A stretch of 64,000 nucleotides of DNA from Geminocystis sp. NIES-3708 (GTDB lineage Bacteria > Cyanobacteriota > Cyanobacteriia > Cyanobacteriales > Cyanobacteriaceae). The notes under the pieces are model-generated. The model was not told the origin of the DNA. It searched no databases and was given only the letters and a program-made list of their open reading frames with translations. Both the position numbers and the translations under genes were made by a program. Below are positions 1-64,000 of the stretch, one piece after another. Location: the NCBI RefSeq assembly GCF_001548095.1, contig NZ_AP014815.1, positions 1,735,656 to 1,799,655 on the forward strand, given 5' to 3'. Each line of letters starts with the position of its first letter. The stretch's first letter is position 1.

Positions 1-94
1 AACAATCCCCCCATGACACCAGAAATTAAGGTATAAATTTGTAAATTAGATTTAGACATTCATCAAAGTGGTAATTACAGCAACGAGCTTTAGA

Positions 95-1192
95 TTATAT
101 CTGTTTTTGTACTTCTGCCACCTTTTCTAATTTTCCTTGTTGCTGATAAATACTCTTGGCTTTTTCTAACATTTCTTTTGCTTCTGGTTTTCTACCCCTG
201 TCTTTGAGAAGTAAACCCAAACGATGATAACCGTAAGGATTTTCTGGTGCTAATTCGATAAAACGACGATAAGCAACGATAGCTCGAAAATAATCTTGTT
301 TTTGTTCTAAAATTCTAGCAGTACCACCATAGGCTTGAATTGATTTATTATCTAAACCAGAAGCTTTTTGATAAGCTAAAAGAGCATTATCCCAATTTTT
401 TTGTTGCTCATAAACCATAGCCATTTTTAACACAACTTGAGGATTATTAGGCTCTGATGTTTCTAAAATCTTTAATTGTTCCAATCCTAAATCAGATTTT
501 TCTTCTTTAAAATAAGCTGTAGCTAACTTTAATCTTAGATCATTATTAGCAGGAAATTTGAGAATGGCATTTTCTAAAAAAGCAATAGCTTCAGTATTTT
601 TATTTTGCTGATAAAGTGCTGTTGCCATCATGTCATAAGCAGTTTCATTTTTACTATCTAAAGCGATAGCTTGTTGATAATAATTTTCTATCTGGGAATA
701 TTCGCCATTTCTGAGTAATAAAACTCCCAAGGCGATTAGATTATCTGGGTTTTTAGGTTGTAGGGCAATTGCCCTTCTATAAGCATTGATAGCGTTAGTA
801 TTATCACCCCTTTGAGCAAAAGTATAACCTAAAGCAGTGTAAAAATCACCATTATCAGGGGCAAGAGAAATAGCTTGTTGATAAGCATTCGTAGCGGCTG
901 AATAGTCTCCGAGGGAAGCGTAGAGATACCCTAGACTAGAAAATATTTTCGCATTATTTGTATCTAAAGTAGCGGCTTGACGATAGATTGATAGTGCGTT
1001 GTTTAAATCTCCTGTGGTAACATATTGTTTACCTTGTTGTAATAAGCTGTATAGTTGTTGTCTTTGTTGAGAATTTAATTTTGTGGCTACCTGCACGGAA
1101 TTTTGAGCTTCTGCGGGTAAATTTTGCGGGATTAAACCCATACCTCCTAAAAGTAAAGAGATGATTATTTGAGGGATAATTTGTTTATACAC
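95..1192 (-). CDS. Exported tetratricopeptide-repeat protein
   Basis: The 365-residue product starts at a GTG and has a hydrophobic N-terminus (residues 4-28) resembling a signal peptide, ending near AEAQ. From about residue 45 to the C-terminus it is a chain of roughly nine TPR units with the usual pattern of A, Y and P (for example ALSIYRQAATLDTNNA and AYRRAIALQPKNP). TPR arrays bind protein partners, so this is probably a periplasmic or thylakoid-lumen scaffold, but the sequence does not show the partner. It lies on the same strand as sqdX, 270 bp away, so co-transcription is not obvious. Identification as a TPR protein is firm; the role is unknown. Confidence 0.85.
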   Translation of the reverse strand: MYKQIIPQIIISLLLGGMGLIPQNLPAEAQNSVQVATKLNSQQRQQLYSLLQQGKQYVTTGDLNNALSIYRQAATLDTNNAKIFSSLGYLYASLGDYSAATNAYQQAISLAPDNGDFYTALGYTFAQRGDNTNAINAYRRAIALQPKNPDNLIALGVLLLRNGEYSQIENYYQQAIALDSKNETAYDMMATALYQQNKNTEAIAFLENAILKFPANNDLRLKLATAYFKEEKSDLGLEQLKILETSEPNNPQVVLKMAMVYEQQKNWDNALLAYQKASGLDNKSIQAYGGTARILEQKQDYFRAIVAYRRFIELAPENPYGYHRLGLLLKDRGRKPEAKEMLEKAKSIYQQQGKLEKVAEVQKQI

Positions 1193-1284
1193 TCGGTTTT
1201 TGACCTCCGTTAAACTTAAAGAATCTTAATATTAGCATGAAAAAAGCCAATGAGCAATAAAAAAAGGCAAACCTCAGTTCGAGA

Positions 1285-1330
1285 TAGGAAAAATCAGGAA
1301 GACAAAATAGAAAAAATCAGGAAGACAAAA
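1285..1330. repeat. Two-copy tandem repeat, 23-bp period
   Basis: Two adjacent copies of a 23-bp unit containing AAAATCAGGAAGACAAAA lie in the gap between the TPR gene and sqdX. The remainder of the 270-bp gap is AT-rich and shows no gene. The function is unknown; it may be simple slippage. Confidence 0.6.
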
Positions 1331-1462
1331 CCTTTAAACAACTGTAATAGTGGGTAAGTAAAATAGTAAAAAATTCTCAAAATAAATTTGTGGATTTTTG
1401 AGACAATCTAATTCATTCACAAAAACATAATCTCCCAGTCTCTTAGTCTCCTCTTTTTGTCA

Positions 1463-2593
1463 TCATGCAGCCAAGGATAAATTACCCGATACTACCCCTT
1501 GATAAAAATTCCTTAATTGAGCTGTTGCTGAACTCCAGCCCCATTTTTCGGCTTCTAAACGAGCATTTTGTCTTAATTTTTCCCTCTCGTCTTGATGAGC
1601 CAATAAACGTTGAGTAGCTGCGATCGCCCCTTGAGCATCATCAGGATTAAACATATAACCATTAATACCATCAGTAACAATATCAGGAATTCCTCCCCGT
1701 CTTGCAGCAATAACTGGGCAACCCGCCGCCATGGCTTCTAATAATACTAAACCAAGAGTCTCAGTGGAAGAGGGAAAAATAAAAGCATCAGCAGAAGCAT
1801 AAGCCGCACCTAATTCTTGTCCATGAAGATAACCAACAAAATTTGTGTTAGTATTAGCAAAAAGTTGTTCTAATTCATCTTTAGCAGGACCATTTCCTAC
1901 GATTGCTAGTCTTGCATCAGGAATACTCTCTAAAACAGGTTTTATCTTGTCAATTTCTTTTTCGGCGGAGACTCTACCGACATATAATAAAAGTGGTGCA
2001 TCAGGATTACCTTGAGAAAGACGATTACGCATTTCAGAAGAAGCTAAACTAGGATGAAAAGAATCGGTATCAACACCTTTTTGCCATAAATCAACCTTTT
2101 CAATGCCGTGATTAACTAATTCATCTACCATGGCTGTAGAAGTGCATAGGTTTAATTGAGCTTGGTTGTGGGCTAATTTTAGTAATTCCCATAAAATTCC
2201 TTCTAATGCCCCTAAATTATAATGATGAAGATATTGAGGTAAATGGGTATGGTAAGAAGCGATAAGAGGAATGTCTAGTTTTTTGGCGTAGTAAATTCCC
2301 CCAATCCCTAAAACTGCGGGATTAACTACATGGATTAAATCGGGCTTAAATCTTTGTAAGGCGAAATTAATGGAAGGGTTAGGAATTGCTAATTTTAATT
2401 CTGGATAAAGAGGAAGAGGAATTCCTTTAATACCGTTGATTTTTGCTCCTTTATATTCTTTTAAACCGCCTTCAGGAGAAAATATTAAAACTTCGTCTCC
2501 TTGTTTTTGTAAATGTTCAACGGTATGTTTTAAACGAGTAACGATGCCGTCAACTTTAGGCAAAAATGTTTCGGTAAATAAGGCGATACGCAT
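1463..2593 (-). CDS. sqdX: Sulfoquinovosyltransferase SqdX (GT4)
   Basis: SqdX transfers sulfoquinovose from UDP-sulfoquinovose to diacylglycerol, the last step of sulfolipid (SQDG) synthesis for thylakoid membranes. The 376-residue protein is a GT-B glycosyltransferase: it opens with MRIALFTETFLPKVDGI, has the acceptor-side segment typical of this family, and a C-terminal nucleotide-sugar site with EAMAAGCPVIAARRGGIPD. The length is normal for cyanobacterial SqdX. The UDP-sulfoquinovose synthase gene sqdB lies upstream on the same strand at 3278-4429, which supports the assignment over other GT4 enzymes. One small ORF lies between the two. Confidence 0.9.
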   Translation of the reverse strand: MRIALFTETFLPKVDGIVTRLKHTVEHLQKQGDEVLIFSPEGGLKEYKGAKINGIKGIPLPLYPELKLAIPNPSINFALQRFKPDLIHVVNPAVLGIGGIYYAKKLDIPLIASYHTHLPQYLHHYNLGALEGILWELLKLAHNQAQLNLCTSTAMVDELVNHGIEKVDLWQKGVDTDSFHPSLASSEMRNRLSQGNPDAPLLLYVGRVSAEKEIDKIKPVLESIPDARLAIVGNGPAKDELEQLFANTNTNFVGYLHGQELGAAYASADAFIFPSSTETLGLVLLEAMAAGCPVIAARRGGIPDIVTDGINGYMFNPDDAQGAIAATQRLLAHQDEREKLRQNARLEAEKWGWSSATAQLRNFYQGVVSGNLSLAA

Positions 2594-2691
2594 AAATAAG
2601 TGAGAGTGAATACAAAGACGGTGAATTTTAAGTAATAACTATATCATTTGTTGCACAATTTACTTTCTTTTTTACCAGTTCTTCGATAAAC

Positions 2692-3156
2692 TTAAATGTT
2701 ATTGCGATACTTATTCATTTCCAGTAACTGTTTAATTCTTTTTATTTGCTCGTCTATCATGTTATAACTATAAGCTAATCCAAAATGAGTTCCACCTCGA
2801 AAAGTGTCTGCTAAAAATTTGCTGTTTGCCGCACTATAATCATTCCATGCCAATTGTGATTTTTCCAATAATTCTTGGGCTTCACTATCTAAAGATAAAT
2901 TCATCTGTGTTATTATTTCATCCATTCTATTATTTAAGATATTGATAGCTTCATCGGCTTTTATTTTCATCCCGAAGTTAGTTTGCTCAGTTTCAATAAA
3001 ACTATTCCAATCTCTATTTTCTGGGGTGACGGATTGGGCGAAAGAATGGTTAATAGGATATATCATCAAGAAAGCTATCACAAATAAAGTCATGGACATT
3101 AACTTTAATAAATAGTCACTTTTTTTATAACTATCAACTTTTAGATTTGCAATCAT
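2692..3156 (-). CDS. Small exported protein of unknown function between sqdB and sqdX
   Basis: The 154-residue product has a basic N-terminus followed by a hydrophobic stretch (about residues 17-40) ending NHSFAQS, as in a cleavable signal peptide. The mature part is mostly helical and charged, with no cysteines and no motif I recognise. It lies 98 bp upstream of sqdX and about 120 bp downstream of sqdB on the same strand, so it may be in the same transcript, but a link to sulfolipid synthesis is only inferred from position. Confidence 0.7.
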   Translation of the reverse strand: MIANLKVDSYKKSDYLLKLMSMTLFVIAFLMIYPINHSFAQSVTPENRDWNSFIETEQTNFGMKIKADEAINILNNRMDEIITQMNLSLDSEAQELLEKSQLAWNDYSAANSKFLADTFRGGTHFGLAYSYNMIDEQIKRIKQLLEMNKYRNNI

Positions 3157-3277
3157 AATTTTGTCAATAAAATATGGGGTAATTTTTTAAGGAGCAAGAA
3201 TCATTGACAAAAATCTATAATTATTAATTCTTTAATTGTTAATTGTCAATTATTAATTATTGATTATTAATTATTTT

Positions 3278-4462
<1,185 letters not shown>

Positions 4463-4692
4463 TTAATTTACCAATTATCGGACAAAAAAGATCACTTTAA
4501 ACTATAAAAATTTTTTTTTATTTGGATAATATAATAGATGTGATTTTTAAAACATTTTTAATTTTAATTGAAATATTTTTTGATGCGAATTGTTTCTGAC
4601 AATGACCTTCGATAAATAATTTCTATTATAGAATTAAATGTATTCAAATAATGGCTATTAAATTTTAAGTATTAAGACTAAAAAAATAGATT

Positions 4693-6138
4693 ATGAATAT
4701 TAATTGGAATGCTTTAATTGTAAATTATCAGCAGAGAAATAATTATAAATTAGCAGAAAAAAAAAGAAATTATAATTATAAAAATATATTAAATTATGTG
4801 CCTATTTTTCCCGATGATTTAATTTTAAGAGATTATCAAAAAGAAGCAGTTTTAAATTGGTTGAAAAATCATGGTAGAGGCACATTAAAAATGGCAACAG
4901 GTAGTGGAAAAACTATCACAGCTTTAGCTATTACCACAGAATTATATCAGCAGATAAATTTACAAATTTTGTTAGTAATTTGTCCTTTTCGTCATCTGGT
5001 TTTACAGTGGGAAGAAGAAACAAAAAAATTTAATTTAGAACCGATTTTAGCTTTTGAAAGTATTAATAATTGGCAAAGTGAGCTTTCAAGACAACTTTAT
5101 CGTATTCAAAATAATCAACAAAAATTTTTAACGATAATTACTACTAATTCTACTTTTATGAGTGATGGTTTTCAATCTCAGATATTATTTTTTCCTGAAA
5201 AAACTTTAATAGTTGGTGATGAAGCTCATAATTTAGGATCACCTCGTTTATTATCTTCTTTACCAGCTACAATTGGTTTAAGATTAGCATTATCAGCAAC
5301 TCCTGAAAGATATTTTGATGATGATGGTACAGACTTTTTAATTAATTATTTTGGGAAGGTTTTACCTCCAGAATTTACTTTAGCAAATGCCATCAAAAAA
5401 CAAGCTTTAGTTAAATATAATTATCATCCAATTTTAGTACAATTAACAGATATTGAGGTATTACATTATGCTAAATTAACTAAAAAAATTGGTTGGGAAT
5501 TATCAAAAAATAATAATCTTGAAAATAATCATAATCTTAAAGCATTATTAATCAGAAGATCACGTTTAATTGCTACGGCTAGTAATAAATTAGTTGCCTT
5601 GAAAAAATTAATGTCAGCTAGATTAAATATGAAGGCTACTTTATTTTATTGCGGAGATGGTTATATAAATAAAAATGAGCGTCAATTGGAAGCAGTAACA
5701 AGAATTTTAGGTAAAGAATTAAATTATCGAGTCAATACCTATACATCAGAAACATCTTTAGAAGATCGAGAAAAAATAAAAAAACAGCTGATATCAGGAG
5801 AATTACAGGGATTAGTGGCAATTCGTTGTTTAGATGAAGGTATCGACATTCCGATGATTGAAAATGCGGTAATTTTGGCAAGTAGTAGTAATCCTCGACA
5901 ATTTATTCAACGACGAGGAAGAATTTTGCGCCCCCATGACGGGAAAAAAGAGGCAACTTTATTTGATATGATTGTAATACCGCCAGTGTTAGAACGAGAT
6001 ATTTGGGAAATTGAGCGTAGTTTATTGAAAAAAGAGTTAAAAAGATTTATGGAGTTTGCTAGTTTAGCAAATAATGCAGAAGAAGCCATAGAAATTCTAG
6101 CAATTTTACAAACAGAATTTAGTATAGAGAAGAGTTAG
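4693..6138 (+). CDS. DEAD/DEAH-box superfamily 2 helicase
   Basis: The 481-residue SF2 ATPase shows all core motifs: LRDYQKEAVLNW (45-56), Walker A ATGSGKT (68-74), DEAH (176-179), SAT (201-203), and the arginine-finger motif QRRGRILRP near residue 410. The layout resembles the XPB/SSL2 and type I/III restriction 'Res' groups, but no nuclease, methyltransferase or specificity gene is adjacent. It therefore looks like a stand-alone DNA or RNA helicase. Codon use is very AT-rich. It is convergent with coaX, and the stop codon lies inside a shared hairpin. Helicase identity is certain; the role is unknown. Confidence 0.9.
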   Translation: MNINWNALIVNYQQRNNYKLAEKKRNYNYKNILNYVPIFPDDLILRDYQKEAVLNWLKNHGRGTLKMATGSGKTITALAITTELYQQINLQILLVICPFRHLVLQWEEETKKFNLEPILAFESINNWQSELSRQLYRIQNNQQKFLTIITTNSTFMSDGFQSQILFFPEKTLIVGDEAHNLGSPRLLSSLPATIGLRLALSATPERYFDDDGTDFLINYFGKVLPPEFTLANAIKKQALVKYNYHPILVQLTDIEVLHYAKLTKKIGWELSKNNNLENNHNLKALLIRRSRLIATASNKLVALKKLMSARLNMKATLFYCGDGYINKNERQLEAVTRILGKELNYRVNTYTSETSLEDREKIKKQLISGELQGLVAIRCLDEGIDIPMIENAVILASSSNPRQFIQRRGRILRPHDGKKEATLFDMIVIPPVLERDIWEIERSLLKKELKRFMEFASLANNAEEAIEILAILQTEFSIEKS

Positions 6139-6157
6139 AAGAATTTGACTCTTCTCT
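6126..6157. terminator. Shared hairpin between convergent helicase and coaX genes
   Basis: A perfect 10-bp stem, AGAGAAGAGT (6126-6135) with ACTCTTCTCT (6148-6157), encloses a 12-base loop and overlaps the 3' ends of both convergent genes. There is no strong T-run on either side, so it may act as a transcript-end barrier rather than a classical rho-independent terminator. Confidence 0.55.
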
Positions 6158-6899
6158 ATAAATCTGTTATATATTTTTGCATTCCTAAAAAAATTAGGTT
6201 AACATCTACCGTAATTTTATCACTAAGATCGGGCACAACAGCTTTTAAATATTGAAATAATAATGACGCATCCCCACCAGTTAAAATAACTTTACTTTCA
6301 GGATATTTACTCAGCCAATCTTGACTAAAATCTCGAATACTAGCAATAAGGCTATAAACGATTCCGCTTTGAATTGCTGAAGATGTATTTTTTGCCCAAC
6401 GAGGTATTATATCTTCTATTATTTCAATTTCTGGTAGGGCAGCGGTATTAAAAAATAGAGTTTGTAATTGTAATCTTACCCCCGGAAGAATTGCACCGCC
6501 AATTAATTTGCGATTTTCATCTGCACCTGTAAAAGTTAAAGCTGTGCCACTATCAATCACAAGACAAGGAAAACCATAAGTACTTCCTGCACCCCACAAT
6601 GCTAAAATGCGATCGATTCCCATGGTGAAATAAATATCTTGTAAAGGAATAATTTTTGGATCGATAATTGTAGTTTGTGGTAAAGAAAGAAAGATTTTAG
6701 TAGCGGAAGGCACAACGGAAGCAATATATAAGGGAATTTGTGCTTTTAAATAAGAATAGAGATTGTTATCTAACATATGGTATAATTCAGCTAAGGATTC
6801 ACCTTGAGAAGTATTCCATGTTTGTTGTATTTTTTCTCCATCAAAATAACACCAATGGAGTCGAGAGTTGCCGATAATTAAGCCTAACCAGTTATTCAA
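6156..6899 (-). CDS. coaX: Type III pantothenate kinase CoaX
   Basis: CoaX phosphorylates pantothenate, the first step of coenzyme A synthesis. The 247-residue product starts at TTG and shows the ASKHA-fold family marks: IIGNSRLHW at the N-terminus, MGIDRILALWGA around residue 90, DSGTALTFTGAD near residue 118, and VILTGGDASLLF near residue 205. The N-terminal phosphate loop reads IIGNS where many bacterial CoaX proteins have DxGNT. To my recollection related cyanobacterial proteins share this variant. It lies 45 bp downstream of the prenyltransferase gene on the same strand. Confidence 0.85.
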   Translation of the reverse strand: MNNWLGLIIGNSRLHWCYFDGEKIQQTWNTSQGESLAELYHMLDNNLYSYLKAQIPLYIASVVPSATKIFLSLPQTTIIDPKIIPLQDIYFTMGIDRILALWGAGSTYGFPCLVIDSGTALTFTGADENRKLIGGAILPGVRLQLQTLFFNTAALPEIEIIEDIIPRWAKNTSSAIQSGIVYSLIASIRDFSQDWLSKYPESKVILTGGDASLLFQYLKAVVPDLSDKITVDVNLIFLGMQKYITDL

Positions 6900-6944
6900 A
6901 GTAATTAATAGTTATAGTTAATAGTTATAGGTGATTTGTCATTC

Positions 6945-7823
6945 TTAATTACCAAAAATGATGCCTAATAATAAGATAAAGCCAATCCAAACATTTTGAT
7001 TGAATATTTGCCCATAATTGACGAATTCTTGATTTGATTGTCTCAATTCAATGTATTGTCCTGCCCAAAGAATAACGGCGATCGCCCATGATAGCCCAAA
7101 AAAGTAGTTTAAGCCGTTGAAAGAGCCAAGATAAGCAAATAAACCAGCAGTGAGAGCAAAAAATAAACCCACAGCTTCCCCAGCTAAATCGCCAAAAAAG
7201 ATTGCACTAGAATTAATACCAATTTTGAGATCATCAGGTTTATCTGCCATAGCGTAAACAGTATCAAAGCCCATCGTCCATGTAATGGTAGCACCCCACA
7301 ATACCCATGTATTAAAAGTTAAATTACCCGTCACGGCACTCCAACTGATTAAAACGGCAAAGCCCCAAGCAATAGATAAAACCAGCTGAGGAATAGGAAA
7401 AACGCGCTTTGCTAAAGGATAACAGATAATGAACGGTACAGAAGCCACACAAAGCCAAAAACTAAGAGAATTGAGATAAAATGCTAATCCTGCGGCACAA
7501 GTTAAACTGATAATAAAGACAATAATCCCGACTTTGATTGATAAAGCACGGGATGCTAAAGGACGATTTTTTGTTCTTTCTACTTGATTATCTATGTTAC
7601 GATCCCATAAATCATTGATAACACATCCTGCGGCACTGGTGGCTAAACTACCGAAAATGATAATAGCGACTAAAATCCAAGGGGGTTTACCCATACTAGC
7701 GAAAAATACTGCCCATAAAGCAGGAATCATCAGAATCAGTCTTCCTGCTGGTTTATCCCAACGAAGGAGTTTGATAATATTTTGAGTGATGCTAGGGGTA
7801 TTAATTTCTGGAGATATAACCAT
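6945..7823 (-). CDS. UbiA-family 4-hydroxybenzoate polyprenyltransferase
   Basis: This integral membrane enzyme attaches a polyprenyl chain to an aromatic head group. In cyanobacteria the 4-hydroxybenzoate-type homologue belongs to the plastoquinone pathway. The 292-residue protein has about eight membrane segments. The first aspartate-rich site is NDLWDRNIDNQVERTKNRPLAS (about residues 68-89), binding prenyl diphosphate through magnesium. The second is YAMADKPDDLKIGINSSA near residue 190. The family assignment is secure. The exact substrate, plastoquinone precursor versus other quinone, is inferred from family and organism. Confidence 0.88.
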   Translation of the reverse strand: MVISPEINTPSITQNIIKLLRWDKPAGRLILMIPALWAVFFASMGKPPWILVAIIIFGSLATSAAGCVINDLWDRNIDNQVERTKNRPLASRALSIKVGIIVFIISLTCAAGLAFYLNSLSFWLCVASVPFIICYPLAKRVFPIPQLVLSIAWGFAVLISWSAVTGNLTFNTWVLWGATITWTMGFDTVYAMADKPDDLKIGINSSAIFFGDLAGEAVGLFFALTAGLFAYLGSFNGLNYFFGLSWAIAVILWAGQYIELRQSNQEFVNYGQIFNQNVWIGFILLLGIIFGN

Positions 7824-7888
7824 TGGTAAAGTAAAAATAGCTTTTAAGAATACTTTATCAAAAAATTAAATTATTAATCAGCACTTAA

Positions 7889-10800
7889 TTAATCTTCTAT
7901 ATTACCGATAATTCGATTTCTACCTTCATTTTTAGCTTGATATAATGCCAAATCAGTTTTAGTAATTAAATTTTCGGGGGTAAGTTGCGAAGTAGGAATA
8001 AGACTAACAAAACCAATACTTAAAGTGACATATTTATTTACAGATGATTGTTCATGAATAATTTGTAATTCATTAATAGCGTCTTTAACTGATTGAGCCA
8101 CTGTAAATGCCCCCATGGGGGGTGTTTCAGGCAAAATAATAGCAAATTCTTCTCCTCCATAACGAGCGAATAAATCTGTGGGGCGTTGGATAACACTCGA
8201 TATTGTTTGTGCCACCTTGATTAGGCAATCATCTCCCTTTTGATGACCGTATAAATCATTATAAGGTTTAAAATAATCAATATCGATAAGTATTAAAGAG
8301 AGATGTTTGTTTTGTCTTAAATGTCTTTGCCATTCTTTTTGTAAATAATTATCAAAATGACGGCGGTTAGCAACTTGGGTTAAACCATCTAAATTAGCAA
8401 GGCGCGATAATTGCTGGTTAGCTTTTCGCAACTCATCTGTACGCCTTAAGACTTCTTTCTCTAAGGTGCGATGATAGTCTCTTAATTTTTTTTCTATTTC
8501 TTTCCGTTGTGCAATATCTTGAAAAGCAACCATTGCAAACAAAATTTCTCCTAATTCGTCATAGATAGGTGTAGCCCAACATTCTACAGGAATAATTTGA
8601 CCATTTTGATGAATTTCTATATCATCCGCACTAGAAACTTTCCCTTCTAATGCTTTGATAACGGGTAAGTCTTGATTAGGATATAGTTGATTAGTACCAG
8701 ATACATAAATTTTATAAGTTTTAGCAATATCTTCTTTTAAGGTATTAGATAATACTCCTTGACCTAATATATATTTTGCTTTTTGATTGGTATAATAAGG
8801 ATGTCCATTAGCATCTAAAATACCTATTGCTACGGGCATTGCTTCTAAAAATTGTCTTAATAATTCTTCATTTTGCTTGACTTGATGATAAAGTTGTGAG
8901 TTTTTAATAGCGATCGCAGCTTGTCCGGAAAGTAATTGTAAAAGCTCTAAACTTTGTGTAGTACAAGCACCAGGGGTTAAATTATTTTCCAGATAGACAA
9001 TTCCGATTAAATTTCCTTGATTAATTAATGGATAACAGAGAATAGAAAAGGGTTGCACTGATTGAATATAAGAATCGGAGACAAAATCTCCTGTCAAATA
9101 AGGATAATCAAGACAGATGATTTCTTTAGTTCGTGCTACATAGTAAAAAATAGACTCTGGTAAGGTTTCACCAATGGTTTTATCAGGAAAAAGTGAATGA
9201 TTATTATTACAAATATCAATAGCGATGGTAAATGTACCTAATTCTTCAACAGAAGAGGAAGTATGCAGTAATAAACAACCTTTTTGTACTCCTGCATTTT
9301 CCATTAAAATTGTCATTAAAGTTTGTAATAAATTTTCTAGCTGAACTTCTTTGGCAATAGCTTCAGATGCTTTCATCAAAGTCATTAAATCTAAATTATT
9401 ACGAGAGTTAATGCCATTAGTTGTTTTATGAATATCTCCAGAAATATTAGATGAAGTAGTTATAGAAGATAAAACCTGAGAATATTTTTGTTGTAAATCG
9501 GCGATTTTTGCTGTTGCCCCCCAACGGGTATAGTAATATAAGGATTCTTCAAAATAAATTTGAGCTAATTTTTCTTTTTTCCAGCTTAAATAAAATTTTC
9601 CTGCTAATTCATTAGCCATGGCAACCTCATTGATAAACTGATTTTCTTTAGCTAATTCAATGGCTTTATCATAATTTTCAATAGCTTTAGCCTTATTGTT
9701 TAAAATTCTTTGTTTTTCTGCCTCAACTAAATGCCACTTCGACTTGTAATTGATGGGGGTATCTTCTGCCCACTGAGAAAGTATCGTTTGATAATATTCC
9801 ATTTTTTCTAAAATCTCTTCTTTATTATCTTGTGTTTCCCATAATGCCCCATAAGTTAAAGCGGCATAATAATAATAATAAGGAAAAAATACAATTCCAC
9901 TTACAGCAGATAAATGAGGTTGTGCCTGATTAATATAAGATTCTGCTGATTGATAATTACCAAAATAATAAGCTAGTAATAATTTATAGATATAAACTTG
10001 TGCGATGGCTGTTAATTCTTGATGTGACTCATGGTAAGTAATTTTAATGGTTTCGTCATATAGTATTCCTCTCAATAAATCAGGTTGAGGTGATATGTTT
10101 CGTAAATTTTTAATAGTTTGCCATGTCATCTCTAAATAGGTTTTTGCGGAATTCTGAGAAATTTTAGTTGATAATTGATGATAACTTGTCAATTCTGTTT
10201 CTAAAGTTTCTAATTCAACCCCAGCAAAAAATCCAGTAAAACAATAAATTAGAGCATTATAACCGACATTGACTAAATCACCTGTTTCTAAAGCAATTTG
10301 ATGGCTGTTTTTTAACGTAATTAAACTATTTCTTATAGGTTCTTGACGACATTGAATTATACATCCAAATATCTGTACAATTACAGACTGAAACTGTTGT
10401 TGAGGATCGATTTCTATTAAATTCATCGCTAATTTGCCGAAACTGTAGCCTTTATTAACTTCTGAGAAAAAACTACAAAGTACCATACCATGAATACAAT
10501 AACCAATAGCTGAAGAGGAAAGATTACCAAACTTTATCGATAAACTCACCATGGTAGAACTAACCCAAGGTATGATATTCGGCATGGATTGAAAAAAAGG
10601 AGAATATAATATGGCTAATATTTCTAATATTGCTTCTCCTTCGGGATTGTTATTTATGGGCAGATTAATTAATTCTTCAATATTCTTATTTTCTAGCTGA
10701 CGATTAAGATTTTGTAAAGCATTATTCGTATCATAAATATTAGCTGAAATTGGTAATTGAATCCCTAATTCTTTTAATGCTTTTCTACCAACATCAATGG

Positions 10801-13318
10801 CTAGATTCATTCTACTTTTTGCTATTTGTACTGCTATAAAAATCTTATAGATTAATATTTTATCTAAAATATTTCTGGCATTATCTAATACCTTTTGTGC
10901 CATTATTTGCATTTTTTGAAAGTCACTTGTTAAATAAGCAATTTCAACCCTCATATTATATAGATTAAGAGTTAAATCATATTGATTTTGCCAACAATTA
11001 ATATCTAATAATTCTATTCCTGTTTGTAAATAAATTTTCGCTATATCATAGGCAATAGTTTTTTTTGCTTTTTTTGCTACTTTTAAGTTGAGTGTAATTA
11101 AATTTTCTTTTTCTTCTGAATTTTGAATCAAACTTTTTCCTTTATTCCAATGCTCAACAATATCAAATAAATGTTCCTCTTGTTCTAATTCAGTATATTT
11201 TTGTAATAATAATTGTCCTATTTTTAGATGAATTTTTGGTTTTTCATCCTCACCAATTAAAGTGTAAGCGGCTTGTTGAACACGATCATGTAAAAATTGA
11301 AACTGATAATTATTTATTTTTTCTTCAGAGGGTAATAAAACAATTAATCCGTAATTAATAGCAATGGTTAATTCTTCTAATATTTTTTCAAGAGATTTTT
11401 CACTAATAATTGATAAAGTCAATAAATCAAATTTATTACCAAGACAAGACGATAATTTTAATAAAGATTGAGTATTTTTAGGGAAATTTTTTAACTGATC
11501 AATCATCAATTCTGCTACATTATCCGTGATATTTTGAGCAGAAATATTGACTATATCCCATTGCCATTTATATTGATTATAATCAAAATAAATAAAATTT
11601 TCTAAATATAGCTTTTGTAAAAATTGTTTCGTAAAAAAAGGATTACCTTTTGTTTTCTTAAAAATTAATTCTGATAAAAATTTTACTTCTTCAATATCAC
11701 TTTTAAGAGTCTCAGCAATTAAAAAAGTAATATTATTAATAGATAAATTTTGTAAATAAATTTCATTAACTATCACCTGATGTTTTTTTATATTATTCAT
11801 CATGATAGTTAAAGGATGATTCCCATTAATCTCATTATCACGATAAGCACCTATTAAAAATAAATGTGGTAAATTATTATTAGTAATAATTAATTCAATT
11901 AAATTCAAACTACCAGAATCCGCCCATTGTAAATCATCAAGAAAAATAACCAAAGGATTCTCTTTTGTACAACAAGCCTCCATAAATTTTTGAAATACTA
12001 AATTAAACCTAATTTCTGCTTCATTTGAACTTATTTTCAGTAAAGGTAATTGTTTATCAATAATTAACTCAAGTTCTGGAATTATATCAATAATAACTTG
12101 TCCATTAATTCCCAATTTTTTTAATAATATATTTTTCCAGCTATTAATATTTTCTTGATTTTCTGTTAATTTATTTTTAACAAATTGTTGCAAAGCATTA
12201 ATTAAAGCACTGTAAGGATTACTTTGTTGAAATTGATCAAATTTTCCTGAAATAAAATTTTTTATGATATTTTTTTGATATATTGTCTCAACTAAAAATG
12301 ATTTACCCGTGCCTGAATTTCCTGTAATAAAAATTATTTCAGTCTGAGATTGCTCTGTTATATTAGATAATTTAGTTAATAAGTTTGTGCAAATTTCTTC
12401 TCTATCATATATGTTTTGAGAAATTAAAAACCTATCAGAAATATCGTTATTTCCTAAAGAAAAGGTGTTAATAATTCCTGTTAACTCTAATTGTTGTAAA
12501 CAATCTTTTAAATCTGCTTTTAATCCCCAAGCACTTTGATATCTATCATTAGGATTTTTAGCCATTAATTTCATAACCAAATCTGAAATAACAACAGGAA
12601 TGGAAGGATTAATGAAGGATGGATTAATCGGTGTTTTTGTAATATGAAAATTAAATAACTTTAAAGAATCATCACTTTCAAAAGGTAAAATACCTGTTAA
12701 CAATTCATAAAAAGTAACCCCTAAAGAATAAAAATCAGTGCGATAGTCTAAATTGTGATTAATTCTTCCCGTTTGCTCTGGAGAAATATAAGCTAATCTT
12801 GTTTGTAATATAAATAAATCTTCTTCAATAAATTTGTCTTGATATTTTTCTTTGTTTGAAACCGTAGCAATACTAAAATTACTTATTTTTAATTCTTCAG
12901 TATTGGGGTTATAAAAAATATTATGAGAATTAAGATTTTTATGAATGATACTATTCCTATGTATTAATTCTAAAATTGTAGCAATTTTTACAGCAATTTT
13001 TAAAAAATCAGATATTAAAAAACTACTATCATTAACTAATAGTTTTAAAGACTTACCTTCAAAATTTTCTAAAATAAGTGCCAAACCATTTTTATATTTT
13101 TCTAAGGCATAAACCTTAATAATCCCATCAAAATTAAGAGATTTAGTTATTTTATATTCTTGTTTATATTGATTTAATTCCAGTGTTGTTGGATAATCTT
13201 GCTTAGAGATTTTAATTAATACTTTTCTTTGATCAGATTCTCTAACACCAAAGTAAAGAGATGAATTAACATCTTCATCAATTTGGTGGTAAATTTGATA
13301 GCCTGACAAAAATATCAT
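7889..13318 (-). CDS. Giant multidomain signalling protein: kinase-like, AAA ATPase, GAF, PAS, GGDEF
   Basis: The 1809-residue cytoplasmic protein has a Ser/Thr kinase-like domain (about 5-275) and a large AAA/STAND ATPase with Walker A GNSGTGKS (333-340) and Walker B LVIFLDDLQWAD (456-467). A long helical repeat region follows, then GAF (about 1312-1480), PAS (1487-1603), a coiled linker, and a C-terminal GGDEF domain (from 1643). The cyclase motif is GGEEF (1721-1725), with an RPTD inhibitory site five residues upstream, so c-di-GMP synthesis and feedback look intact. The kinase keeps Lys36 and an APE-like SPE, but the catalytic HRD is HKN (Asn128) and DFG is NFS (Asn147-Ser149). It is probably a pseudokinase, unlike most relatives with this architecture. 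Confidence 0.9.
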   Translation of the reverse strand: MIFLSGYQIYHQIDEDVNSSLYFGVRESDQRKVLIKISKQDYPTTLELNQYKQEYKITKSLNFDGIIKVYALEKYKNGLALILENFEGKSLKLLVNDSSFLISDFLKIAVKIATILELIHRNSIIHKNLNSHNIFYNPNTEELKISNFSIATVSNKEKYQDKFIEEDLFILQTRLAYISPEQTGRINHNLDYRTDFYSLGVTFYELLTGILPFESDDSLKLFNFHITKTPINPSFINPSIPVVISDLVMKLMAKNPNDRYQSAWGLKADLKDCLQQLELTGIINTFSLGNNDISDRFLISQNIYDREEICTNLLTKLSNITEQSQTEIIFITGNSGTGKSFLVETIYQKNIIKNFISGKFDQFQQSNPYSALINALQQFVKNKLTENQENINSWKNILLKKLGINGQVIIDIIPELELIIDKQLPLLKISSNEAEIRFNLVFQKFMEACCTKENPLVIFLDDLQWADSGSLNLIELIITNNNLPHLFLIGAYRDNEINGNHPLTIMMNNIKKHQVIVNEIYLQNLSINNITFLIAETLKSDIEEVKFLSELIFKKTKGNPFFTKQFLQKLYLENFIYFDYNQYKWQWDIVNISAQNITDNVAELMIDQLKNFPKNTQSLLKLSSCLGNKFDLLTLSIISEKSLEKILEELTIAINYGLIVLLPSEEKINNYQFQFLHDRVQQAAYTLIGEDEKPKIHLKIGQLLLQKYTELEQEEHLFDIVEHWNKGKSLIQNSEEKENLITLNLKVAKKAKKTIAYDIAKIYLQTGIELLDINCWQNQYDLTLNLYNMRVEIAYLTSDFQKMQIMAQKVLDNARNILDKILIYKIFIAVQIAKSRMNLAIDVGRKALKELGIQLPISANIYDTNNALQNLNRQLENKNIEELINLPINNNPEGEAILEILAILYSPFFQSMPNIIPWVSSTMVSLSIKFGNLSSSAIGYCIHGMVLCSFFSEVNKGYSFGKLAMNLIEIDPQQQFQSVIVQIFGCIIQCRQEPIRNSLITLKNSHQIALETGDLVNVGYNALIYCFTGFFAGVELETLETELTSYHQLSTKISQNSAKTYLEMTWQTIKNLRNISPQPDLLRGILYDETIKITYHESHQELTAIAQVYIYKLLLAYYFGNYQSAESYINQAQPHLSAVSGIVFFPYYYYYAALTYGALWETQDNKEEILEKMEYYQTILSQWAEDTPINYKSKWHLVEAEKQRILNNKAKAIENYDKAIELAKENQFINEVAMANELAGKFYLSWKKEKLAQIYFEESLYYYTRWGATAKIADLQQKYSQVLSSITTSSNISGDIHKTTNGINSRNNLDLMTLMKASEAIAKEVQLENLLQTLMTILMENAGVQKGCLLLHTSSSVEELGTFTIAIDICNNNHSLFPDKTIGETLPESIFYYVARTKEIICLDYPYLTGDFVSDSYIQSVQPFSILCYPLINQGNLIGIVYLENNLTPGACTTQSLELLQLLSGQAAIAIKNSQLYHQVKQNEELLRQFLEAMPVAIGILDANGHPYYTNQKAKYILGQGVLSNTLKEDIAKTYKIYVSGTNQLYPNQDLPVIKALEGKVSSADDIEIHQNGQIIPVECWATPIYDELGEILFAMVAFQDIAQRKEIEKKLRDYHRTLEKEVLRRTDELRKANQQLSRLANLDGLTQVANRRHFDNYLQKEWQRHLRQNKHLSLILIDIDYFKPYNDLYGHQKGDDCLIKVAQTISSVIQRPTDLFARYGGEEFAIILPETPPMGAFTVAQSVKDAINELQIIHEQSSVNKYVTLSIGFVSLIPTSQLTPENLITKTDLALYQAKNEGRNRIIGNIED

Positions 13319-13388
13319 GTAATTAATTAAAAGAAAATATTAATATGTTTAAATATTAATTTAACATTGTAATACTAAAAATTTAAAG

Positions 13389-13411
13389 TATTCGTACCAT
13401 TTCGTACACAA
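13389..13411. promoter_or_regulatory. Short direct repeat in divergent promoter region
   Basis: Two TTCGTAC copies are separated by a few bases in the 223-bp gap between the divergent signalling gene and the small membrane protein gene. It is a candidate operator for either gene, resting only on the repeat and its position. The rest of the gap is AT-rich. Confidence 0.3.
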
Positions 13412-13541
13412 AATCATAATATATATTACGAAAATTTCATAACTAAAAATTAAGTTGATAATCCATCTTCTTTAAATATTTGATGATTCAAACAAAATCT
13501 TAGTACAATGAGAGATGTATAGTTAAAACTTTGAAAATTAG

Positions 13542-13835
13542 ATGAATGTGACATTAGCTCGAAAATTAAAATCAACATACCAGAAAGAAAAAATATCAGC
13601 ATTTATATTCACTTTTGGTGCAATGGATGCCATTTTAGGTGGTTTTAGTGAGCGGTGGACTTTGCTATCATTAGGAATATTATTAGTTATTATCAGTGGT
13701 TGGATGCGATGGTTACAAATGCAAAAAACTAGAAATATGATTTCTTCATCCAATCCTAAACGTTATCTTAACCCTAGTCGAAGTAATTTAACTCCTTTAC
13801 CTCCTCTTAAAAGAAAACGAGATTATTTATCATAA
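13542..13835 (+). CDS. Small membrane protein of unknown function
   Basis: The 97-residue product has a basic N-terminus, one or two hydrophobic segments (about residues 18-55, including LLSLGILLVIISGWMRW), and a basic, proline-rich tail (LTPLPPLKRKRDYL). I do not recognise a family. It is divergent from the giant signalling gene and is followed by decayed genes. The ATG start is preceded by a weak ribosome site. The ORF is plausible from its membrane topology and composition. Confidence 0.6.
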   Translation: MNVTLARKLKSTYQKEKISAFIFTFGAMDAILGGFSERWTLLSLGILLVIISGWMRWLQMQKTRNMISSSNPKRYLNPSRSNLTPLPPLKRKRDYLS

Positions 13836-13865
13836 ATAAAATGTTTGTGGAATCTGAATGTTTAA

Positions 13866-14212
13866 AATTTAGCTGATTATAGCAAATTACCAGTTAAATT
13901 TATCCATTATTATGTAGATTTAGTTTTATTGTGTCCTCATATTTCCTGTGATAATTCTGATTATCGTCTATTTTCTCCTATGCTTATCAATCGTTTAAAT
14001 TTTATTCGACGATCGCAACATTTAGGATTAAAATTAACACAGATAAAAGAGATCTTAAATTGTTCATGATCAAGGTAAAATTCCTTATGAAGTAGTCAAA
14101 TAATTGCTCATAGAAAAATTAGAGAATATCGATTGTAAAATAAAAGAATTAAAACCATTTATCGTTGGTATAATTGGTATAAAAAGAATATACCCTAGAG
14201 TTGTTTCAATCT
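13866..14212 (+). pseudogene. Decayed MerR-family transcriptional regulator
   Basis: Translation from about 13869 gives ADYSKLPVKFIHYY, then NSDYRLFSPMLINRLNFIRR and QHLGLKLTQIKEIL. This is the winged-helix DNA-binding domain of a MerR regulator (compare the family pattern K-x-I-R-Y-Y and D-x-x-Y-R-x-F/Y). A stop ends this frame near 14068. Reading resumes in another frame with HDQGKIPYEVVK, a stop, then LLIEKLENIDCKIKELKPF, the expected dimerisation helix. No start codon fits upstream. The multiple stops and the frameshift mark an old pseudogene. Confidence 0.7.
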
Positions 14213-14287
14213 CAAGATATTTTGAAATATTCTTTCTTTCCTGAACTTAGTTTAACTGCAGAACAAATTTTTCAAGTGGGGCAGTAA
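14183..14287 (+). pseudogene. C-terminal fragment resembling a Uma2-family nuclease
   Basis: A 34-codon open stretch reads KEYTLELFQSQDILKYSFFP and then ELSLTAEQIFQVGQ before a stop. The pattern of a phrase ending in S-x-x-F-P-E-L-x-L-T-x-E-Q-I is what I associate with the C-terminal tail of cyanobacterial Uma2 (DUF820) proteins. No start or body of the gene is present. It is a fragment between the MerR remnant and a second Uma2 remnant. Confidence 0.45.
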
Positions 14288-14385
14288 TCGGAGAGTTTAA
14301 TAAAAAAATACTCAGCAAAAAGTTTTCGTTTCCAGTCTTTATCGTTCTACCTTAACATAAATATAATTATATATAAGGGGAAATA

Positions 14386-14708
14386 ATGATGAAAGTAATA
14401 ATCATTGAAAAATAAACCTCTCAATTAACTGAACAACAACACTATTCTCCACAAGAATATCTTGACTTTAGAAAAAAAAGCGGAATTTAAAAATGAATTA
14501 CGAAATTCACTTACTATCGTGCTATTCCTAAATTAAAAGAATATATTTCAATCAATCTGAATATTGAGTAGAACAATTTAGCAAAAATGCTGAGGGTAAA
14601 TTGGTTTTAACAGAAGGAAAAAGAGAATCTAATATTTTAAATTTACTCTCTTTAAATTTAGTGATCACTTTTGGGGAGATTTACGATAAAGTAACTTTTA
14701 TAGATTAA
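14386..14708 (+). pseudogene. Degraded Uma2-family (DUF820) gene
   Basis: A good ribosome site (AGGGG) precedes an ATG, but the frame stops after nine codons. Continuing in pieces, the translation gives TSQLTEQQHYSPQEYLDF, then AEFKNELRNS, then IPKLKEYISI, and NLLSLNLVITFGEIYDKVTF in shifted frames. These are the N-terminal and C-terminal phrases of a Uma2 endonuclease-fold protein with the middle deleted (about 320 bp against the usual 560-600). Its end lies 2 bp before the first possible start of the next gene, marking the left border of the polysaccharide cluster. Confidence 0.6.
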
Positions 14709-14725
14709 AATTGGTTTTAAAACCC

Positions 14726-15385
14726 ATGCAAATAGTTAATAAAATAGTTACAGGGGGTAAAGCTCATAAAAGTCGCTTTCATGATGAAAAAGGAAACCCA
14801 CTGGATTTAAAGGGTTTTATCTATCTACCCCATTGTTTAGCAACAACTGCCCTCAGATTAACTATAGGTTATCGCCCTGTTTTACCTTGGCTAAGTTATC
14901 GAGCCATTAAGTTTTTAGACAAACTGTTAAAACCAGATTGGAAAATGCTTGAATGGGGATCAGGAATGTCCACTCTTTGGTTTGCTCAAAGAGTTGGCCA
15001 TCTAACTAGCATTGAAGATTATCAGCCTTGGTATGAAAAAGTAAAACCAACTTTAAGCAAGACTGATAATGTAGATTATCAATTCAAAACTGATGATAAC
15101 TATTTTAATTTAGATCAATATCCCGATGAAACTTTTGATTTTATCTTGATTGATGGTTCTGAACGAGGTAATTGCGCCAAAAGTGCAGTTACAAAGTTAA
15201 AGCGAGGGGGTTACATCTATCTTGATAATTCTGATAAACATTCTACTATGGAGGGTAGCGATACCAGGATTGCGGAGGAGACTTTGCTACAAGCAGTTAA
15301 AGAAAGAGGAGGAGAAGTTAAATATTTTGTTGATTTTGTTCCTACCTATTTAGCGGTTAACCAAGGAATGCTTTTAAAATTGTAA
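14726..15385 (+). CDS. Class I SAM-dependent methyltransferase, polysaccharide cluster
   Basis: I favour the ATG at 14726 (219 residues, MQIVNKIVTGG) over a TTG at 14711. The core of a Rossmann methyltransferase is visible: LEWGSGMSTLWFAQRVGHLTS (motif I), DFILIDGSERG (motif II), and KRGGYIYLDNSD (motif III). The enzyme should move a methyl group from S-adenosylmethionine; the acceptor is unknown but is probably a sugar or a small molecule, given the downstream glycosyltransferases. It is the first gene of a co-directional run of seven. The 132-bp gap to the next gene may hold an internal promoter. Confidence 0.8.
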   Translation: MQIVNKIVTGGKAHKSRFHDEKGNPLDLKGFIYLPHCLATTALRLTIGYRPVLPWLSYRAIKFLDKLLKPDWKMLEWGSGMSTLWFAQRVGHLTSIEDYQPWYEKVKPTLSKTDNVDYQFKTDDNYFNLDQYPDETFDFILIDGSERGNCAKSAVTKLKRGGYIYLDNSDKHSTMEGSDTRIAEETLLQAVKERGGEVKYFVDFVPTYLAVNQGMLLKL

Positions 15386-15517
15386 ACACTAAAATATATT
15401 TCAGCTAATCTCAAATAATTATCAACTTAATTTTAATAAAGTGTGTTTTTTATGAATCCTTTAAGGAAAATTTATCTCCTTCGAGGAATAATCTGTGTTT
15501 GTTATCAAAGAATTTAA

Positions 15518-16516
15518 TTGAAACTTAGCACTATGACTATAGCTAAATTTGAATACATCGAACTTAAAAATTGTCCCTTATGTGGTTCACCTGAAAAACG
15601 TCTTTTGTTTAAAGCTAATGATTTATTAATGGGACAGCCAGGGGAATTTGGTGTAGAACAATGTATAGAATGTGATTTTCGATTCACAAATCCGCGTCCC
15701 CCTGCGGAAAATATTTTTGATTATTATACAAAAGACTATCATTGTTATCGAGATGATCGTATTTCCACAAACAAAATTATTGAATCTTCTGCTTCCGAAA
15801 AAATAGTAAGCAATGACTCTCTAAAATATAGTTTTTACGGAGGATTTTGGGGGAGTCGAGGATGGGTTATTCCAAATTTAAGCAAAGGTGCAACAGTTTT
15901 AGAATTAGGATGTGGCAGTGGCAGTTTTGTTCGGGAATGTGTTTCTCGTGGATGGAATACGATCGGGACAGATCTTAATCAAGATTTACAATCTACTATT
16001 GTTAATATGGGAGCAAAGTTTATTGAAACCAACCTTCCATTAATCAATCTTTCTGATAATCACCTCGACGCGGTATTTGCTTGGCAAGTTTTAGAACATC
16101 TTTATCAACCCATTGAAACCTTAGAAGAAATTAAGCGAGTCCTTAAACCCAATGGAATATTTGCTTTTAGTGTTCCTAATTCTGATTGTTGGCAATTTAA
16201 TCTTTTTAAAAATAAATGGGCTGGACTACAAGTTCCTACTCACGTCAGTCATTTTTCTCAGAAAAGTATTCATCAAGTAGTCGAAAAATCAGGACTGAAA
16301 ATCATAGGAATATATGCACAAAATACGGTAGGGTGTTTATACCCCAGTATTTTATTATCCCAAGGATTAGATAATGTTTCTTTAAGTCAACAGTGGACTT
16401 CTATTAATTTTGTAAACAAACTTGTTGACCGATTTTTATCCATCTTTATTTCTTTGATTTTCGGTGTAAAACAAGCTGAAAGATTAACCGTAATTTGTCT
16501 GAAAAAATATGATTAA
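15518..16516 (+). CDS. Zinc-ribbon class I methyltransferase
   Basis: The 332-residue product (TTG start; an ATG at 15533 is also possible) begins with a four-cysteine zinc-binding module, CPLCGS and CIECDFRFTNPRP, followed by a methyltransferase domain. The SAM-binding motif is VLELGCGSGSFVRECVSRGW near residue 130, and an acidic AVFAWQVLEHL motif with KRVLKPNGIFAFSVP follows. This zinc-ribbon plus Methyltransf_23 arrangement is common among enzymes modifying sugars or lipids in polysaccharide gene clusters. The gene overlaps the next by 8 bp, so the two are translationally linked. Confidence 0.88.
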   Translation: MKLSTMTIAKFEYIELKNCPLCGSPEKRLLFKANDLLMGQPGEFGVEQCIECDFRFTNPRPPAENIFDYYTKDYHCYRDDRISTNKIIESSASEKIVSNDSLKYSFYGGFWGSRGWVIPNLSKGATVLELGCGSGSFVRECVSRGWNTIGTDLNQDLQSTIVNMGAKFIETNLPLINLSDNHLDAVFAWQVLEHLYQPIETLEEIKRVLKPNGIFAFSVPNSDCWQFNLFKNKWAGLQVPTHVSHFSQKSIHQVVEKSGLKIIGIYAQNTVGCLYPSILLSQGLDNVSLSQQWTSINFVNKLVDRFLSIFISLIFGVKQAERLTVICLKKYD

Positions 16517-17129
16517 GGCACAAATATTTAGAAAGATTTTCTTCTTGTTTAAAAAATCAACTGTTTATAGAAAAACAATAATGCCGATGAACGAAAATCC
16601 AACTTATTCGGATTATAGTATTGGTCGATATACTTATGGAGAACCAAGAGTTTTAAAGTGGGGCAATGAATCAACACTAAGAATCGGTAGTTTTTGTTCA
16701 ATCGCTTCCGGGGTAACAATACTTTTGGATGGAAATCATCGAGTTGATTGGCTCACAACTTATCCTTTTAGCGTCGTTTTTGAAGAATTTACTAATATAG
16801 AAGGACATCCGGCAACTAAAGGTGATGTTATAATTGGTAATGATGTTTGGATTGCCATGAACTCATTAATTCTATCGGGAGTAAAAATTGGAGATGGAGC
16901 CGTTATAGGAGCTAATTCCGTTGTTTGTCGAGATGTTCCACCTTATACGATTGTTGCTGGCAATCCTGCTAAGAAAATCAAAACCAGATTTGATTCTCAC
17001 ACAGTTGAAAAACTATTGGAGATGGAATGGTGGAATTGGGATCTGAATAAAATAAAAAGTAATGTTCCTCTCCTAATGTCTGATGACTTTAATCAATTCA
17101 TTTCAAAAAATAATTCTTCTTGTGATTAA
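16509..17129 (+). CDS. CatB/Vat-like left-handed beta-helix O-acetyltransferase
   Basis: The 206-residue hexapeptide-repeat acyltransferase has the xenobiotic-acetyltransferase layout. It contains SIGRYTYG and RIGSFCSIASGVTILLDG, and then NHRVDWLTTYPF with the likely catalytic histidine in an extended loop. The repeats continue in VIIGNDVWIAMNSLILSGVK and the family-typical VAGNPAKKIK. In this context it most likely O-acetylates a sugar of the cluster's glycan using acetyl-CoA. It overlaps the upstream methyltransferase gene by 8 bp and sits 27 bp before the next glycosyltransferase. Confidence 0.88.
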   Translation: MIKAQIFRKIFFLFKKSTVYRKTIMPMNENPTYSDYSIGRYTYGEPRVLKWGNESTLRIGSFCSIASGVTILLDGNHRVDWLTTYPFSVVFEEFTNIEGHPATKGDVIIGNDVWIAMNSLILSGVKIGDGAVIGANSVVCRDVPPYTIVAGNPAKKIKTRFDSHTVEKLLEMEWWNWDLNKIKSNVPLLMSDDFNQFISKNNSSCD

Positions 17130-17156
17130 AAAATCTAAATCCCCATCCAATACTCT

Positions 17157-18245
17157 ATGGCAAAAATTTATTTCTTTACAAATCCTCCAGAATATCCGAC
17201 AACAAGATTTAGATCGCAACAGTATTTGTCTTATTTCCACAAGTATGGATATACAACAATTTTCTCTACCTCTCTAGCTTCTAGCATACAAAAACCTAAA
17301 TCAGAATCTTTGATCTCTATTTTGATTTTTAACATTGCACGATATTTCACAGAATTAAAAAATGTAGTTAATCGTTGGCAACAGATTAATCAAATAAATG
17401 ATTTAGACAGTGTAGTTTACATACATTCGTTTCTGACCCCTTTTTTAGAAACAGACTATCTAGCCCAAGTAGTAAGGAAAAAATCTTTGAGAATTGTTTT
17501 AGATATTGATGATGCTATATTTGCTACAAATAGGAGAACAGAAACGAAACTAAAAAAACTACTACCTATTTGTGATGCTGTAGTAGTAGGAAATGAATAT
17601 TTGGCAGAATTCGCTCGAAAATATCAAAAAAACATTCATATTATTCCCACACCGATTGAAACTAACTATTATGTTCCCAAAACAGATAATGACATTCAGG
17701 ACAAGAATAAGATTACAGTTGGTTGGATGGGAGGATGGGTTAATCTTATCCATCTTAATTTAGTTGTTTCTAGTTTAACTAGTATAAAAAAACAAATTCC
17801 TCATATTCAAATTAGAATTGTTACTAATATCCAAGAATTGCCATCTAATCTAAAAGATATTGCGGAATTAAAGCAATGGAGTGCAGAAGATGAATTGACT
17901 GACTTACAATCTTTTGATATTGGCTTAATGCCCTTAGAAGATAACCCTTTTAGTCGAGGAAAATGCTCTTTTAAGCTATTACAGTATATGGCAGTGGGTA
18001 TTCCAGTCATCGCTTCTCCTGTTGGCATGAATAAAGAAGTTGTTAGAGATAACGGTTTTCTGTGTAATTCTCCCGAAGAATGGTTCGATAGCTTATTATT
18101 ACTTTGTAAAAATAAAGAACTAAGAAAAAAAATGGGAGTAAAAAGTAGAAATATTGTGGAGTTGGATTATTCCACAGAAATAAACTTTATTAAGTTACAC
18201 GGAGCATTAACTGGAAACGAATTAAGTTACCTAAAGCTACACTAA
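17157..18245 (+). CDS. GT4-family glycosyltransferase
   Basis: The 362-residue GT-B glycosyltransferase opens MAKIYFFTNPPEYPTTRFRS. It has an internal IVLDIDDAIFATN acidic motif, and the C-terminal donor site shows GWMGGWVNL, FDIGLMPLEDNPFSRGKCSF and KLLQYMAVGIPVIASPVG. It probably adds one sugar from a nucleotide donor to the lipid-linked repeat unit at the inner membrane face. The DIDDA and GKCSFKLLQYMA motifs are typical of polysaccharide-cluster GT4 enzymes. Linkage and donor cannot be read from the sequence. Confidence 0.85.
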   Translation: MAKIYFFTNPPEYPTTRFRSQQYLSYFHKYGYTTIFSTSLASSIQKPKSESLISILIFNIARYFTELKNVVNRWQQINQINDLDSVVYIHSFLTPFLETDYLAQVVRKKSLRIVLDIDDAIFATNRRTETKLKKLLPICDAVVVGNEYLAEFARKYQKNIHIIPTPIETNYYVPKTDNDIQDKNKITVGWMGGWVNLIHLNLVVSSLTSIKKQIPHIQIRIVTNIQELPSNLKDIAELKQWSAEDELTDLQSFDIGLMPLEDNPFSRGKCSFKLLQYMAVGIPVIASPVGMNKEVVRDNGFLCNSPEEWFDSLLLLCKNKELRKKMGVKSRNIVELDYSTEINFIKLHGALTGNELSYLKLH

Positions 18246-18295
18246 CTTTTGTCAATCCTAATTATTTATATAGATAGACATAATATTTAATATAT

Positions 18296-19558
18296 ATGGA
18301 AAAAATAAAAATAGCTTTTCATCAACAGGGAGCTAGGCGAAATTATGCCCTCCCCTTAGTCTTATATCAGCAAGGTTTGCTACAAAACTTATTCACAGAC
18401 TTTTATGCCTACTCTTGGATGATAGAATGGGCAAGAGCCACAGAAAAATTAAGCAATGGTAAAATATCAATAACAGGTAACTTATGTAAACGAAGACAAA
18501 ATGGTTTACCAGATGATAAGGTTTATAGTTTAGACTGGTTATTTTTATTCTCTAACTTTCCAAAAAAAAATCTCTCTTATCAAGAATCATATTTACTTAA
18601 TCAAAAAATTTCTTTTTTTATTGCTCAACTCATTAAAAATGAAAAGGAAGTCATAAGTCATATTTACTGTTATTCTTTTAGTGCTAAAAATTGTAGAGAA
18701 GTTGCTAAGACAAAAATACTGATCGTTGACCAAATTCACACTCCAATAAAATCATTTCTACCCATATTGACTGAGGAGATGAAAATTCATTCTGATTGGA
18801 GTAATGAAATAAGTTTATTATCTGGAATGGAAGAATTATATCTGCCAAAAGAACAGGAGGATAAAGAATCAATCGACTTTTTTTTTGCTCCGTCAGATTC
18901 GGTAAAAGAAAGCCTAATCAATGACTTATGTATTGATGAAGAAAAAGTTTATCTCAATCCGTATCCCGCCCCTTTCTGGTTATACAACTACAACACAACC
19001 TTTAAAGAAAACTCAACAAGGATAATGAGAAGTTCTACTTCGGGGGATAAGCTAAGAATTTTGTTTGTCGGTAACGTTGACCTCAGAAAAGGTGTACCCT
19101 ATTTACTACAAGCTCTCAGAAAATTAAATCCTCATAAATTTACCGCTAGAATTGTTGGCTCAATAGGAATTAACGAAAGTAAGGTGAAGGAATATTCAGA
19201 TATTGTAACCTTTATGGGGAAACTTGATAAACAGGAGTTAGCTAAACAGTATGAATGGGCTGATGTATTTGTTTTTCCAAGCTTATCGGAAGGGAGTGCC
19301 GGGGTTATTTATGAAGCAATGGCTTTTGGTTTGGCGGTTATAACCACAAAATCATCGGGTTCGTGGGTAACTCATGGAATTGAAGGACTGATTATAGAAG
19401 AAAGAAATATTGAGCAAATTGTTGAATCACTATTAATGTATATGGAGAATCCCAATTTAGTAGATTTACACGGGCAAAATAGTTGGCAAAAAATTAAATC
19501 TTTTAACATAGAAGAAACAGGCATTAGACTGAAAAATTTATTTAGTCTTATTTCTTGA
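18296..19558 (+). CDS. GT4-family glycosyltransferase
   Basis: The 420-residue protein has a GT-B fold. Its C-terminal domain contains ILFVGNVDLRKGVPYLLQAL (about 255-275), then FMGKLDKQELAKQYEWADVF and VFPSLSEGSAGVIYEAMAFG, which carries the E-x7-E catalytic pattern. The N-terminal acceptor half begins KIKIAFHQQGARRNYALP and is less conserved. It is spaced 50 bp from the upstream gene and 36 bp from the polymerase-like gene, in keeping with one transcript. The sugar is unknown. Confidence 0.87.
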   Translation: MEKIKIAFHQQGARRNYALPLVLYQQGLLQNLFTDFYAYSWMIEWARATEKLSNGKISITGNLCKRRQNGLPDDKVYSLDWLFLFSNFPKKNLSYQESYLLNQKISFFIAQLIKNEKEVISHIYCYSFSAKNCREVAKTKILIVDQIHTPIKSFLPILTEEMKIHSDWSNEISLLSGMEELYLPKEQEDKESIDFFFAPSDSVKESLINDLCIDEEKVYLNPYPAPFWLYNYNTTFKENSTRIMRSSTSGDKLRILFVGNVDLRKGVPYLLQALRKLNPHKFTARIVGSIGINESKVKEYSDIVTFMGKLDKQELAKQYEWADVFVFPSLSEGSAGVIYEAMAFGLAVITTKSSGSWVTHGIEGLIIEERNIEQIVESLLMYMENPNLVDLHGQNSWQKIKSFNIEETGIRLKNLFSLIS

Positions 19559-19594
19559 ATATCTAAAATATTTATTATTACATACTGACTTATT

Positions 19595-20977
19595 ATGATT
19601 TTTAGTTATATTCTGTGTATTATCTTGTTGTGTCTTTGTGCTTATATCCTTTGGTGGAGTTTTAGAGAACCTCTTAAACTATATCAATTCCCTTTTTTTA
19701 TCACCATTGCCTGTCTAATATACATAGTACCTCAACTTTTTGCTTTAATCGAAGATCCTTACCCTGTCAGTCCTGATTATGTTGATTTAACTATTTTCTT
19801 AACTATATTATCTTTATTTCTATTTTTTTACGGCTATGCAAAAAAAGAGGGAGATACACAAGTTTTTAATGAAAATAATAAAATTAAAACTTTAGATCAA
19901 AGAATTTTTTATATAGGAATTATTTATACAATTATTGGTCTTGTTTCTAATCTAGCTATTGGAAATGTTGATATTGAACAACAAAGGGTAGCTCAATGGT
20001 CTGGTATTTTAACTGTTTATGCTTTTTTTCAAAGACTTTTATATTTCGGATTTGCAATTAATCTATATTTTGCCATTATTAAACGTAATTTTCTGTACTG
20101 GTTTGTTTTTGGTATTTCTGCATTTTGGCCTATTTTCAAAATGTTGTTTTACGCTCGAAGAACTGAAGCAGTAACTTATATCACCATAGTTTTATTAACT
20201 CTTTGGTTTATTAAGGGGGTCATTCCTCAAAGTAAATTGGTGTTAATTGGTATAGTTATAGGTTTCTTCTTCATTAATGCTATTGGAGCATTGCGATCGG
20301 AATTATTCCAAGTAAATATCGGATATTCTAACTGGCAAGATTTTTTTACTTTTAATTGGATAGATGATTGGCTAACAGCGTTTCAAAATGTGAATTGGTG
20401 GGAAGAAAGTACAAAATTATTTCAATCATCAAAAGATAATGAATATTTATCAACTACTAATTTATCGGAAACAAAATATGCTGCTTCTGTGATTCAAGTA
20501 ACAAATGAAACAGGTCAATTTGATTATGGTACAAGGTATTGGAATAGAATTGTTTTTGGCTTTATTCCCGCTCAGTTTTTAGGGAAAACTTTTAAAGAAT
20601 CATTATATTTACAATTCAATGAATCATTACAAGTAAGAATTTTTGATTATTTTTCCACTCAAACTTTTCAAACAGGTTATATTCTACCCGTTATGGCAGA
20701 ACTATTTTCTCAGTTTTGGTTTTTTGGCTTTTTCATTTGTTATTTTATTGGAAAGCAATTTAAAAACTTATGGTTATCGGTGAATCAAAAACCAAAAATA
20801 TCAAATCAACTTCTTTATCCTATCGCTTTAGTTTTCACATTTTCACTTTTTCTTGGAGGAACAGATGGATTTATTTTTAATCTGTTGAATTTTATTATTT
20901 TTTTAATTCCAATTAAATATATAGAATTTCTCAATAGTCGTGATGAATATTCAACACAGAAAACTAGAAATATATGA
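19595..20977 (+). CDS. Wzy-like oligosaccharide repeat-unit polymerase
   Basis: The 460-residue integral membrane protein has about ten to twelve hydrophobic segments and a large soluble loop (about residues 230-345) between membrane blocks, the topology of O-antigen/exopolysaccharide polymerases. Primary sequence in this family is poorly conserved, so the call rests on topology, on an arginine-bearing cluster near FKMLFYARRTEAVTYI, and on the neighbouring glycosyltransferases. Its predicted job is joining lipid-linked repeats on the periplasmic side. Its stop overlaps the next start (ATGA). Confidence 0.7.
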   Translation: MIFSYILCIILLCLCAYILWWSFREPLKLYQFPFFITIACLIYIVPQLFALIEDPYPVSPDYVDLTIFLTILSLFLFFYGYAKKEGDTQVFNENNKIKTLDQRIFYIGIIYTIIGLVSNLAIGNVDIEQQRVAQWSGILTVYAFFQRLLYFGFAINLYFAIIKRNFLYWFVFGISAFWPIFKMLFYARRTEAVTYITIVLLTLWFIKGVIPQSKLVLIGIVIGFFFINAIGALRSELFQVNIGYSNWQDFFTFNWIDDWLTAFQNVNWWEESTKLFQSSKDNEYLSTTNLSETKYAASVIQVTNETGQFDYGTRYWNRIVFGFIPAQFLGKTFKESLYLQFNESLQVRIFDYFSTQTFQTGYILPVMAELFSQFWFFGFFICYFIGKQFKNLWLSVNQKPKISNQLLYPIALVFTFSLFLGGTDGFIFNLLNFIIFLIPIKYIEFLNSRDEYSTQKTRNI

Positions 20978-22104
20978 GTCAATATAAAGTAGTGATCCTA
21001 TTTACTAATTATGGTCCTTATCATTTAGCTAGAGTTAAGGCATTCCAGTCAATAGTTAAAAATGATTGGGAAGTTGTTGGACTAGAAATTACTAGAGATG
21101 GTGTTGATTATCAGTGGAAAACGAATCTTAAAAATAGCGAATTAGAAATATACAGTATCTTAGGTAACTTAAAACCCAGTGAAGTTGACACAAAAACTAA
21201 TATCAAAAAAACCTTTGATGCTTTATCAAAAATCAATCCCGATATTCTTGTTATCGCAGGATATGCTCGTTTATCAATGCTATCGGCGTTATTTTGGAGT
21301 CTTTGGCATGGAAAACCAGCTATTGTTTTATCCGAGTCGAAAGATGATGATGAACCTCGTATTTGGTGGAAAGAAATTATTAAAAGTTGGCTAATTAAAA
21401 AATATTCCAGTGCGTTAGTAGGAGGACATCCTCACAAAAAATACTTAGTTAAACTAGGATTTCCTGAAAACGGTATTTTTAATGGCTATGATGTAGTTGA
21501 TAACAGTGCTTTTCATCCTGATAATATAAAACATCTAACCTCGCCATTGAATAAACCTTTTTTCTTATCCATTAATCGATTTGTTGAAAAAAAGAATTTA
21601 CCCTTACTAATCTCAGCTTATGCTTCTTATCAGCAACAACTCGGTGAAAATGCTTGGGATTTAGTTTTATGTGGAGATGGGAAATTGCGATCAACTTTAG
21701 AAAATTTAATTAATCAGTATAAATTGCATAATTATGTACACCTCCCCGGATTTTTACAGCAAGATGAATTATTTCCTTATTTTGCTCATGGCAAGTGTTT
21801 TATTCATGCCAGTACAACTGAACAATGGGGATTAGTCGTTAATGAAGCAATGGCGGCAGGTTTACCCATAATTGTCTCTAATCGCTGTGGTTGTTTTGAA
21901 GATTTGGTAATAGAAGGAGTTAATGGTTTTGGTTTTAATCCTGAAAATCAACAAGAATTAACCAATTTAATGATCAAAATGTCTTCGGGAGAAGTGGATT
22001 TAGAATCAATGGGCAAGGCATCTTTACAACATATTAATAAATATTCCCCTGATTATTTTGCTCAAGGATTAAAAAGTGCCATCGAGTTTGCCATGAATAA
22101 ATAA
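20974..22104 (+). CDS. GT4-family glycosyltransferase
   Basis: The 376-residue GT-B enzyme contains ILFTNYGPYHLARVKAF near the start, SINRFVEKKNLPLLISAY near residue 200, and a donor-site motif FIHASTTEQWGLVVNEAMAA followed by GLPIIVSNRCGCFEDLV. This last motif pattern is common to GT4 enzymes of exopolysaccharide clusters. It is translationally coupled to the polymerase-like gene through a 4-bp overlap and is the last gene of the cluster. No flippase, chain-length regulator or initiating transferase is seen in the window, so these must be elsewhere. Confidence 0.88.
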   Translation: MSQYKVVILFTNYGPYHLARVKAFQSIVKNDWEVVGLEITRDGVDYQWKTNLKNSELEIYSILGNLKPSEVDTKTNIKKTFDALSKINPDILVIAGYARLSMLSALFWSLWHGKPAIVLSESKDDDEPRIWWKEIIKSWLIKKYSSALVGGHPHKKYLVKLGFPENGIFNGYDVVDNSAFHPDNIKHLTSPLNKPFFLSINRFVEKKNLPLLISAYASYQQQLGENAWDLVLCGDGKLRSTLENLINQYKLHNYVHLPGFLQQDELFPYFAHGKCFIHASTTEQWGLVVNEAMAAGLPIIVSNRCGCFEDLVIEGVNGFGFNPENQQELTNLMIKMSSGEVDLESMGKASLQHINKYSPDYFAQGLKSAIEFAMNK

Positions 22105-22270
22105 TAATCTATTTTAATCAATGAAACTTTTGTATTACATAATGTGGTATTGTAAGCTAAAAAAATTTTAAGAAGTGCCAAAAGTTCAGAGGGTTTAATT
22201 TAAGATTAGATTTATTAGAGGCTATGCTGTGATTCAATAAAATTTTTATTTGTATTCTTAAATTTATTAC

Positions 22271-22347
22271 TATAGCAATCCTAAATCATTGGTGAATAAT
22301 TAAAGATTAAAAAATCTCACAACTCCCACCGTAGTAGGATTGCTATA
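22271..22347. repeat. MITE-like palindromic element with 13-bp terminal inverted repeats
   Basis: A 77-bp stretch is bounded by perfect 13-bp inverted repeats, TATAGCAATCCTA at the left and TAGGATTGCTATA at the right. A related copy is at 27803-27938, where the left end reads TATAGCAATTCTA followed by the same AAAT-ATT-GTGAATAATTAA stretch. There is no coding capacity. This looks like a small non-autonomous repeat family, and the hairpin could also end the polysaccharide transcript. Confidence 0.6.
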
Positions 22348-22350
22348 TGA

Positions 22351-22929
22351 TTACTCTTTTGTTTGGGGTACTAATTCGCTATTAAATTCATTGAAGGTTT
22401 TGCGTTTTAATTCCACAGATTCTGAACGAGGTACTAAGTCAAAAATCTTTCGTAACATATCGTCCACATCCTCAAATTTTGATTGTCCTATTTCATCAAA
22501 GACGACTTTACCTTTTTGATCTAAAACAACGGTTTGAGGAATACCACCTTTATAATAATAACCCAGTTCATCAGGTTCATATTTATCTTTTAGAGGAATA
22601 GTATCCACTGTGGTGGCAATGATACTAGCGGCACGTCCATAAAATTCTTGAAAACGAGAAACTATAAAAGCATATTGCTTGGAATCGCTATTATCATCAA
22701 GGTAATATACTAAAATTACTGGCATTTTTCGAGCTAAGGATTGTTTTAAGGTTAATTTAGAAGGTACTAAAGAACCATTCCCTGCATAAACAACAAAAAT
22801 ATTGCCATCGTAGCGATCATCATCAATACTAGCATTACTAATATCGGTGTAACTAAACCAAAAACTTAAAATACAAAAGAAAGTAATAAAGATGCGTCTA
22901 AAAGTCGAATAAAAGCGAGTTGTTAACAT
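22351..22929 (-). CDS. Thylakoid/lumenal thioredoxin-fold protein, photosystem I accumulation factor-like
   Basis: The 192-residue protein has an N-terminal hydrophobic anchor or signal (about 12-30). A thioredoxin-like fold follows, with IFVVYAGNGSLVPSKLTLKQ, ILVYYLDDNSDSKQYAFIVS, the cis-proline segment GGIPQTVVLDQKGKVVFDE, and a conserved tail RSESVELKRKTFNEFNSEL. There is no CxxC, so it is not a redox thioredoxin. I associate this pattern with a cyanobacterial/plant thylakoid protein annotated as a photosystem I accumulation factor, but that name comes from memory and the function is not shown by the sequence itself. Confidence 0.65.
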   Translation of the reverse strand: MLTTRFYSTFRRIFITFFCILSFWFSYTDISNASIDDDRYDGNIFVVYAGNGSLVPSKLTLKQSLARKMPVILVYYLDDNSDSKQYAFIVSRFQEFYGRAASIIATTVDTIPLKDKYEPDELGYYYKGGIPQTVVLDQKGKVVFDEIGQSKFEDVDDMLRKIFDLVPRSESVELKRKTFNEFNSELVPQTKE

Positions 22930-23011
22930 AAGTTAAAGTTTGATAAATGAGATACAAAAAAATAAAACCTTGTACTAGAATATTGAAACAGATCTTGATG
23001 ACAAAAAAACG

Positions 23012-23482
23012 GTGAACTCATTTAGTAATAATAAATATTCTTCTAGTGTTCGTAAATATTTTGCCAACACTCACTATGGATTGTTTAATTTACATCCCAG
23101 CGCATCAGCAATGGATATTAGAAGATCTTATCGAGAGTTAAGTAAACTTTATCATCCCGATACAACTAATTTACCTTTAGAGGAAGCAAAGCAACAATTT
23201 CAAAAATTAAATGAGGCTTATGGTATCTTAGCCAATCCCGAAAAGCGATCACTTTATGATTTACAAATTGGTTATTCTCGTTGGAATGTAATTCAAAGTT
23301 CTTATGATTTGTCAATGTCATTATCAGAAGAAGAAGAAGGAATGACATCAACTTATTTAGATCCTACCGAAAGACCGCTATCTGGTGGTGAATTATTTGC
23401 TTTATTATTAATGGGAATCACAATAATTAGTTGTCTGTTATTAGCAATAACTCTTGCTTGGTTGAGAAGTTCTATTATATAG
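23012..23482 (+). CDS. Membrane-anchored J-domain protein
   Basis: The 156-residue product (GTG start) has a J-domain at about residues 21-80 with the essential HPD tripeptide in LYHPDTTNL. A polar linker follows, and then a single C-terminal membrane segment (about 130-150). The J-domain should stimulate an Hsp70 (DnaK) at a membrane surface; no Gly/Phe or zinc-finger region is present, so it is a type III DnaJ protein. It is followed 50 bp later by the DUF3143-like gene, with which it may be co-transcribed. Confidence 0.85.
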   Translation: MNSFSNNKYSSSVRKYFANTHYGLFNLHPSASAMDIRRSYRELSKLYHPDTTNLPLEEAKQQFQKLNEAYGILANPEKRSLYDLQIGYSRWNVIQSSYDLSMSLSEEEEGMTSTYLDPTERPLSGGELFALLLMGITIISCLLLAITLAWLRSSII

Positions 23483-23532
23483 TTATAATTGTTGACCTTA
23501 AATCCTATTTTTTGTCTGACTTCAAGAAAATA

Positions 23533-23805
23533 ATGCCAAAATTAAACCCTAACAGTCCTTTATATAATTTTCCATTACCCGAAATTGAAAATTGGTTAAA
23601 ACAAATGGGATGTGAGCAAAATCCACAACAACTTAACTGTTGGTATATAAAAAAATTGGAATGGGAGGCAGAAATAACCCTTGAGATAGAAGATCTTAAT
23701 GTTAACTATCTCAATGCTGGAGCAGATGGTAGTGACATAAAAAGAGTATTTCGTTATTCTCTTTCTCGTCGAGACATTGAAGATGCTGTTTTTTCTGGAC
23801 CTTAA
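23533..23805 (+). CDS. DUF3143-like small cyanobacterial protein
   Basis: The ATG at 23533 gives a 90-residue protein beginning MPKLNPNSPLYNFPLPEIEN. A longer frame opens upstream at 23431 but overlaps the J-domain gene and has an unlikely N-terminus, so I reject that start. The sequence WLKQMGCEQNPQQLNCWYI and the closing RYSLSRRDIEDAVFSGP match my memory of DUF3143. The function is unknown. The position directly after a J-domain gene suggests a shared transcript. Confidence 0.7.
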   Translation: MPKLNPNSPLYNFPLPEIENWLKQMGCEQNPQQLNCWYIKKLEWEAEITLEIEDLNVNYLNAGADGSDIKRVFRYSLSRRDIEDAVFSGP

Positions 23806-23905
23806 TAGGATAAAAGGAGAAGAAGAAGTAATTGATATTATAATAGAAGCATCTTGTCTTAAATTTCTAATTTCTAATTATTAATAATTAATTCCTAATT
23901 ATTTT

Positions 23906-24094
23906 ATGAGTTCGACAAAAGAAAAAGTTGAGTCGATGTTGAGAAAATTACCTGATGATTGCACCATTGAAGATATACAATATCATTTATATGTATTAGG
24001 AAAAGTGCGTCAAGGATTACAATTTGCAGATACAGAAGGGGTTTTACAACAAGCAGAAGTAGAAGGGTTGTTAAGTAAATGGCTTATAGAGTAG
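23906..24094 (+). CDS. Putative antitoxin of ParE-type toxin-antitoxin pair
   Basis: The 62-residue acidic protein (MSSTKEKVESMLRKLPDDCT start) ends 16 bp inside the following toxin gene. The small size, the overlap and the co-direction are the normal layout of a type II antitoxin. The segment LPDDCTIEDIQYHLYVLGKV resembles the helical antitoxins that accompany RelE/ParE proteins in cyanobacteria. It should bind and neutralise the toxin and repress its own promoter, but that is inferred. Confidence 0.75.
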   Translation: MSSTKEKVESMLRKLPDDCTIEDIQYHLYVLGKVRQGLQFADTEGVLQQAEVEGLLSKWLIE

Positions 24095-24372
24095 TTTGGT
24101 CTCCCAAAGCAGTAGAAGATGTAGAAGCGATAGCGGCTTATATTGCTAGGGATTCACCGTCTTATGCCGCCGCCGTGGTTCAAAGGGTGATAGAAATTAC
24201 TAGCAAATTATCAGAAGAGGCAAAACATGGAAGATTAATTCCTGAAATAGAAGAATCTACCATTATCGAACAATTTGCCTATAGTTATCGTTTGATTTAT
24301 CGTATTGAATCTGATATTGTAACCGTTGCGGCATTAATTCATGGCAAAAGATTATTATATTTGACAGATTAA
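24079..24372 (+). CDS. RelE/ParE-family toxin
   Basis: The 97-residue protein has the ParE/RelE fold pattern: YRVVWSPKAVEDVEAIAAYI at the start, a long helix, then LIPEIEESTIIEQFAYSYRL with YRLIYRI and a final HGKRLL. ParE-type toxins poison gyrase, while RelE-type toxins cleave mRNA; the missing RelE catalytic set and the YRLIYRI pattern favour the ParE side, without certainty. It is translated from within the antitoxin gene (16-bp overlap), fixing the pair as one unit. Confidence 0.88.
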   Translation: MAYRVVWSPKAVEDVEAIAAYIARDSPSYAAAVVQRVIEITSKLSEEAKHGRLIPEIEESTIIEQFAYSYRLIYRIESDIVTVAALIHGKRLLYLTD

Positions 24373-24485
24373 TTGATCGATCCTTGATTCTAAATTTTCT
24401 AGCAAAAAGTTAGCTTAAGAAATACTTTGAAGATCAAGGATCATCAATTTCAATCAAACAAGATCATAGATTTATTTTGGCAAAA

Positions 24486-25007
24486 ATGATGAGTTTAATA
24501 GCACAAAAAAATATTACTTTTGAAGAAGCAATTGCCTTAACAGAAAAATTTATTCAACAAATTCCTGAGTTATCAGAGTCAGAAAAAAAATCTATTGTTT
24601 CATCTTTAGTTATTTCAGAAAATGGTGCTAGAGGTTTTTTTGTAACTTATTTAACTAACGATAATCTATTCGTAGATGAAAAATCATCAGGTATTATTGC
24701 AGGATTAAAAACATCTGCCGAAATAGTTAGTGAATTATTAGTTAAAAATGTGGCAATGTCCACAGCAATGAAGATAACTCATGAAAGAAATAATAACTTG
24801 GAAATGGCTAAAAAATCTGCTAGAGTTGCTAAAAGAAGTTTAATTTTAATTGATGATTTATCCTTATCAGAAATTGAGGAAAAAATAGGATTATTACTTA
24901 ATACAATTAAAAATAAAAAAGGAGTTTATCAAGAGTTTTTAAATCGTTGGGGATATGACGATGAACAAAAACAAGCAATATATCAACAGTTAATAATTAA
25001 TAGTTAA
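24486..25007 (+). CDS. Protein of unknown function
   Basis: I take the ATG at 24486 (MSLIAQKN), giving 173 residues; a TTG at 24477 would add three. The protein is mostly helical and charged, with no membrane segment, cysteine cluster or motif I recognise. Its middle part, GARGFFVTYLTNDNLFVDE, suggests a small alpha/beta unit. The gene follows the toxin gene by about 110 bp and ends 47 bp before the IS4-family element. Confidence 0.55.
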   Translation: MMSLIAQKNITFEEAIALTEKFIQQIPELSESEKKSIVSSLVISENGARGFFVTYLTNDNLFVDEKSSGIIAGLKTSAEIVSELLVKNVAMSTAMKITHERNNNLEMAKKSARVAKRSLILIDDLSLSEIEEKIGLLLNTIKNKKGVYQEFLNRWGYDDEQKQAIYQQLIINS

Positions 25008-25053
25008 TAATTATTTTTGGTTTAATTTTATTTCTAATATTCGTCTTGAAATA

Positions 25054-26335
25054 CTGAGGGGGCGACAGAACATTCAGAATGCAGATTGGATAAGGGAAAT
25101 AGCCCTCATACCTTGACGATAATAGGACTGTTTCTGAGGAAATAAAGAGGTTAACTTATCTAATTGTTCTTGAAAAAAGCAGATTTCACTTAGCCATTTT
25201 ATCCCATTTAAACCAATAGAAAAATCACTATATCTTTTATATCTTCTTCTTTTTTCTGTGGGTCTAACTAGATATTCACTTATTCCTTTTCTTTTAATTT
25301 CTTCTCCTATAAATGTTGAATAACTATAGGATAATGTTATCAGTATAATTAAAGAAATTAGTCGTTCATTTTCAAGTTTTGTACTTTCTAAGTTATAACC
25401 TCCTAATTTAAAATCTCTAAACATTTCTTCAATACCCATTCTTTTGGAATAAGCAGAGATTGTTTCCGACATACTTTCTAAATTTGTGAGAATAAACCAT
25501 GGCTGTTTACTCGATTTATGTCTATAGTTTTTCTTCCATTTTGCTGCTAAATTAATTCCTGAGAATCCCTTGGTTTTTGTAACTTTTATTCCTCGATAAT
25601 ATACGGAGAATCCTGGAGATAAACCTAATTCACTCAATCGAAACCATATATCAGTTTCTAACTCCACATATTCACTCTTTTTTAAACGTAGAGATAAATA
25701 AACCTGTTTCTCTACTGATAACCATTTTGCTAAATCCACAGAGCAAAATTCTCTATCTCCTAAAACGATTATTTTATATTCAATTAATAAATTAATACTT
25801 GCTTCTAATACTTGTTTTTGTTCTGATAAATTACTACTTCCTTTTTTATTTAATAAGATAAAATATACAGGGATAGCTCCTTGATGATGAACTAAACTTA
25901 CCATCAATATATTAATGTTTTGCCACTGTGTTCTATCAATGACTAAATAAATTACTTTGTTTGATTCTCATTGGTTCATAATCCATGATTTTAAAATCGG
26001 AAACCATATGGTTTCAACTTTCCAATTTTTCAGACTTAAAAATCTTTGTAACTTTTTAATTCTACTTCTTAATTTAATCGGATAAGGAAAAAGTTTTGCC
26101 ATTTCTTCTAACCTAACAGTTTTAAGATTTTGAAGTAAATTAACTAAAAGACAAAGAGTTAAATATTGAGGTAAATTAAACTGTTTTTTTAAATACTCCT
26201 GATAAAATTGGGGAAGTTGAAACATCTTTTTCTATAGTAATTAATATAAAAACTAAAAACATCTTATTTTTATCCAGATTACCAGCTTCAATCTCTTATG
26301 CCATCGTCTGTTTACCTTCATTGTCGCCCCCTCAG
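25054..26335 (-). mobile_element. IS4-family insertion sequence with 14-bp terminal inverted repeats and 9-bp target duplication
   Basis: The 1282-bp element begins CTGAGGGGGCGACA (25054-25067) and ends TGTCGCCCCCTCAG (26322-26335), a perfect 14-bp inverted repeat. It is flanked by direct repeats CTTGAAATA at 25045-25053 and 26336-26344. Intact termini and target duplication indicate a fairly recent insertion into a non-coding site. It carries one transposase gene on the minus strand, broken by one nonsense codon. Confidence 0.95.
25074..26225 (-). pseudogene. IS4-family DDE transposase with a single in-frame TGA
   Basis: Reading from the ATG at 26225, the frame runs 85 codons, meets TGA at 25968-25970, and continues in the same frame for 298 codons to 25074. 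There is no frameshift: IMNQ-stop-ESNKVIYLVIDRTQW joins directly. The first catalytic Asp is in LVIDRTQW, just after the stop, the second in VLGDREFCSVDLAKW, and the Glu lies in the IS4 signature Y-x2-R-x3-E-x6-K (YSKRMGIEEMFRDFK). Everything except the one stop appears complete, so the loss is recent, or the stop is read through at low level. Confidence 0.88.
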
Positions 26336-26386
26336 CTTGAAATACTTATTCATAAGCATTTCTCTTATCCCCACAAAAATAATTTT

Positions 26387-27301
26387 TCAACATCCTGTAT
26401 CTATAAAATTGTTATTATCTAAAATTTGGGCTAACCATTTTAATAATAATTGATGAAATAAATCTGGATTTTCATCATGAAGACAATGTCCTAAATTATC
26501 TAATAATTGTAGTTCAATTTTTGGGTTTATTTTTACTAATTCTTTTGCTGAAGTTGGCGGAATTAAGCGATCGCTTTTACCCCAAAGTAATAATATAGGA
26601 ATATTAATTTGTTTTAATAATTCTGAGGTGGATAAAGAAAAATTACTAACAGATTTACTTAAAGCAATTAAAGCACGAGCAGCACCACGATCATGAGGAG
26701 GAAGACTAATAATATTTACTAATTCATCATCGACATTGGTATGATCAATATAAGCAAACTTTAAACTACGACGGATAATGCTAGGTTGACGCACTAAATA
26801 AAAAATTAGACGAATAAGAAAAGGAGAGGCAACTAAATTTTCTAAGGTATTGACAAAAGGTTGAATTTTAGGAGGAATTAACTTTTGTCTTGCCGATATA
26901 TCAGGCAAACTCAACATCACTAAACCTTTGGCTATCAGAGGATATTCAACCACAGTGTTTAAAGCAATTAATGAACCAATAGAGTTACCGAGAATAATAC
27001 AAGGTTGAGTAATAAAAGTATTCCAAAAATCATAGACTAATTCAGACCATAATTCCACACCATAGTTAGTATAAGCTTTTTTTGATGCCCCAAAACCAAG
27101 TAAATCAAGAGCGTAAACCGTGTGATGTTGACTTAAAACAGGGATATTATGTCGCCAATGTCCTAAAGATGCACCAAAACCATGTAAAAGTATTATAGGT
27201 ATGTCTGAGAATTTATTTTCTAAAGCTACTCGTTTAAAAGTATAACGAATATGCCAACCGTGCCAAATCCAATCTCTTTGATTGCCAATATTTTCATTCA
27301 T
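26387..27301 (-). CDS. Alpha/beta-hydrolase
   Basis: The 304-residue alpha/beta-hydrolase has an oxyanion-hole segment LLHGFGASLGHWRHN and the strand-turn ALDLLGFGASKK. The nucleophile elbow is ILGNSIGSLIAL (serine within GNSIG), the acidic residue lies in LLWGKSDRLIPP, and the catalytic histidine is in LLDNLGHCLHDENPD. The cap region is of ordinary size. Such proteins hydrolyse esters or related bonds; the substrate is not evident. It is divergent from the GNAT gene, with a 65-bp gap. Confidence 0.88.
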   Translation of the reverse strand: MNENIGNQRDWIWHGWHIRYTFKRVALENKFSDIPIILLHGFGASLGHWRHNIPVLSQHHTVYALDLLGFGASKKAYTNYGVELWSELVYDFWNTFITQPCIILGNSIGSLIALNTVVEYPLIAKGLVMLSLPDISARQKLIPPKIQPFVNTLENLVASPFLIRLIFYLVRQPSIIRRSLKFAYIDHTNVDDELVNIISLPPHDRGAARALIALSKSVSNFSLSTSELLKQINIPILLLWGKSDRLIPPTSAKELVKINPKIELQLLDNLGHCLHDENPDLFHQLLLKWLAQILDNNNFIDTGC

Positions 27302-27366
27302 AAAATTAATTTTATTTATGTCTTAAACCAAAATGTAATCATGATCTTGTTAACTTTTGATACTAT

Positions 27367-27807
27367 ATGAAAAATAATATTTTAATTAAAGCCGTTAAAT
27401 TCAATTCTCAAGCATATTATCAAGCCCGAGAAATCAGAGAAAAATATCTGCGTCTTCCTCTCGGAATCAATTTTACTCCTGATGATTTAGAAATTGATCG
27501 CCACGCATATCATATGGTAGCTTATCATGACGATCAAATTATCGGTTGTGTTTTAGGAATCAGAGAAAACGAAACAGTAAAAATTAGACAAATGTTGGTT
27601 ATTCCTGAATATCAAAAACAAGGAATAGGTAGTTTATTATTAAAGAAAATTGAAGAAGTTTTCTGTGATTTAGGAATTAATCATTTTTATCTCCATGCCC
27701 GTCAAGAAAGTATTATTTTTTATCAAAAAAATGGTTATATATTCACAGGAAATTCTTTTTTAGAAGTAGGAATTTTTCATCAACGGGGAGACAAATTTTA
27801 TTTATAG
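27367..27807 (+). CDS. GNAT-family N-acetyltransferase
   Basis: The 146-residue GNAT protein shows the acetyl-CoA binding motif VIPEYQKQGIGSLLLKKIEE (about residues 77-97), preceded by the beta-strand VKIRQMLVI. It closes with LHARQESIIFYQKNGYIFTG, a typical GNAT C-terminal strand-helix. Its acceptor is unknown. The stop codon overlaps the left end of the degenerate MITE-like repeat, so that repeat inserted at or became fused to the 3' end of the gene. Confidence 0.88.
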   Translation: MKNNILIKAVKFNSQAYYQAREIREKYLRLPLGINFTPDDLEIDRHAYHMVAYHDDQIIGCVLGIRENETVKIRQMLVIPEYQKQGIGSLLLKKIEEVFCDLGINHFYLHARQESIIFYQKNGYIFTGNSFLEVGIFHQRGDKFYL

Positions 27808-27938
27808 CAATTCTAAATTATTTGTGAATAATTAACAATTAATAAATAAATCTGTAATTTTTGCAATACCCCTAAAATGAACTCATGAAAGCTAATAGCT
27901 AACACCTCCAAAAATTTTACAACCCCTATAGGATTAAT
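27803..27938. repeat. Degenerate copy of the MITE-like element
   Basis: The left end TATAGCAATTCTA is followed by AAATTATTTGTGAATAATTAA, which parallels the element at 22271-22347. The right end TAGGATTAATA is only partly conserved. The stretch overlaps the GNAT stop codon and otherwise fills the 164-bp intergenic gap. It is longer than the first copy, with about 60 bp of extra internal sequence. Confidence 0.4.
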
Positions 27939-27971
27939 ATATTATTTAATTTTGTAAAAAAAGAAACATTT

Positions 27972-29078
27972 TTATTGATTAATATTGGCTGTTTCATTAT
28001 CAAAAAATTTCAGATTTTCTTGTCTAATTTTTGCTGCTTCATCATCATATAAAAAAGGTAAGGTTGCATAACGAGTACCTTGAGTTACTGGAGTAGCTTC
28101 ATGAAGTAAAGAGCAAGAAAAAACGACAGCGCCACCACTAGGTGCTCGGTAGGTTTTTGAGCCAAATTCGGGAAAACGTAAATTACCCCCTTCATATTCT
28201 TCTGCATTCAGATTAATTGTTACGGCAAAACGACGATGAGCCGTGCCTTTTGTTGTATTATCTCGATGGGGGCGAAAAAATCCTCCCGATTCGCTATCAT
28301 AACAAGCTACGATATAACGTTCAATACGAGTGACGTCAAATTGAAAGGCTTTTTTTATTTCAGGCAATAATCTTCTCACTAAACAAGATCTCAAATGACT
28401 TTTAATGTCTTCTGATTCTATATTATAATCTTGGCGACGTTTAAATTTATCATTGATTATGCCAACAGTTTTTCCGTCTTTTTCTTGCATAAATCCTGAC
28501 ACAGAGCCACCATTTTGATTATATAACTTAATTAGTTCTTGACAAAATTCTGGCTCAAATACACGAGGTACGATTAAAATTGGTGCAGTTAAAGGCACTT
28601 GAGCATGATCATCGACAGAAGGTAATTTGTTTATTATATCAGCGATCTCACGATTATGAGTATCAGGATCATTAAGAGAGATATTAGCAATTATCCGTAA
28701 TGTAGGATCAAGAATAAGAGTAAAAGGATTATAGAGAATATTATCATCTTGAGATTTTAATGCACCATATTGGTTACTAACTTTTAAATCAAAATCCCAA
28801 AAGAAACGAATACCCGGTATTATATCTTGAACACGATTTAATTCTTGATCTTGAGGATCAACACTTACACCAAAAAAACATAAATTGGTATCATTAAATT
28901 GATGTCGCATTTCTTGATAAAAAAAAGATAAGGCTTTAATACTATTTTCTGTAGCAGCCGAACCAAAAAAACATAAAATTATATAACGACCACTAACAGT
29001 GCTAAAGTTATAGGTAGGGTTGCTAGTACTTTTACACTGAAACCAAGGTACAGGATCACCGACTAGAAATCTATTCAT
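27972..29078 (-). CDS. Peroxiredoxin-fold / prolyl-4-hydroxylase-like 2OG-Fe(II) dioxygenase fusion
   Basis: The 368-residue protein has an AhpC/TSA-like thioredoxin-fold half (about 1-155) joined to a 2-oxoglutarate/Fe(II) oxygenase half (about 165-345). The oxygenase has a complete facial triad, His271-x-Asp273 in PHRDN and His326 in LLHEATP, plus Arg336 of TQGTRYATLPFLY to bind 2-oxoglutarate. In the first half, the loop where peroxiredoxins carry the peroxidatic cysteine reads FFGSAATENS, with none. The oxygenase should hydroxylate a protein or small-molecule side chain; the first half may be a structural or substrate-recognition module. It is encoded alone on the minus strand. Confidence 0.88.
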   Translation of the reverse strand: MNRFLVGDPVPWFQCKSTSNPTYNFSTVSGRYIILCFFGSAATENSIKALSFFYQEMRHQFNDTNLCFFGVSVDPQDQELNRVQDIIPGIRFFWDFDLKVSNQYGALKSQDDNILYNPFTLILDPTLRIIANISLNDPDTHNREIADIINKLPSVDDHAQVPLTAPILIVPRVFEPEFCQELIKLYNQNGGSVSGFMQEKDGKTVGIINDKFKRRQDYNIESEDIKSHLRSCLVRRLLPEIKKAFQFDVTRIERYIVACYDSESGGFFRPHRDNTTKGTAHRRFAVTINLNAEEYEGGNLRFPEFGSKTYRAPSGGAVVFSCSLLHEATPVTQGTRYATLPFLYDDEAAKIRQENLKFFDNETANINQ

Positions 29079-29184
29079 AATACTTTATGCCATATAATGT
29101 ATTCACAACAACTAATGTTGCAGTCATTATAATCACACATTGCCTTCAAAATCAAACTTGAGATTAAAGAATAGGAAATAATTC

Positions 29185-30396
29185 TTAATTTTCTGTTAAT
29201 TCTATAGCCATATTTAATAATTCTTGTTTTAATTCTTGGGCAACTTTTGGATTTTGTTGTTTATTCAAATCATAGGCTTTTTGAAAAGCGCGAATACTGT
29301 CTTCTATTTCTCCTTGTTTATATAATAAAACTCCTAAATTTTGATATGCCCAAGGATAACTTGGATTGAGTTTGATAGCGTTTTGATATGCGTCAATGGC
29401 TTTAAAGTTACGTCCCATTGCTCGATAAGTTAACCCCAAATTATAATAAGCTAAGGCAAAATTTGGTTCGATTTTTAAGCATTCTTCATAAAGTTTAATG
29501 GCGTTATTAAAATCTTGTCCTTGATAACATAAACTACCTAAGTTATGATAAGCTCCTAATTTGAGTTTCGCTAATATTGGTTGTGTAATGGCTTTTTGAT
29601 AATGTTTAACGGCGGTATCCCATTGTTTTTCTTTGACTAAAGCATTAGCTAGATGGTAATGCAGTTCAAATAATGTCGCAGTGGTTGCTAAATTCAATTT
29701 TAAGCCAGTCTTCAGCAATTTTAGACCTTTTTTGGTGTCTCCTAAATCAAGGTATAATGCACCTAATTTACTGCAAACATAAGCATCATTGGGATTTCCC
29801 TTTAAATAAGATTCCATGGCTTTTTTTGCCCGTTGAGTTTTATCTTGAGAAGCAATAATTTCGGGTTGATAACCATAATGTTTAATGGCAATTTCTGGTA
29901 AATCAACGATGCGCCAATGAGTTTCTTTTTCTTGTAAAGATAATACCGCATCATCAATTAAAGCATGATAAGGGCGGGAAAATTTGATGTCAGGATGTTT
30001 TCTAAATAAACGAGATAATTGAGAATAAGGAGAAGAAAGTGCGCCAATTTCGTGACGAATTAAATTAACAACCAGATTATCTTTTTCTTTAATCACTTGT
30101 TGAATATAAGGGATAATTGGGGGGTTTAAAATTTCGTCAGCATCTAAGACTAAAACCCATTCTGTGTTGACATATTCTAAGGTTTGATTTCTGGCTTGGG
30201 CAAAATTATCTTGCCACGAATAATCATAAACTTTTGCACCTGAGTTGTTTGCTATTTCTTTTGTATTGTCGGTTGAGCCTGTATCGACAATCACTATCTC
30301 ATCCACTAAATTTTTGACACTATTAAGACAATCTACAAGGTTGTGTGCCTCGTTTTTGACAATCATCGAGAGGGTAATGTTGCTATGAATAGTCAT
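29185..30396 (-). CDS. GT2 glycosyltransferase with C-terminal TPR repeats
   Basis: I start at the ATG at 30396 (MTIHSNITLSMIVKNEAHNL), 403 residues; a GTG at 30429 would add eleven residues not seen in related proteins. The N-terminal half is a GT-A fold: VKNEAHNLVDCLNSV, IVDTGSTDNT, and the metal-binding LVLDADEIL near residue 90. From about residue 185 there are four to six TPR units (NPNDAYVCSKLGALYLDLG onwards). This GT2 plus TPR design is common in cyanobacteria and usually acts on proteins or polysaccharides at the membrane face. The substrate is unknown. Confidence 0.88.
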   Translation of the reverse strand: MTIHSNITLSMIVKNEAHNLVDCLNSVKNLVDEIVIVDTGSTDNTKEIANNSGAKVYDYSWQDNFAQARNQTLEYVNTEWVLVLDADEILNPPIIPYIQQVIKEKDNLVVNLIRHEIGALSSPYSQLSRLFRKHPDIKFSRPYHALIDDAVLSLQEKETHWRIVDLPEIAIKHYGYQPEIIASQDKTQRAKKAMESYLKGNPNDAYVCSKLGALYLDLGDTKKGLKLLKTGLKLNLATTATLFELHYHLANALVKEKQWDTAVKHYQKAITQPILAKLKLGAYHNLGSLCYQGQDFNNAIKLYEECLKIEPNFALAYYNLGLTYRAMGRNFKAIDAYQNAIKLNPSYPWAYQNLGVLLYKQGEIEDSIRAFQKAYDLNKQQNPKVAQELKQELLNMAIELTEN

Positions 30397-30565
30397 GAGA
30401 TATAATTCTTGATTGTGGGGGATGCCCACTCTACACTAATAATATAATTGCTAATGGTTAATTATATTCGGGCAAATACTTTTATTTAAAATTTTTTGAG
30501 AAGATAAATTTTGATAAAATTTTTTATAATCTTGATTGTAATAGAAATGGTTGATTGTTTTTGTG

Positions 30566-31365
30566 GGCGTTGGTGAATGAGGGTATGATAGAAAAAGGAA
30601 AAAAGTGAAGTAAAAAAACATGAAATGTCCAGAATGTGGCTCCAAGAATATCAATAAAAATGGCATAAAAAAAGGAAAACAAAATCATATTTGTGTTTAT
30701 TGTCGCGGACAATTTATAGCTCTAGAACAACTCAGTGGTAAAGGTTATAGTGATGATCTCAGAAAAGAATGCTTAAAAATGTACGTCAATGGTATGGGTT
30801 TTCGAGCTATTGGGAGGATTAAACAGGTGCATCATACAACGATCATCTCTTGGGTTAAAGCAGTGGGTCAAATTTTGCCACAGAGCTATCATCCAGAAAC
30901 GCGACCAGAAGTTGGAGAATTAGATGAATTGCAAACCTTTGTCGGCTCAAAAAAAACCAATCTGGCGATGGACAGCGGTAGATCATTTTCACGAGGGTAT
31001 ATTGGAATGGGTCATAGGGGATAGAAGTGCAAAAACATTTAGACCGTTGTGGGAGCAAGTAAAAAAATGGCATTGTTATTTTTATGTAACAGACGGGTGG
31101 AAAGTCTATGGAAACTTTATTCCTGAGGGCGACCAAATCATCTGTAAAACATACATGACCAGAGTGGAGGGAGAAAATACGAGATTAAGACATTATCTTG
31201 CTAGACTACATCGAAAAACTTTATGTTATTCAAAATCCATGGAGATTTTAAAGTATTCTGTTTCACTATTGATTCACTATCTCAAATTTAAAGATATACC
31301 AATTCCTTTTCGTCCTTTAGGGAGAACTACTTTTAGTCTTCTTCATACCTAAAATCACCAATGCC
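30566..31365 (+). mobile_element. IS1-family insertion sequence with 8-bp target duplication
   Basis: The 800-bp element is bounded by imperfect inverted repeats, GGCGTTGGTGAATGAGG at the left against GGCATTGGTGATTTTAGG (reverse complement of the right end), with shared GGTATGA further in. It is flanked by the exact duplication TTTTTGTG at 30558-30565 and 31366-31373. It carries a two-frame transposase gene and lies within a decayed Uma2 gene. Confidence 0.88.
30620..31352 (+). CDS. IS1-family InsAB transposase, made by -1 frameshifting
   Basis: The first frame (30620-31024) starts MKCPECGSKNINKNGIKKGK, a zinc-binding domain (CPECGS and CVYCRG), followed by a helix-turn-helix. Near 30950 it contains a run of eight A residues, which fits the slippery heptamer A-AAA-AAA in phase. 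A -1 shift leads into the second frame, QKKPIWRWTAVDHFHEGI, which runs to 31352. The joined protein of about 243 residues holds the IS1 DDE set: Asp in GELDELQTFVG, Asp in YVTDGWKVYG, Glu in VEGENTRLRHYLARLHRKT. The site for frameshifting and all catalytic residues look intact. Confidence 0.88.
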
Positions 31366-31517
31366 TTTTTGTGTACTAATATAAGGTCTTCCCCTAACCT
31401 TCTCTAACACCATCACATAAGGAATATAAGCTGATTTATTTATCTGTGTCTATGATTTTAATTAATCTTTGACGAGGGATAATAAATAAGGGTAAATTGA
31501 AACGATCAATATAAACA

Positions 31518-32482
31518 ACCTGAGTTTTGGTTAAGCAGATTGAGGTAAAAGCCATTCTAAACGGAGACTCGGCTTTTTTGCTTGGTGAGAATATGCGATT
31601 AATCCACATAATAAGTTGACACAAAAATTTATTGGTGAACGATGGCGTGAATGTTCTATTTGTGAGATATTCTTTAATTGATCATTAATGGTTTCGACAA
31701 TCAATCGCTTACGAGATAGTAATTTGTCGTGAAGACGCATTAATTTGTTTTTCATGTTACGTTTCCTCTTGGCAAAAAACTCGATTCCGTAATCTTTCAA
31801 AAGTTTGGTCGTTAATTTTTGAGATACATAACCTCCATCAGCAAACACTTTACCCCAAAGTTTTTGGAGAAGATCAATTACTGGTTTTCGGTCATCCACA
31901 TTTCCCCCAGTCAGACTCATATGGAGAATTTCTCCCAGTTCATTGACTACTAGATGAAGTTTAAAACCAAAAAACCAATCCACAGAGGTTTTTCCTCTCG
32001 CCCCTAAATCCTGAAATACCTTATGTCGTGAAATACGTCGATTATGACACACTTGAATCTTCGTAGAATCAATAAAACTAATCCCTGTACAATTGCCAAA
32101 GCAATGTTTGAGATAAACACACAAAGGAATGACAGTTGATGGTACCCATTGAATAAAACGTTGATAACTAGGTAGTTTTGGAAAAGCATCGAACCAATAT
32201 TGTTGAACGTGATTGAGATAAAAATGTTTGAAATTACGGTAATGGTTCTGATGGAAAGCGATAAGGATGGTCATAATTTCACTTAGACAAAGACTTTTGG
32301 CTCTAAGACGAGTAACAGCTCCATGAGATAAGAGCTTTTGTTGCCATTGAGTCTCAAATTGTTGGCAGAAATCATCGACATGACAAAATAAATAGTCTAA
32401 ATTAAACATAAGGCAGTAGTTAGTTTGATAGTTTGCTATATTCAGCTTACTATTTGCCTGTTTTCTTATCCAAAACTGAGGT
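31518..32482 (-). mobile_element. IS982-family insertion sequence with 6-bp target duplication
   Basis: The 965-bp element begins ACCTGAGTTTTGGTTAAG (31518 on) and ends with the inverted version ACCTCAGTTTTGGATAAG (reverse complement, to 32482). The flanks carry TAAACA at 31512-31517 and at 32483-32488, a 6-bp duplication. The transposase gene is intact. It interrupts a Uma2-family remnant, and removing it with one duplication rejoins the reading frame across the site (KLSV-YIDRF). Confidence 0.9.
31531..32409 (-). CDS. IS982-family transposase
   Basis: The 292-residue DDE transposase has the IS982 signature order. There is an N-terminal helical part (MFNLDYLFCHVDDFCQQFET), then FIDSTKIQVCHNRRISRHKV with the first Asp, VFADGGYVSQKL with the second, and VETINDQLKNISQIEHSRHR with the Glu. 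The length is normal and there are no stops, so the copy may still be active. It cuts and joins its own ends, which lie 13 bp and 73 bp from the ORF ends. Confidence 0.92.
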   Translation of the reverse strand: MFNLDYLFCHVDDFCQQFETQWQQKLLSHGAVTRLRAKSLCLSEIMTILIAFHQNHYRNFKHFYLNHVQQYWFDAFPKLPSYQRFIQWVPSTVIPLCVYLKHCFGNCTGISFIDSTKIQVCHNRRISRHKVFQDLGARGKTSVDWFFGFKLHLVVNELGEILHMSLTGGNVDDRKPVIDLLQKLWGKVFADGGYVSQKLTTKLLKDYGIEFFAKRKRNMKNKLMRLHDKLLSRKRLIVETINDQLKNISQIEHSRHRSPINFCVNLLCGLIAYSHQAKKPSLRLEWLLPQSA

Positions 32483-32891
32483 TAAACAGATAATTTTGAG
32501 GCTAAAACACCCGCTACTAGTTCATGGGTGTTAGTGGGTTGTATTTTGAAAACAACTCATTATGTAATTCAAGTCGATCTTCATAACCATCAGTATACTA
32601 ATCTCAAAACTCCTCTAAAATCACCAACTTTTCTTCTTGTCTCAAATCATCATCGATTTTTTCTTGAACAAACATATTTGCTACTTTTTTTAATCTCTTT
32701 AATCAAGTATTTTAGCTTACATTTTTGGTGAGAATATAATTAAAAAATAAAGGTGATCATCTTATTAAATCTATACTCAATACGGGAATAATTTCAGATT
32801 GATAAATTTTGAGAATGAAGAATAGGCAATTATTTGTTGTAATATTAGATGATTATCTTGACAAATATATCAAGGTTTTTGTCATTATATA

Positions 32892-33461
32892 TTAGTTAAG
32901 ACTTAACCAACTAAACATTTCTCGAACGGATAATTGAATTTCTTTAAGCTCATCTAAAACAGGTAAAATTTCATCGTCAGATTTAATTTCGGGAAACTGA
33001 TTCGGTTTAAAAATCATTACTGATTCATCTTCAGGATCAATTAACCATGCTAGTTGTGTACCCTGGTTCACACAAAACATAATTCTTTTAATGATTTTAT
33101 TGGCAGATTGTTCAGGGGACAAGATTTCAATTACCCAATCAGGATGAAGATTAAAACGATTAGCAATTCTTCCTTGTTCATCCTTAGGGATACGATTCCA
33201 GAAAAAAATACTAATATCTGGCACTATAGATCGATCAAGAAAGTTACATCTTAATTCCGTTAAGGCTAAGGCAATTTTTTTTTGTTTTCCTATCTCATTG
33301 ATTTTAGCGGATAGAGAAGTTTGAATAATACTATGTTGTCCTTGGGGCATGGGTTTTTGCTCTATTTTTCCTTCAATGTATTCACTGTAGGGTTTTGTTT
33401 CTGGTAGTTTTAAAAATTCTTCCAAGGTGATTTGCGGTTTTATTGAGGTTAGTGTTACCAT
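32892..33461 (-). CDS. Uma2-family endonuclease-fold protein (DUF820)
   Basis: The 189-residue protein has the PD-(D/E)xK-like core of the Uma2 family: YSEYIEGKIEQKPMPQGQHS, then VPDISIFF with the first Asp, and HPDWVIEILSPEQSANKIIK with the Glu and the nearby Lys. AWLIDPEDESVMIF closes the fold. Cyanobacteria carry many copies and their function is not established; nuclease activity is a fold-based prediction. It is the only intact member among four Uma2-related loci in this window, and lies 216 bp from the IS-split copy. Confidence 0.85.
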   Translation of the reverse strand: MVTLTSIKPQITLEEFLKLPETKPYSEYIEGKIEQKPMPQGQHSIIQTSLSAKINEIGKQKKIALALTELRCNFLDRSIVPDISIFFWNRIPKDEQGRIANRFNLHPDWVIEILSPEQSANKIIKRIMFCVNQGTQLAWLIDPEDESVMIFKPNQFPEIKSDDEILPVLDELKEIQLSVREMFSWLSLN

Positions 33462-33578
33462 CTTGAGCCTCCTGAGCAGATATTTCCCGTTTTGTGAGTA
33501 ATTAAGTTTTTATATAGCAATACCAATGAAAGATTTTTTAGAGCTTTTAACCTCATACTTTTTGTAAATTTGGAAAAT

Positions 33579-34166
33579 TTACCACGTTAAATAAGGTAAT
33601 TTTGTGGCGGTGGTTTTAATTTCATCTATATTTTTTGTTAATAAACCACAGGTATCCCATTTTCCCGTTGTTAACATATTTCTGGCACCAGAATCCATTT
33701 TTATCGTACTACTATAATATCCACATTGTATTTTTAAATTTTCTAAATCTAAAATCATGGAAATATTAGGATTTTCTGTCAATAAATTTTGAATACTTTT
33801 AATGTTACCAGAAGTGGTGGTAACACAAGGAATTCCCATCGTTAAACAGTTACCCGAAAATATTTCAGCAAAACTCTCCCCAACAATGGCATCAATACCC
33901 CAACGAGAAATAGCTTGAGGAGCGTGTTCTCTACTTGAGCCACAACCGAAGTTGGCATTAACTACCAAAATTTTTGCATTTTGATATTGAGGTAAATCGA
34001 AAGGATGTCGCCCATTCATGGCACTTCTATCATCGGCAAATACTTGTTCTCCCAAACCATCAAAAGTTACACATCGTAAAAAACGAGCGGGAATAATGCG
34101 ATCGGTGTCAATGTCATTACCGATGAGGGGAATACCAGAGCCTGTAATAATTGTTCTTTCACTCAT
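33579..34166 (-). CDS. leuD: 3-isopropylmalate dehydratase small subunit LeuD
   Basis: LeuD pairs with the iron-sulfur LeuC to isomerise isopropylmalate in leucine synthesis. The 195-residue protein has the swivelling-domain features GSGIPLIGNDIDTDRIIPAR (residues 9-28), the substrate loop NANFGCGSSREHAPQAI near residue 71, and VGESFAEIFSGNCLTMGIPC. The length is normal. The partner leuC is not in the window, as in many cyanobacteria, where the two are unlinked. The gene lies 55 bp downstream of the Tab2-like gene. Confidence 0.93.
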   Translation of the reverse strand: MSERTIITGSGIPLIGNDIDTDRIIPARFLRCVTFDGLGEQVFADDRSAMNGRHPFDLPQYQNAKILVVNANFGCGSSREHAPQAISRWGIDAIVGESFAEIFSGNCLTMGIPCVTTTSGNIKSIQNLLTENPNISMILDLENLKIQCGYYSSTIKMDSGARNMLTTGKWDTCGLLTKNIDEIKTTATKLPYLTW

Positions 34167-34221
34167 AATAATAAATCTTTAATTTTCTTCTAATCTTGTT
34201 TAAATTATTGATTGTTGATAG

Positions 34222-35091
34222 TTAATTGTCCAGAAGTAGCCAAAAACCAGCAAAAGATTCTGATTCTGGGGAAGATTGTACCGCTAAAAAGTGAACTCCG
34301 TTAGCTTGTTTTTTGACTCTTTCAAAATTTTCTCCTTCTGCTAAAGTAGCTTTATCTGTAAGATTCGCAAGAATCCAACTATCACTAACTCCTGTTTCTA
34401 AAGAGATTTTAGGGAAATTTCCTTTGTCGAGCCTTAAATAACCTAATTCTAAACCAGACATCCATCCTGCTAAAGGTAACGCCCTTTGAGAGAAAATAAT
34501 CAATCCAGGAATTATAGTATCGGGTTCAATATTTATCATCGAAAGAGGGAAAGCTTCACCGAAGCCAATATCCCATTCTTTCATTTCCGCAAAATCTTTT
34601 GCACACAGATTTACTAATGCCCATTTATCTTTTTTATCACCTTTAACAGCATCAGGGAGATTAATCGCATTACTTTGAGGATATTGCACTGTATTTAATT
34701 GTCGAGCTTTTTCATCATATCCTTGTTGTTGTGGATAAAAGTTTTCGTTTCTTTCTTCTAACCATTGATTTAGAGCATAAGTATGACGGGAGGAAAATAC
34801 TGCAATTCCAGCATCTTCACAGCCTTTGATAATCATATTATTCATCTGACGACGGAAAAAGCGAATCTTACTGGGAGTTTCTCCTGATTTTTCGATGGCA
34901 GTGGCGATCACCTTTTTTAAAGTTACAGAATTAACTTCATTATTGGAACAAAATTGAGAATAACGAAATAAAGAGTTAAGATCCGTATCAATAGCAGTGG
35001 GACTTTCACAGATCAATATTTCCCATAGTTTTTTGTTATTATCGTCTAAAATTGGACGTGAATAAAAATCTAATTCCCAAATTTTTCCCAT
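34222..35091 (-). CDS. Tab2/Atab2-family RNA-binding protein
   Basis: In algae and plants the homologues bind the 5' leader of photosystem I (psaB) and other mRNAs and activate their translation. The 289-residue protein begins MGKIWELDFYSRPILDDNNK, the characteristic start of the family. It continues with KIRFFRRQMNNMIIKGCEDA, then IAVFSSRHTYALNQWLEER, and DSWILANLTDKATLAEGENF near the end. The length is as expected. The role in photosystem biogenesis is by homology; in cyanobacteria it is less studied. Confidence 0.9.
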   Translation of the reverse strand: MGKIWELDFYSRPILDDNNKKLWEILICESPTAIDTDLNSLFRYSQFCSNNEVNSVTLKKVIATAIEKSGETPSKIRFFRRQMNNMIIKGCEDAGIAVFSSRHTYALNQWLEERNENFYPQQQGYDEKARQLNTVQYPQSNAINLPDAVKGDKKDKWALVNLCAKDFAEMKEWDIGFGEAFPLSMINIEPDTIIPGLIIFSQRALPLAGWMSGLELGYLRLDKGNFPKISLETGVSDSWILANLTDKATLAEGENFERVKKQANGVHFLAVQSSPESESFAGFWLLLDN

Positions 35092-35163
35092 TGTTAACTT
35101 ATTTGACCTTGCTTGATTTTGGCAACTAATTATTTTTTTGCTCTTGGTATCATAGCATTTAAC

Positions 35164-36351
35164 TTAAATATTGCATTCATTTTTGATGCTATCAGCAAAC
35201 TGTAAGACTTCTTGAGCAACCGTATCACTAACACAATCAACTCCATTATCAAGAGTATTAATCATTTTTTGATATTCTGACTGTAATTTCTCTTGGGCAG
35301 ATTTGTTAAATAATAAATCTAAGGAAAGGTTGAAAATATTTTCTGGCGTGGCTTTTTCTTGTAATAATTCTGGAACAATTTCTCTCATTAAAACTAAGTT
35401 AACAGGAGACATAAAAGGAATAGAAAATCTTAAAATTTTACGAGCTGCCCAAATGGTAAAAGCATTAACTTTATAAATTACCACTTGAGGAATTTTTAAT
35501 AGTCCTAACTCTAAATTGACCGTACCTGACTTGGTTATAGCTAAATCTGCGGCGGCTAAAATTTCTAAAGTTTCCCCTTCAAAAAGATTGATATTTAATT
35601 TATATTCTGTAATTAGTTTCTCAATTTTAGTGCGATATTTAGGTAAAGAAATGGGTAAATAAAAATGAGCTGAAGGTATTTTAATTTGAAGTTTTTTTAC
35701 AGATTCTAACATTACTGGTAATAAATATTTTAACTCCTGTTCACGAGATGCAGGTAATAAAACAACCATTTTTTCTTCTTCTTTTATACCTAATTTTTTT
35801 CTCGCTTCTTCTCTTGTTGGTGCATTTTTGATCCGATCTACCAACGGATGCCCTACATAAGAGCTACTTAATCCTTTATCTTGATAAAATTTAGCTTCTT
35901 CAGGAAAAATTGCTAGTAATTTATCAGTAACAGCAACTAATTGGTTAACATCTTGCCCTAATGGTGTCCAAACCCAAAATTGTGGACCAATATACCAAAT
36001 TATAGGGATTTTTGGGAATTTTTGCTTCAAATAAGAGGCGATCGCCAAATTAGGACCTAAATAATCAATTAAAACAACAATATCAGGTAAATTAGCTTCT
36101 AAATATTTTTTAGCTTTTTTTTGAATCTGCAATGTAGGGAAAATAAAACGTAAAGATTCTAATAAACCCACCGATCCAATAGCGGTAGTATCAGCGATAA
36201 TATTAGCACCAGCACAGCGCATTTTTTCTCCACCTAAACCCTCAACTATCAAATTAGTACTAAGTTGTTTAGCTTGTCGATGAAAGGCTTGAACTAATAA
36301 ACCTCCTTGTAAATCTCCTGAAACTTCTCCAGTACTAATGAATATGCGCAT
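35164..36351 (-). CDS. lpxB: Lipid-A-disaccharide synthase LpxB
   Basis: LpxB joins UDP-2,3-diacylglucosamine to lipid X, forming the disaccharide core of lipid A at the inner membrane. I take the ATG at 36351 (MRIFISTGEVSGDLQGGLLV), 395 residues; a start at 36372 adds seven residues of unlikely sequence. The GT-B motifs are plain: FISTGEVSGDLQ, VEGLGGEKMRCAGANIIAD, WYIGPQFWVWTP, LLPASREQELKYLLPVM and TKSGTVNLELGLLKIP. The length fits. Lipid A genes other than lpxB are not in this window. Confidence 0.95.
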   Translation of the reverse strand: MRIFISTGEVSGDLQGGLLVQAFHRQAKQLSTNLIVEGLGGEKMRCAGANIIADTTAIGSVGLLESLRFIFPTLQIQKKAKKYLEANLPDIVVLIDYLGPNLAIASYLKQKFPKIPIIWYIGPQFWVWTPLGQDVNQLVAVTDKLLAIFPEEAKFYQDKGLSSSYVGHPLVDRIKNAPTREEARKKLGIKEEEKMVVLLPASREQELKYLLPVMLESVKKLQIKIPSAHFYLPISLPKYRTKIEKLITEYKLNINLFEGETLEILAAADLAITKSGTVNLELGLLKIPQVVIYKVNAFTIWAARKILRFSIPFMSPVNLVLMREIVPELLQEKATPENIFNLSLDLLFNKSAQEKLQSEYQKMINTLDNGVDCVSDTVAQEVLQFADSIKNECNI

Positions 36352-36432
36352 AATCTTCTTAAACTTGATCATTCCATCATTTTACTACACCAACACCCTA
36401 TCCCCATTTCTAGGGAATATTTTTTTATAACT

Positions 36433-37656
36433 CTATTGATGTTGTTGTTGTTTAATAAAATCAATAGCTTTTTCTAAAGGTAAAGCAGGAGAAAATAAAT
36501 ATCCTTGTCCATAATTACAACCAAGAGATTTTAAAATATCTAACTGTGATTGATTTTCAATGCCTTCAGCCACTGTTGTCATATTTAAACCCTGAGATAG
36601 ACTGATTAGAGTACGACAAATAATTTGATCTTTATCATTATTTTCTAAATCTTTAACAAAACATTGATCTATTTTCATCGTATCGAATTTAAAGTTTTTT
36701 AAATAGGATAAATTAGCATATCCTGTGCCAAAATCATCTATAACTAAATGCAACCCAAAATTACGACAATCATTCATTAATGATAAAGCAATATCTCCCT
36801 CAAATAAACTTCTTTCTAAAATCTCTAATTTAATTTGATTAGGATTCACAGAAGAAGTAATAATTTTATTTTTAAAAATGGGAAGAAAATCTACATCAGA
36901 AATTTGTTTTTCAGCAATATTTATACTCAAAAAAACATTATAGTTAGTTTCTTCTTTAATTCGTAAAATAGCTTTTAAACCTTCTTCTAATAACCACTCT
37001 CCTATGGGAACAATTAATGAAGTTGACTCTGCTAAAGGAATAAAAATTGAGGGAGAAATATTACCCCTTGTGGCAGAAAACCACCTTAATAAAACCTCAA
37101 AACCTACAATTAAATTAGTTTTTAAATCAATAATAGGTTGATAAAAAGGTACTAATTCATTCTGTTTAAAACCCGTTCTTAATTCACTTTCTAGTCTGAT
37201 TAATTCAATAGCTTGAAAAATTTTTTCCTGATAATCTTTTTGTGTCTTTTGCAAAGTTAATTGATCTAATTCTTCTTTCGCTAATCTTAATCTATCAGTT
37301 TCTGATCGAAAATATTTCATCACTACCATTAATAATAATTTTAAGATAGGATCAGCATCTTCAATTCTAGTTTTAACTTGTTCACTGGTGACAATAGTTA
37401 GCACCACATTAGTTCTAGCATAGGCAGAAGCAGAGCGAGGGCTGCCATCAACTAAGGCTAATTCACCAAATAAATCACCAGCTTTTAAGATATTTAAAAT
37501 AATTTTTTTATTATCAGCAGAAATTGTCGAAATTTCTACTTCACCCTCATCAATAATATAAGCAAATTCTCCTTTTTCTCCTTCTTCAAAGATACATTCT
37601 CCTGCCTTTCGTGTTTGATTTGGAAATTGTTGTGCAAAGTCATATTTTTTTGACAT
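36433..37656 (-). CDS. Cyclic-nucleotide-sensing EAL phosphodiesterase
   Basis: The 407-residue protein has an N-terminal cNMP-binding domain (about 15-110) with FEEGEKGEFAYIIDEGEVEI and GDLFGELALVDGSPRSASAY, the phosphate-binding cassette with its arginine. A short helix follows, then an EAL domain (about 155-400). The EAL catalytic set is present: GFEVLLRW, SINIAEKQ, LEILERS, DDFGTGYANLSYL, MKIDQCFV, AEGIENQ and GQGYLFSPALP. It should hydrolyse cyclic di-GMP under control of cAMP or cGMP, and could oppose the GGDEF protein at 7889-13318; that link is inferred. Confidence 0.92.
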   Translation of the reverse strand: MSKKYDFAQQFPNQTRKAGECIFEEGEKGEFAYIIDEGEVEISTISADNKKIILNILKAGDLFGELALVDGSPRSASAYARTNVVLTIVTSEQVKTRIEDADPILKLLLMVVMKYFRSETDRLRLAKEELDQLTLQKTQKDYQEKIFQAIELIRLESELRTGFKQNELVPFYQPIIDLKTNLIVGFEVLLRWFSATRGNISPSIFIPLAESTSLIVPIGEWLLEEGLKAILRIKEETNYNVFLSINIAEKQISDVDFLPIFKNKIITSSVNPNQIKLEILERSLFEGDIALSLMNDCRNFGLHLVIDDFGTGYANLSYLKNFKFDTMKIDQCFVKDLENNDKDQIICRTLISLSQGLNMTTVAEGIENQSQLDILKSLGCNYGQGYLFSPALPLEKAIDFIKQQQHQ

Positions 37657-37754
37657 GATAAATAATATAAATTAAGAATTAGGAATTACGAACTTATCCC
37701 ATGAAATGATATTCACTCAAAGAATTTGAGAATTAAATTGTTAGCTATTAACTA

Positions 37755-38654
37755 TTAATTAGTTTTCGACTTTAAACTAGAAAAATATAAATTACCTACA
37801 ATACTTAAAAAAAGCAAATAAGCAATTAATTGCACTAAATAAATATGATCTCGATAACCTAATAAAGTTTTAAATAGTATCCCTGGAAATTCACCATCTG
37901 GTAAAAAATTACTGGTATTCCAAATAGGTATTCCTAATAAACAAGAACCTTGCTTAAATATACATAAACTTTCATAATTAGAATTAATTTGACTAAGAAT
38001 TGTTACTGCACCATCTAAATTTTTTAAAGCACTAATTACTAAACCAGCCACAATTAACAAGAGAAAAACTCCCATAATTTTGAAGAATAAACGAATATTT
38101 ATTTTGACTCCCCAATAAAATAATGCCCATCCCATTAAACCTGCTAATATTAGTCCTAAGATTGCTCCAATCGTTGGGCTAATAAAATCAGTTTGAAATT
38201 TAGCAGCCATAAATAAAACCGTTTCAAAACCTTCTCGTAAAACGGCTATAAAGACTAATAAAAAAATACCTTTACCTGCATTTTCATTGGTTAATACAGA
38301 ATTAATCGCTCCTTCCACTTCACCTTTTAATGATTGAGCTTGGCGACTCATCCAAATCAACATCCAACTTAACATAGCGATCGCCACTAAAGCAAATAAA
38401 GTTTTTAAGATTTCTTTCAATACAGGTGCATAAAAGTATTGACTAGAATCTATTTGTTGTAAACTACCCCAAAGAAACCAACCAACAGAAACACTTGCTA
38501 ATATGCCACCACAAACTCCTAAATAAATCCAACGATAATATTCCTGTTTTTGTGCTTTTTGCAAACAAGCAAAGACAATTCCCACTACTAAAGCGGCCTC
38601 AAAACCTTCTCTTAGGGTGACAACAAAAGTCGGTAAAGCACTACTTATATTCAT
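37755..38654 (-). CDS. FTR1-family high-affinity iron permease
   Basis: The 299-residue membrane protein has about seven membrane segments and the two REGxE iron-binding motifs of FTR1/EfeU permeases, LREGFEAALVVGIVFACL near residue 17 and LREGFETVLFMAAKF near residue 141. These sites pass ferric or ferrous iron across the inner membrane. A ferroxidase partner is not seen nearby. The promoter region carries two near-copies of a 27-bp motif, noted separately, that could be a metal-responsive site. Confidence 0.9.
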   Translation of the reverse strand: MNISSALPTFVVTLREGFEAALVVGIVFACLQKAQKQEYYRWIYLGVCGGILASVSVGWFLWGSLQQIDSSQYFYAPVLKEILKTLFALVAIAMLSWMLIWMSRQAQSLKGEVEGAINSVLTNENAGKGIFLLVFIAVLREGFETVLFMAAKFQTDFISPTIGAILGLILAGLMGWALFYWGVKINIRLFFKIMGVFLLLIVAGLVISALKNLDGAVTILSQINSNYESLCIFKQGSCLLGIPIWNTSNFLPDGEFPGILFKTLLGYRDHIYLVQLIAYLLFLSIVGNLYFSSLKSKTN

Positions 38655-38683
38655 GTTTTTAGTTAATCAATTACTCTTGAATC

Positions 38684-38753
38684 TTAACTAATTTTAAGCC
38701 CTTAGTAAGCCAATCAATCATAAATTTTAACTAATTTGAGCTTGTTAGTAAGC
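38684..38753 (-). promoter_or_regulatory. Duplicated 27-bp motif upstream of iron permease
   Basis: Two copies, at 38684-38710 and 38727-38753, both read TTAACTAATTT, seven variable bases, then TTAGTAAGC, and are spaced 43 bp apart (start to start). Each half shows partial inverted symmetry. They lie 30 to 100 bp upstream of the FTR1 start codon at 38654. The match is not to the Fur box consensus, so the regulator is unknown. They may instead be a chance duplication. Confidence 0.5.
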
Positions 38754-38843
38754 ACTTTAGAACTAACTGATATAAATAATACAATACTTAAGTATTATCT
38801 GTAAGACTAGAATTACCAGCAAAATTTCTTAACACTTTTAAAA

Positions 38844-38915
38844 AGCGGGTAACGCGATTCGAACGCGCGACATTCACCTTGGCAAGGTGACGCTCTACCA
38901 CTGAGCTATACCCGC
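38844..38915 (-). tRNA. tRNA-Gly(GCC)
   Basis: The minus strand reads GCGGGTATAGCTCAGTGGTA at the 5' end, with acceptor GCGGGTA pairing TACCCGC at the other end, D-arm and GTTCGAATC T-loop. The anticodon stem TCACC/GGTGA encloses the loop TTGCCAA, anticodon GCC, which decodes GGC and GGU glycine codons. The discriminator base is U, as expected for tRNA-Gly. It is 72 nucleotides, without an encoded CCA. Confidence 0.97.
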
Positions 38916-39032
38916 AATCAGTACATTTAATATTATGTCGCAAAAAAAAAAAATTGTCAAGGTTTTTATCAAAAAAAATTTCTCGAAAAAAAAGATAATC
39001 TCATTACTTCAGAAGTTCATCAAAATTCTTAG

Positions 39033-39420
39033 GTCTGAAACCCCGTACTTCTAAGACGGCTTTATATTTAGTGGTTTTAGGTTAAAATCAAGGTAGCCAC
39101 TAAGACCTTCATTGTGCGGTGCAACTCCCAGTGGTGGGACACCTGTTGAAAAGATGAGTTACCGAAATGGTACTCGGTGCAATGCACTATAGACTCAGCC
39201 CCCACAAGCAAAGACATTAAGGGAGTGAAAAGCATAAACCTAAAAGTAAACTGAAGGCAATAGCTAACAGTGTAGTGACGATTGACACCGCCTTGTGAAG
39301 TACTATTATATTTTTGTTAATAGACGATATGACAATGTGGTTGTTACGAGCAATGACTAGCATTGTGTTAGTTATCTCCTCTAAAGAATCCTCGTGGCTT
39401 TAGCCTATCGGGAGTGTCAA
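39033..39420 (+). mobile_element. ORF-less IS200/IS605-superfamily-like element carrying a structured RNA
   Basis: The 388-bp region between tRNA-Gly and cysK has no ORF but is not ordinary spacer. The left end (AAACCCCGTACTTCTAAGACGG) carries a CCGT/ACGG hairpin. The right end holds GGCTTTAGCC in an imperfect hairpin and closes GGGAGTGTCAA, the TCAA terminus that IS608-type transposases cut after. The left flank is TTAG. No transposase, TnpB or IscB ORF is inside, so it would move only with help in trans. The exact ends are inferred from these signatures. Confidence 0.55.
39070..39200 (+). ncRNA. HEARO/IscB omega-RNA-like structured RNA
   Basis: The strand folds into several local stems. 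These are AGTGG (39070-39074) with CCACT (39097-39101); GGTG-CAAC-TCCCA with TGGGA-CACC (39118-39143); GAG-TACC with GGTA-CTC around a GAAAT loop (39156-39175); and GTGC-AAT-GCAC (39177-39187). The order and phrases (CTAAGACC, CTCCCAGTGGTGGGA, CCTGTTGAAAAG, ACTCGGTGCAATGCACT, TAGACTCAGC) match what I remember of the HEARO RNA that sits just upstream of IscB genes in cyanobacteria. A covariance search is needed to confirm it. Confidence 0.55.
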
Positions 39421-39471
39421 TGAACTGTACAATAAAAACTTAAATGACAAGAACTAATCAAATACTGAGAA

Positions 39472-40449
39472 ATGGATATTAAAGACGGCTTCATTGGTAC
39501 TATCGGCAATACCCCATTAATTCGCTTAAATAGTTTCAGTGAAGAAACGGGGTGCGAAATTCTAGGCAAAGCAGAGTTTTTGAATCCGGGTGGTTCGGTG
39601 AAAGACAGAGCCGCATTATACATAATTCAACAAGCAGAAGCTCAAGGATTGCTTAAACCCGGTGGCACAGTGGTAGAAGGCACGGCAGGAAATACTGGCA
39701 TCGGTTTAGCTCATATTTGCAATGCCAAGGGTTATAAATGTGTAATCGTCATTCCTGATACTCAATCACAGGAAAAAATGGACGCTTTACGGACTTTAGG
39801 AGCAGAAGTTAGAGCTGTACCTGCTGTACCTTATAAAGATCCCAATAATTATGTTAAACTCTCTGGCAGAATTGCTTCTGAAATGGATAATGCTATCTGG
39901 GCAAACCAATTCGATAATTTAGCTAATCGTCAAGCACACTACGAAACTACGGGGAAAGAAATTTGGGAGCAAACAGATCATCAAATTGATGGTTGGGTAG
40001 CCGCAACAGGTACAGGAGGAACTTTTGCGGGGGTTTCTTTATTTCTAAAAGATCAAAATCATGATATACAATGTGTTTTGGCAGATCCTTTAGGTAGCGG
40101 TTTATACAGTTATGTGAAAACTGGAGAAATCAAAATGGAAGGTAATTCTATTACTGAGGGGATTGGCAACAGTAGAATAACTGCTAATATGGAAAATGTC
40201 CCCATTGATGATGCCATTCAAATTGATGATCAAGAGGCAATTCGGGTTATTTATCAGTTACTACGAAAAGAAGGCTTATTTATGGGGGGATCTGTTGGTA
40301 TAAATGTAGGTGCGGCTGTTGCTTTAGCCAAAAAACTCGGACCTGGGCATACTATTGTGACTGTTTTATGTGATGGCGGTGCCCGTTATCAATCTCGACT
40401 TTATAACCGTGAATGGCTCAATTCTAAAGGTTTAATTATCCCTGATTAA
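39472..40449 (+). CDS. cysK: Cysteine synthase CysK (O-acetylserine sulfhydrylase)
   Basis: The 325-residue PLP enzyme combines O-acetylserine and sulfide to make cysteine. The PLP lysine is in NPGGSVKDRAALYI (about residue 45), the phosphate loop in GTGGTFAGVSLFL, and the substrate loop VEGTAGNTGIGLAHICNAKG follows the lysine. The C-terminal VTVLCDGGARYQSRLYNREW is typical of cysteine synthase A. The start ATG lies 51 bp after the omega-RNA-like element, so any transcript leaving that element could run into cysK. The assignment as CysK rather than CysM is likely but not certain. Confidence 0.9.
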   Translation: MDIKDGFIGTIGNTPLIRLNSFSEETGCEILGKAEFLNPGGSVKDRAALYIIQQAEAQGLLKPGGTVVEGTAGNTGIGLAHICNAKGYKCVIVIPDTQSQEKMDALRTLGAEVRAVPAVPYKDPNNYVKLSGRIASEMDNAIWANQFDNLANRQAHYETTGKEIWEQTDHQIDGWVAATGTGGTFAGVSLFLKDQNHDIQCVLADPLGSGLYSYVKTGEIKMEGNSITEGIGNSRITANMENVPIDDAIQIDDQEAIRVIYQLLRKEGLFMGGSVGINVGAAVALAKKLGPGHTIVTVLCDGGARYQSRLYNREWLNSKGLIIPD

Positions 40450-40485
40450 CTACTTTATTTTATTACTAAATTTACATTATTTATT

Positions 40486-40638
40486 ATGAATTTTATTCGT
40501 CAACAGATAGTTCCTTTAATTACTATTTTGATTGCTTTATTTGCTTTAGTAGCAGTCACTGCACGGAGCTTTATTAAAACTGATTTAGCGGCTCCCGCTC
40601 CTATTGAAAATATTTATTCTGGAGAAAATTTAGGTTAA
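40486..40638 (+). CDS. Short single-span membrane protein
   Basis: The 50-residue ORF starts MNFIRQQIVPLITILIALFA, with one membrane span (about 8-26), and ends KTDLAAPAPIENIYSGENLG. It follows cysK by 36 bp, on the same strand. The composition (basic N-terminus, one span, proline-rich exit) fits the small cyanobacterial membrane subunits and accessory peptides, though I cannot name it. The ORF is short enough to need comparison with other genomes. Confidence 0.6.
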   Translation: MNFIRQQIVPLITILIALFALVAVTARSFIKTDLAAPAPIENIYSGENLG

Positions 40639-40676
40639 ATAATTAATAATTAGCGATTAATAATTGATAAAAAATA

Positions 40677-41123
40677 GTGAGAAAATTTCAATATTCAAGT
40701 ATTATTAAAGCACCAGTAAAAGTAGTTTGGGAATTTCACGAAAGACAAGACATTCTCGAACTTTTAACTCCTCCTTGGCAACCTGTGAAAGTTATTGCTA
40801 GACAAGGAGGTTTAAATATTGGTGCAACTAGCGAATTTTTACTGATGTTTGGCTTGATTCATATTTCTTGGTTAGCCCGTCATACTGAATATGAACAGTA
40901 TAAAATATTTACTGATGAGCAAATTAGAGGACCAATGGATTCATGGATTCATCGTCATTATTTTGAGGCTAAAGGTTTAGAAACAAAGCTCACAGATATT
41001 ATTGAATATAGAATTCCGGGAGGGTGGTTAAGTGAAATTTTCCTCGGTTGGTGGGTAAATTCTCGCCTTCAAGAGATGTTTCGTTATCGCCATGAAGTTA
41101 CTAAAAAATACTGTGAAACCTGA
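40677..41123 (+). CDS. SRPBCC/START-like ligand-binding protein
   Basis: The 148-residue protein (GTG start) has the SRPBCC-fold pattern of a polyketide cyclase/coenzyme Q-binding-like protein: FQYSSIIKAPVKVVWEFHER at the start, LELLTPPWQPVKVIARQGGL, and a C-terminal helix LQEMFRYRHEVTKKY. Such proteins hold hydrophobic ligands in a deep pocket; the ligand is unknown. It follows the 50-residue membrane protein by 38 bp and is co-directional with cysK. Confidence 0.8.
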   Translation: MRKFQYSSIIKAPVKVVWEFHERQDILELLTPPWQPVKVIARQGGLNIGATSEFLLMFGLIHISWLARHTEYEQYKIFTDEQIRGPMDSWIHRHYFEAKGLETKLTDIIEYRIPGGWLSEIFLGWWVNSRLQEMFRYRHEVTKKYCET

Positions 41124-41136
41124 TCAGTTTTTCTCT

Positions 41137-41523
41137 TTACTGAGATTTATTTATTACGAAAGACTTTAAACGCAATAAATTTAAGGTTTGCCCTAAATTA
41201 AGGGGTAACATCGAAATTCCTTCAAGACGAGACTGAATCCAACCATCACCCCAACACCATTCCTGATAACCATCAATACCACCGCTTAAAATTATTCTCA
41301 CATAATTACTATCAATGACATCTACTTTATTTTTAATTTCTATGACACCAAGGTAAAAATTAAAACTATCATCTTGAGATAATTTTTCTGAAGAATGATG
41401 ATCAAATTTTAAAGGGAAAAACCATTTTTTTAATTTATTAATATCTAATAAACAATCACCGATAAATTTTTCTGTTGCCTTAACTTCAATTCTTAATTCG
41501 CTTTTTTGAAATTTACCTAACAT
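41137..41523 (-). CDS. Conserved protein of unknown function
   Basis: The 128-residue protein starts MLGKFQKSELRIEVKATEKF and contains KLKKWFFPLKFD, VRIILSGGIDGYQEWCWGDG and WIQSRLEGISMLPLNLGQTL. The alternation of beta strands and the Trp/Gly-rich turn, with a closing helix, could suggest an SRPBCC-like beta barrel, but I do not recognise the family with confidence. It is convergent with the SRPBCC gene, with only 13 bp between the stops. Confidence 0.65.
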   Translation of the reverse strand: MLGKFQKSELRIEVKATEKFIGDCLLDINKLKKWFFPLKFDHHSSEKLSQDDSFNFYLGVIEIKNKVDVIDSNYVRIILSGGIDGYQEWCWGDGWIQSRLEGISMLPLNLGQTLNLLRLKSFVINKSQ

Positions 41524-41678
41524 AAAGGATTATTTCCCACTTCAAACTAATTGAGTTTCCATCCTATCTTAACTAAATTTCTTAATCAAAAAAAAACTTC
41601 TTTGAAATATTGCTCAAATTGCCACGATCATCCAAAATTTGATAATCTAAGCAAATAACTTATAGTAGAAAAAATAAA

Positions 41679-42842
41679 GTGAGTATTATAATTGGTCGTG
41701 GAAAACAAGCCCGTAGAGCTTATGGTATAGATGAAATAGCTTTAGCACCGGGAAATCGCACATTAGATCCCGCACTAGCTGATACTCGTGTTACTCTTGG
41801 TGGTATTGAGCGAGAAATTCCTATTATTGCCAGTGCAATGGATGGTGTTGTTGATGTTAAAATGGCAGTCTTATTATCTCAGTTAGGTTCATTAGGAGTA
41901 CTTAACTTAGAAGGTATCCAAACCCGTTATGAAGATCCTAATCCTATCTTAGATCGTATTGCTTCGGTGGGAAAATCAGAATTTGTTGGTTTAATGCAGG
42001 AATTATACAGTGAACCAGTTAAACCTGAGCTAATTAAGCAAAGAATCGTTGAAATTAAGCAACAAGGTGGTATTGCAGCAGTAAGTTTGACTCCTGCTGG
42101 TGCTAGTCAATTTGGTAAAGTTGTTGCGGAAGCAGGTGCAGATTTAGTATTTATTCAAGCAACCGTGGTATCTACTGCTCATTTATCCCCTGAATCTATT
42201 ACTCCTCTGGATTTAGCTACTTTTTGTCAAGAAATGCCGATGCCTGTTATTCTTGGTAACTGCGTTACTTACGAGGTAACATTACAACTGCTCAAAGCTG
42301 GTGCCGCAGGTATATTAGTAGGTATTGGTCCGGGTGCTGCTTGTACTTCTAGGGGTGTTCTAGGAGTAGGTGTACCTCAAGCCACTGCTGTTGCTGATTG
42401 TGCAGCGGCTAGGGATGATTTCCACAAAGAAACAGGTAACTATGTCCCTATTATTGCTGATGGTGGAATTATTACTGGTGGTGATATTTGTAAATGTATC
42501 GCTTGTGGTGCAGATGCTGTGATGATTGGCTCTCCTATTGCTCGTAGTGCTGAAGCTCCCGGTAGGGGTTATCATTGGGGTATGGCAACTCCTAGCCCTG
42601 TTTTACCACGTGGTACTAGAATTAATGTTGGTACAACTGGTACGATCACGGAAATTTTACGAGGACCTGCTAAACTTGATGATGGTACTCATAACTTATT
42701 AGGTGCGTTAAAAACCAGTATGGGTACATTAGGGGCAAAAAATATCAAGGAAATGCAGGAAGTAGAAGTGGTGATTGCACCTTCTCTATTAACTGAAGGA
42801 AAAGTTTATCAAAAAGCCCAACAGTTGGGTATGGGAAAATAA
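41679..42842 (+). CDS. guaB3: GuaB3-family IMP dehydrogenase-related protein
   Basis: The 387-residue protein (GTG start) opens SIIIGRGKQARRAYGIDEIA and ELAP-like segments, then IASAMDGVVDVKMAVLLSQL. The active-site loop GIGPGAACTSRGVLGVGVPQ carries the catalytic cysteine. IIADGGIITGGDICKCIACG and AVMIGSPIARS bind the phosphate. There are no CBS domains, which separates this group (GuaB3) from the main IMP dehydrogenase. It may act in purine metabolism, but its precise reaction is a matter of homology. Confidence 0.88.
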   Translation: MSIIIGRGKQARRAYGIDEIALAPGNRTLDPALADTRVTLGGIEREIPIIASAMDGVVDVKMAVLLSQLGSLGVLNLEGIQTRYEDPNPILDRIASVGKSEFVGLMQELYSEPVKPELIKQRIVEIKQQGGIAAVSLTPAGASQFGKVVAEAGADLVFIQATVVSTAHLSPESITPLDLATFCQEMPMPVILGNCVTYEVTLQLLKAGAAGILVGIGPGAACTSRGVLGVGVPQATAVADCAAARDDFHKETGNYVPIIADGGIITGGDICKCIACGADAVMIGSPIARSAEAPGRGYHWGMATPSPVLPRGTRINVGTTGTITEILRGPAKLDDGTHNLLGALKTSMGTLGAKNIKEMQEVEVVIAPSLLTEGKVYQKAQQLGMGK

Positions 42843-42927
42843 ACAATTAATAGTGAACAATTAACAATTAACAATTAATAACATAATTTATTTATTATTG
42901 TCTTTTTCCTCATTTTAAAAGTCGGTT

Positions 42928-44385
42928 TTGAACAAAAATTCTCAAGAAAAAACCCCGTTATTAACTACCTTACAAGAATTAGCTTTAAAAGAAGATGCTC
43001 CGTTTTATACTCCCGGACATAGAAAGGGTGAAGGTATCAGTAAATCTTTAAAGCAATTAATGGGAGAAAAAGTGTTTCGTGCTGACTTGCCAGAGTTACC
43101 TGAATTAGATAATTTATTTGCTCCCGAAGGAGTCATAAAAGAAGCTCAAATTTTAGCCTCAGAGGCTTTTGGTGCTAAACAAACATGGTTTTTGGCGAAT
43201 GGTTCGACTTCTGGCATTATTGCTTCTATCTTGGCTACCTGTGGCGAAGGGGATAAGATTATTTTGCCTCGAAATATTCATCAATCAGCTATTTTTGGCT
43301 TAATTTTGTCTGGTGCAACTCCCCTCTTTATTAATCCTGAATATAACTCGGATTTTGACCTTTGTTATACCCTTTCTCCTTTTCAAATTGCTGATGTTTT
43401 AGAAACTCATTCTAATGTTAAAGCTGTAATGGTAGTTTCTCCGACATATCATGGTATTTGTGCAAATTTGACAGAAATAGCCAATCTTGCACATCACTTT
43501 AACATTCCTTTGTTAGTTGATGAAGCCCATGGTGCACATTTTTCTTTTCATCCTAATTTACCGATGTCAGCATTAAAAGCAGGAGCAGATATTGCGATAC
43601 AATCCACTCATAAAACTCTAGGGGCAATGACTCAGGCTTCAATGCTTCATCTTCAAGGCAACTTAGTTAACCCTTATCGTATTAATCAGGCTTTACAATT
43701 GGTGCAGTCTTCTAGCCCTAGCTATTTACTTTTAGCCTCTTTAGATGGTGCAAGACAACAAATGGTGATGGAAGGAGAAAAGTTATTAATTAATACTATA
43801 AATTTGGCAATAATTGCAAGAAAAGAAATAGCCAAATTAGAATATTTATCTTTATTAGACTTTGTTAAAACCCTAGATAATTTTGCCGATTTAGATATAA
43901 CAAGATTAACTATTAATGTTAGTAAATTAGGTTTAACGGGTTATGAAGCAGATGAAATTTTTCATCAAAAATTTGGAGTAACTTGTGAATTGCCCTCTTT
44001 AAAAAATATTACTTTTATCATTTCTTATGGTAATAAAATCGAGAATATTTATAGGTTAATTAAAGCTTTAAAAGACTTAGAAAAATATCAAAAAAAATCT
44101 GATAATAATAAATTTAATCATTCTTCTTTGCCAATAAATTCTTTAAAAATAACTCCTCGCCAAGCATTTTGGGCTGAAAAAAAAGTTGTTTCACGAGATT
44201 TAGCAATCAATGAAATTAGTGGCGAAAATATTTGTCCTTATCCTCCCGGAATTCCTTTAATTATGGCAGGAGAAGTTATTACTAAAGATGCTTTAAGATA
44301 TGCTCAAGAAGTTATTAATTCAGGGGGAATAATTACAGGAACAAGTGACCAAAGTTTAAATACTTTAAAAATTATTTCAGGATAA
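42928..44385 (+). CDS. Orn/Lys/Arg decarboxylase-type PLP enzyme
   Basis: The 485-residue protein (TTG start) is a fold-type I PLP enzyme of the Orn/Lys/Arg decarboxylase major-domain family. It has FYTPGHRKGEGIS near residue 26, FLANGSTSGIIASILATCGE around 88, VSPTYHGICANL, and the acid LVDEAHGAHFSFHP. The lysine that binds PLP is in QSTHKTLGAMTQASMLHL. It decarboxylates a basic amino acid, feeding polyamines, but the substrate is not clear. Relatives of this length are common in cyanobacteria. It follows guaB3 by 85 bp. Confidence 0.85.
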   Translation: MNKNSQEKTPLLTTLQELALKEDAPFYTPGHRKGEGISKSLKQLMGEKVFRADLPELPELDNLFAPEGVIKEAQILASEAFGAKQTWFLANGSTSGIIASILATCGEGDKIILPRNIHQSAIFGLILSGATPLFINPEYNSDFDLCYTLSPFQIADVLETHSNVKAVMVVSPTYHGICANLTEIANLAHHFNIPLLVDEAHGAHFSFHPNLPMSALKAGADIAIQSTHKTLGAMTQASMLHLQGNLVNPYRINQALQLVQSSSPSYLLLASLDGARQQMVMEGEKLLINTINLAIIARKEIAKLEYLSLLDFVKTLDNFADLDITRLTINVSKLGLTGYEADEIFHQKFGVTCELPSLKNITFIISYGNKIENIYRLIKALKDLEKYQKKSDNNKFNHSSLPINSLKITPRQAFWAEKKVVSRDLAINEISGENICPYPPGIPLIMAGEVITKDALRYAQEVINSGGIITGTSDQSLNTLKIISG

Positions 44386-44408
44386 AATTATAATCATTAA
44401 AATTTTAA

Positions 44409-45473
44409 TTATTCTTTTGCTCCTGATAAATAATTAACTTGAGTAGGATAAGCAAACTCTAATTTATGAACAGCAAAAGCATTTTTAATAGCTAAGTTAA
44501 CCTCATTTCTGGCTAAACGATAATCCTTTATATCATTATTATCAACATAATAAACTACTTCAAAATTTAAACTAAAATCACCAAATCCATAAAAATAAGC
44601 AATATCAAACGTGATATTATCAATTTCTTCTATTGCTTCTTTTATAATATTAGGAATTTGACTTAATTTTTCATTATCAGTTTCATAAATAAGTCCAATT
44701 TTAATGATTACTTGTCTTTTATCCATGCGTTTAAAATTACGTAATCTTGAACTGGTTAAATCTGTATTGGCTAATATTAATTGTTCTCCTGTTATAGTTT
44801 TTATTCTCGTAGTTTTAATACCAATATGTTCTACATGACCCATAAAATCCCCCACAGCGATTAAGTCAGAAATCTCAAAGGGACGATCAAAAAGTATAGC
44901 AAAATAACTAAATAAATCTTGTAAAATTCCTTGAGAAGCTAAAGCTAAAGCCACACCACCAATCCCTAAACCAGCAATAATAGCAGCAATATCAAAACCT
45001 AAATTACTGAGAATAGAAATAATACCTAAACCATAAATTAATACTCTAATAGCAGGAAATAAAGCATTAATATTTCTTTCTATAACTGAGTTAGAATTAC
45101 GATATTTTTCTCCATAAAAATAAATAATAGTTCTGGACAAATCTATTAAAAATTGAGCGATAAAAATAGTAGTGGCAATTATAACAATAGTTTTTACTGT
45201 CGCTAAAATTGTGGCATTTAATTCAATTTCTTTTAAAGTTATATAAAATAAACTAAAATAAGTAATAAGAACAAAATGTTTATCTAAAATGTCTATAATT
45301 TGATGAGTTAATTTATTTTCACTTTTTCTAACAATTTTTCTAATTTGTCTAAAAACTATATTTTTTGTAATTTTCAAGAAAAAATAACCTAAAATTAAGA
45401 TACTAAAAGTAATAATTAAATCTGTGATAAAAGGCTGAAATTTTTCTGATAATTTTAAAATATTATCTAACAT
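44409..45473 (-). CDS. MscS-family mechanosensitive ion channel
   Basis: The 354-residue protein has five or six predicted membrane segments, and the pore-lining helix ending GLGIGGVALALASQGILQDL (about residues 165-185) is the MscS signature. The cytoplasmic beta domain follows with FEISDLIAVGDFMGHVEHIG and RIKTITGEQLILANTDL. It opens under membrane tension to release solutes after osmotic downshock. It converges with the preceding decarboxylase gene (23 bp) and diverges from the oligopeptide-binding gene. Confidence 0.9.
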   Translation of the reverse strand: MLDNILKLSEKFQPFITDLIITFSILILGYFFLKITKNIVFRQIRKIVRKSENKLTHQIIDILDKHFVLITYFSLFYITLKEIELNATILATVKTIVIIATTIFIAQFLIDLSRTIIYFYGEKYRNSNSVIERNINALFPAIRVLIYGLGIISILSNLGFDIAAIIAGLGIGGVALALASQGILQDLFSYFAILFDRPFEISDLIAVGDFMGHVEHIGIKTTRIKTITGEQLILANTDLTSSRLRNFKRMDKRQVIIKIGLIYETDNEKLSQIPNIIKEAIEEIDNITFDIAYFYGFGDFSLNFEVVYYVDNNDIKDYRLARNEVNLAIKNAFAVHKLEFAYPTQVNYLSGAKE

Positions 45474-45538
45474 TATTCGGAGTAAACTTTCTTTTTAGTA
45501 ACAATTTAAGTTACTATTTTAGCAATAATTAGATTTTT

Positions 45539-47317
45539 ATGCTTATAAATATGAAGTTTGTTAGTATTTTCTTAAGATTGCAGTGGCGAAAATTATTCCA
45601 TTTAATTATTATTTTTTGTACCACTACTTTACTTTTGTCTTCTTGTGCTTTAAATTCTTCTCCACAGAATCAATCAAGACTTATTCAAGCTATTTTAAGT
45701 GATCCTAAAACTTTTAATGCTGTTTTATCTCAAGAATCTCCTAACATTTTTGGCTTAACCTATGAAGGATTAATTATCGAAAATCCTCTCACGGGAGAAA
45801 TTGAACCTGCGTTAGCAGAATCTTGGACTATTTCTGAAGATAAATTAAGTATTATTTTTACTCTTAAAAATGATTTAAAATGGTCAGATGGTGAGCCTTT
45901 AACAGTTGATGATGTGATATTTAGCTATAACCAATTATATTTAAATGAGGAAATTCCCACTAATGCAAGAGATAGTTTAAGAATTGGTCAAAGTAAGGCT
46001 TTACCTATAGTTGAAAAAGTTAATGATTTACAGGTAAAATTTATAATTCCTGAACCTTTTGCACCTTTTTTAGAAAGTACTGGTTTATCAATATTACCTA
46101 AACATATTTTAGAAGAAAAAGTTACTACCAAAGGAGCAAATGGTAAGCCTCTTTTTCTTTCTTTTTGGGGTGTTGATACTCCCCCAGATCAACTAATCGT
46201 TAATGGTGCATATAAATTGAAAAATTATGCGACTTCTCAACGATTAATTTTTACAAAAAATCCCTATTATTGGCAAAAAGATAATGAAAATAATCAATTA
46301 CCTTATATAGAAGAAGTAGTATGGGAAATTGTGGAATCTACTGATACTTCTATATTGCAATTTCGCTCTGGTGGTTTAGATTCTATTACCGTTTCTCCTG
46401 AATATTTTTCCTTACTAAAAAGAGAAGAAAATCGAGGTAACTTTACTATTCATAATGGAGGTGCGGCTTACGGTACAACATTTATTAGTTTTAATCTTAA
46501 TCAAGGCTCAAGAGATGGTAAACCTCTTGTTGATCCTATTAAATCTAAATGGTTTAATAATGTTAATTTTCGCAAAGCGATCGCTTATAGTATTAACAGA
46601 GAAAGGATGATTAATAATATTTATCGAGGTTTAGGAGAAGCACAAAATTCACCTATTTCTGTACAATCACCTTTTTATGATCCTACTATTATTGGCTATG
46701 ATTATGAACCAGAATTAGCAAAAAAAATTTTATTACAAGAAGGATTCAAATATGATCAAGAAGGCAGATTATTAGACTCAGAAAATAATGAAGTGAGATT
46801 CACTTTATTAACTAATGCTGGAAATAGAATTAGAGAATCTTTAGGTTCACAAATAAAACAAGATTTAAGTCAAATTGGTATCACCGTTGATTTTACTCCT
46901 ATCGCCTTTAATGTATTAGTAGATAAACTAAGTAACTCCTTAGATTGGGAAGCCCATATTTTAGGATTTACTGGTGGCAATGAACCTAATGGAGGTGCTA
47001 ATTTATGGTTTCCTGATGGAAATTTACACGTTTTTAACCAAAAACCTCAACCCGGAAGACCACCAATTCAAGGCAGAATTATAGCAGATTGGGAAGCTAA
47101 AATTGGGAATTTATATATTGAAGGAGCAAAAGAATTAGACTTAGAAAAAAGAAAGAAAATTTATGGACAAACTCAGCAATTAGCTAATGAATATTTACCT
47201 TTAATTTATTTAGTAAATCCTTATTCTTTAGCCGCCGTTAGAAATCGTATTGAAGGAGTTGAATATTCTGCTTTAGGTGGTGCTTTTTGGAATTTAGAAA
47301 GGCTTAAAATTAAATAA
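45539..47317 (+). CDS. Extracytoplasmic oligopeptide/dipeptide ABC transporter binding lipoprotein
   Basis: The 592-residue protein has an N-terminal membrane segment followed by a lipobox LLLSSCALNS (cysteine about residue 36), so it is a lipid-anchored periplasmic protein. The family motifs of solute-binding protein class 5 follow: LTYEGLIIENPLTGEIEPAL, ESWTISEDKLSIIFTLK, DLKWSDGEPLTVDDVIFSYN and AIAYSINRERMINNIYRG. It captures peptides or similar solutes for an ABC permease, whose genes are not adjacent. Confidence 0.9.
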   Translation: MLINMKFVSIFLRLQWRKLFHLIIIFCTTTLLLSSCALNSSPQNQSRLIQAILSDPKTFNAVLSQESPNIFGLTYEGLIIENPLTGEIEPALAESWTISEDKLSIIFTLKNDLKWSDGEPLTVDDVIFSYNQLYLNEEIPTNARDSLRIGQSKALPIVEKVNDLQVKFIIPEPFAPFLESTGLSILPKHILEEKVTTKGANGKPLFLSFWGVDTPPDQLIVNGAYKLKNYATSQRLIFTKNPYYWQKDNENNQLPYIEEVVWEIVESTDTSILQFRSGGLDSITVSPEYFSLLKREENRGNFTIHNGGAAYGTTFISFNLNQGSRDGKPLVDPIKSKWFNNVNFRKAIAYSINRERMINNIYRGLGEAQNSPISVQSPFYDPTIIGYDYEPELAKKILLQEGFKYDQEGRLLDSENNEVRFTLLTNAGNRIRESLGSQIKQDLSQIGITVDFTPIAFNVLVDKLSNSLDWEAHILGFTGGNEPNGGANLWFPDGNLHVFNQKPQPGRPPIQGRIIADWEAKIGNLYIEGAKELDLEKRKKIYGQTQQLANEYLPLIYLVNPYSLAAVRNRIEGVEYSALGGAFWNLERLKIK

Positions 47318-47423
47318 TAGAAACAATAAAACAAGACTCCATTTAACAGAAGAAAAACAGGTGAACAAATAGAATAGTAAAAAAATTCTAATATTTGTGC
47401 ATTCTTAAAATAAATTTATTGAC

Positions 47424-47465
47424 AAAAAAACACCCCCACCTTTTGAAAGTAAGGGGTTGGGGGTG
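47424..47465 (-). terminator. Rho-independent terminator downstream of rpoC2
   Basis: The stem CACCCCCACC (47431-47440) pairs with GGTTGGGGGTG (to 47465), with an inner CTTT/AAAG. On the minus strand it is followed by a run of seven T residues (47424-47430 as A on the plus strand). It lies 70 bp after the rpoC2 stop and probably ends the rpoB operon. It may also serve the convergent oligopeptide-binding gene. Confidence 0.8.
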
Positions 47466-47533
47466 AAGGCTAAACAAATTAGCCTCAACGTTGAAAACAC
47501 CTAAGAAAGAAAATAAAAAATAGGTAATAGAGT

Positions 47534-50500
47534 CTAATCGTCATCATAATCAGAATCATCTTCATAATCTTGATCATCATCATCATAGTTATGATCACCA
47601 TCATCATACTCACTATCATCGTCAATAAATGATTCTTCAGGAGATAAAACTCTGGCGACTTGATCATCAATAATTACATCTTCCACTTCACTCATCGATA
47701 ATGAATTATTATCATCTTGTTCCCAAGAATCACTATAAGAGATTATATTTGATACATTAGGTTCAGGATCATCCCAATCAAGATGATGGTCATAGGCATT
47801 ATAACCAGTACCAGCAGGAATTAAACGACCGATAATGACGTTTTCTTTTAAACCTCTTAACCAATCTGATTTACCTTCAATAGCCGCTTCTGTTAATACT
47901 CTGGTGGTTTCTTGGAAACTAGCCGCCGAAATAAAGCTATCAGTATTCAAACTAGATTTTGTGATACCCATGAGCATCGGAGTATATTGAATAGGTGCAC
48001 CACCAGTAATAGCCATGGTTTCGTTATCCTTAGCTATTTCTCGTAATTCTACTAATTCACCCGGTAAACGAATAGTATCACCACCATCATCAATTCTGAC
48101 TTTTGATGTCATTTGACGAACAATCACTTCAATGTGTTTATCAGAAATATCAATACCTTGAGATTGATAAACTCCTTGTACTTGATTAACCAAGAATAAT
48201 TGAGCTTTTTGTAAGGCAGCTAATGCGGCATCATACATTCCCATATGTTCTTGATAATATTCATAAAATACCTCTAACATTTCGTGAGGGCTAGGTAAAC
48301 CATCAGTTACAGGTTCACCCACTTCTACTCGTTGATTATCGTTAACGATGATATTTTGATTTTGGTTGAGGGGATATTCAGAAATAGTACCATCATCCTC
48401 AATAACTTTAATATCGATCGCCTCATCATCTCGGTATTCTACTTGACAAACACCCGGTCTGCGAGATAATAAAGCAGGTTCTTTTGGTTTACGAGCTTCA
48501 AGTAATTCCTCAATTCTTGGTAAACCTTGGACAATATCACCCGTTTTAGCCCGTTCAAATACGAGTAATACTAAGTTATCGCCCCGTTGTACTAAGTCTC
48601 CTTGTTCGATGTGTAAAATAGCACCGGGTGACACACGATAAGGACGAGCATAACGTAATGTTAATTTTCCTTTCCCTATGTGTGTAATAATCCCAGATTC
48701 AGGGAAAGATATTGTTTTATCGATGTCTAAATAATCACTTTGAGTAACATAATTTCCTACTTTCTTCTGTAATTTTGTGTCAACATCGAACTCAATATCA
48801 ATATTATCAATATCTCTGACAACTAAAATACGGCGAATTGCCTCAACGCCTTCACGAATCCCTTGAATAGTACCATTTTCTAAACAAAGAATTTCCGTTG
48901 TGCCAACTACCTCACCCGGAGCAATTTCTTGTCCATCGGTAACTAAAACACGGGTGATGATATTCGATTCTGATTCCATTTCTCGACGCAACATCACAGA
49001 TTCTAAAACCACGATTTGCAGACGGAAAGCATCTTCATCAGTTTCATGGGGAATTAACTCAATATCAGCACTCAAGCCCTCAACGGTTTCTAACACTAAC
49101 TGAGTAGTAACAAGTTGAACACCTTCAACACTTTTAACTCTTTCGCCATCTTTAAAGAAAGTACGCAATACAGGACGTAAATTAATTGCACCTCCAGCAC
49201 TATTTAAAGACTCTTGGGAAGGAGATTGAGTAGTATTAAAAATTTCATACTGTTTCATGGGACGCAGTAATAAACCAACGCCCTCGTTAGTATCAACAAA
49301 TTCTGCTAAAAATTCATCCTCTGTAACTGAACCAGGGGCGATTTGTGTACCGGGAGCAATAATAGTAGCATCTTCAATAGTAGCTAAGTATTCGGGATCT
49401 AAATCCATATATAGCTGTCCGGGTTTAATGATTATTTCCCGTAAAATGTCATTTTTTTGAATTACCTCTACAATACCGCTCGATTGACAGAAAATATCTT
49501 TAACGACTTCTGTACCAGCTTCCACATATTGACCATCTTCTACTAATAGTAAGGAGATGTCTTTATTAATTTCATGACTTTCTTCAGGAATCCAAATTAA
49601 AGTGCCTTCTTTTATGACTTCATAACCTTGTTTACGATTGCCTCTTCCAGTTTCTAAACCTGCATAACGCATAATCCCACCAGTATTAGTACGGAAGCTA
49701 TCATCAATTAATTCTGCAACTACCTGATTGTTCTGTACTTTTGTACCGGGGACAACTTTTAAAGCAAAACGATCACCTTTAGGAGTATGAATAACATATT
49801 GTTGTTGACTACCATTATGTTCTAGGTAAATATCTGCTTGATCTAAAGAAACGGAAGCCGTAATAATTTCAATTTCCCGACTACCTTCTTCAAAACGACA
49901 AACTCCGCCACTTTTAGTTCTGAGTTTAGTTTCTGCTAAAACTGAACCAATTTCAATTTTATCACCGTTTTTAACTACAGGTTCAGCACCTGGTGGCAAG
50001 TTGTAAACTTGTCCTGAGAGTACCCAAATTAAACCATTACGGGTAACAGTAGTAGTAGTATTACCCTGTCTATCAGTTTTACTTTCAGGGGAAATATCAG
50101 CAAAATAGACCTCACCAGATAGATCCGAAGAAACATCTTTCGTCACTCTTTCTGTTGAGCGAGTTTTTTGAGGCATTACTTCGGCTAATAGATCATCAAC
50201 TTGTACGGTATCACCTTCTCTGACGGCTAATAAACTAGCGGCAGGAACATTGATTTTCGCATCACCGACTATAATATTACCAGCAATTTCCACTAATAAC
50301 TTTTGATCTCCATGACGAGTACGAGTATCACGAACTTTTAGTTTTTTATCAAATTTAACCGTACCAGCTTTAGGAGTTATAATACGTTGAGCTACTTCCC
50401 CTGTAAACACCCCTCCAGTATGGAAAGTACGCATGGTTAACTGAGTACCGGGTTCACCGATAGATTGAGCGGCAATAATACCAATAGCTTCACCCATGTT

Positions 50501-51445
50501 TACCCAATCTCCGTGAGCCAAAGACCAACCATAACACTTTTGACATACAGAACGAGCAGTTTCACAAGTAAGAGGAGATCTGACTTTCACTTTATCTACT
50601 GCCTTACCGATAGCTTTTGCTAAATCAGCATCAATAGCTTGGTTACGAACACCGATAACTTCACCAGTAGCTGGATCGATGACATCTTCTCCCAATACAC
50701 GACCTAAGAGGCGATCGCCTAAAGGAATTAAAGTTCGTTCCCCGTCTTTCATGGGTAAAACCGTAACACCTCTTGTTGTACCACAATCAGTCTCACGAAT
50801 AATAACATCTTGAGAAACATCCACCAAACGACGGGTTAAATAACCCGAGTCTGCTGTACGCAATGCGGTATCAACTAAACCTTTTCTTGCACCGTAAGAA
50901 GAGATAATATATTCTGTAACAGTTAAACCTTCACGGAAATTAGTTTTAATCGGTAAATCGATGATTTCTCCCTGAGGATCTGCCATCAAGCCACGCATAC
51001 CGACTAACTGACGAACTTGGCTAATATTTCCCCTTGCTCCAGAAAATGCCATCATATAGACAGAATTGAGAGGATCAGATTGACGGAAATTCCGCACGAC
51101 TTCATCTTTAAGAGATTCAGAAGTATCATTCCATGTATCGATTACTTTCTGAAAACGTTCAACTTCTGTAATTTCGCCATTAGCGTAACGGTTGATCGTT
51201 TTTTTTATGGTAGTCTCTGCCTCGGCTAACATCGCTTTTTTGGCTTCAGGAACTTTTAAATCTTCTACACTGATTGACACTGCCGCCTGAGTAGCATAAC
51301 GAAAACCCATTGTCTTCAATTTATCACAAACAGAAGCACAACGAGCAGAACCATATTCAGTAAAGGTTTTAGAAATAAGTTTTTTAAGAGCACCTTTATC
51401 GATAACGATGTTATAAAAAGTTTGAGTTTTTTTCTCAGTAGGCAT
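47534..51445 (-). CDS. rpoC2: RNA polymerase subunit beta-double-prime, RpoC2
   Basis: In cyanobacteria and plastids the bacterial beta-prime subunit is split, and RpoC2 holds its C-terminal part, including the trigger loop and the lineage-specific insertion. The 1303-residue product begins [20 protein letters not shown] and includes [20 protein letters not shown], then [20 protein letters not shown], the zinc-binding cysteines [20 protein letters not shown] and [15 protein letters not shown]. The last 60 residues are extraordinarily acidic (runs of Asp and Glu ending [11 protein letters not shown]). It follows rpoB directly by 72 bp; rpoC1, usually between them, is absent here. Confidence 0.98.
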
Positions 51446-51517
51446 ATTTCTTAGTTGATAGGTAAAGGAAAAATCAAGGATAGAATTAGTAATTGTTAAT
51501 TGTTAATTATTCGTTAT

Positions 51518-54500
51518 TTAATACTCGTCTTCATCATCTTGACCTAAACTAGCAAGATTCTCATAAGTAGGACGTTTAGGGGTACGATTACCTGTATCCA
51601 TGAGATTAATTTCAACTTCTTCATTGTCTTCTAATACTTTATGGACAGAAACATCTAAGCCTAAAGATTGTAATTCTCTCAACAATACTTTAAAAGATTC
51701 AGGAGTGCCGGGGCGAGGAATCGCTTTACCTTTGACAATAGCATTCAAAGCCTCATTACGTCCTTGCATATCGTCAGATTTAACAGTTAGTAACTCTTGT
51801 AAAGTATAAGCCGCACCATAAGCCTCTAACGCCCATACCTCCATTTCTCCGAATCTCTGTCCCCCTTGTTGAGCTTTACCGCCAAGAGGTTGTTGTGTCA
51901 CTAAAGAGTAAGGACCTGTAGAACGAGCATGAATTTTATCATCCACTAAGTGGACCAATTTGAGCATATAAGCTTTACCCACCGTCACAGGGCGATCAAA
52001 TGGTTCACCAGTACGACCATCATATAACTGAATTTTGCCCGGATTAGCTTCATCAAAAACCCATTCTTTACCCGGTTTTCTGGCGGCTTCTCGTAAGAGA
52101 TCATTTACGGTGTTACGGGATGCTTCTTCACCATACATCTCATCAAAAGGAGTCATTTTAAAACGATAGCCCAACTGTTCACCAGCCCAGCCTAAAAGAC
52201 ATTCAAATACTTGACCGACATTCATCCGAGAAGGCACACCCAAAGGATTTAAGACAATATCAACGGGGCTTCCATCAGGGCAATAAGGCATATCTTGACG
52301 GGCTAAAATTCTAGAAATAATCCCTTTATTACCATGGCGTCCAGCCATTTTATCCCCTACTTGAATCTTCCGTTTTTGAGCGATATAAACTCGGACAACC
52401 ATGTTTGCCCCAGGTGGTAATTCGTCACCCTGTTCACGGGTAAATACTCGCACATAGACAACCCGTCCTTTTTCTCCGTTAGGAAGACGTAAAGAATTAT
52501 CACGAACATCTCTAGCTTTTTCTCCGAAAATCGCCCGTAATAATTTTTCTTCAGGGGGTTGATCTGACTCTCCTTTTGGAGTAACTTTACCGACTAAAAT
52601 ATCGCCAGATTCTACCCATGCACCAACTCGGATAATACCTTGTTCATCGAGGTTTAAAAGGGCATCTTCCCCCACATTAGGGATTTCACGGGTAATTTCT
52701 TCAGGTCCTAATTTAGTTTGACGGGCTTCAATTTCGTGCTTTTCGATGTGAATAGTAGTATAAATATCTTCTTGTACTAATCTTTCACTGATTAAGATAG
52801 CATCTTCGTAGTTATAACCTTCCCAAGGCATATAGGCTACGGTGATGTTATTTCCTAACGCTAATTCTCCTCCTTCAGTGGCTGAACCATCTGCTAATAC
52901 TTGACCGGGTACAACTTCTTCTCCCTCATCTACTAAAGGTTTTTGATTTAAACAAGTATCTTGGTTAGAACGCTCATATTTTTGGAGATTATAGACAATT
53001 TCACGATTATCATCAGTTTTGAGCTTAATTTTTTTAGCATCAGCGTAAGTAATCGTACCATGATCACGGGAAACAATTACCATTCCTGAATCTCGTGCTG
53101 CTTGTCCCTCTAAACCAGTACCCACTAAAGGACGTTCTGCCCGTAATAATGGTACTGCTTGACGTTGCATATTCGATCCCATTAAGGCACGGTTAGCGTC
53201 ATCATGTTCCAAGAAAGGAATCATCGAAGTCGCCACAGAAACAATTTGCACAGGAGAAACCGCTACATAATCCACTTGAGTTGGTGAAGTAGTAGAAAAT
53301 TCTTGACGATAACGAATAGGTACACTTTCCCCTAAAATGATTCCGTTTTCATCAGTAGATAAATCTCCTGGGGCAACTCTTTTATCATCTTCTTCATCGG
53401 CAGTTAAATATTCGGGGGGTAAATCCCAACGTACTTTGCCGTTTTCGACTTTGTAATAGGGAGTAGCAATAAATCCATATTCGTTTACACGGGCATAGGT
53501 AGCTAATGAACCGATTAACCCTGCGTTTGGACCTTCAGGAGTTTCTACAGGACAAATACGTCCATAATGGCTAGGGTGAATATCACGCACGGCAAAACCA
53601 GCACGATCTCGACTTAAACCCCCTGGTCCTAATGCTGAAATACGACGTTTATGAGTCAATTCCGCTAAGGGGTTTGTTTGATCCATGAACTGGGATAACT
53701 GAGAAGAGCCAAAAAACTCTTTAATAGCAGCTACTAATGGTTTAGGATTAACCAACGCCGCAGGAGTTAAGGTATTGGGATCACCTACAGTCATTCTTTC
53801 TCGAATAATACGCTCTAAACGAGATAAACCGACTCTAACTTGGTTTTGGAGTAATTCACCGACACTTCTTACTCGACGATTACCGAGGTGATCAATGTCA
53901 TCAACGTTACCGATGTCAAATTCAAGGTTAATTAAATAATCAACCACTGATAAAATATCTTCTACGGTTAAGACTCTCATATTGTAGGGAACTGTAAGAC
54001 GAAGTTTTTTGTTCATCTTATAACGTCCAACTTTACCTAAATCGTAGCGTTTAGGATCAAAGAAACGAGTTTCTAATAATGCTTGTCCTCCGCTCACTGT
54101 AGGTGGTTCACCCGGACGTAATTTACGATATAGCTCCATTAAGGCTTCGTCGGTGGTGGGATTACCTTCTTTTTCAAGGGTTTTTTCGTAAAAATCGGGG
54201 TGACGGAGACGATCTAATATTTCACGATCGCTCAATCCCATGGCTTTTAAGAGTACTTGAGCCGAGATTTTGCGAGTTTTATCAATTCTTACCCAAACAA
54301 CGCCGTGCTTATCGGTTTCAAATTTTAACCATGCGCCTCGATTAGGAATTACCGAAGCAGAGTAAGTTCTTTTACCGTTTTTGTCCAATTCCGATTTAAA
54401 ATAAACACCGGGCGATCGCACAATTTGATTGACAATGACCCGTTCCGCACCATTAATCAAGAATGTACCTCGATCAGTCATCAAAGGTAAATCACCGATA

Positions 54501-54784
54501 AATACTTCTTGTTCTTTACGTTCTCCTGTTTCCTTGTTTAATAGTAATGTAGGGACATAAACTTGTACGGAGTAACTAGCATCTCTTTTTTTTGCTTCTT
54601 CAATATAGTATTTTGGTTCTTTTAGACGATATTTCTCGCCGATGAAATGCAATTCTAGTTTACCTGCATAATCGGTTATTGGTGTAAAACTGTTGAGTTC
54701 TTCAATAATACCATGCTCTAAAAACCATTTGTAGCTAGAGCGTTGAATTTCGATTAAATCAGGTAACAGTTCTTGGGTTCTCAT
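51518..54784 (-). CDS. rpoB: RNA polymerase beta subunit RpoB
   Basis: The 1088-residue subunit starts [20 protein letters not shown] at an ATG with an in-frame stop two codons upstream, fixing the start. The core motifs of the beta subunit are present: [20 protein letters not shown] near residue 415, [20 protein letters not shown] with [46 protein letters not shown], and [20 protein letters not shown]. Like other cyanobacterial RpoB it lacks the long enterobacterial insertions. Its C-terminus is short and acidic (GQDDEDEY). It follows tatD and precedes rpoC2. Confidence 0.98.
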
Positions 54785-54924
54785 AAGTCAGTTGTCAATT
54801 ATCGGTTATTTGATTATCGTATAAGTGAAGATTGTTTTGAAAAAAAATTTTCGGAAATTAGACAATAATTTATTCTTCAAACTTGAGGTTCAAAATTAAA
54901 ATTAATGGTCTTTCCAATTTTGTG

Positions 54925-55701
54925 TTAAATTTTAAACAATCTAGAAGCGTTGTCGTAAGTTTGTTCAGCGATCGTTTCCAGTGATTCTCCTCTAATTTCC
55001 GCTAGTTTTTCTGCTACATGAACGACATAAGAAGGTTCATTTCTTTTGCCCCGATAAGGTGTCGGTGCAAGAAAAGGACAATCAGTTTCAATTAAAAGGC
55101 GATCGCTTGGTACGATAGAAGCACTAGCATGAACGGTTTTGGCATTTTTAAAAGTAACAACGCCACTAAAACTAATATACATTCCTAGGTCTAAAAACCA
55201 TTGAGTTTCTTCTGGATTTCCAGCCCAACAGTGCATTACTCCTGTTACTTCTCCTTTTTCACGGATAAATTTACGCAAAATATCCTGTAGAGTACTAGCA
55301 GCGTCCCTACAGTGAATAATAACTGGTTTATTTAGTAGTTGGGCGATGGTCAATTGTTGCCAAAAAACTTCTTTTTGTAGCTCTTGTTGATCATCTTTAT
55401 AAAAATCTAAGCCCATTTCACCAATGGCGACAACTTTGGGATAAGATTGAGCGGATTTTAAAATTTGTTGGTAGGTTTTTTCCCCTTGCCATTTTTGGGC
55501 ATCTAGCGGGTGTAAACCTACGGCACAGTACAACTCAGGGAATTGTAAAGACAACTGTTTAATACTCTCAAATTCGTCAGGATGGACACAGGAGTGAACT
55601 AATTTACTAATTCCTGCAGACTGCCAACGGGCAGATACTGAATCCAAATCTTCTTTGAATAAATCAAAGTTTACATGAACATGGGTATCTATTAGTTGCA
55701 T
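54925..55701 (-). CDS. tatD: TatD-family metal-dependent hydrolase
   Basis: The 258-residue TIM-barrel protein has all the metal ligands of the TatD DNase family: [10 protein letters not shown] near the N-terminus, [20 protein letters not shown] with the Glu and Asp, [22 protein letters not shown], and [20 protein letters not shown] near the end. Family members act as 3'-5' exonucleases on DNA or RNA. Its position between rpsT and rpoB is a conserved cyanobacterial gene order. Confidence 0.93.
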
Positions 55702-55787
55702 TTTTGATAAGTGATTGAGTTATCATTAATTTTCCCGTGGGGGACTAATAATCATAACACGGAGTTGTTCATCTTTTTCAATACTTA

Positions 55788-56084
55788 TTAAGAGGCTTGA
55801 GGTACAAGGGTTTTTAAAGCTCTTGCTAATCTTGATTTTTTTCTAGCAGCATTATTTTTGTGATAAACACCTGTTTTTACTGCTTTATCAATTTTGCTGT
55901 AAGCCATAGACATAGCTGTATTAACTGTTTGTAACTGTTCGTCACTAGGAGCAGAGGCATAAGCTTCTACTGCTTGAAAATATTTTTTCATCAAAGTTTT
56001 AACCGCAGATTTGTAAGACTTATTACGCATACGGTTACGTTCGTTGATTGCGATTCTTTTGAGTGCAGATTTTGAATTAGCCAC
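55788..56084 (-). CDS. rpsT: Ribosomal protein S20
   Basis: S20 binds 16S rRNA in the small ribosomal subunit. I place the start at the GTG at 56084, giving 98 residues beginning [20 protein letters not shown] after the initiator, the standard S20 N-terminus. A longer frame to 56165 exists but its extra 27 residues do not resemble S20. The rest, including [20 protein letters not shown], is typical and strongly basic. It heads the rpsT-tatD-rpoB-rpoC2 block. Confidence 0.95.
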
Positions 56085-56372
56085 TATCTTATTCTTAATA
56101 TAGATTACTTTAATTAAATATATCAGACAAAACTCCTGAAACAGGAATTTATCAGTTTTATTCATAGAATATTCAGAATATCTATTTTAACTTTGATATG
56201 GTCTATTGACAAGGGCTGATTTTATCAGAGATTTCCTTTCTGCAAATAGATATAGAACTTATTTGGGATTTTAAGAATATGAGTTATCATTTGATCAAAA
56301 ATTATTATTATAATCTTCACAATCAGGCATTTAAGTAGTCTCACTGATTTTGAGTGAGAGATCTATTGAAAC

Positions 56373-56537
56373 TTGATTGCCAAAAAAAAACCTACTAATC
56401 CTTTAAAATGGACTAAAAGACGAATTGTTGATAATTTTTTATTAACTAGAATTTATCCTCAGAGAATTAATGGGTATATGCCGAAACAAACAAAAAAATT
56501 AGAATTGAATATTCCCCAAAAAAATCGAAAAAAGTGA
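56373..56537 (+). CDS. Possible very short basic ORF upstream of the response regulator
   Basis: A 54-codon frame from a TTG reads MIAKKKPTNPLKWTKRRIVD and ends LELNIPQKNRKK, strongly basic, with its stop four bases before the response-regulator ATG. It has no strong ribosome site and no recognised family. If translated it could couple to the regulator gene. It falls within the otherwise gene-free 375-bp gap after rpsT, in which I see no other feature. Confidence 0.3.
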   Translation: MIAKKKPTNPLKWTKRRIVDNFLLTRIYPQRINGYMPKQTKKLELNIPQKNRKK

Positions 56538-56540
56538 TTT

Positions 56541-57206
56541 ATGCGGTTACTGTTAATCGAAGATGATCCTGATTTATCAAACTCAATAAAAGCGGAATTG
56601 AAACTTCTAGGTTATGCTGCAGATGTCGCTTTTGATGGAGAGGAAGGAGAATTTTTAGGTACGACGGAAAGTTACGATGTTGTTATCCTTGACCTAGGTT
56701 TACCAAAAATGTCAGGTTTGGAAGTGTTAAAACTTTGGCGACAGGCTGGTAATAACGTACCCGTGATTGTGTTGACGGCACGAGATGCTTGGCATGAAAA
56801 AGTCGATGGATTTAAAGCAGGTGCTGATGATTATTTGGGCAAACCCTTTCATTTTGAAGAATTGTTGGCTCGTCTTCAAGCAGTTCTTAAGCGTGTTCAA
56901 GTTCGCCTCCAAGAAAAACTTAGTCTATTTGGGATTGAACTAGATGAGGAGCAACAAAGTGTCTCAATTAATGGTCAAAAATCAGTCATACTAACCGCTT
57001 TAGAATTTCGCTTGTTACGTTATTTAATGACGCATCCTAATAGGGTGTTAAGCAAATATCAGTTAATGGAACATATATATGAATACGACGGTGATCCAGA
57101 AAGTAATGTTATAGAGGTTTATATTAACCGATTGCGGCATATTGTGGGAAAAGATTTAATTATCAACCGCCGTGGGCAAGGCTATTTATTTGGTAAAAAT
57201 CGATGA
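56541..57206 (+). CDS. OmpR-family response regulator
   Basis: The 221-residue protein has a receiver domain (about 1-115) with acidic Glu7-Asp8-Asp9, phosphoacceptor Asp51 in VVILDLGLPKMSGLEVL, Thr in IVLTARDAW, and Lys in YLGKPFHFEELLAR. A winged-helix DNA-binding domain follows (about 130-220) with LTALEFRLLRYLMTHPNRVL and NVIEVYINRLRHIVGKDLII. It is phosphorylated by the kinase encoded next, which overlaps it by 4 bp. Targets are unknown; the RTX gene downstream is one candidate. Confidence 0.93.
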   Translation: MRLLLIEDDPDLSNSIKAELKLLGYAADVAFDGEEGEFLGTTESYDVVILDLGLPKMSGLEVLKLWRQAGNNVPVIVLTARDAWHEKVDGFKAGADDYLGKPFHFEELLARLQAVLKRVQVRLQEKLSLFGIELDEEQQSVSINGQKSVILTALEFRLLRYLMTHPNRVLSKYQLMEHIYEYDGDPESNVIEVYINRLRHIVGKDLIINRRGQGYLFGKNR

Positions 57207-58546
57207 TGTCGTTACAACAAAGATTAAATCGTGGTTTGATCTTGATTCTCTGTGTAGTATTGTTTCTTCAATGGTTGGTAACAGATAAGATGATTAGTGC
57301 TGTTATCGAAAAACAAATAGCCATTCATCTAAATCATGACAGCGATTCTATTCTCACAACCCTTAAACCTAATAGTAATAATCAATTGTCTGTGGATAGC
57401 TTTCATATCGAGGAAGTTTACAATCAAGCATTTTCAGGACAATATTATGTATTAGTCATTGACAAAAAATTATATTACTCAAAGTCTCTACAAAATGTAC
57501 CTTTGAAGATTAAACATTTAGGTGTCGGAGAAACAATGCTTTACCATTTAGATGATGGTCCAAAACATCAATCACTACTTGTTTTAGGACGTAGTTTAAA
57601 TCTATTGGGACACCAAGTTAGTATCACCGTTGCTGAAGATTTAACCGCTGTCCATGATGATATTTTTCATATTCGTTTTATCTATTTGGGTTTATGTTTG
57701 ATAATCTTATTTTTATCTATTTTTTTACAAGCTCTAAATATTAAACAAGGTTTAAAACCACTTAATCTGATCCAAAAACAATTAGTAGATATTGGTAACG
57801 GTAAAAAACAACAGCTTACGGTGAACAAAGCACCAAAAGAAATTAAACCTTTAGTGATTGAATTTAACCGTCTTTTATTATTGGTCGTACGCCGTTTGGA
57901 ACAATCACGCACAGCTATCGGTAATCTAGCTCATGCTTTAAAAACTCCACTAGCAGTACTTTTTAGAATTGCAGAAAACCCCATTTTTACCGAGTATCCT
58001 GAATTACAACAACAACTGTTAACACAGACATCAGCTATTCATCGTTACATTGAACGTGAACTAAAACGTGCTCGTATTTCTGGAGGTCAGCAAACAACTA
58101 CGGTGTTTAATCTTTATGAGGAATTGACTGTCCTAATAAATTTGTTGAACAACATTTATGCAGAAAAAACTTTACAAATTGAATTTAACACACCAAATGA
58201 GTTAGTCAATTTTGATAGAGAAGATTTACTCGAACTAATCGGTAACTTGCTTGACAATGCTTGTAAATGGGCTAAAAAGCGTATTTTAGTTGAAATCAGC
58301 TTTACAGAAAATTTAGTTGTGATAATAGCGGATGATGGTATTGGATGTGACAACGCGGAGATTCCATTACTTACCCAGCGTGGGTTGCGTTTAGATGAAT
58401 TAATTAAAGGACATGGTTTAGGTTTAGCAATTGTTAATGATATTGTCGAATTCTATGGCGGTTCATTGGATTTCCGTCGCAGTGATGAATTAGGAGGTTT
58501 TCTGGTTACAGTAATTTTGCCCTTGGGAAAAAAAGATTGGAAATAG
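57203..58546 (+). CDS. PhoQ-like membrane sensor histidine kinase
   Basis: The 447-residue kinase has two membrane segments (about 9-28 and 158-178) flanking a periplasmic sensor domain of about 130 residues, then a HAMP-like linker. The phosphoacceptor is His244 in NLAHALKTPLAVL, the PhoQ-type H-box. The ATP-binding domain has the N box LIGNLLDNACKWAKK, the G1 box ADDGIGCD and the G2 box GHGLGLAIVND. It starts inside the response-regulator stop, giving tight coupling. The signal is unknown; PhoQ-like domains often sense cations or membrane stress. Confidence 0.92.
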   Translation: MMSLQQRLNRGLILILCVVLFLQWLVTDKMISAVIEKQIAIHLNHDSDSILTTLKPNSNNQLSVDSFHIEEVYNQAFSGQYYVLVIDKKLYYSKSLQNVPLKIKHLGVGETMLYHLDDGPKHQSLLVLGRSLNLLGHQVSITVAEDLTAVHDDIFHIRFIYLGLCLIILFLSIFLQALNIKQGLKPLNLIQKQLVDIGNGKKQQLTVNKAPKEIKPLVIEFNRLLLLVVRRLEQSRTAIGNLAHALKTPLAVLFRIAENPIFTEYPELQQQLLTQTSAIHRYIERELKRARISGGQQTTTVFNLYEELTVLINLLNNIYAEKTLQIEFNTPNELVNFDREDLLELIGNLLDNACKWAKKRILVEISFTENLVVIIADDGIGCDNAEIPLLTQRGLRLDELIKGHGLGLAIVNDIVEFYGGSLDFRRSDELGGFLVTVILPLGKKDWK

Positions 58547-58599
58547 CCTTATTTTTAAGTTTTAATTTAACTACGTTTGCTAAGTTGGAAAAGAAACAG

Positions 58600-58638
58600 A
58601 GATTAGAATTTTTCTTCCGTAGGGGATGACTCTAATCT
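58600..58638 (+). other. Stem-loop between the two-component operon and the RTX gene
   Basis: AGATTAGA (58600-58607) pairs perfectly with TCTAATCT (58631-58638) around a 23-base loop containing TCTTCCGTAGGGGATGA. It lies 28 bp upstream of the RTX-protein start codon, close to its ribosome site (GAGG). It might be a transcript leader structure or a weak terminator; no T-run follows. Confidence 0.45.
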
Positions 58639-58665
58639 ATCTTAGTAAGCAAAAGAGGTATACTC

Positions 58666-61600
58666 ATGGCAACTCCTTTTTCAGTTTTTGGTGGCTCTAA
58701 TACATCTACACTCACGGATGCTCTTTTAGCACCCAATTCAGGCATCGTCATCCCCTCAAATTCAATTCTGTTAAAAGCATCTAGTCAAGATGCAGTCAAT
58801 TTTTATGATGGAAGTCTCACCCCTCTAGGTATTAGCTCAGGGTTGCTCCTAACTTCAGGTACAACACCCGGAACAACTAACACTGTCGGCTGGTTTGGTA
58901 ATGATAATAGCGGTACAAGTGGTTTTTATAACGGCGATGCAGACATTGATGCGGTAGTGAACACCGTTTTTCAAACCCAGTCTTATGATGCCACGACATT
59001 ATCCTTCGATTTCAACGTAACCGATTCAACCGCTACGTCTATCAGTTTTGATCTCGTTTTCGGCTCTGATGAATATCCCGAATGGGTTGATGCCTTTGTT
59101 GATTCCGCTATTGTTATGGTCAACGGGGTGAATTACGCATTGTTTAACCATGATCCGAACCATCCTTTAAGCGTTATCAGTGCCAACTTAACTGCTGGTT
59201 ATTTCCAAGATAATGCCAACAATGTTTTACCAATTGAATATGATGGTGTTAGCCATGTATTAAAGATTATCGCACCCATTAATAGCGGTACAACCAACCA
59301 CATCAAAATTGGTATTGCTGACACAGGGGATCATATTTATGATAGTGGTATATTTATTTCTAATTTGTCAGCAGGTAACATTCCGGGATCTGGCGTAGTG
59401 AGTACACCCCCCAACTCAGGTACGGACAATAGTGATGTAATAACGGGTTCTGCACAGGATGAGTTTATTGATTTAAAAGGAGGCAACGATATTGCCTATG
59501 CCGGTGCAGGAGATGACATTGTTGTTGCTGGTGCGGGAGATGACTCTGTCTATGGGGGGAGTGGTAATGATCAGATCAAGGGTGATGGGGGTAACGATAT
59601 TCTTGATGGTGGTGATGGCATTTCTGATACAGTTATCTATGGTGGAAATACCAATGAATATAACGTTACATTCAATCTGGATGGTAGTTATACTATCACT
59701 GATAACAAAACGGACGCTACCTCTGAAGGTAAAGATACTCTGAGCAATATCGAATTAGCCAAATTTAGTAATGGATTATTTGCATTAACGTCAACTGGTT
59801 TGAGTTCAGTGGGAAATCCTCCCCCTCCTCCAACGAACACCCCCGGTTTGGTTCTTATTAGCGGTGTTAGTTCGGCGGGAAATGTCCTGACTGCAACAGT
59901 AAGTGATCCAGATGGCATATCTAGTGGAATCAGTTATCAATGGCAAACTTCTAGTGATAATGGAGCGACTTGGACTAATGTAGGGAGTGATAGCAAAACT
60001 TACACTGTTACATCGGCTGATATTGGCACACAAGTTCAAGTAACTGCTAACTATATCGATAATGGTGCTATATCCGAATCCCCTGTCAGTTTACCTAAAA
60101 CTATTCTGGAAACGAAAACTGGTGATTTAGTTGTAACCTTATTAAACCTCAAAGCTCCCCTAGGATCAAGTACCATAAACCCGTTAACAACTTTAGTACA
60201 GGATGCTATTGATCTTGGTTTATCTCCTAACACAGCGGCGATCGCTATCAAAAATGTTTTGGGTCTTCCTAGTGACATCCAACTCCAAAGTTACGATGCC
60301 TATGCAGTTTTACAGTCCAATTCCACAAACGCCAATGCCCTTGCCGTAGAAAAAGTTGCGGTTCAAGTTGCCATTCTCACTTCACTGTCTGACGATGATA
60401 CGGGCTTAAATTTAACCTCTGCGATTATTAATGCCGCTACAAATAACCAGACGTTGAATCTTGCTAACGCAAATGACCTTGCTAATATTCTCGGACTTGA
60501 TATTACAGGTTTAACCACAGCTAATTATCCTCAACCCCTCAGAGAAATTTTTGACAGAAATAAAAGTATGTCCGATGCGATCGCCGATGGAGGTGATGTT
60601 AGCGTCATAGAAAAAGAATGGCAAGATTTACTTAGTATCAACGATGGTATTAATTCAACATCAATAGCCGATTTGAGTATCCACATTAATCAAGCCCCCA
60701 TAGGAACGGCAATAGCAACCTTACCTGAAGGTACAGAAGGTTCAGCTTATATCCTTAATACTAACGATTTACTAGCAGGTTTTAGTGATCCAGAAGGGGG
60801 TATTTTGTCAGTAACTAGCTTATCTGCAAATATTTCAGGCACTTTTATCGATAATCAGGATGGCACATGGACTTTCACCCCAAATACAACAAACTATAAT
60901 GGACCGGTAGAACTCACTTATTCGGTCACTGATAACCAAGGTGCTAATATATCGGCAAACCAACTATTTGTTATTGCACCGAATACAGTAACTCCGATCA
61001 ATAGTGATCCCATCGGTTCAGCTACAGCAGTTCTGGCTGACGGTAGTGAGGACATAACTTATACTATTAATGCGAGTGATCTGCTACAAGGTTTCAGCGA
61101 TGCCGATGGTGATACTCTCTCTGTTGATGCCTTGACGGTTGATAACGGTAACTTGGTGGACAACCTTGATGGTACTTGGACGTTGAACCCAAATCTCAAT
61201 TACAACGGCTTAGTCAACCTCAGCTATAACGTCATTGATGGTAATGGTGGGATTGTCCCAGGTAGCCAAAGCTTTAATTTGGTTGCTGTTAATGATGCTC
61301 CTACAGTATTTCAAGCTATTACTAATCAAACAGCAAATGTGGGGAATAAATACAGCTTTACCTTTGATGCTAATACTTTTAATGATGTAGATGCAGGTGA
61401 CAGCTTAACTTATAAAGCAACCTTAGGGAATGGTAGTGCCTTACCAAGCTGGTTAACTTTTAATGCCACCACTAGAACTTTTAGCGGTACACCTACAATT
61501 AACAGTGTAGGAACTCTAAACGTACAAGTAACAGCCCAAGATAATAGTAACAGTAATGTCAGTACAATCTTTAACTTAACAGTATCGAATAGTATTAATG

Positions 61601-62412
61601 GTACAACTGGAAATGATAAATTGACTGGTACTAATAACAACGATGAGATTAATGGACTTGCCGGTAATGACACTCTCAATGGTAGAGCTGGTAATGATAT
61701 TCTTAATGGTGGTACGGGTAATGACTCCCTTGTTGGGGGTATTGGTGCTGATACCCTGATTGGCGGTGATGGCAACGATATTTACTCAGTCGATAATCTG
61801 GCGGATATTGTAACAGAAGAGAATAATAATTTAACGGTGGGAGGAATTGATTTAGTTAATGCCAACATTAATTACACTCTGTCAGCGAATTTAGAGAATC
61901 TCAATTTAATCGGCAGTAGCCTGACCAATGGTACTGGCAACAGTCTCAATAATCAAATTGTCGGCAATGGTCGTGGTAATGTCATAAATGGATCAGAAGG
62001 CAATGATACTTTGATAGGAAATGCAGGTAATGATACCTTAATCGGTGGGATAGGTGATGATATTTTGAATGGTGGAGCGGGAAATGATTCTCTCACAGGA
62101 GGTAGTGGCATGGATATTTTCCGATTCAATTCAACTTCAGAGAAAACTGACCGAATTTCTGATTTTGTCCAAGCTGATGACACTATAGCTGTTTCCAGTG
62201 CTTTTGGAGGAGGCTTAGTCGCAGGTACATTAAAGATTGAACAATTTACAATAGGGAATATTGCCACTAATAGTACTCAGCGTTTTATCTACAATTCCAC
62301 CAGTGGAGCATTATTTTTTGATATTGATGGTAATGGTGCGACTAAAGCTGTTCAATTTGCAACTCTAAGTCCTAATTTAGCAATTGATTATCAAGACTTT
62401 TTAGTAATATAG
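58666..62412 (+). CDS. Large secreted RTX/cadherin-like adhesin with choice-of-anchor L domain
   Basis: The 1248-residue acidic protein lacks a Sec signal peptide, fitting type I secretion through C-terminal RTX repeats. Its N-terminus (about 1-235) resembles the 'choice-of-anchor L' domain, including FDLVFGSDEYPEWVDAFVDS. RTX calcium-binding nonapeptides GGxGxDxxx occur at about 265-320 and again at 980-1165. Between them lie an Ig-like domain (about 395-475), two tandem cadherin-like domains with NYNGPVELTYSVTDNQG and NYNGLVNLSYNVIDGNGG, and a He_PIG-type domain ending LPSWLTFNATTRTFSGTP. It probably acts as a surface adhesin or matrix protein. The two-component pair immediately upstream may control it. 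Confidence 0.9.
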   Translation: MATPFSVFGGSNTSTLTDALLAPNSGIVIPSNSILLKASSQDAVNFYDGSLTPLGISSGLLLTSGTTPGTTNTVGWFGNDNSGTSGFYNGDADIDAVVNTVFQTQSYDATTLSFDFNVTDSTATSISFDLVFGSDEYPEWVDAFVDSAIVMVNGVNYALFNHDPNHPLSVISANLTAGYFQDNANNVLPIEYDGVSHVLKIIAPINSGTTNHIKIGIADTGDHIYDSGIFISNLSAGNIPGSGVVSTPPNSGTDNSDVITGSAQDEFIDLKGGNDIAYAGAGDDIVVAGAGDDSVYGGSGNDQIKGDGGNDILDGGDGISDTVIYGGNTNEYNVTFNLDGSYTITDNKTDATSEGKDTLSNIELAKFSNGLFALTSTGLSSVGNPPPPPTNTPGLVLISGVSSAGNVLTATVSDPDGISSGISYQWQTSSDNGATWTNVGSDSKTYTVTSADIGTQVQVTANYIDNGAISESPVSLPKTILETKTGDLVVTLLNLKAPLGSSTINPLTTLVQDAIDLGLSPNTAAIAIKNVLGLPSDIQLQSYDAYAVLQSNSTNANALAVEKVAVQVAILTSLSDDDTGLNLTSAIINAATNNQTLNLANANDLANILGLDITGLTTANYPQPLREIFDRNKSMSDAIADGGDVSVIEKEWQDLLSINDGINSTSIADLSIHINQAPIGTAIATLPEGTEGSAYILNTNDLLAGFSDPEGGILSVTSLSANISGTFIDNQDGTWTFTPNTTNYNGPVELTYSVTDNQGANISANQLFVIAPNTVTPINSDPIGSATAVLADGSEDITYTINASDLLQGFSDADGDTLSVDALTVDNGNLVDNLDGTWTLNPNLNYNGLVNLSYNVIDGNGGIVPGSQSFNLVAVNDAPTVFQAITNQTANVGNKYSFTFDANTFNDVDAGDSLTYKATLGNGSALPSWLTFNATTRTFSGTPTINSVGTLNVQVTAQDNSNSNVSTIFNLTVSNSINGTTGNDKLTGTNNNDEINGLAGNDTLNGRAGNDILNGGTGNDSLVGGIGADTLIGGDGNDIYSVDNLADIVTEENNNLTVGGIDLVNANINYTLSANLENLNLIGSSLTNGTGNSLNNQIVGNGRGNVINGSEGNDTLIGNAGNDTLIGGIGDDILNGGAGNDSLTGGSGMDIFRFNSTSEKTDRISDFVQADDTIAVSSAFGGGLVAGTLKIEQFTIGNIATNSTQRFIYNSTSGALFFDIDGNGATKAVQFATLSPNLAIDYQDFLVI

Positions 62413-62765
62413 AAAGTTGTGGTTATGTTTTATGATTCTTAGTAATTAAGTACTCATGCCAAATTAATTTTGTATTTACTGTTTAGTTATATTTCTTTCT
62501 TAGAGAGAGTTTTTATTAATTTGTTTAAGAAAAAAATACATAATTAATTTTACTTATTTACTAACAATTAATTTTGTCTAGATATTTTGGATTATTTGTT
62601 TATATTTCCTTGAAAGTTTTTAAATACTTATTCTCTGAGTAAAAAAATAGTTTTGTCAATATTGGTGAGGACATTCAGAACTAATATCCATAAAATGTAT
62701 TTTAAAATATCAAAAATAAGTTACACACTTTTTGAGTTATTTATTATTAATTGAAACAGAAAAAA
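62413..62765. other. AT-rich intergenic region
   Basis: About 350 bp between the RTX gene and the terminator following gltD. It is very AT-rich, with poly-T and poly-A stretches, and shows no convincing ORF or repeat. The tail after the RTX gene may hold its transcript end. Confidence 0.5.
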
Positions 62766-62780
62766 AGGGCAAAAAGCCCT
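62758..62780 (-). terminator. Rho-independent terminator downstream of gltD
   Basis: AGGGC (62766-62770) pairs with GCCCT (62776-62780) around AAAAA. Read on the minus strand this gives a compact GC-rich hairpin followed by TTTTTT. It lies 33 bp after the gltD stop codon. Confidence 0.85.
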
Positions 62781-62812
62781 CTCGAAAAACTCAATAAATG
62801 GGGGATAATTTT

Positions 62813-64000
62813 CTAAGGTAAATCGGTATATCCCATCAGGAAGCGATCACATTCTTTAGCGACATCACGCCCTTCATTAAATGCCCACACTACTAAACTT
62901 TGACCCCGACGACAATCACCAGCGGCAAACACGTTAGGGATACTTGTTACATATTTCCCATATTCGGCTTTAATATTACTACGATTATCGGTTTCTAATC
63001 CCATTTGTTCTAATAATAATTGCTCAGGACCGAGAAAACCCATCGCTAATAAAACTAATTGTGCAGGTAATCTTTTTTCTGTACCTGTAATTGGTTTAGG
63101 AATAAAACGTCCTTGTTCATCTCTTGCCCATTCCACCTCCACTGTATGCACGGCAATAACATTACCTTCAGAGTCTCCCTCGAATTTAGTGGCAGTTGTA
63201 GTATAAACTCTAGGGTCATTGCCGAACTTAGCAGCGGCTTCTTCTTGTCCATAATCGAGACGATAAATTTTGGGATATTCGGGCCAAGGGTTGTTTTTTG
63301 CTCTGATTTCTGGGGGCTGAGGCATAATTTCTAACTGGGTTACGCTATTGCAACCATGTCTTACAGATGTACCAACGCAATCTGTACCAGTATCACCACC
63401 ACCGATAATCACGACATCTTTACCTGCGGCGGAAATTAAACCTTCTTGATTTTTGTTTAAAACGGCTTTGGTGTTAGCGGTAAGAAAATCCATAGCAAAA
63501 TGAATCCCTTTGAGTGATCGTCCTTCTATGGGCAAATCACGAGGTTTTCCAGCACCGATGGCAAGGATAACAGCATCATTTTCTTTTACTAAAATTTCCG
63601 CAGGAATATCTTTACCAATGGCACTATTACAGACGAATTTTATTCCTTCTTCTTCTAATACTCGGATACGACGCATGACAACTTGTTCTTTATCAAGTTT
63701 CATATTAGGAATTCCATACATTAATAATCCACCGGGGCGATCGTCTTTTTCGTAAACAGTGACAGAATGTCCAGCTTTATTTAGTTGTGCGGCGGCAGAT
63801 AAACCTGCTGGACCTGAGCCTACAATAGCAATCTTTTTACCTGTCCGTTTTTCAGGGGGTTGAGGTGTTACCCAACCTTGATCCCAACCATGATCTATGA
63901 TAGAACATTCTATGTTTTTGATGGTAACGGGAGGATTGTTGATTCCGAGTACACAAGAACCCTCACAAGGAGCAGGACAGACTCTACCAGTAAATTCAGG
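62813..64000 (-). CDS. gltD: Glutamate synthase small (beta) subunit GltD, partial
   Basis: The frame is open from the window edge to 62813, giving 395 of about 490 residues. At the edge it reads [20 protein letters not shown], the iron-sulfur cysteine motif, then the FAD-binding [20 protein letters not shown] and [19 protein letters not shown]. Further on lie the NADPH-binding [20 protein letters not shown] and the C-terminal [20 protein letters not shown]. GltD supplies electrons from NADPH to the large subunit GltB for glutamate synthesis. The gene's 5' end is outside the window. The internal ATG at 63721 is not the real start. Confidence 0.95.

Follow-up and report, generated by a model that had tools for sequence, protein, structure and literature searches.

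A protein-less IS200/IS605-type element upstream of cysK in Geminocystis with a putative TnpB-type omega RNA of its own

Introduction

The guide RNAs of TnpB are known as parts of the tnpB message. Stand-alone omega RNAs are known for IscB. In the IS200/IS605 element ISDra2, TnpB carries an RNA of ~150 nt from the right end of the element, the last ~16 nt of which are flanking sequence; TnpB is proposed to cut the donor joint, after which repair restores the element (PMC8612924, in excerpt). IS200/IS605 elements insert on the 3' side of a short motif and do not duplicate their target, as described for ISDra2 (same excerpt). Palindrome-associated transposable elements (PATEs) are protein-less, have the ends of IS605 elements and are often moved in trans. 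A PATE-like sequence from Halanaerobium contains the last 58 nt of tnpB and 160 nt of right end (PMC7290912, in part).

Here we describe a short element of Geminocystis sp. NIES-3708 that shares features with each of these systems. Like the guide RNA (reRNA) of ISDra2, its predicted RNA ends at the right end of the transposon and would draw its guide from the DNA beyond that end. To the left of the element lies a short motif, TTCAT here, compared with TTGAT for ISDra2 (PMC8612924, in excerpt) and TCAC for AmaTnpB (PMC10278001, in excerpt). Unlike the ISDra2 reRNA, the RNA is encoded neither in nor beside tnpB, its presumed scaffold is ~326 nt long rather than ~150 nt, and the element adds a 5' domain and a promoter-like box of its own. 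PATEs share its lack of a protein and its type of ends, but the RNA of this element covaries, is conserved across the order and includes a domain that is absent from 32 tnpB loci. A stand-alone IscB omega RNA (HEARO, RF02033) is likewise an omega RNA without its nuclease; it belongs to a different RNA family, has the opposite guide polarity, and its model gives no score here. Cas12f with its tracrRNA offers an analogy, in that a long scaffold RNA is produced separately from the gene of the nuclease, and the structural model of the partner TnpB described below finds Cas12f as its best match, followed by TnpB; in contrast to that pair, scaffold and guide would form one transcript here. Our literature search, which had partial coverage and from which we do not claim absence from print, returned no stand-alone TnpB-type omega RNA that is long, covaries, occurs across an order and has both a promoter-like box and an extra domain.

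Results

The window, the whole stretch of 64,000 nucleotides that we analysed (contig NZ_AP014815.1, positions 1,735,656 to 1,799,655), contains a 400-bp element at 39021-39420, between a tRNA-Gly gene and cysK. Its boundaries follow from the same-genus genome G011 (locus L182), where an exact empty site upstream of cysK joins GAAGTTCAT to TGAATTGTACAAT (TTCAT/TGAATTG across the joint); the window counterpart reads GAAGTTCAT, the element and TGAACTGTACAAT. None of the seven relatives checked (L182-L188) carries the element upstream of cysK. In four of them the empty site can be aligned; its motif is TTCAT in L182 and either TTAAT or TTGAT in L183, L184 and L188. These empty sites indicate that the element inserted 3' of a short motif and that target duplication is absent.

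The 4.04-Mb genome (G000) carries the element seven times, as the window copy and L002-L007. The six of these copies that were aligned are 78-99% identical to each other, and the motif preceding the copies is TCAT in six of seven and TCGT at L007. The other six own copies lie elsewhere in the genome, and the genes beside the copies vary. The seven copies and the empty sites show that the element has moved. With ends like those of tnpB insertion sequences, a gene-free interior and insertion without duplication, it is a non-autonomous, PATE-like member of IS200/IS605.

The original prediction had described an ORF-free region with transposon-like ends and had called for a search for further copies. 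The element is indeed protein-less (among the listed ORFs of 50 aa or more, a 52-aa minus-strand frame at 39077-39235 is the sole one wholly inside it), the genome does hold seven copies, far more than chance would give, and hairpins occur at both ends. The proposed right terminus, TCAA at 39420, was exact; the left end had been placed 12 nt too far in, since the G011 empty site puts it at 39021.

Three covariance models were used to describe the RNA. R1 (199 positions) was built from the seven own copies, R2 (108 positions) from 19 tnpB 3' ends alone, and R3 represents the 5' domain. The features, all on the plus strand, are as follows.

39016-39020, plus: TTCAT target and presumed transposon-adjacent motif, abutting the left side of the element and present in the empty site of G011
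39021-39420, plus: non-autonomous IS200/IS605-type element, from empty sites, seven genome copies and ends like those of three tnpB insertion sequences
39021-39059, plus: left end; palindrome GGTCTGAAACC at 39032-39042, hairpin CCGT..ACGG at 39043-39059, both read from the sequence
39061-39088, plus: promoter-like boxes TTTATA (39061-39066) and TAAAAT (39083-39088) at 16-nt spacing, from the sequence and the recurrence of TANAAT
39095-39420, plus: presumed omega-RNA scaffold of ~326 nt, from R1 (39096-39293), R2 (39242-39420) and covariation
39096-39241, plus: 5' domain, branched, with several hairpins, from R3 and covariation
39242-39420, plus: TnpB-type omega-RNA 3' part as matched by R2, from AAAAGTA to the transposon end, with ~70 extra nt inside
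39282-39286, plus: loop UUGAC, possibly forming a pseudoknot with the terminal GUCAA (39416-39420), from complementarity
39396-39405, plus: right-end palindrome GGCTTTAGCC within the terminal hairpin, read from the sequence
39421-39436, plus: presumed guide TGAACTGTACAATAAA, the first 16 nt right of the element, by analogy with TnpB biology (ISDra2)

Across 291 genomes of the order, R1 found 104 matches (E up to 1), spread over 53 genomes. The 76 matches with E up to 5.3e-4 were used as copies and the 28 weaker ones were excluded; L079, L146, L147 and L148, among the 76, are partial or weak. Exact pattern matches in named genomes came from Roseofilum, Anabaena, Crocosphaera, Aphanothece and an uncultured cyanobacterium. 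Plasmids yielded a single weak match of 47 nt, in Microcystis, and phages yielded no match to the element. At L061 (1031-2206), an R1 element sits between two similar frames, which we take to resemble carboxysome shell proteins.

Many of the 76 copies have the left end TCATC...GGGT.GAAACCCC-hairpin, and others differ there. The right end, GAATC-hairpin-GAGTGTCAA or near it, was recognised in 53 copies; several of the 23 without a pattern-recognised right end are contig stops. Double changes across copies preserve pairing in the terminal stem of the right end. A second class of left end (approximately GGGA.GTGGAAACC..GGAGGAAACA) occurs in the R1 elements L066, L067, L070, L127, L130, L144 and others, and is similar to that of some partner tnpB elements (L155, L158 and L166, for example). 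Judged from these sequences, the R1 RNA family may reside on more than one type of transposon end.

The 5' domain, ~145 nt long, occurs (R3) in 34 of the 291 sampled genomes of the order. In a class-wide sample of 388 genomes (E up to 0.001), R3 matched five, which were the window's own genome and four of the same order. Its best E-value in 32 tnpB loci was 0.76, and a domain without a counterpart in these loci is not simply left-over tnpB.

The folded RNA that had been predicted from the window is unremarkable when the sequence is folded singly (z -1.37 on the plus and -0.54 on the minus strand), but its pairing is upheld by covariation across the copies. Changes on both sides occur at 16 of the 22 pairs of the 5' domain, where 91.6% of cells are paired; shuffles gave 76.7% and slid controls no more than 47.0%. 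The ratio of G-U to A-C cells was 161:64 in the plus fold and 131:91 with the opposite strand folded (40 copies, remaining from the 53 with a recognised right end after removal of near-duplicates); the greater excess of G-U in the plus fold favours a plus-strand RNA. Alignment A7 comprised the window and 32 of 45 deduplicated copies, with some ends adjusted by hand.

Of the 76 copies, 44 have a TANAAT box directly before the RNA start, compared with 3.3% of random 24-nt windows from the same loci; the box is absent in the own copies L004-L007. We infer the scaffold start at 39095 from this -10 box, and the scaffold would end at the transposon boundary. A UUGGC or UUGAC complementary to GUCAA was found in 43 of 53 copies, where the loop pattern was preset as UU[AG][AG]C and GUCAA is near-invariant as the transposon end.

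Ends closely similar to those of the element occur at three further places in the genome (L020-L022), which are tnpB-only insertion sequences with a gene for a TnpB of 419-424 aa. Their left ends are 76-85% identical to that of the element over 53-55 nt, and their right ends 85-96% over 26-51 nt. The 3' ends of partner tnpB genes follow the pattern ...AAAAGTA-stem-GG..TTTGGC..CC...AAGAATC-hairpin-GAGTGTCAA and covary at 11 of 19 pairs. The alignment behind R2 (A6) took 19 of 26 usable ends from 32 loci, omitting two near-duplicates and five long ends; of the other six loci, five did not fit the pattern and one was an empty reference.

Over the 76 loci (E<=1), R2 gave 74 matches, 70 of which lay by position on the elements (70/76 copies) and four elsewhere. 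The best copies reached E-values of 9.1e-21 to 1.1e-19, and the window copy 1.1e-5. Searched alone, the window matched at 39242-39420 with an E-value of 2.1e-6 (34.7 bits); removal of the right-end hairpin left 19.4 bits (over 5.4 kb, E 9.7e-4). The transposon end, which would be common to both in any case, contributes part of the R2 score. The tnpB-type part of the window copy is broken by ~70 extra nt, and most R2 matches also exceed the 108 positions of the model; in L062, L136 and L145, the R1 5' domain is joined directly to an unbroken tnpB-type 3' end.

A sequence-only nhmmer profile of the 62 nt of the tnpB end from AAAAGTA, which leaves out the right end, was built from 29 of the 32 tnpB loci and run on the 76 loci (E up to 10). 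Of its 51 matches, 44 fall within the expected span. Six of the seven others lie shortly behind the span (L139, L140, L144, L132 and twice in L135), and the seventh lies near a tnpB remnant in L137. Among the own copies, L002 and L003 were found and the window copy and L004-L007 were missed. By sequence homology, the last ~180 nt of the element is a predicted TnpB-type omega-RNA (reRNA) scaffold. Since this 3' part matches TnpB omega-RNA ends, the guide would come from the right flank.

The plus strand (GGTPVEKMSYRNG...) was also considered as a remnant of a tnpB C-terminus. This reading was dropped because all three plus frames contain stops and the conservation follows RNA pairing.

A tnpB-like sequence lies near the element in 3 of 76 loci (L137, L119 and L121) and inside the element in none. 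Similarity to the partner clade was found by tblastn near one of the 76 copies (L137), while L119 and L121 have other TnpB motifs ~1.4-1.5 kb from the element (regular expression, 69 loci). The tblastn search with the partner clade was added because the regular expression requires C..C and misses this clade, which is without that motif. A tblastn match at L062 was rejected as a tnpB neighbour, the matching query portion being the non-TnpB part of a fused frame. The R1 element of L062 and the partner tnpB element of L172, in different genomes, adjoin seemingly the same gene (the fused frame matches at 63% over 463 aa by tblastn) and may mark a common region of insertion.

The genome has only one match to a Y1 transposase (L151), outside all these elements. 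At L023 (362-430, C1 near 1660060), a left end of a tnpB element has no matching right end within the next 1.7 kb and is, from its sequence, a presumed decayed copy of a tnpB element.

Of the 33 R1-positive genomes, 22 carry the clade of TnpBs around L020; among the other 258 genomes, 33 do (odds ratio 13.6, p 9.8e-11). The thresholds were E up to 1e-90 for TnpB, chosen after seeing the list, and E up to 1e-4 for R1; the Fisher p-values are too small and merely indicative, because the genomes are related and the threshold is post hoc. With R3, the counts were 22 of 34 positive and 33 of 257 other genomes. The R1 odds ratio was 0.38 for genomes with only more distant TnpBs and 4.4 for IscB. The genome lists for R1, TnpB and IscB and the R3 counts were compiled by hand. 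In the 111 genomes scored as IscB-positive (112 by the search's own count), the odds ratio between R1 and the clade was 20.8; in IscB-negative genomes the association was weaker (4/10 vs 20/170, odds ratio 5.0, p 0.03). At the threshold chosen, the clade is missing in 11 of the 33 R1-positive genomes, including G047 with its six copies, and some of the assemblies are fragmentary.

The TnpB of this clade in the genome matches the NCBIfam family guided_TnpB with 165 bits (cut-off 100). In alignment A8, which took 23 of 30 proteins, D195, E330/E332/E333 and D383 are invariant. G286 presumably lies near the usual position of the glutamate. A glycine in place of the glutamate is similar to the TnpBs with a repositioned glutamate described in PMC10711439 (in part), and the NADxN motif would place the clade among the Derived TnpBs of PMC10278001 (in part). 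An alignment-based AlphaFold model (pLDDT 78.4), taken because the single-sequence model was unusable, matched AsCas12f (E 1.3e-18) and TnpB structures (E 1.1e-13); sequence searches of the PDB gave no match.

Discussion

We propose, with a probability of roughly 0.7, that this protein-less element of the IS200/IS605 superfamily transcribes a long TnpB omega RNA (reRNA) from a unit of its own, and that TnpB uses this RNA in trans, which retains the element. RNA polymerase would initiate near 39095 and continue past the right end into the flank. The ~326-nt scaffold with ~16 nt of right flank would then be bound by TnpB from other insertion sequences; the element makes no TnpB, so its RNA would act in trans. 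Upon excision of the element by a Y1 transposase acting in trans, the TnpB-RNA complex would cut the empty donor joint, TTCAT plus guide, and repair from the sister copy would reinstate the element. The element would thus exploit tnpB elements for its retention and a trans-acting transposase for its movement. The extra 5' domain could stabilise the RNA or aid in competing for TnpB without tnpB translation.

With less confidence, though we lean slightly in its favour, we extend this reading to an order-wide group of protein-less OMEGA elements that make a long omega RNA from their own promoter and commandeer TnpB in trans. Nuclease and guide RNA would here be encoded by mobile genes that have parted from each other, and the RNA gene would have gained a further domain; the separate tracrRNA of Cas12 systems is a natural counterpart. 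If true, the RNA half of a TnpB system can live alone as a selfish, separately mobile element, which would suggest how a Cas12-type nuclease may come to have an enlarged scaffold that is separate from the protein. The element would also provide a natural trans-acting scaffold for trial with compact TnpB, and it adds an RNA family without a match in Rfam 15.

The element could instead be an ordinary PATE or MITE, a passenger moved through its ends by a transposase in trans, with the RNA as an inert relic of a deleted tnpB element. The ends that match a tnpB insertion sequence, the known PATE-like elements with a tnpB 3' remnant (PMC7290912, in part) and the four own copies without a TANAAT box are consistent with this. 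However, a relic would neither preserve the pairing of its 5' domain through double changes across genera nor hold a TANAAT box at a set position in 44 of the 76 copies, and its 5' domain would not be expected to lack a counterpart in all 32 tnpB loci. We therefore consider a passenger unlikely, even though it is the strongest of the alternatives.

Slightly less likely still is a decoy RNA that occupies TnpB without supporting cutting, and so shields the host or restrains rival tnpB elements. A decoy would have the same homology to tnpB ends and the same co-occurrence with TnpB, and the inserted arm and the added 5' domain do deviate from the tnpB-linked form. Yet the terminal GTCAA and its complementary UUGGC/UUGAC loop, sought with the preset pattern, are kept in 43 of the 53 copies with a recognised right end, and that end remains at the guide boundary, as would be expected of a working guide RNA.

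That the RNA is a host regulatory leader of cysK, as the original prediction had also considered, or an unrelated structured RNA spread by an insertion sequence, is improbable. The window copy does lie upstream of cysK in the same direction, and some copies are fixed at one place within a genus (L073/L076/L123/L129; L072/L074/L126), but a conserved leader role is not supported: the seven relatives lack the element upstream of cysK, the other six copies of this genome lie elsewhere, and the genes beside the copies vary. The homology of the 3' part to tnpB ends argues against both forms of this explanation.

Finally, a HEARO/IscB omega RNA with its guide on the left can practically be discarded: in its favour are the phrases likened to HEARO and the weak IscB-R1 co-occurrence, but HEARO is found in neither the window nor the genome compared with 18 of 20 IscB loci, none of 30 IscB loci gave an R1 match under E 1.9, and IscB reaches no better than E 3.0e-18 in this genome.

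The HEARO likeness suggested in the original prediction found no backing: Rfam matches to the element (E up to 10) comprised four on the minus strand (E 1.1 to 9.2), all far under their cut-offs and none to HEARO. At the gathering cut-off, Rfam reported the tRNA alone in the window and nothing in the element, and among 20 related loci the lone Rfam 15 match at that cut-off was a tRNA in L064. The proposed covariance-model check for HEARO (RF02033) was negative for the window and the whole genome, while the 18 positive IscB loci of the order, our positive control, scored 108-163 bits. The R2 model matched nothing below E 0.053 in the 30 IscB loci. An iscB gene had been expected elsewhere in the genome; the best match to the IscB model NF040563 (E 3.0e-18) we read as far under the 175-bit cut-off, true IscBs of the order reach 1e-140, and the gene downstream of the element is cysK, not iscB. 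The guide had been assigned to the left flank, towards the tRNA-Gly gene, and would instead lie on the right, from 39421 on. What stood was the idea of a nuclease-less element with transposon ends and an omega-type guide RNA usable in trans, in the TnpB rather than the HEARO/IscB family.

Copies at a common genomic place within a genus include, besides the two groups named above, L078/L080/L150. Both the element and its adjoining right flank are conserved in these genus-fixed copies, which could be domesticated guide RNAs.

R2 gave a second match in the window, at 30356-30483 (E 0.11), where another kind of gene lies; we took it as a chance match. At 30620-31352 of the window, two overlapping plus-strand frames of 134 and 142 aa occur, which we take to resemble the InsA/InsB transposase of the IS1 family with a frameshift.
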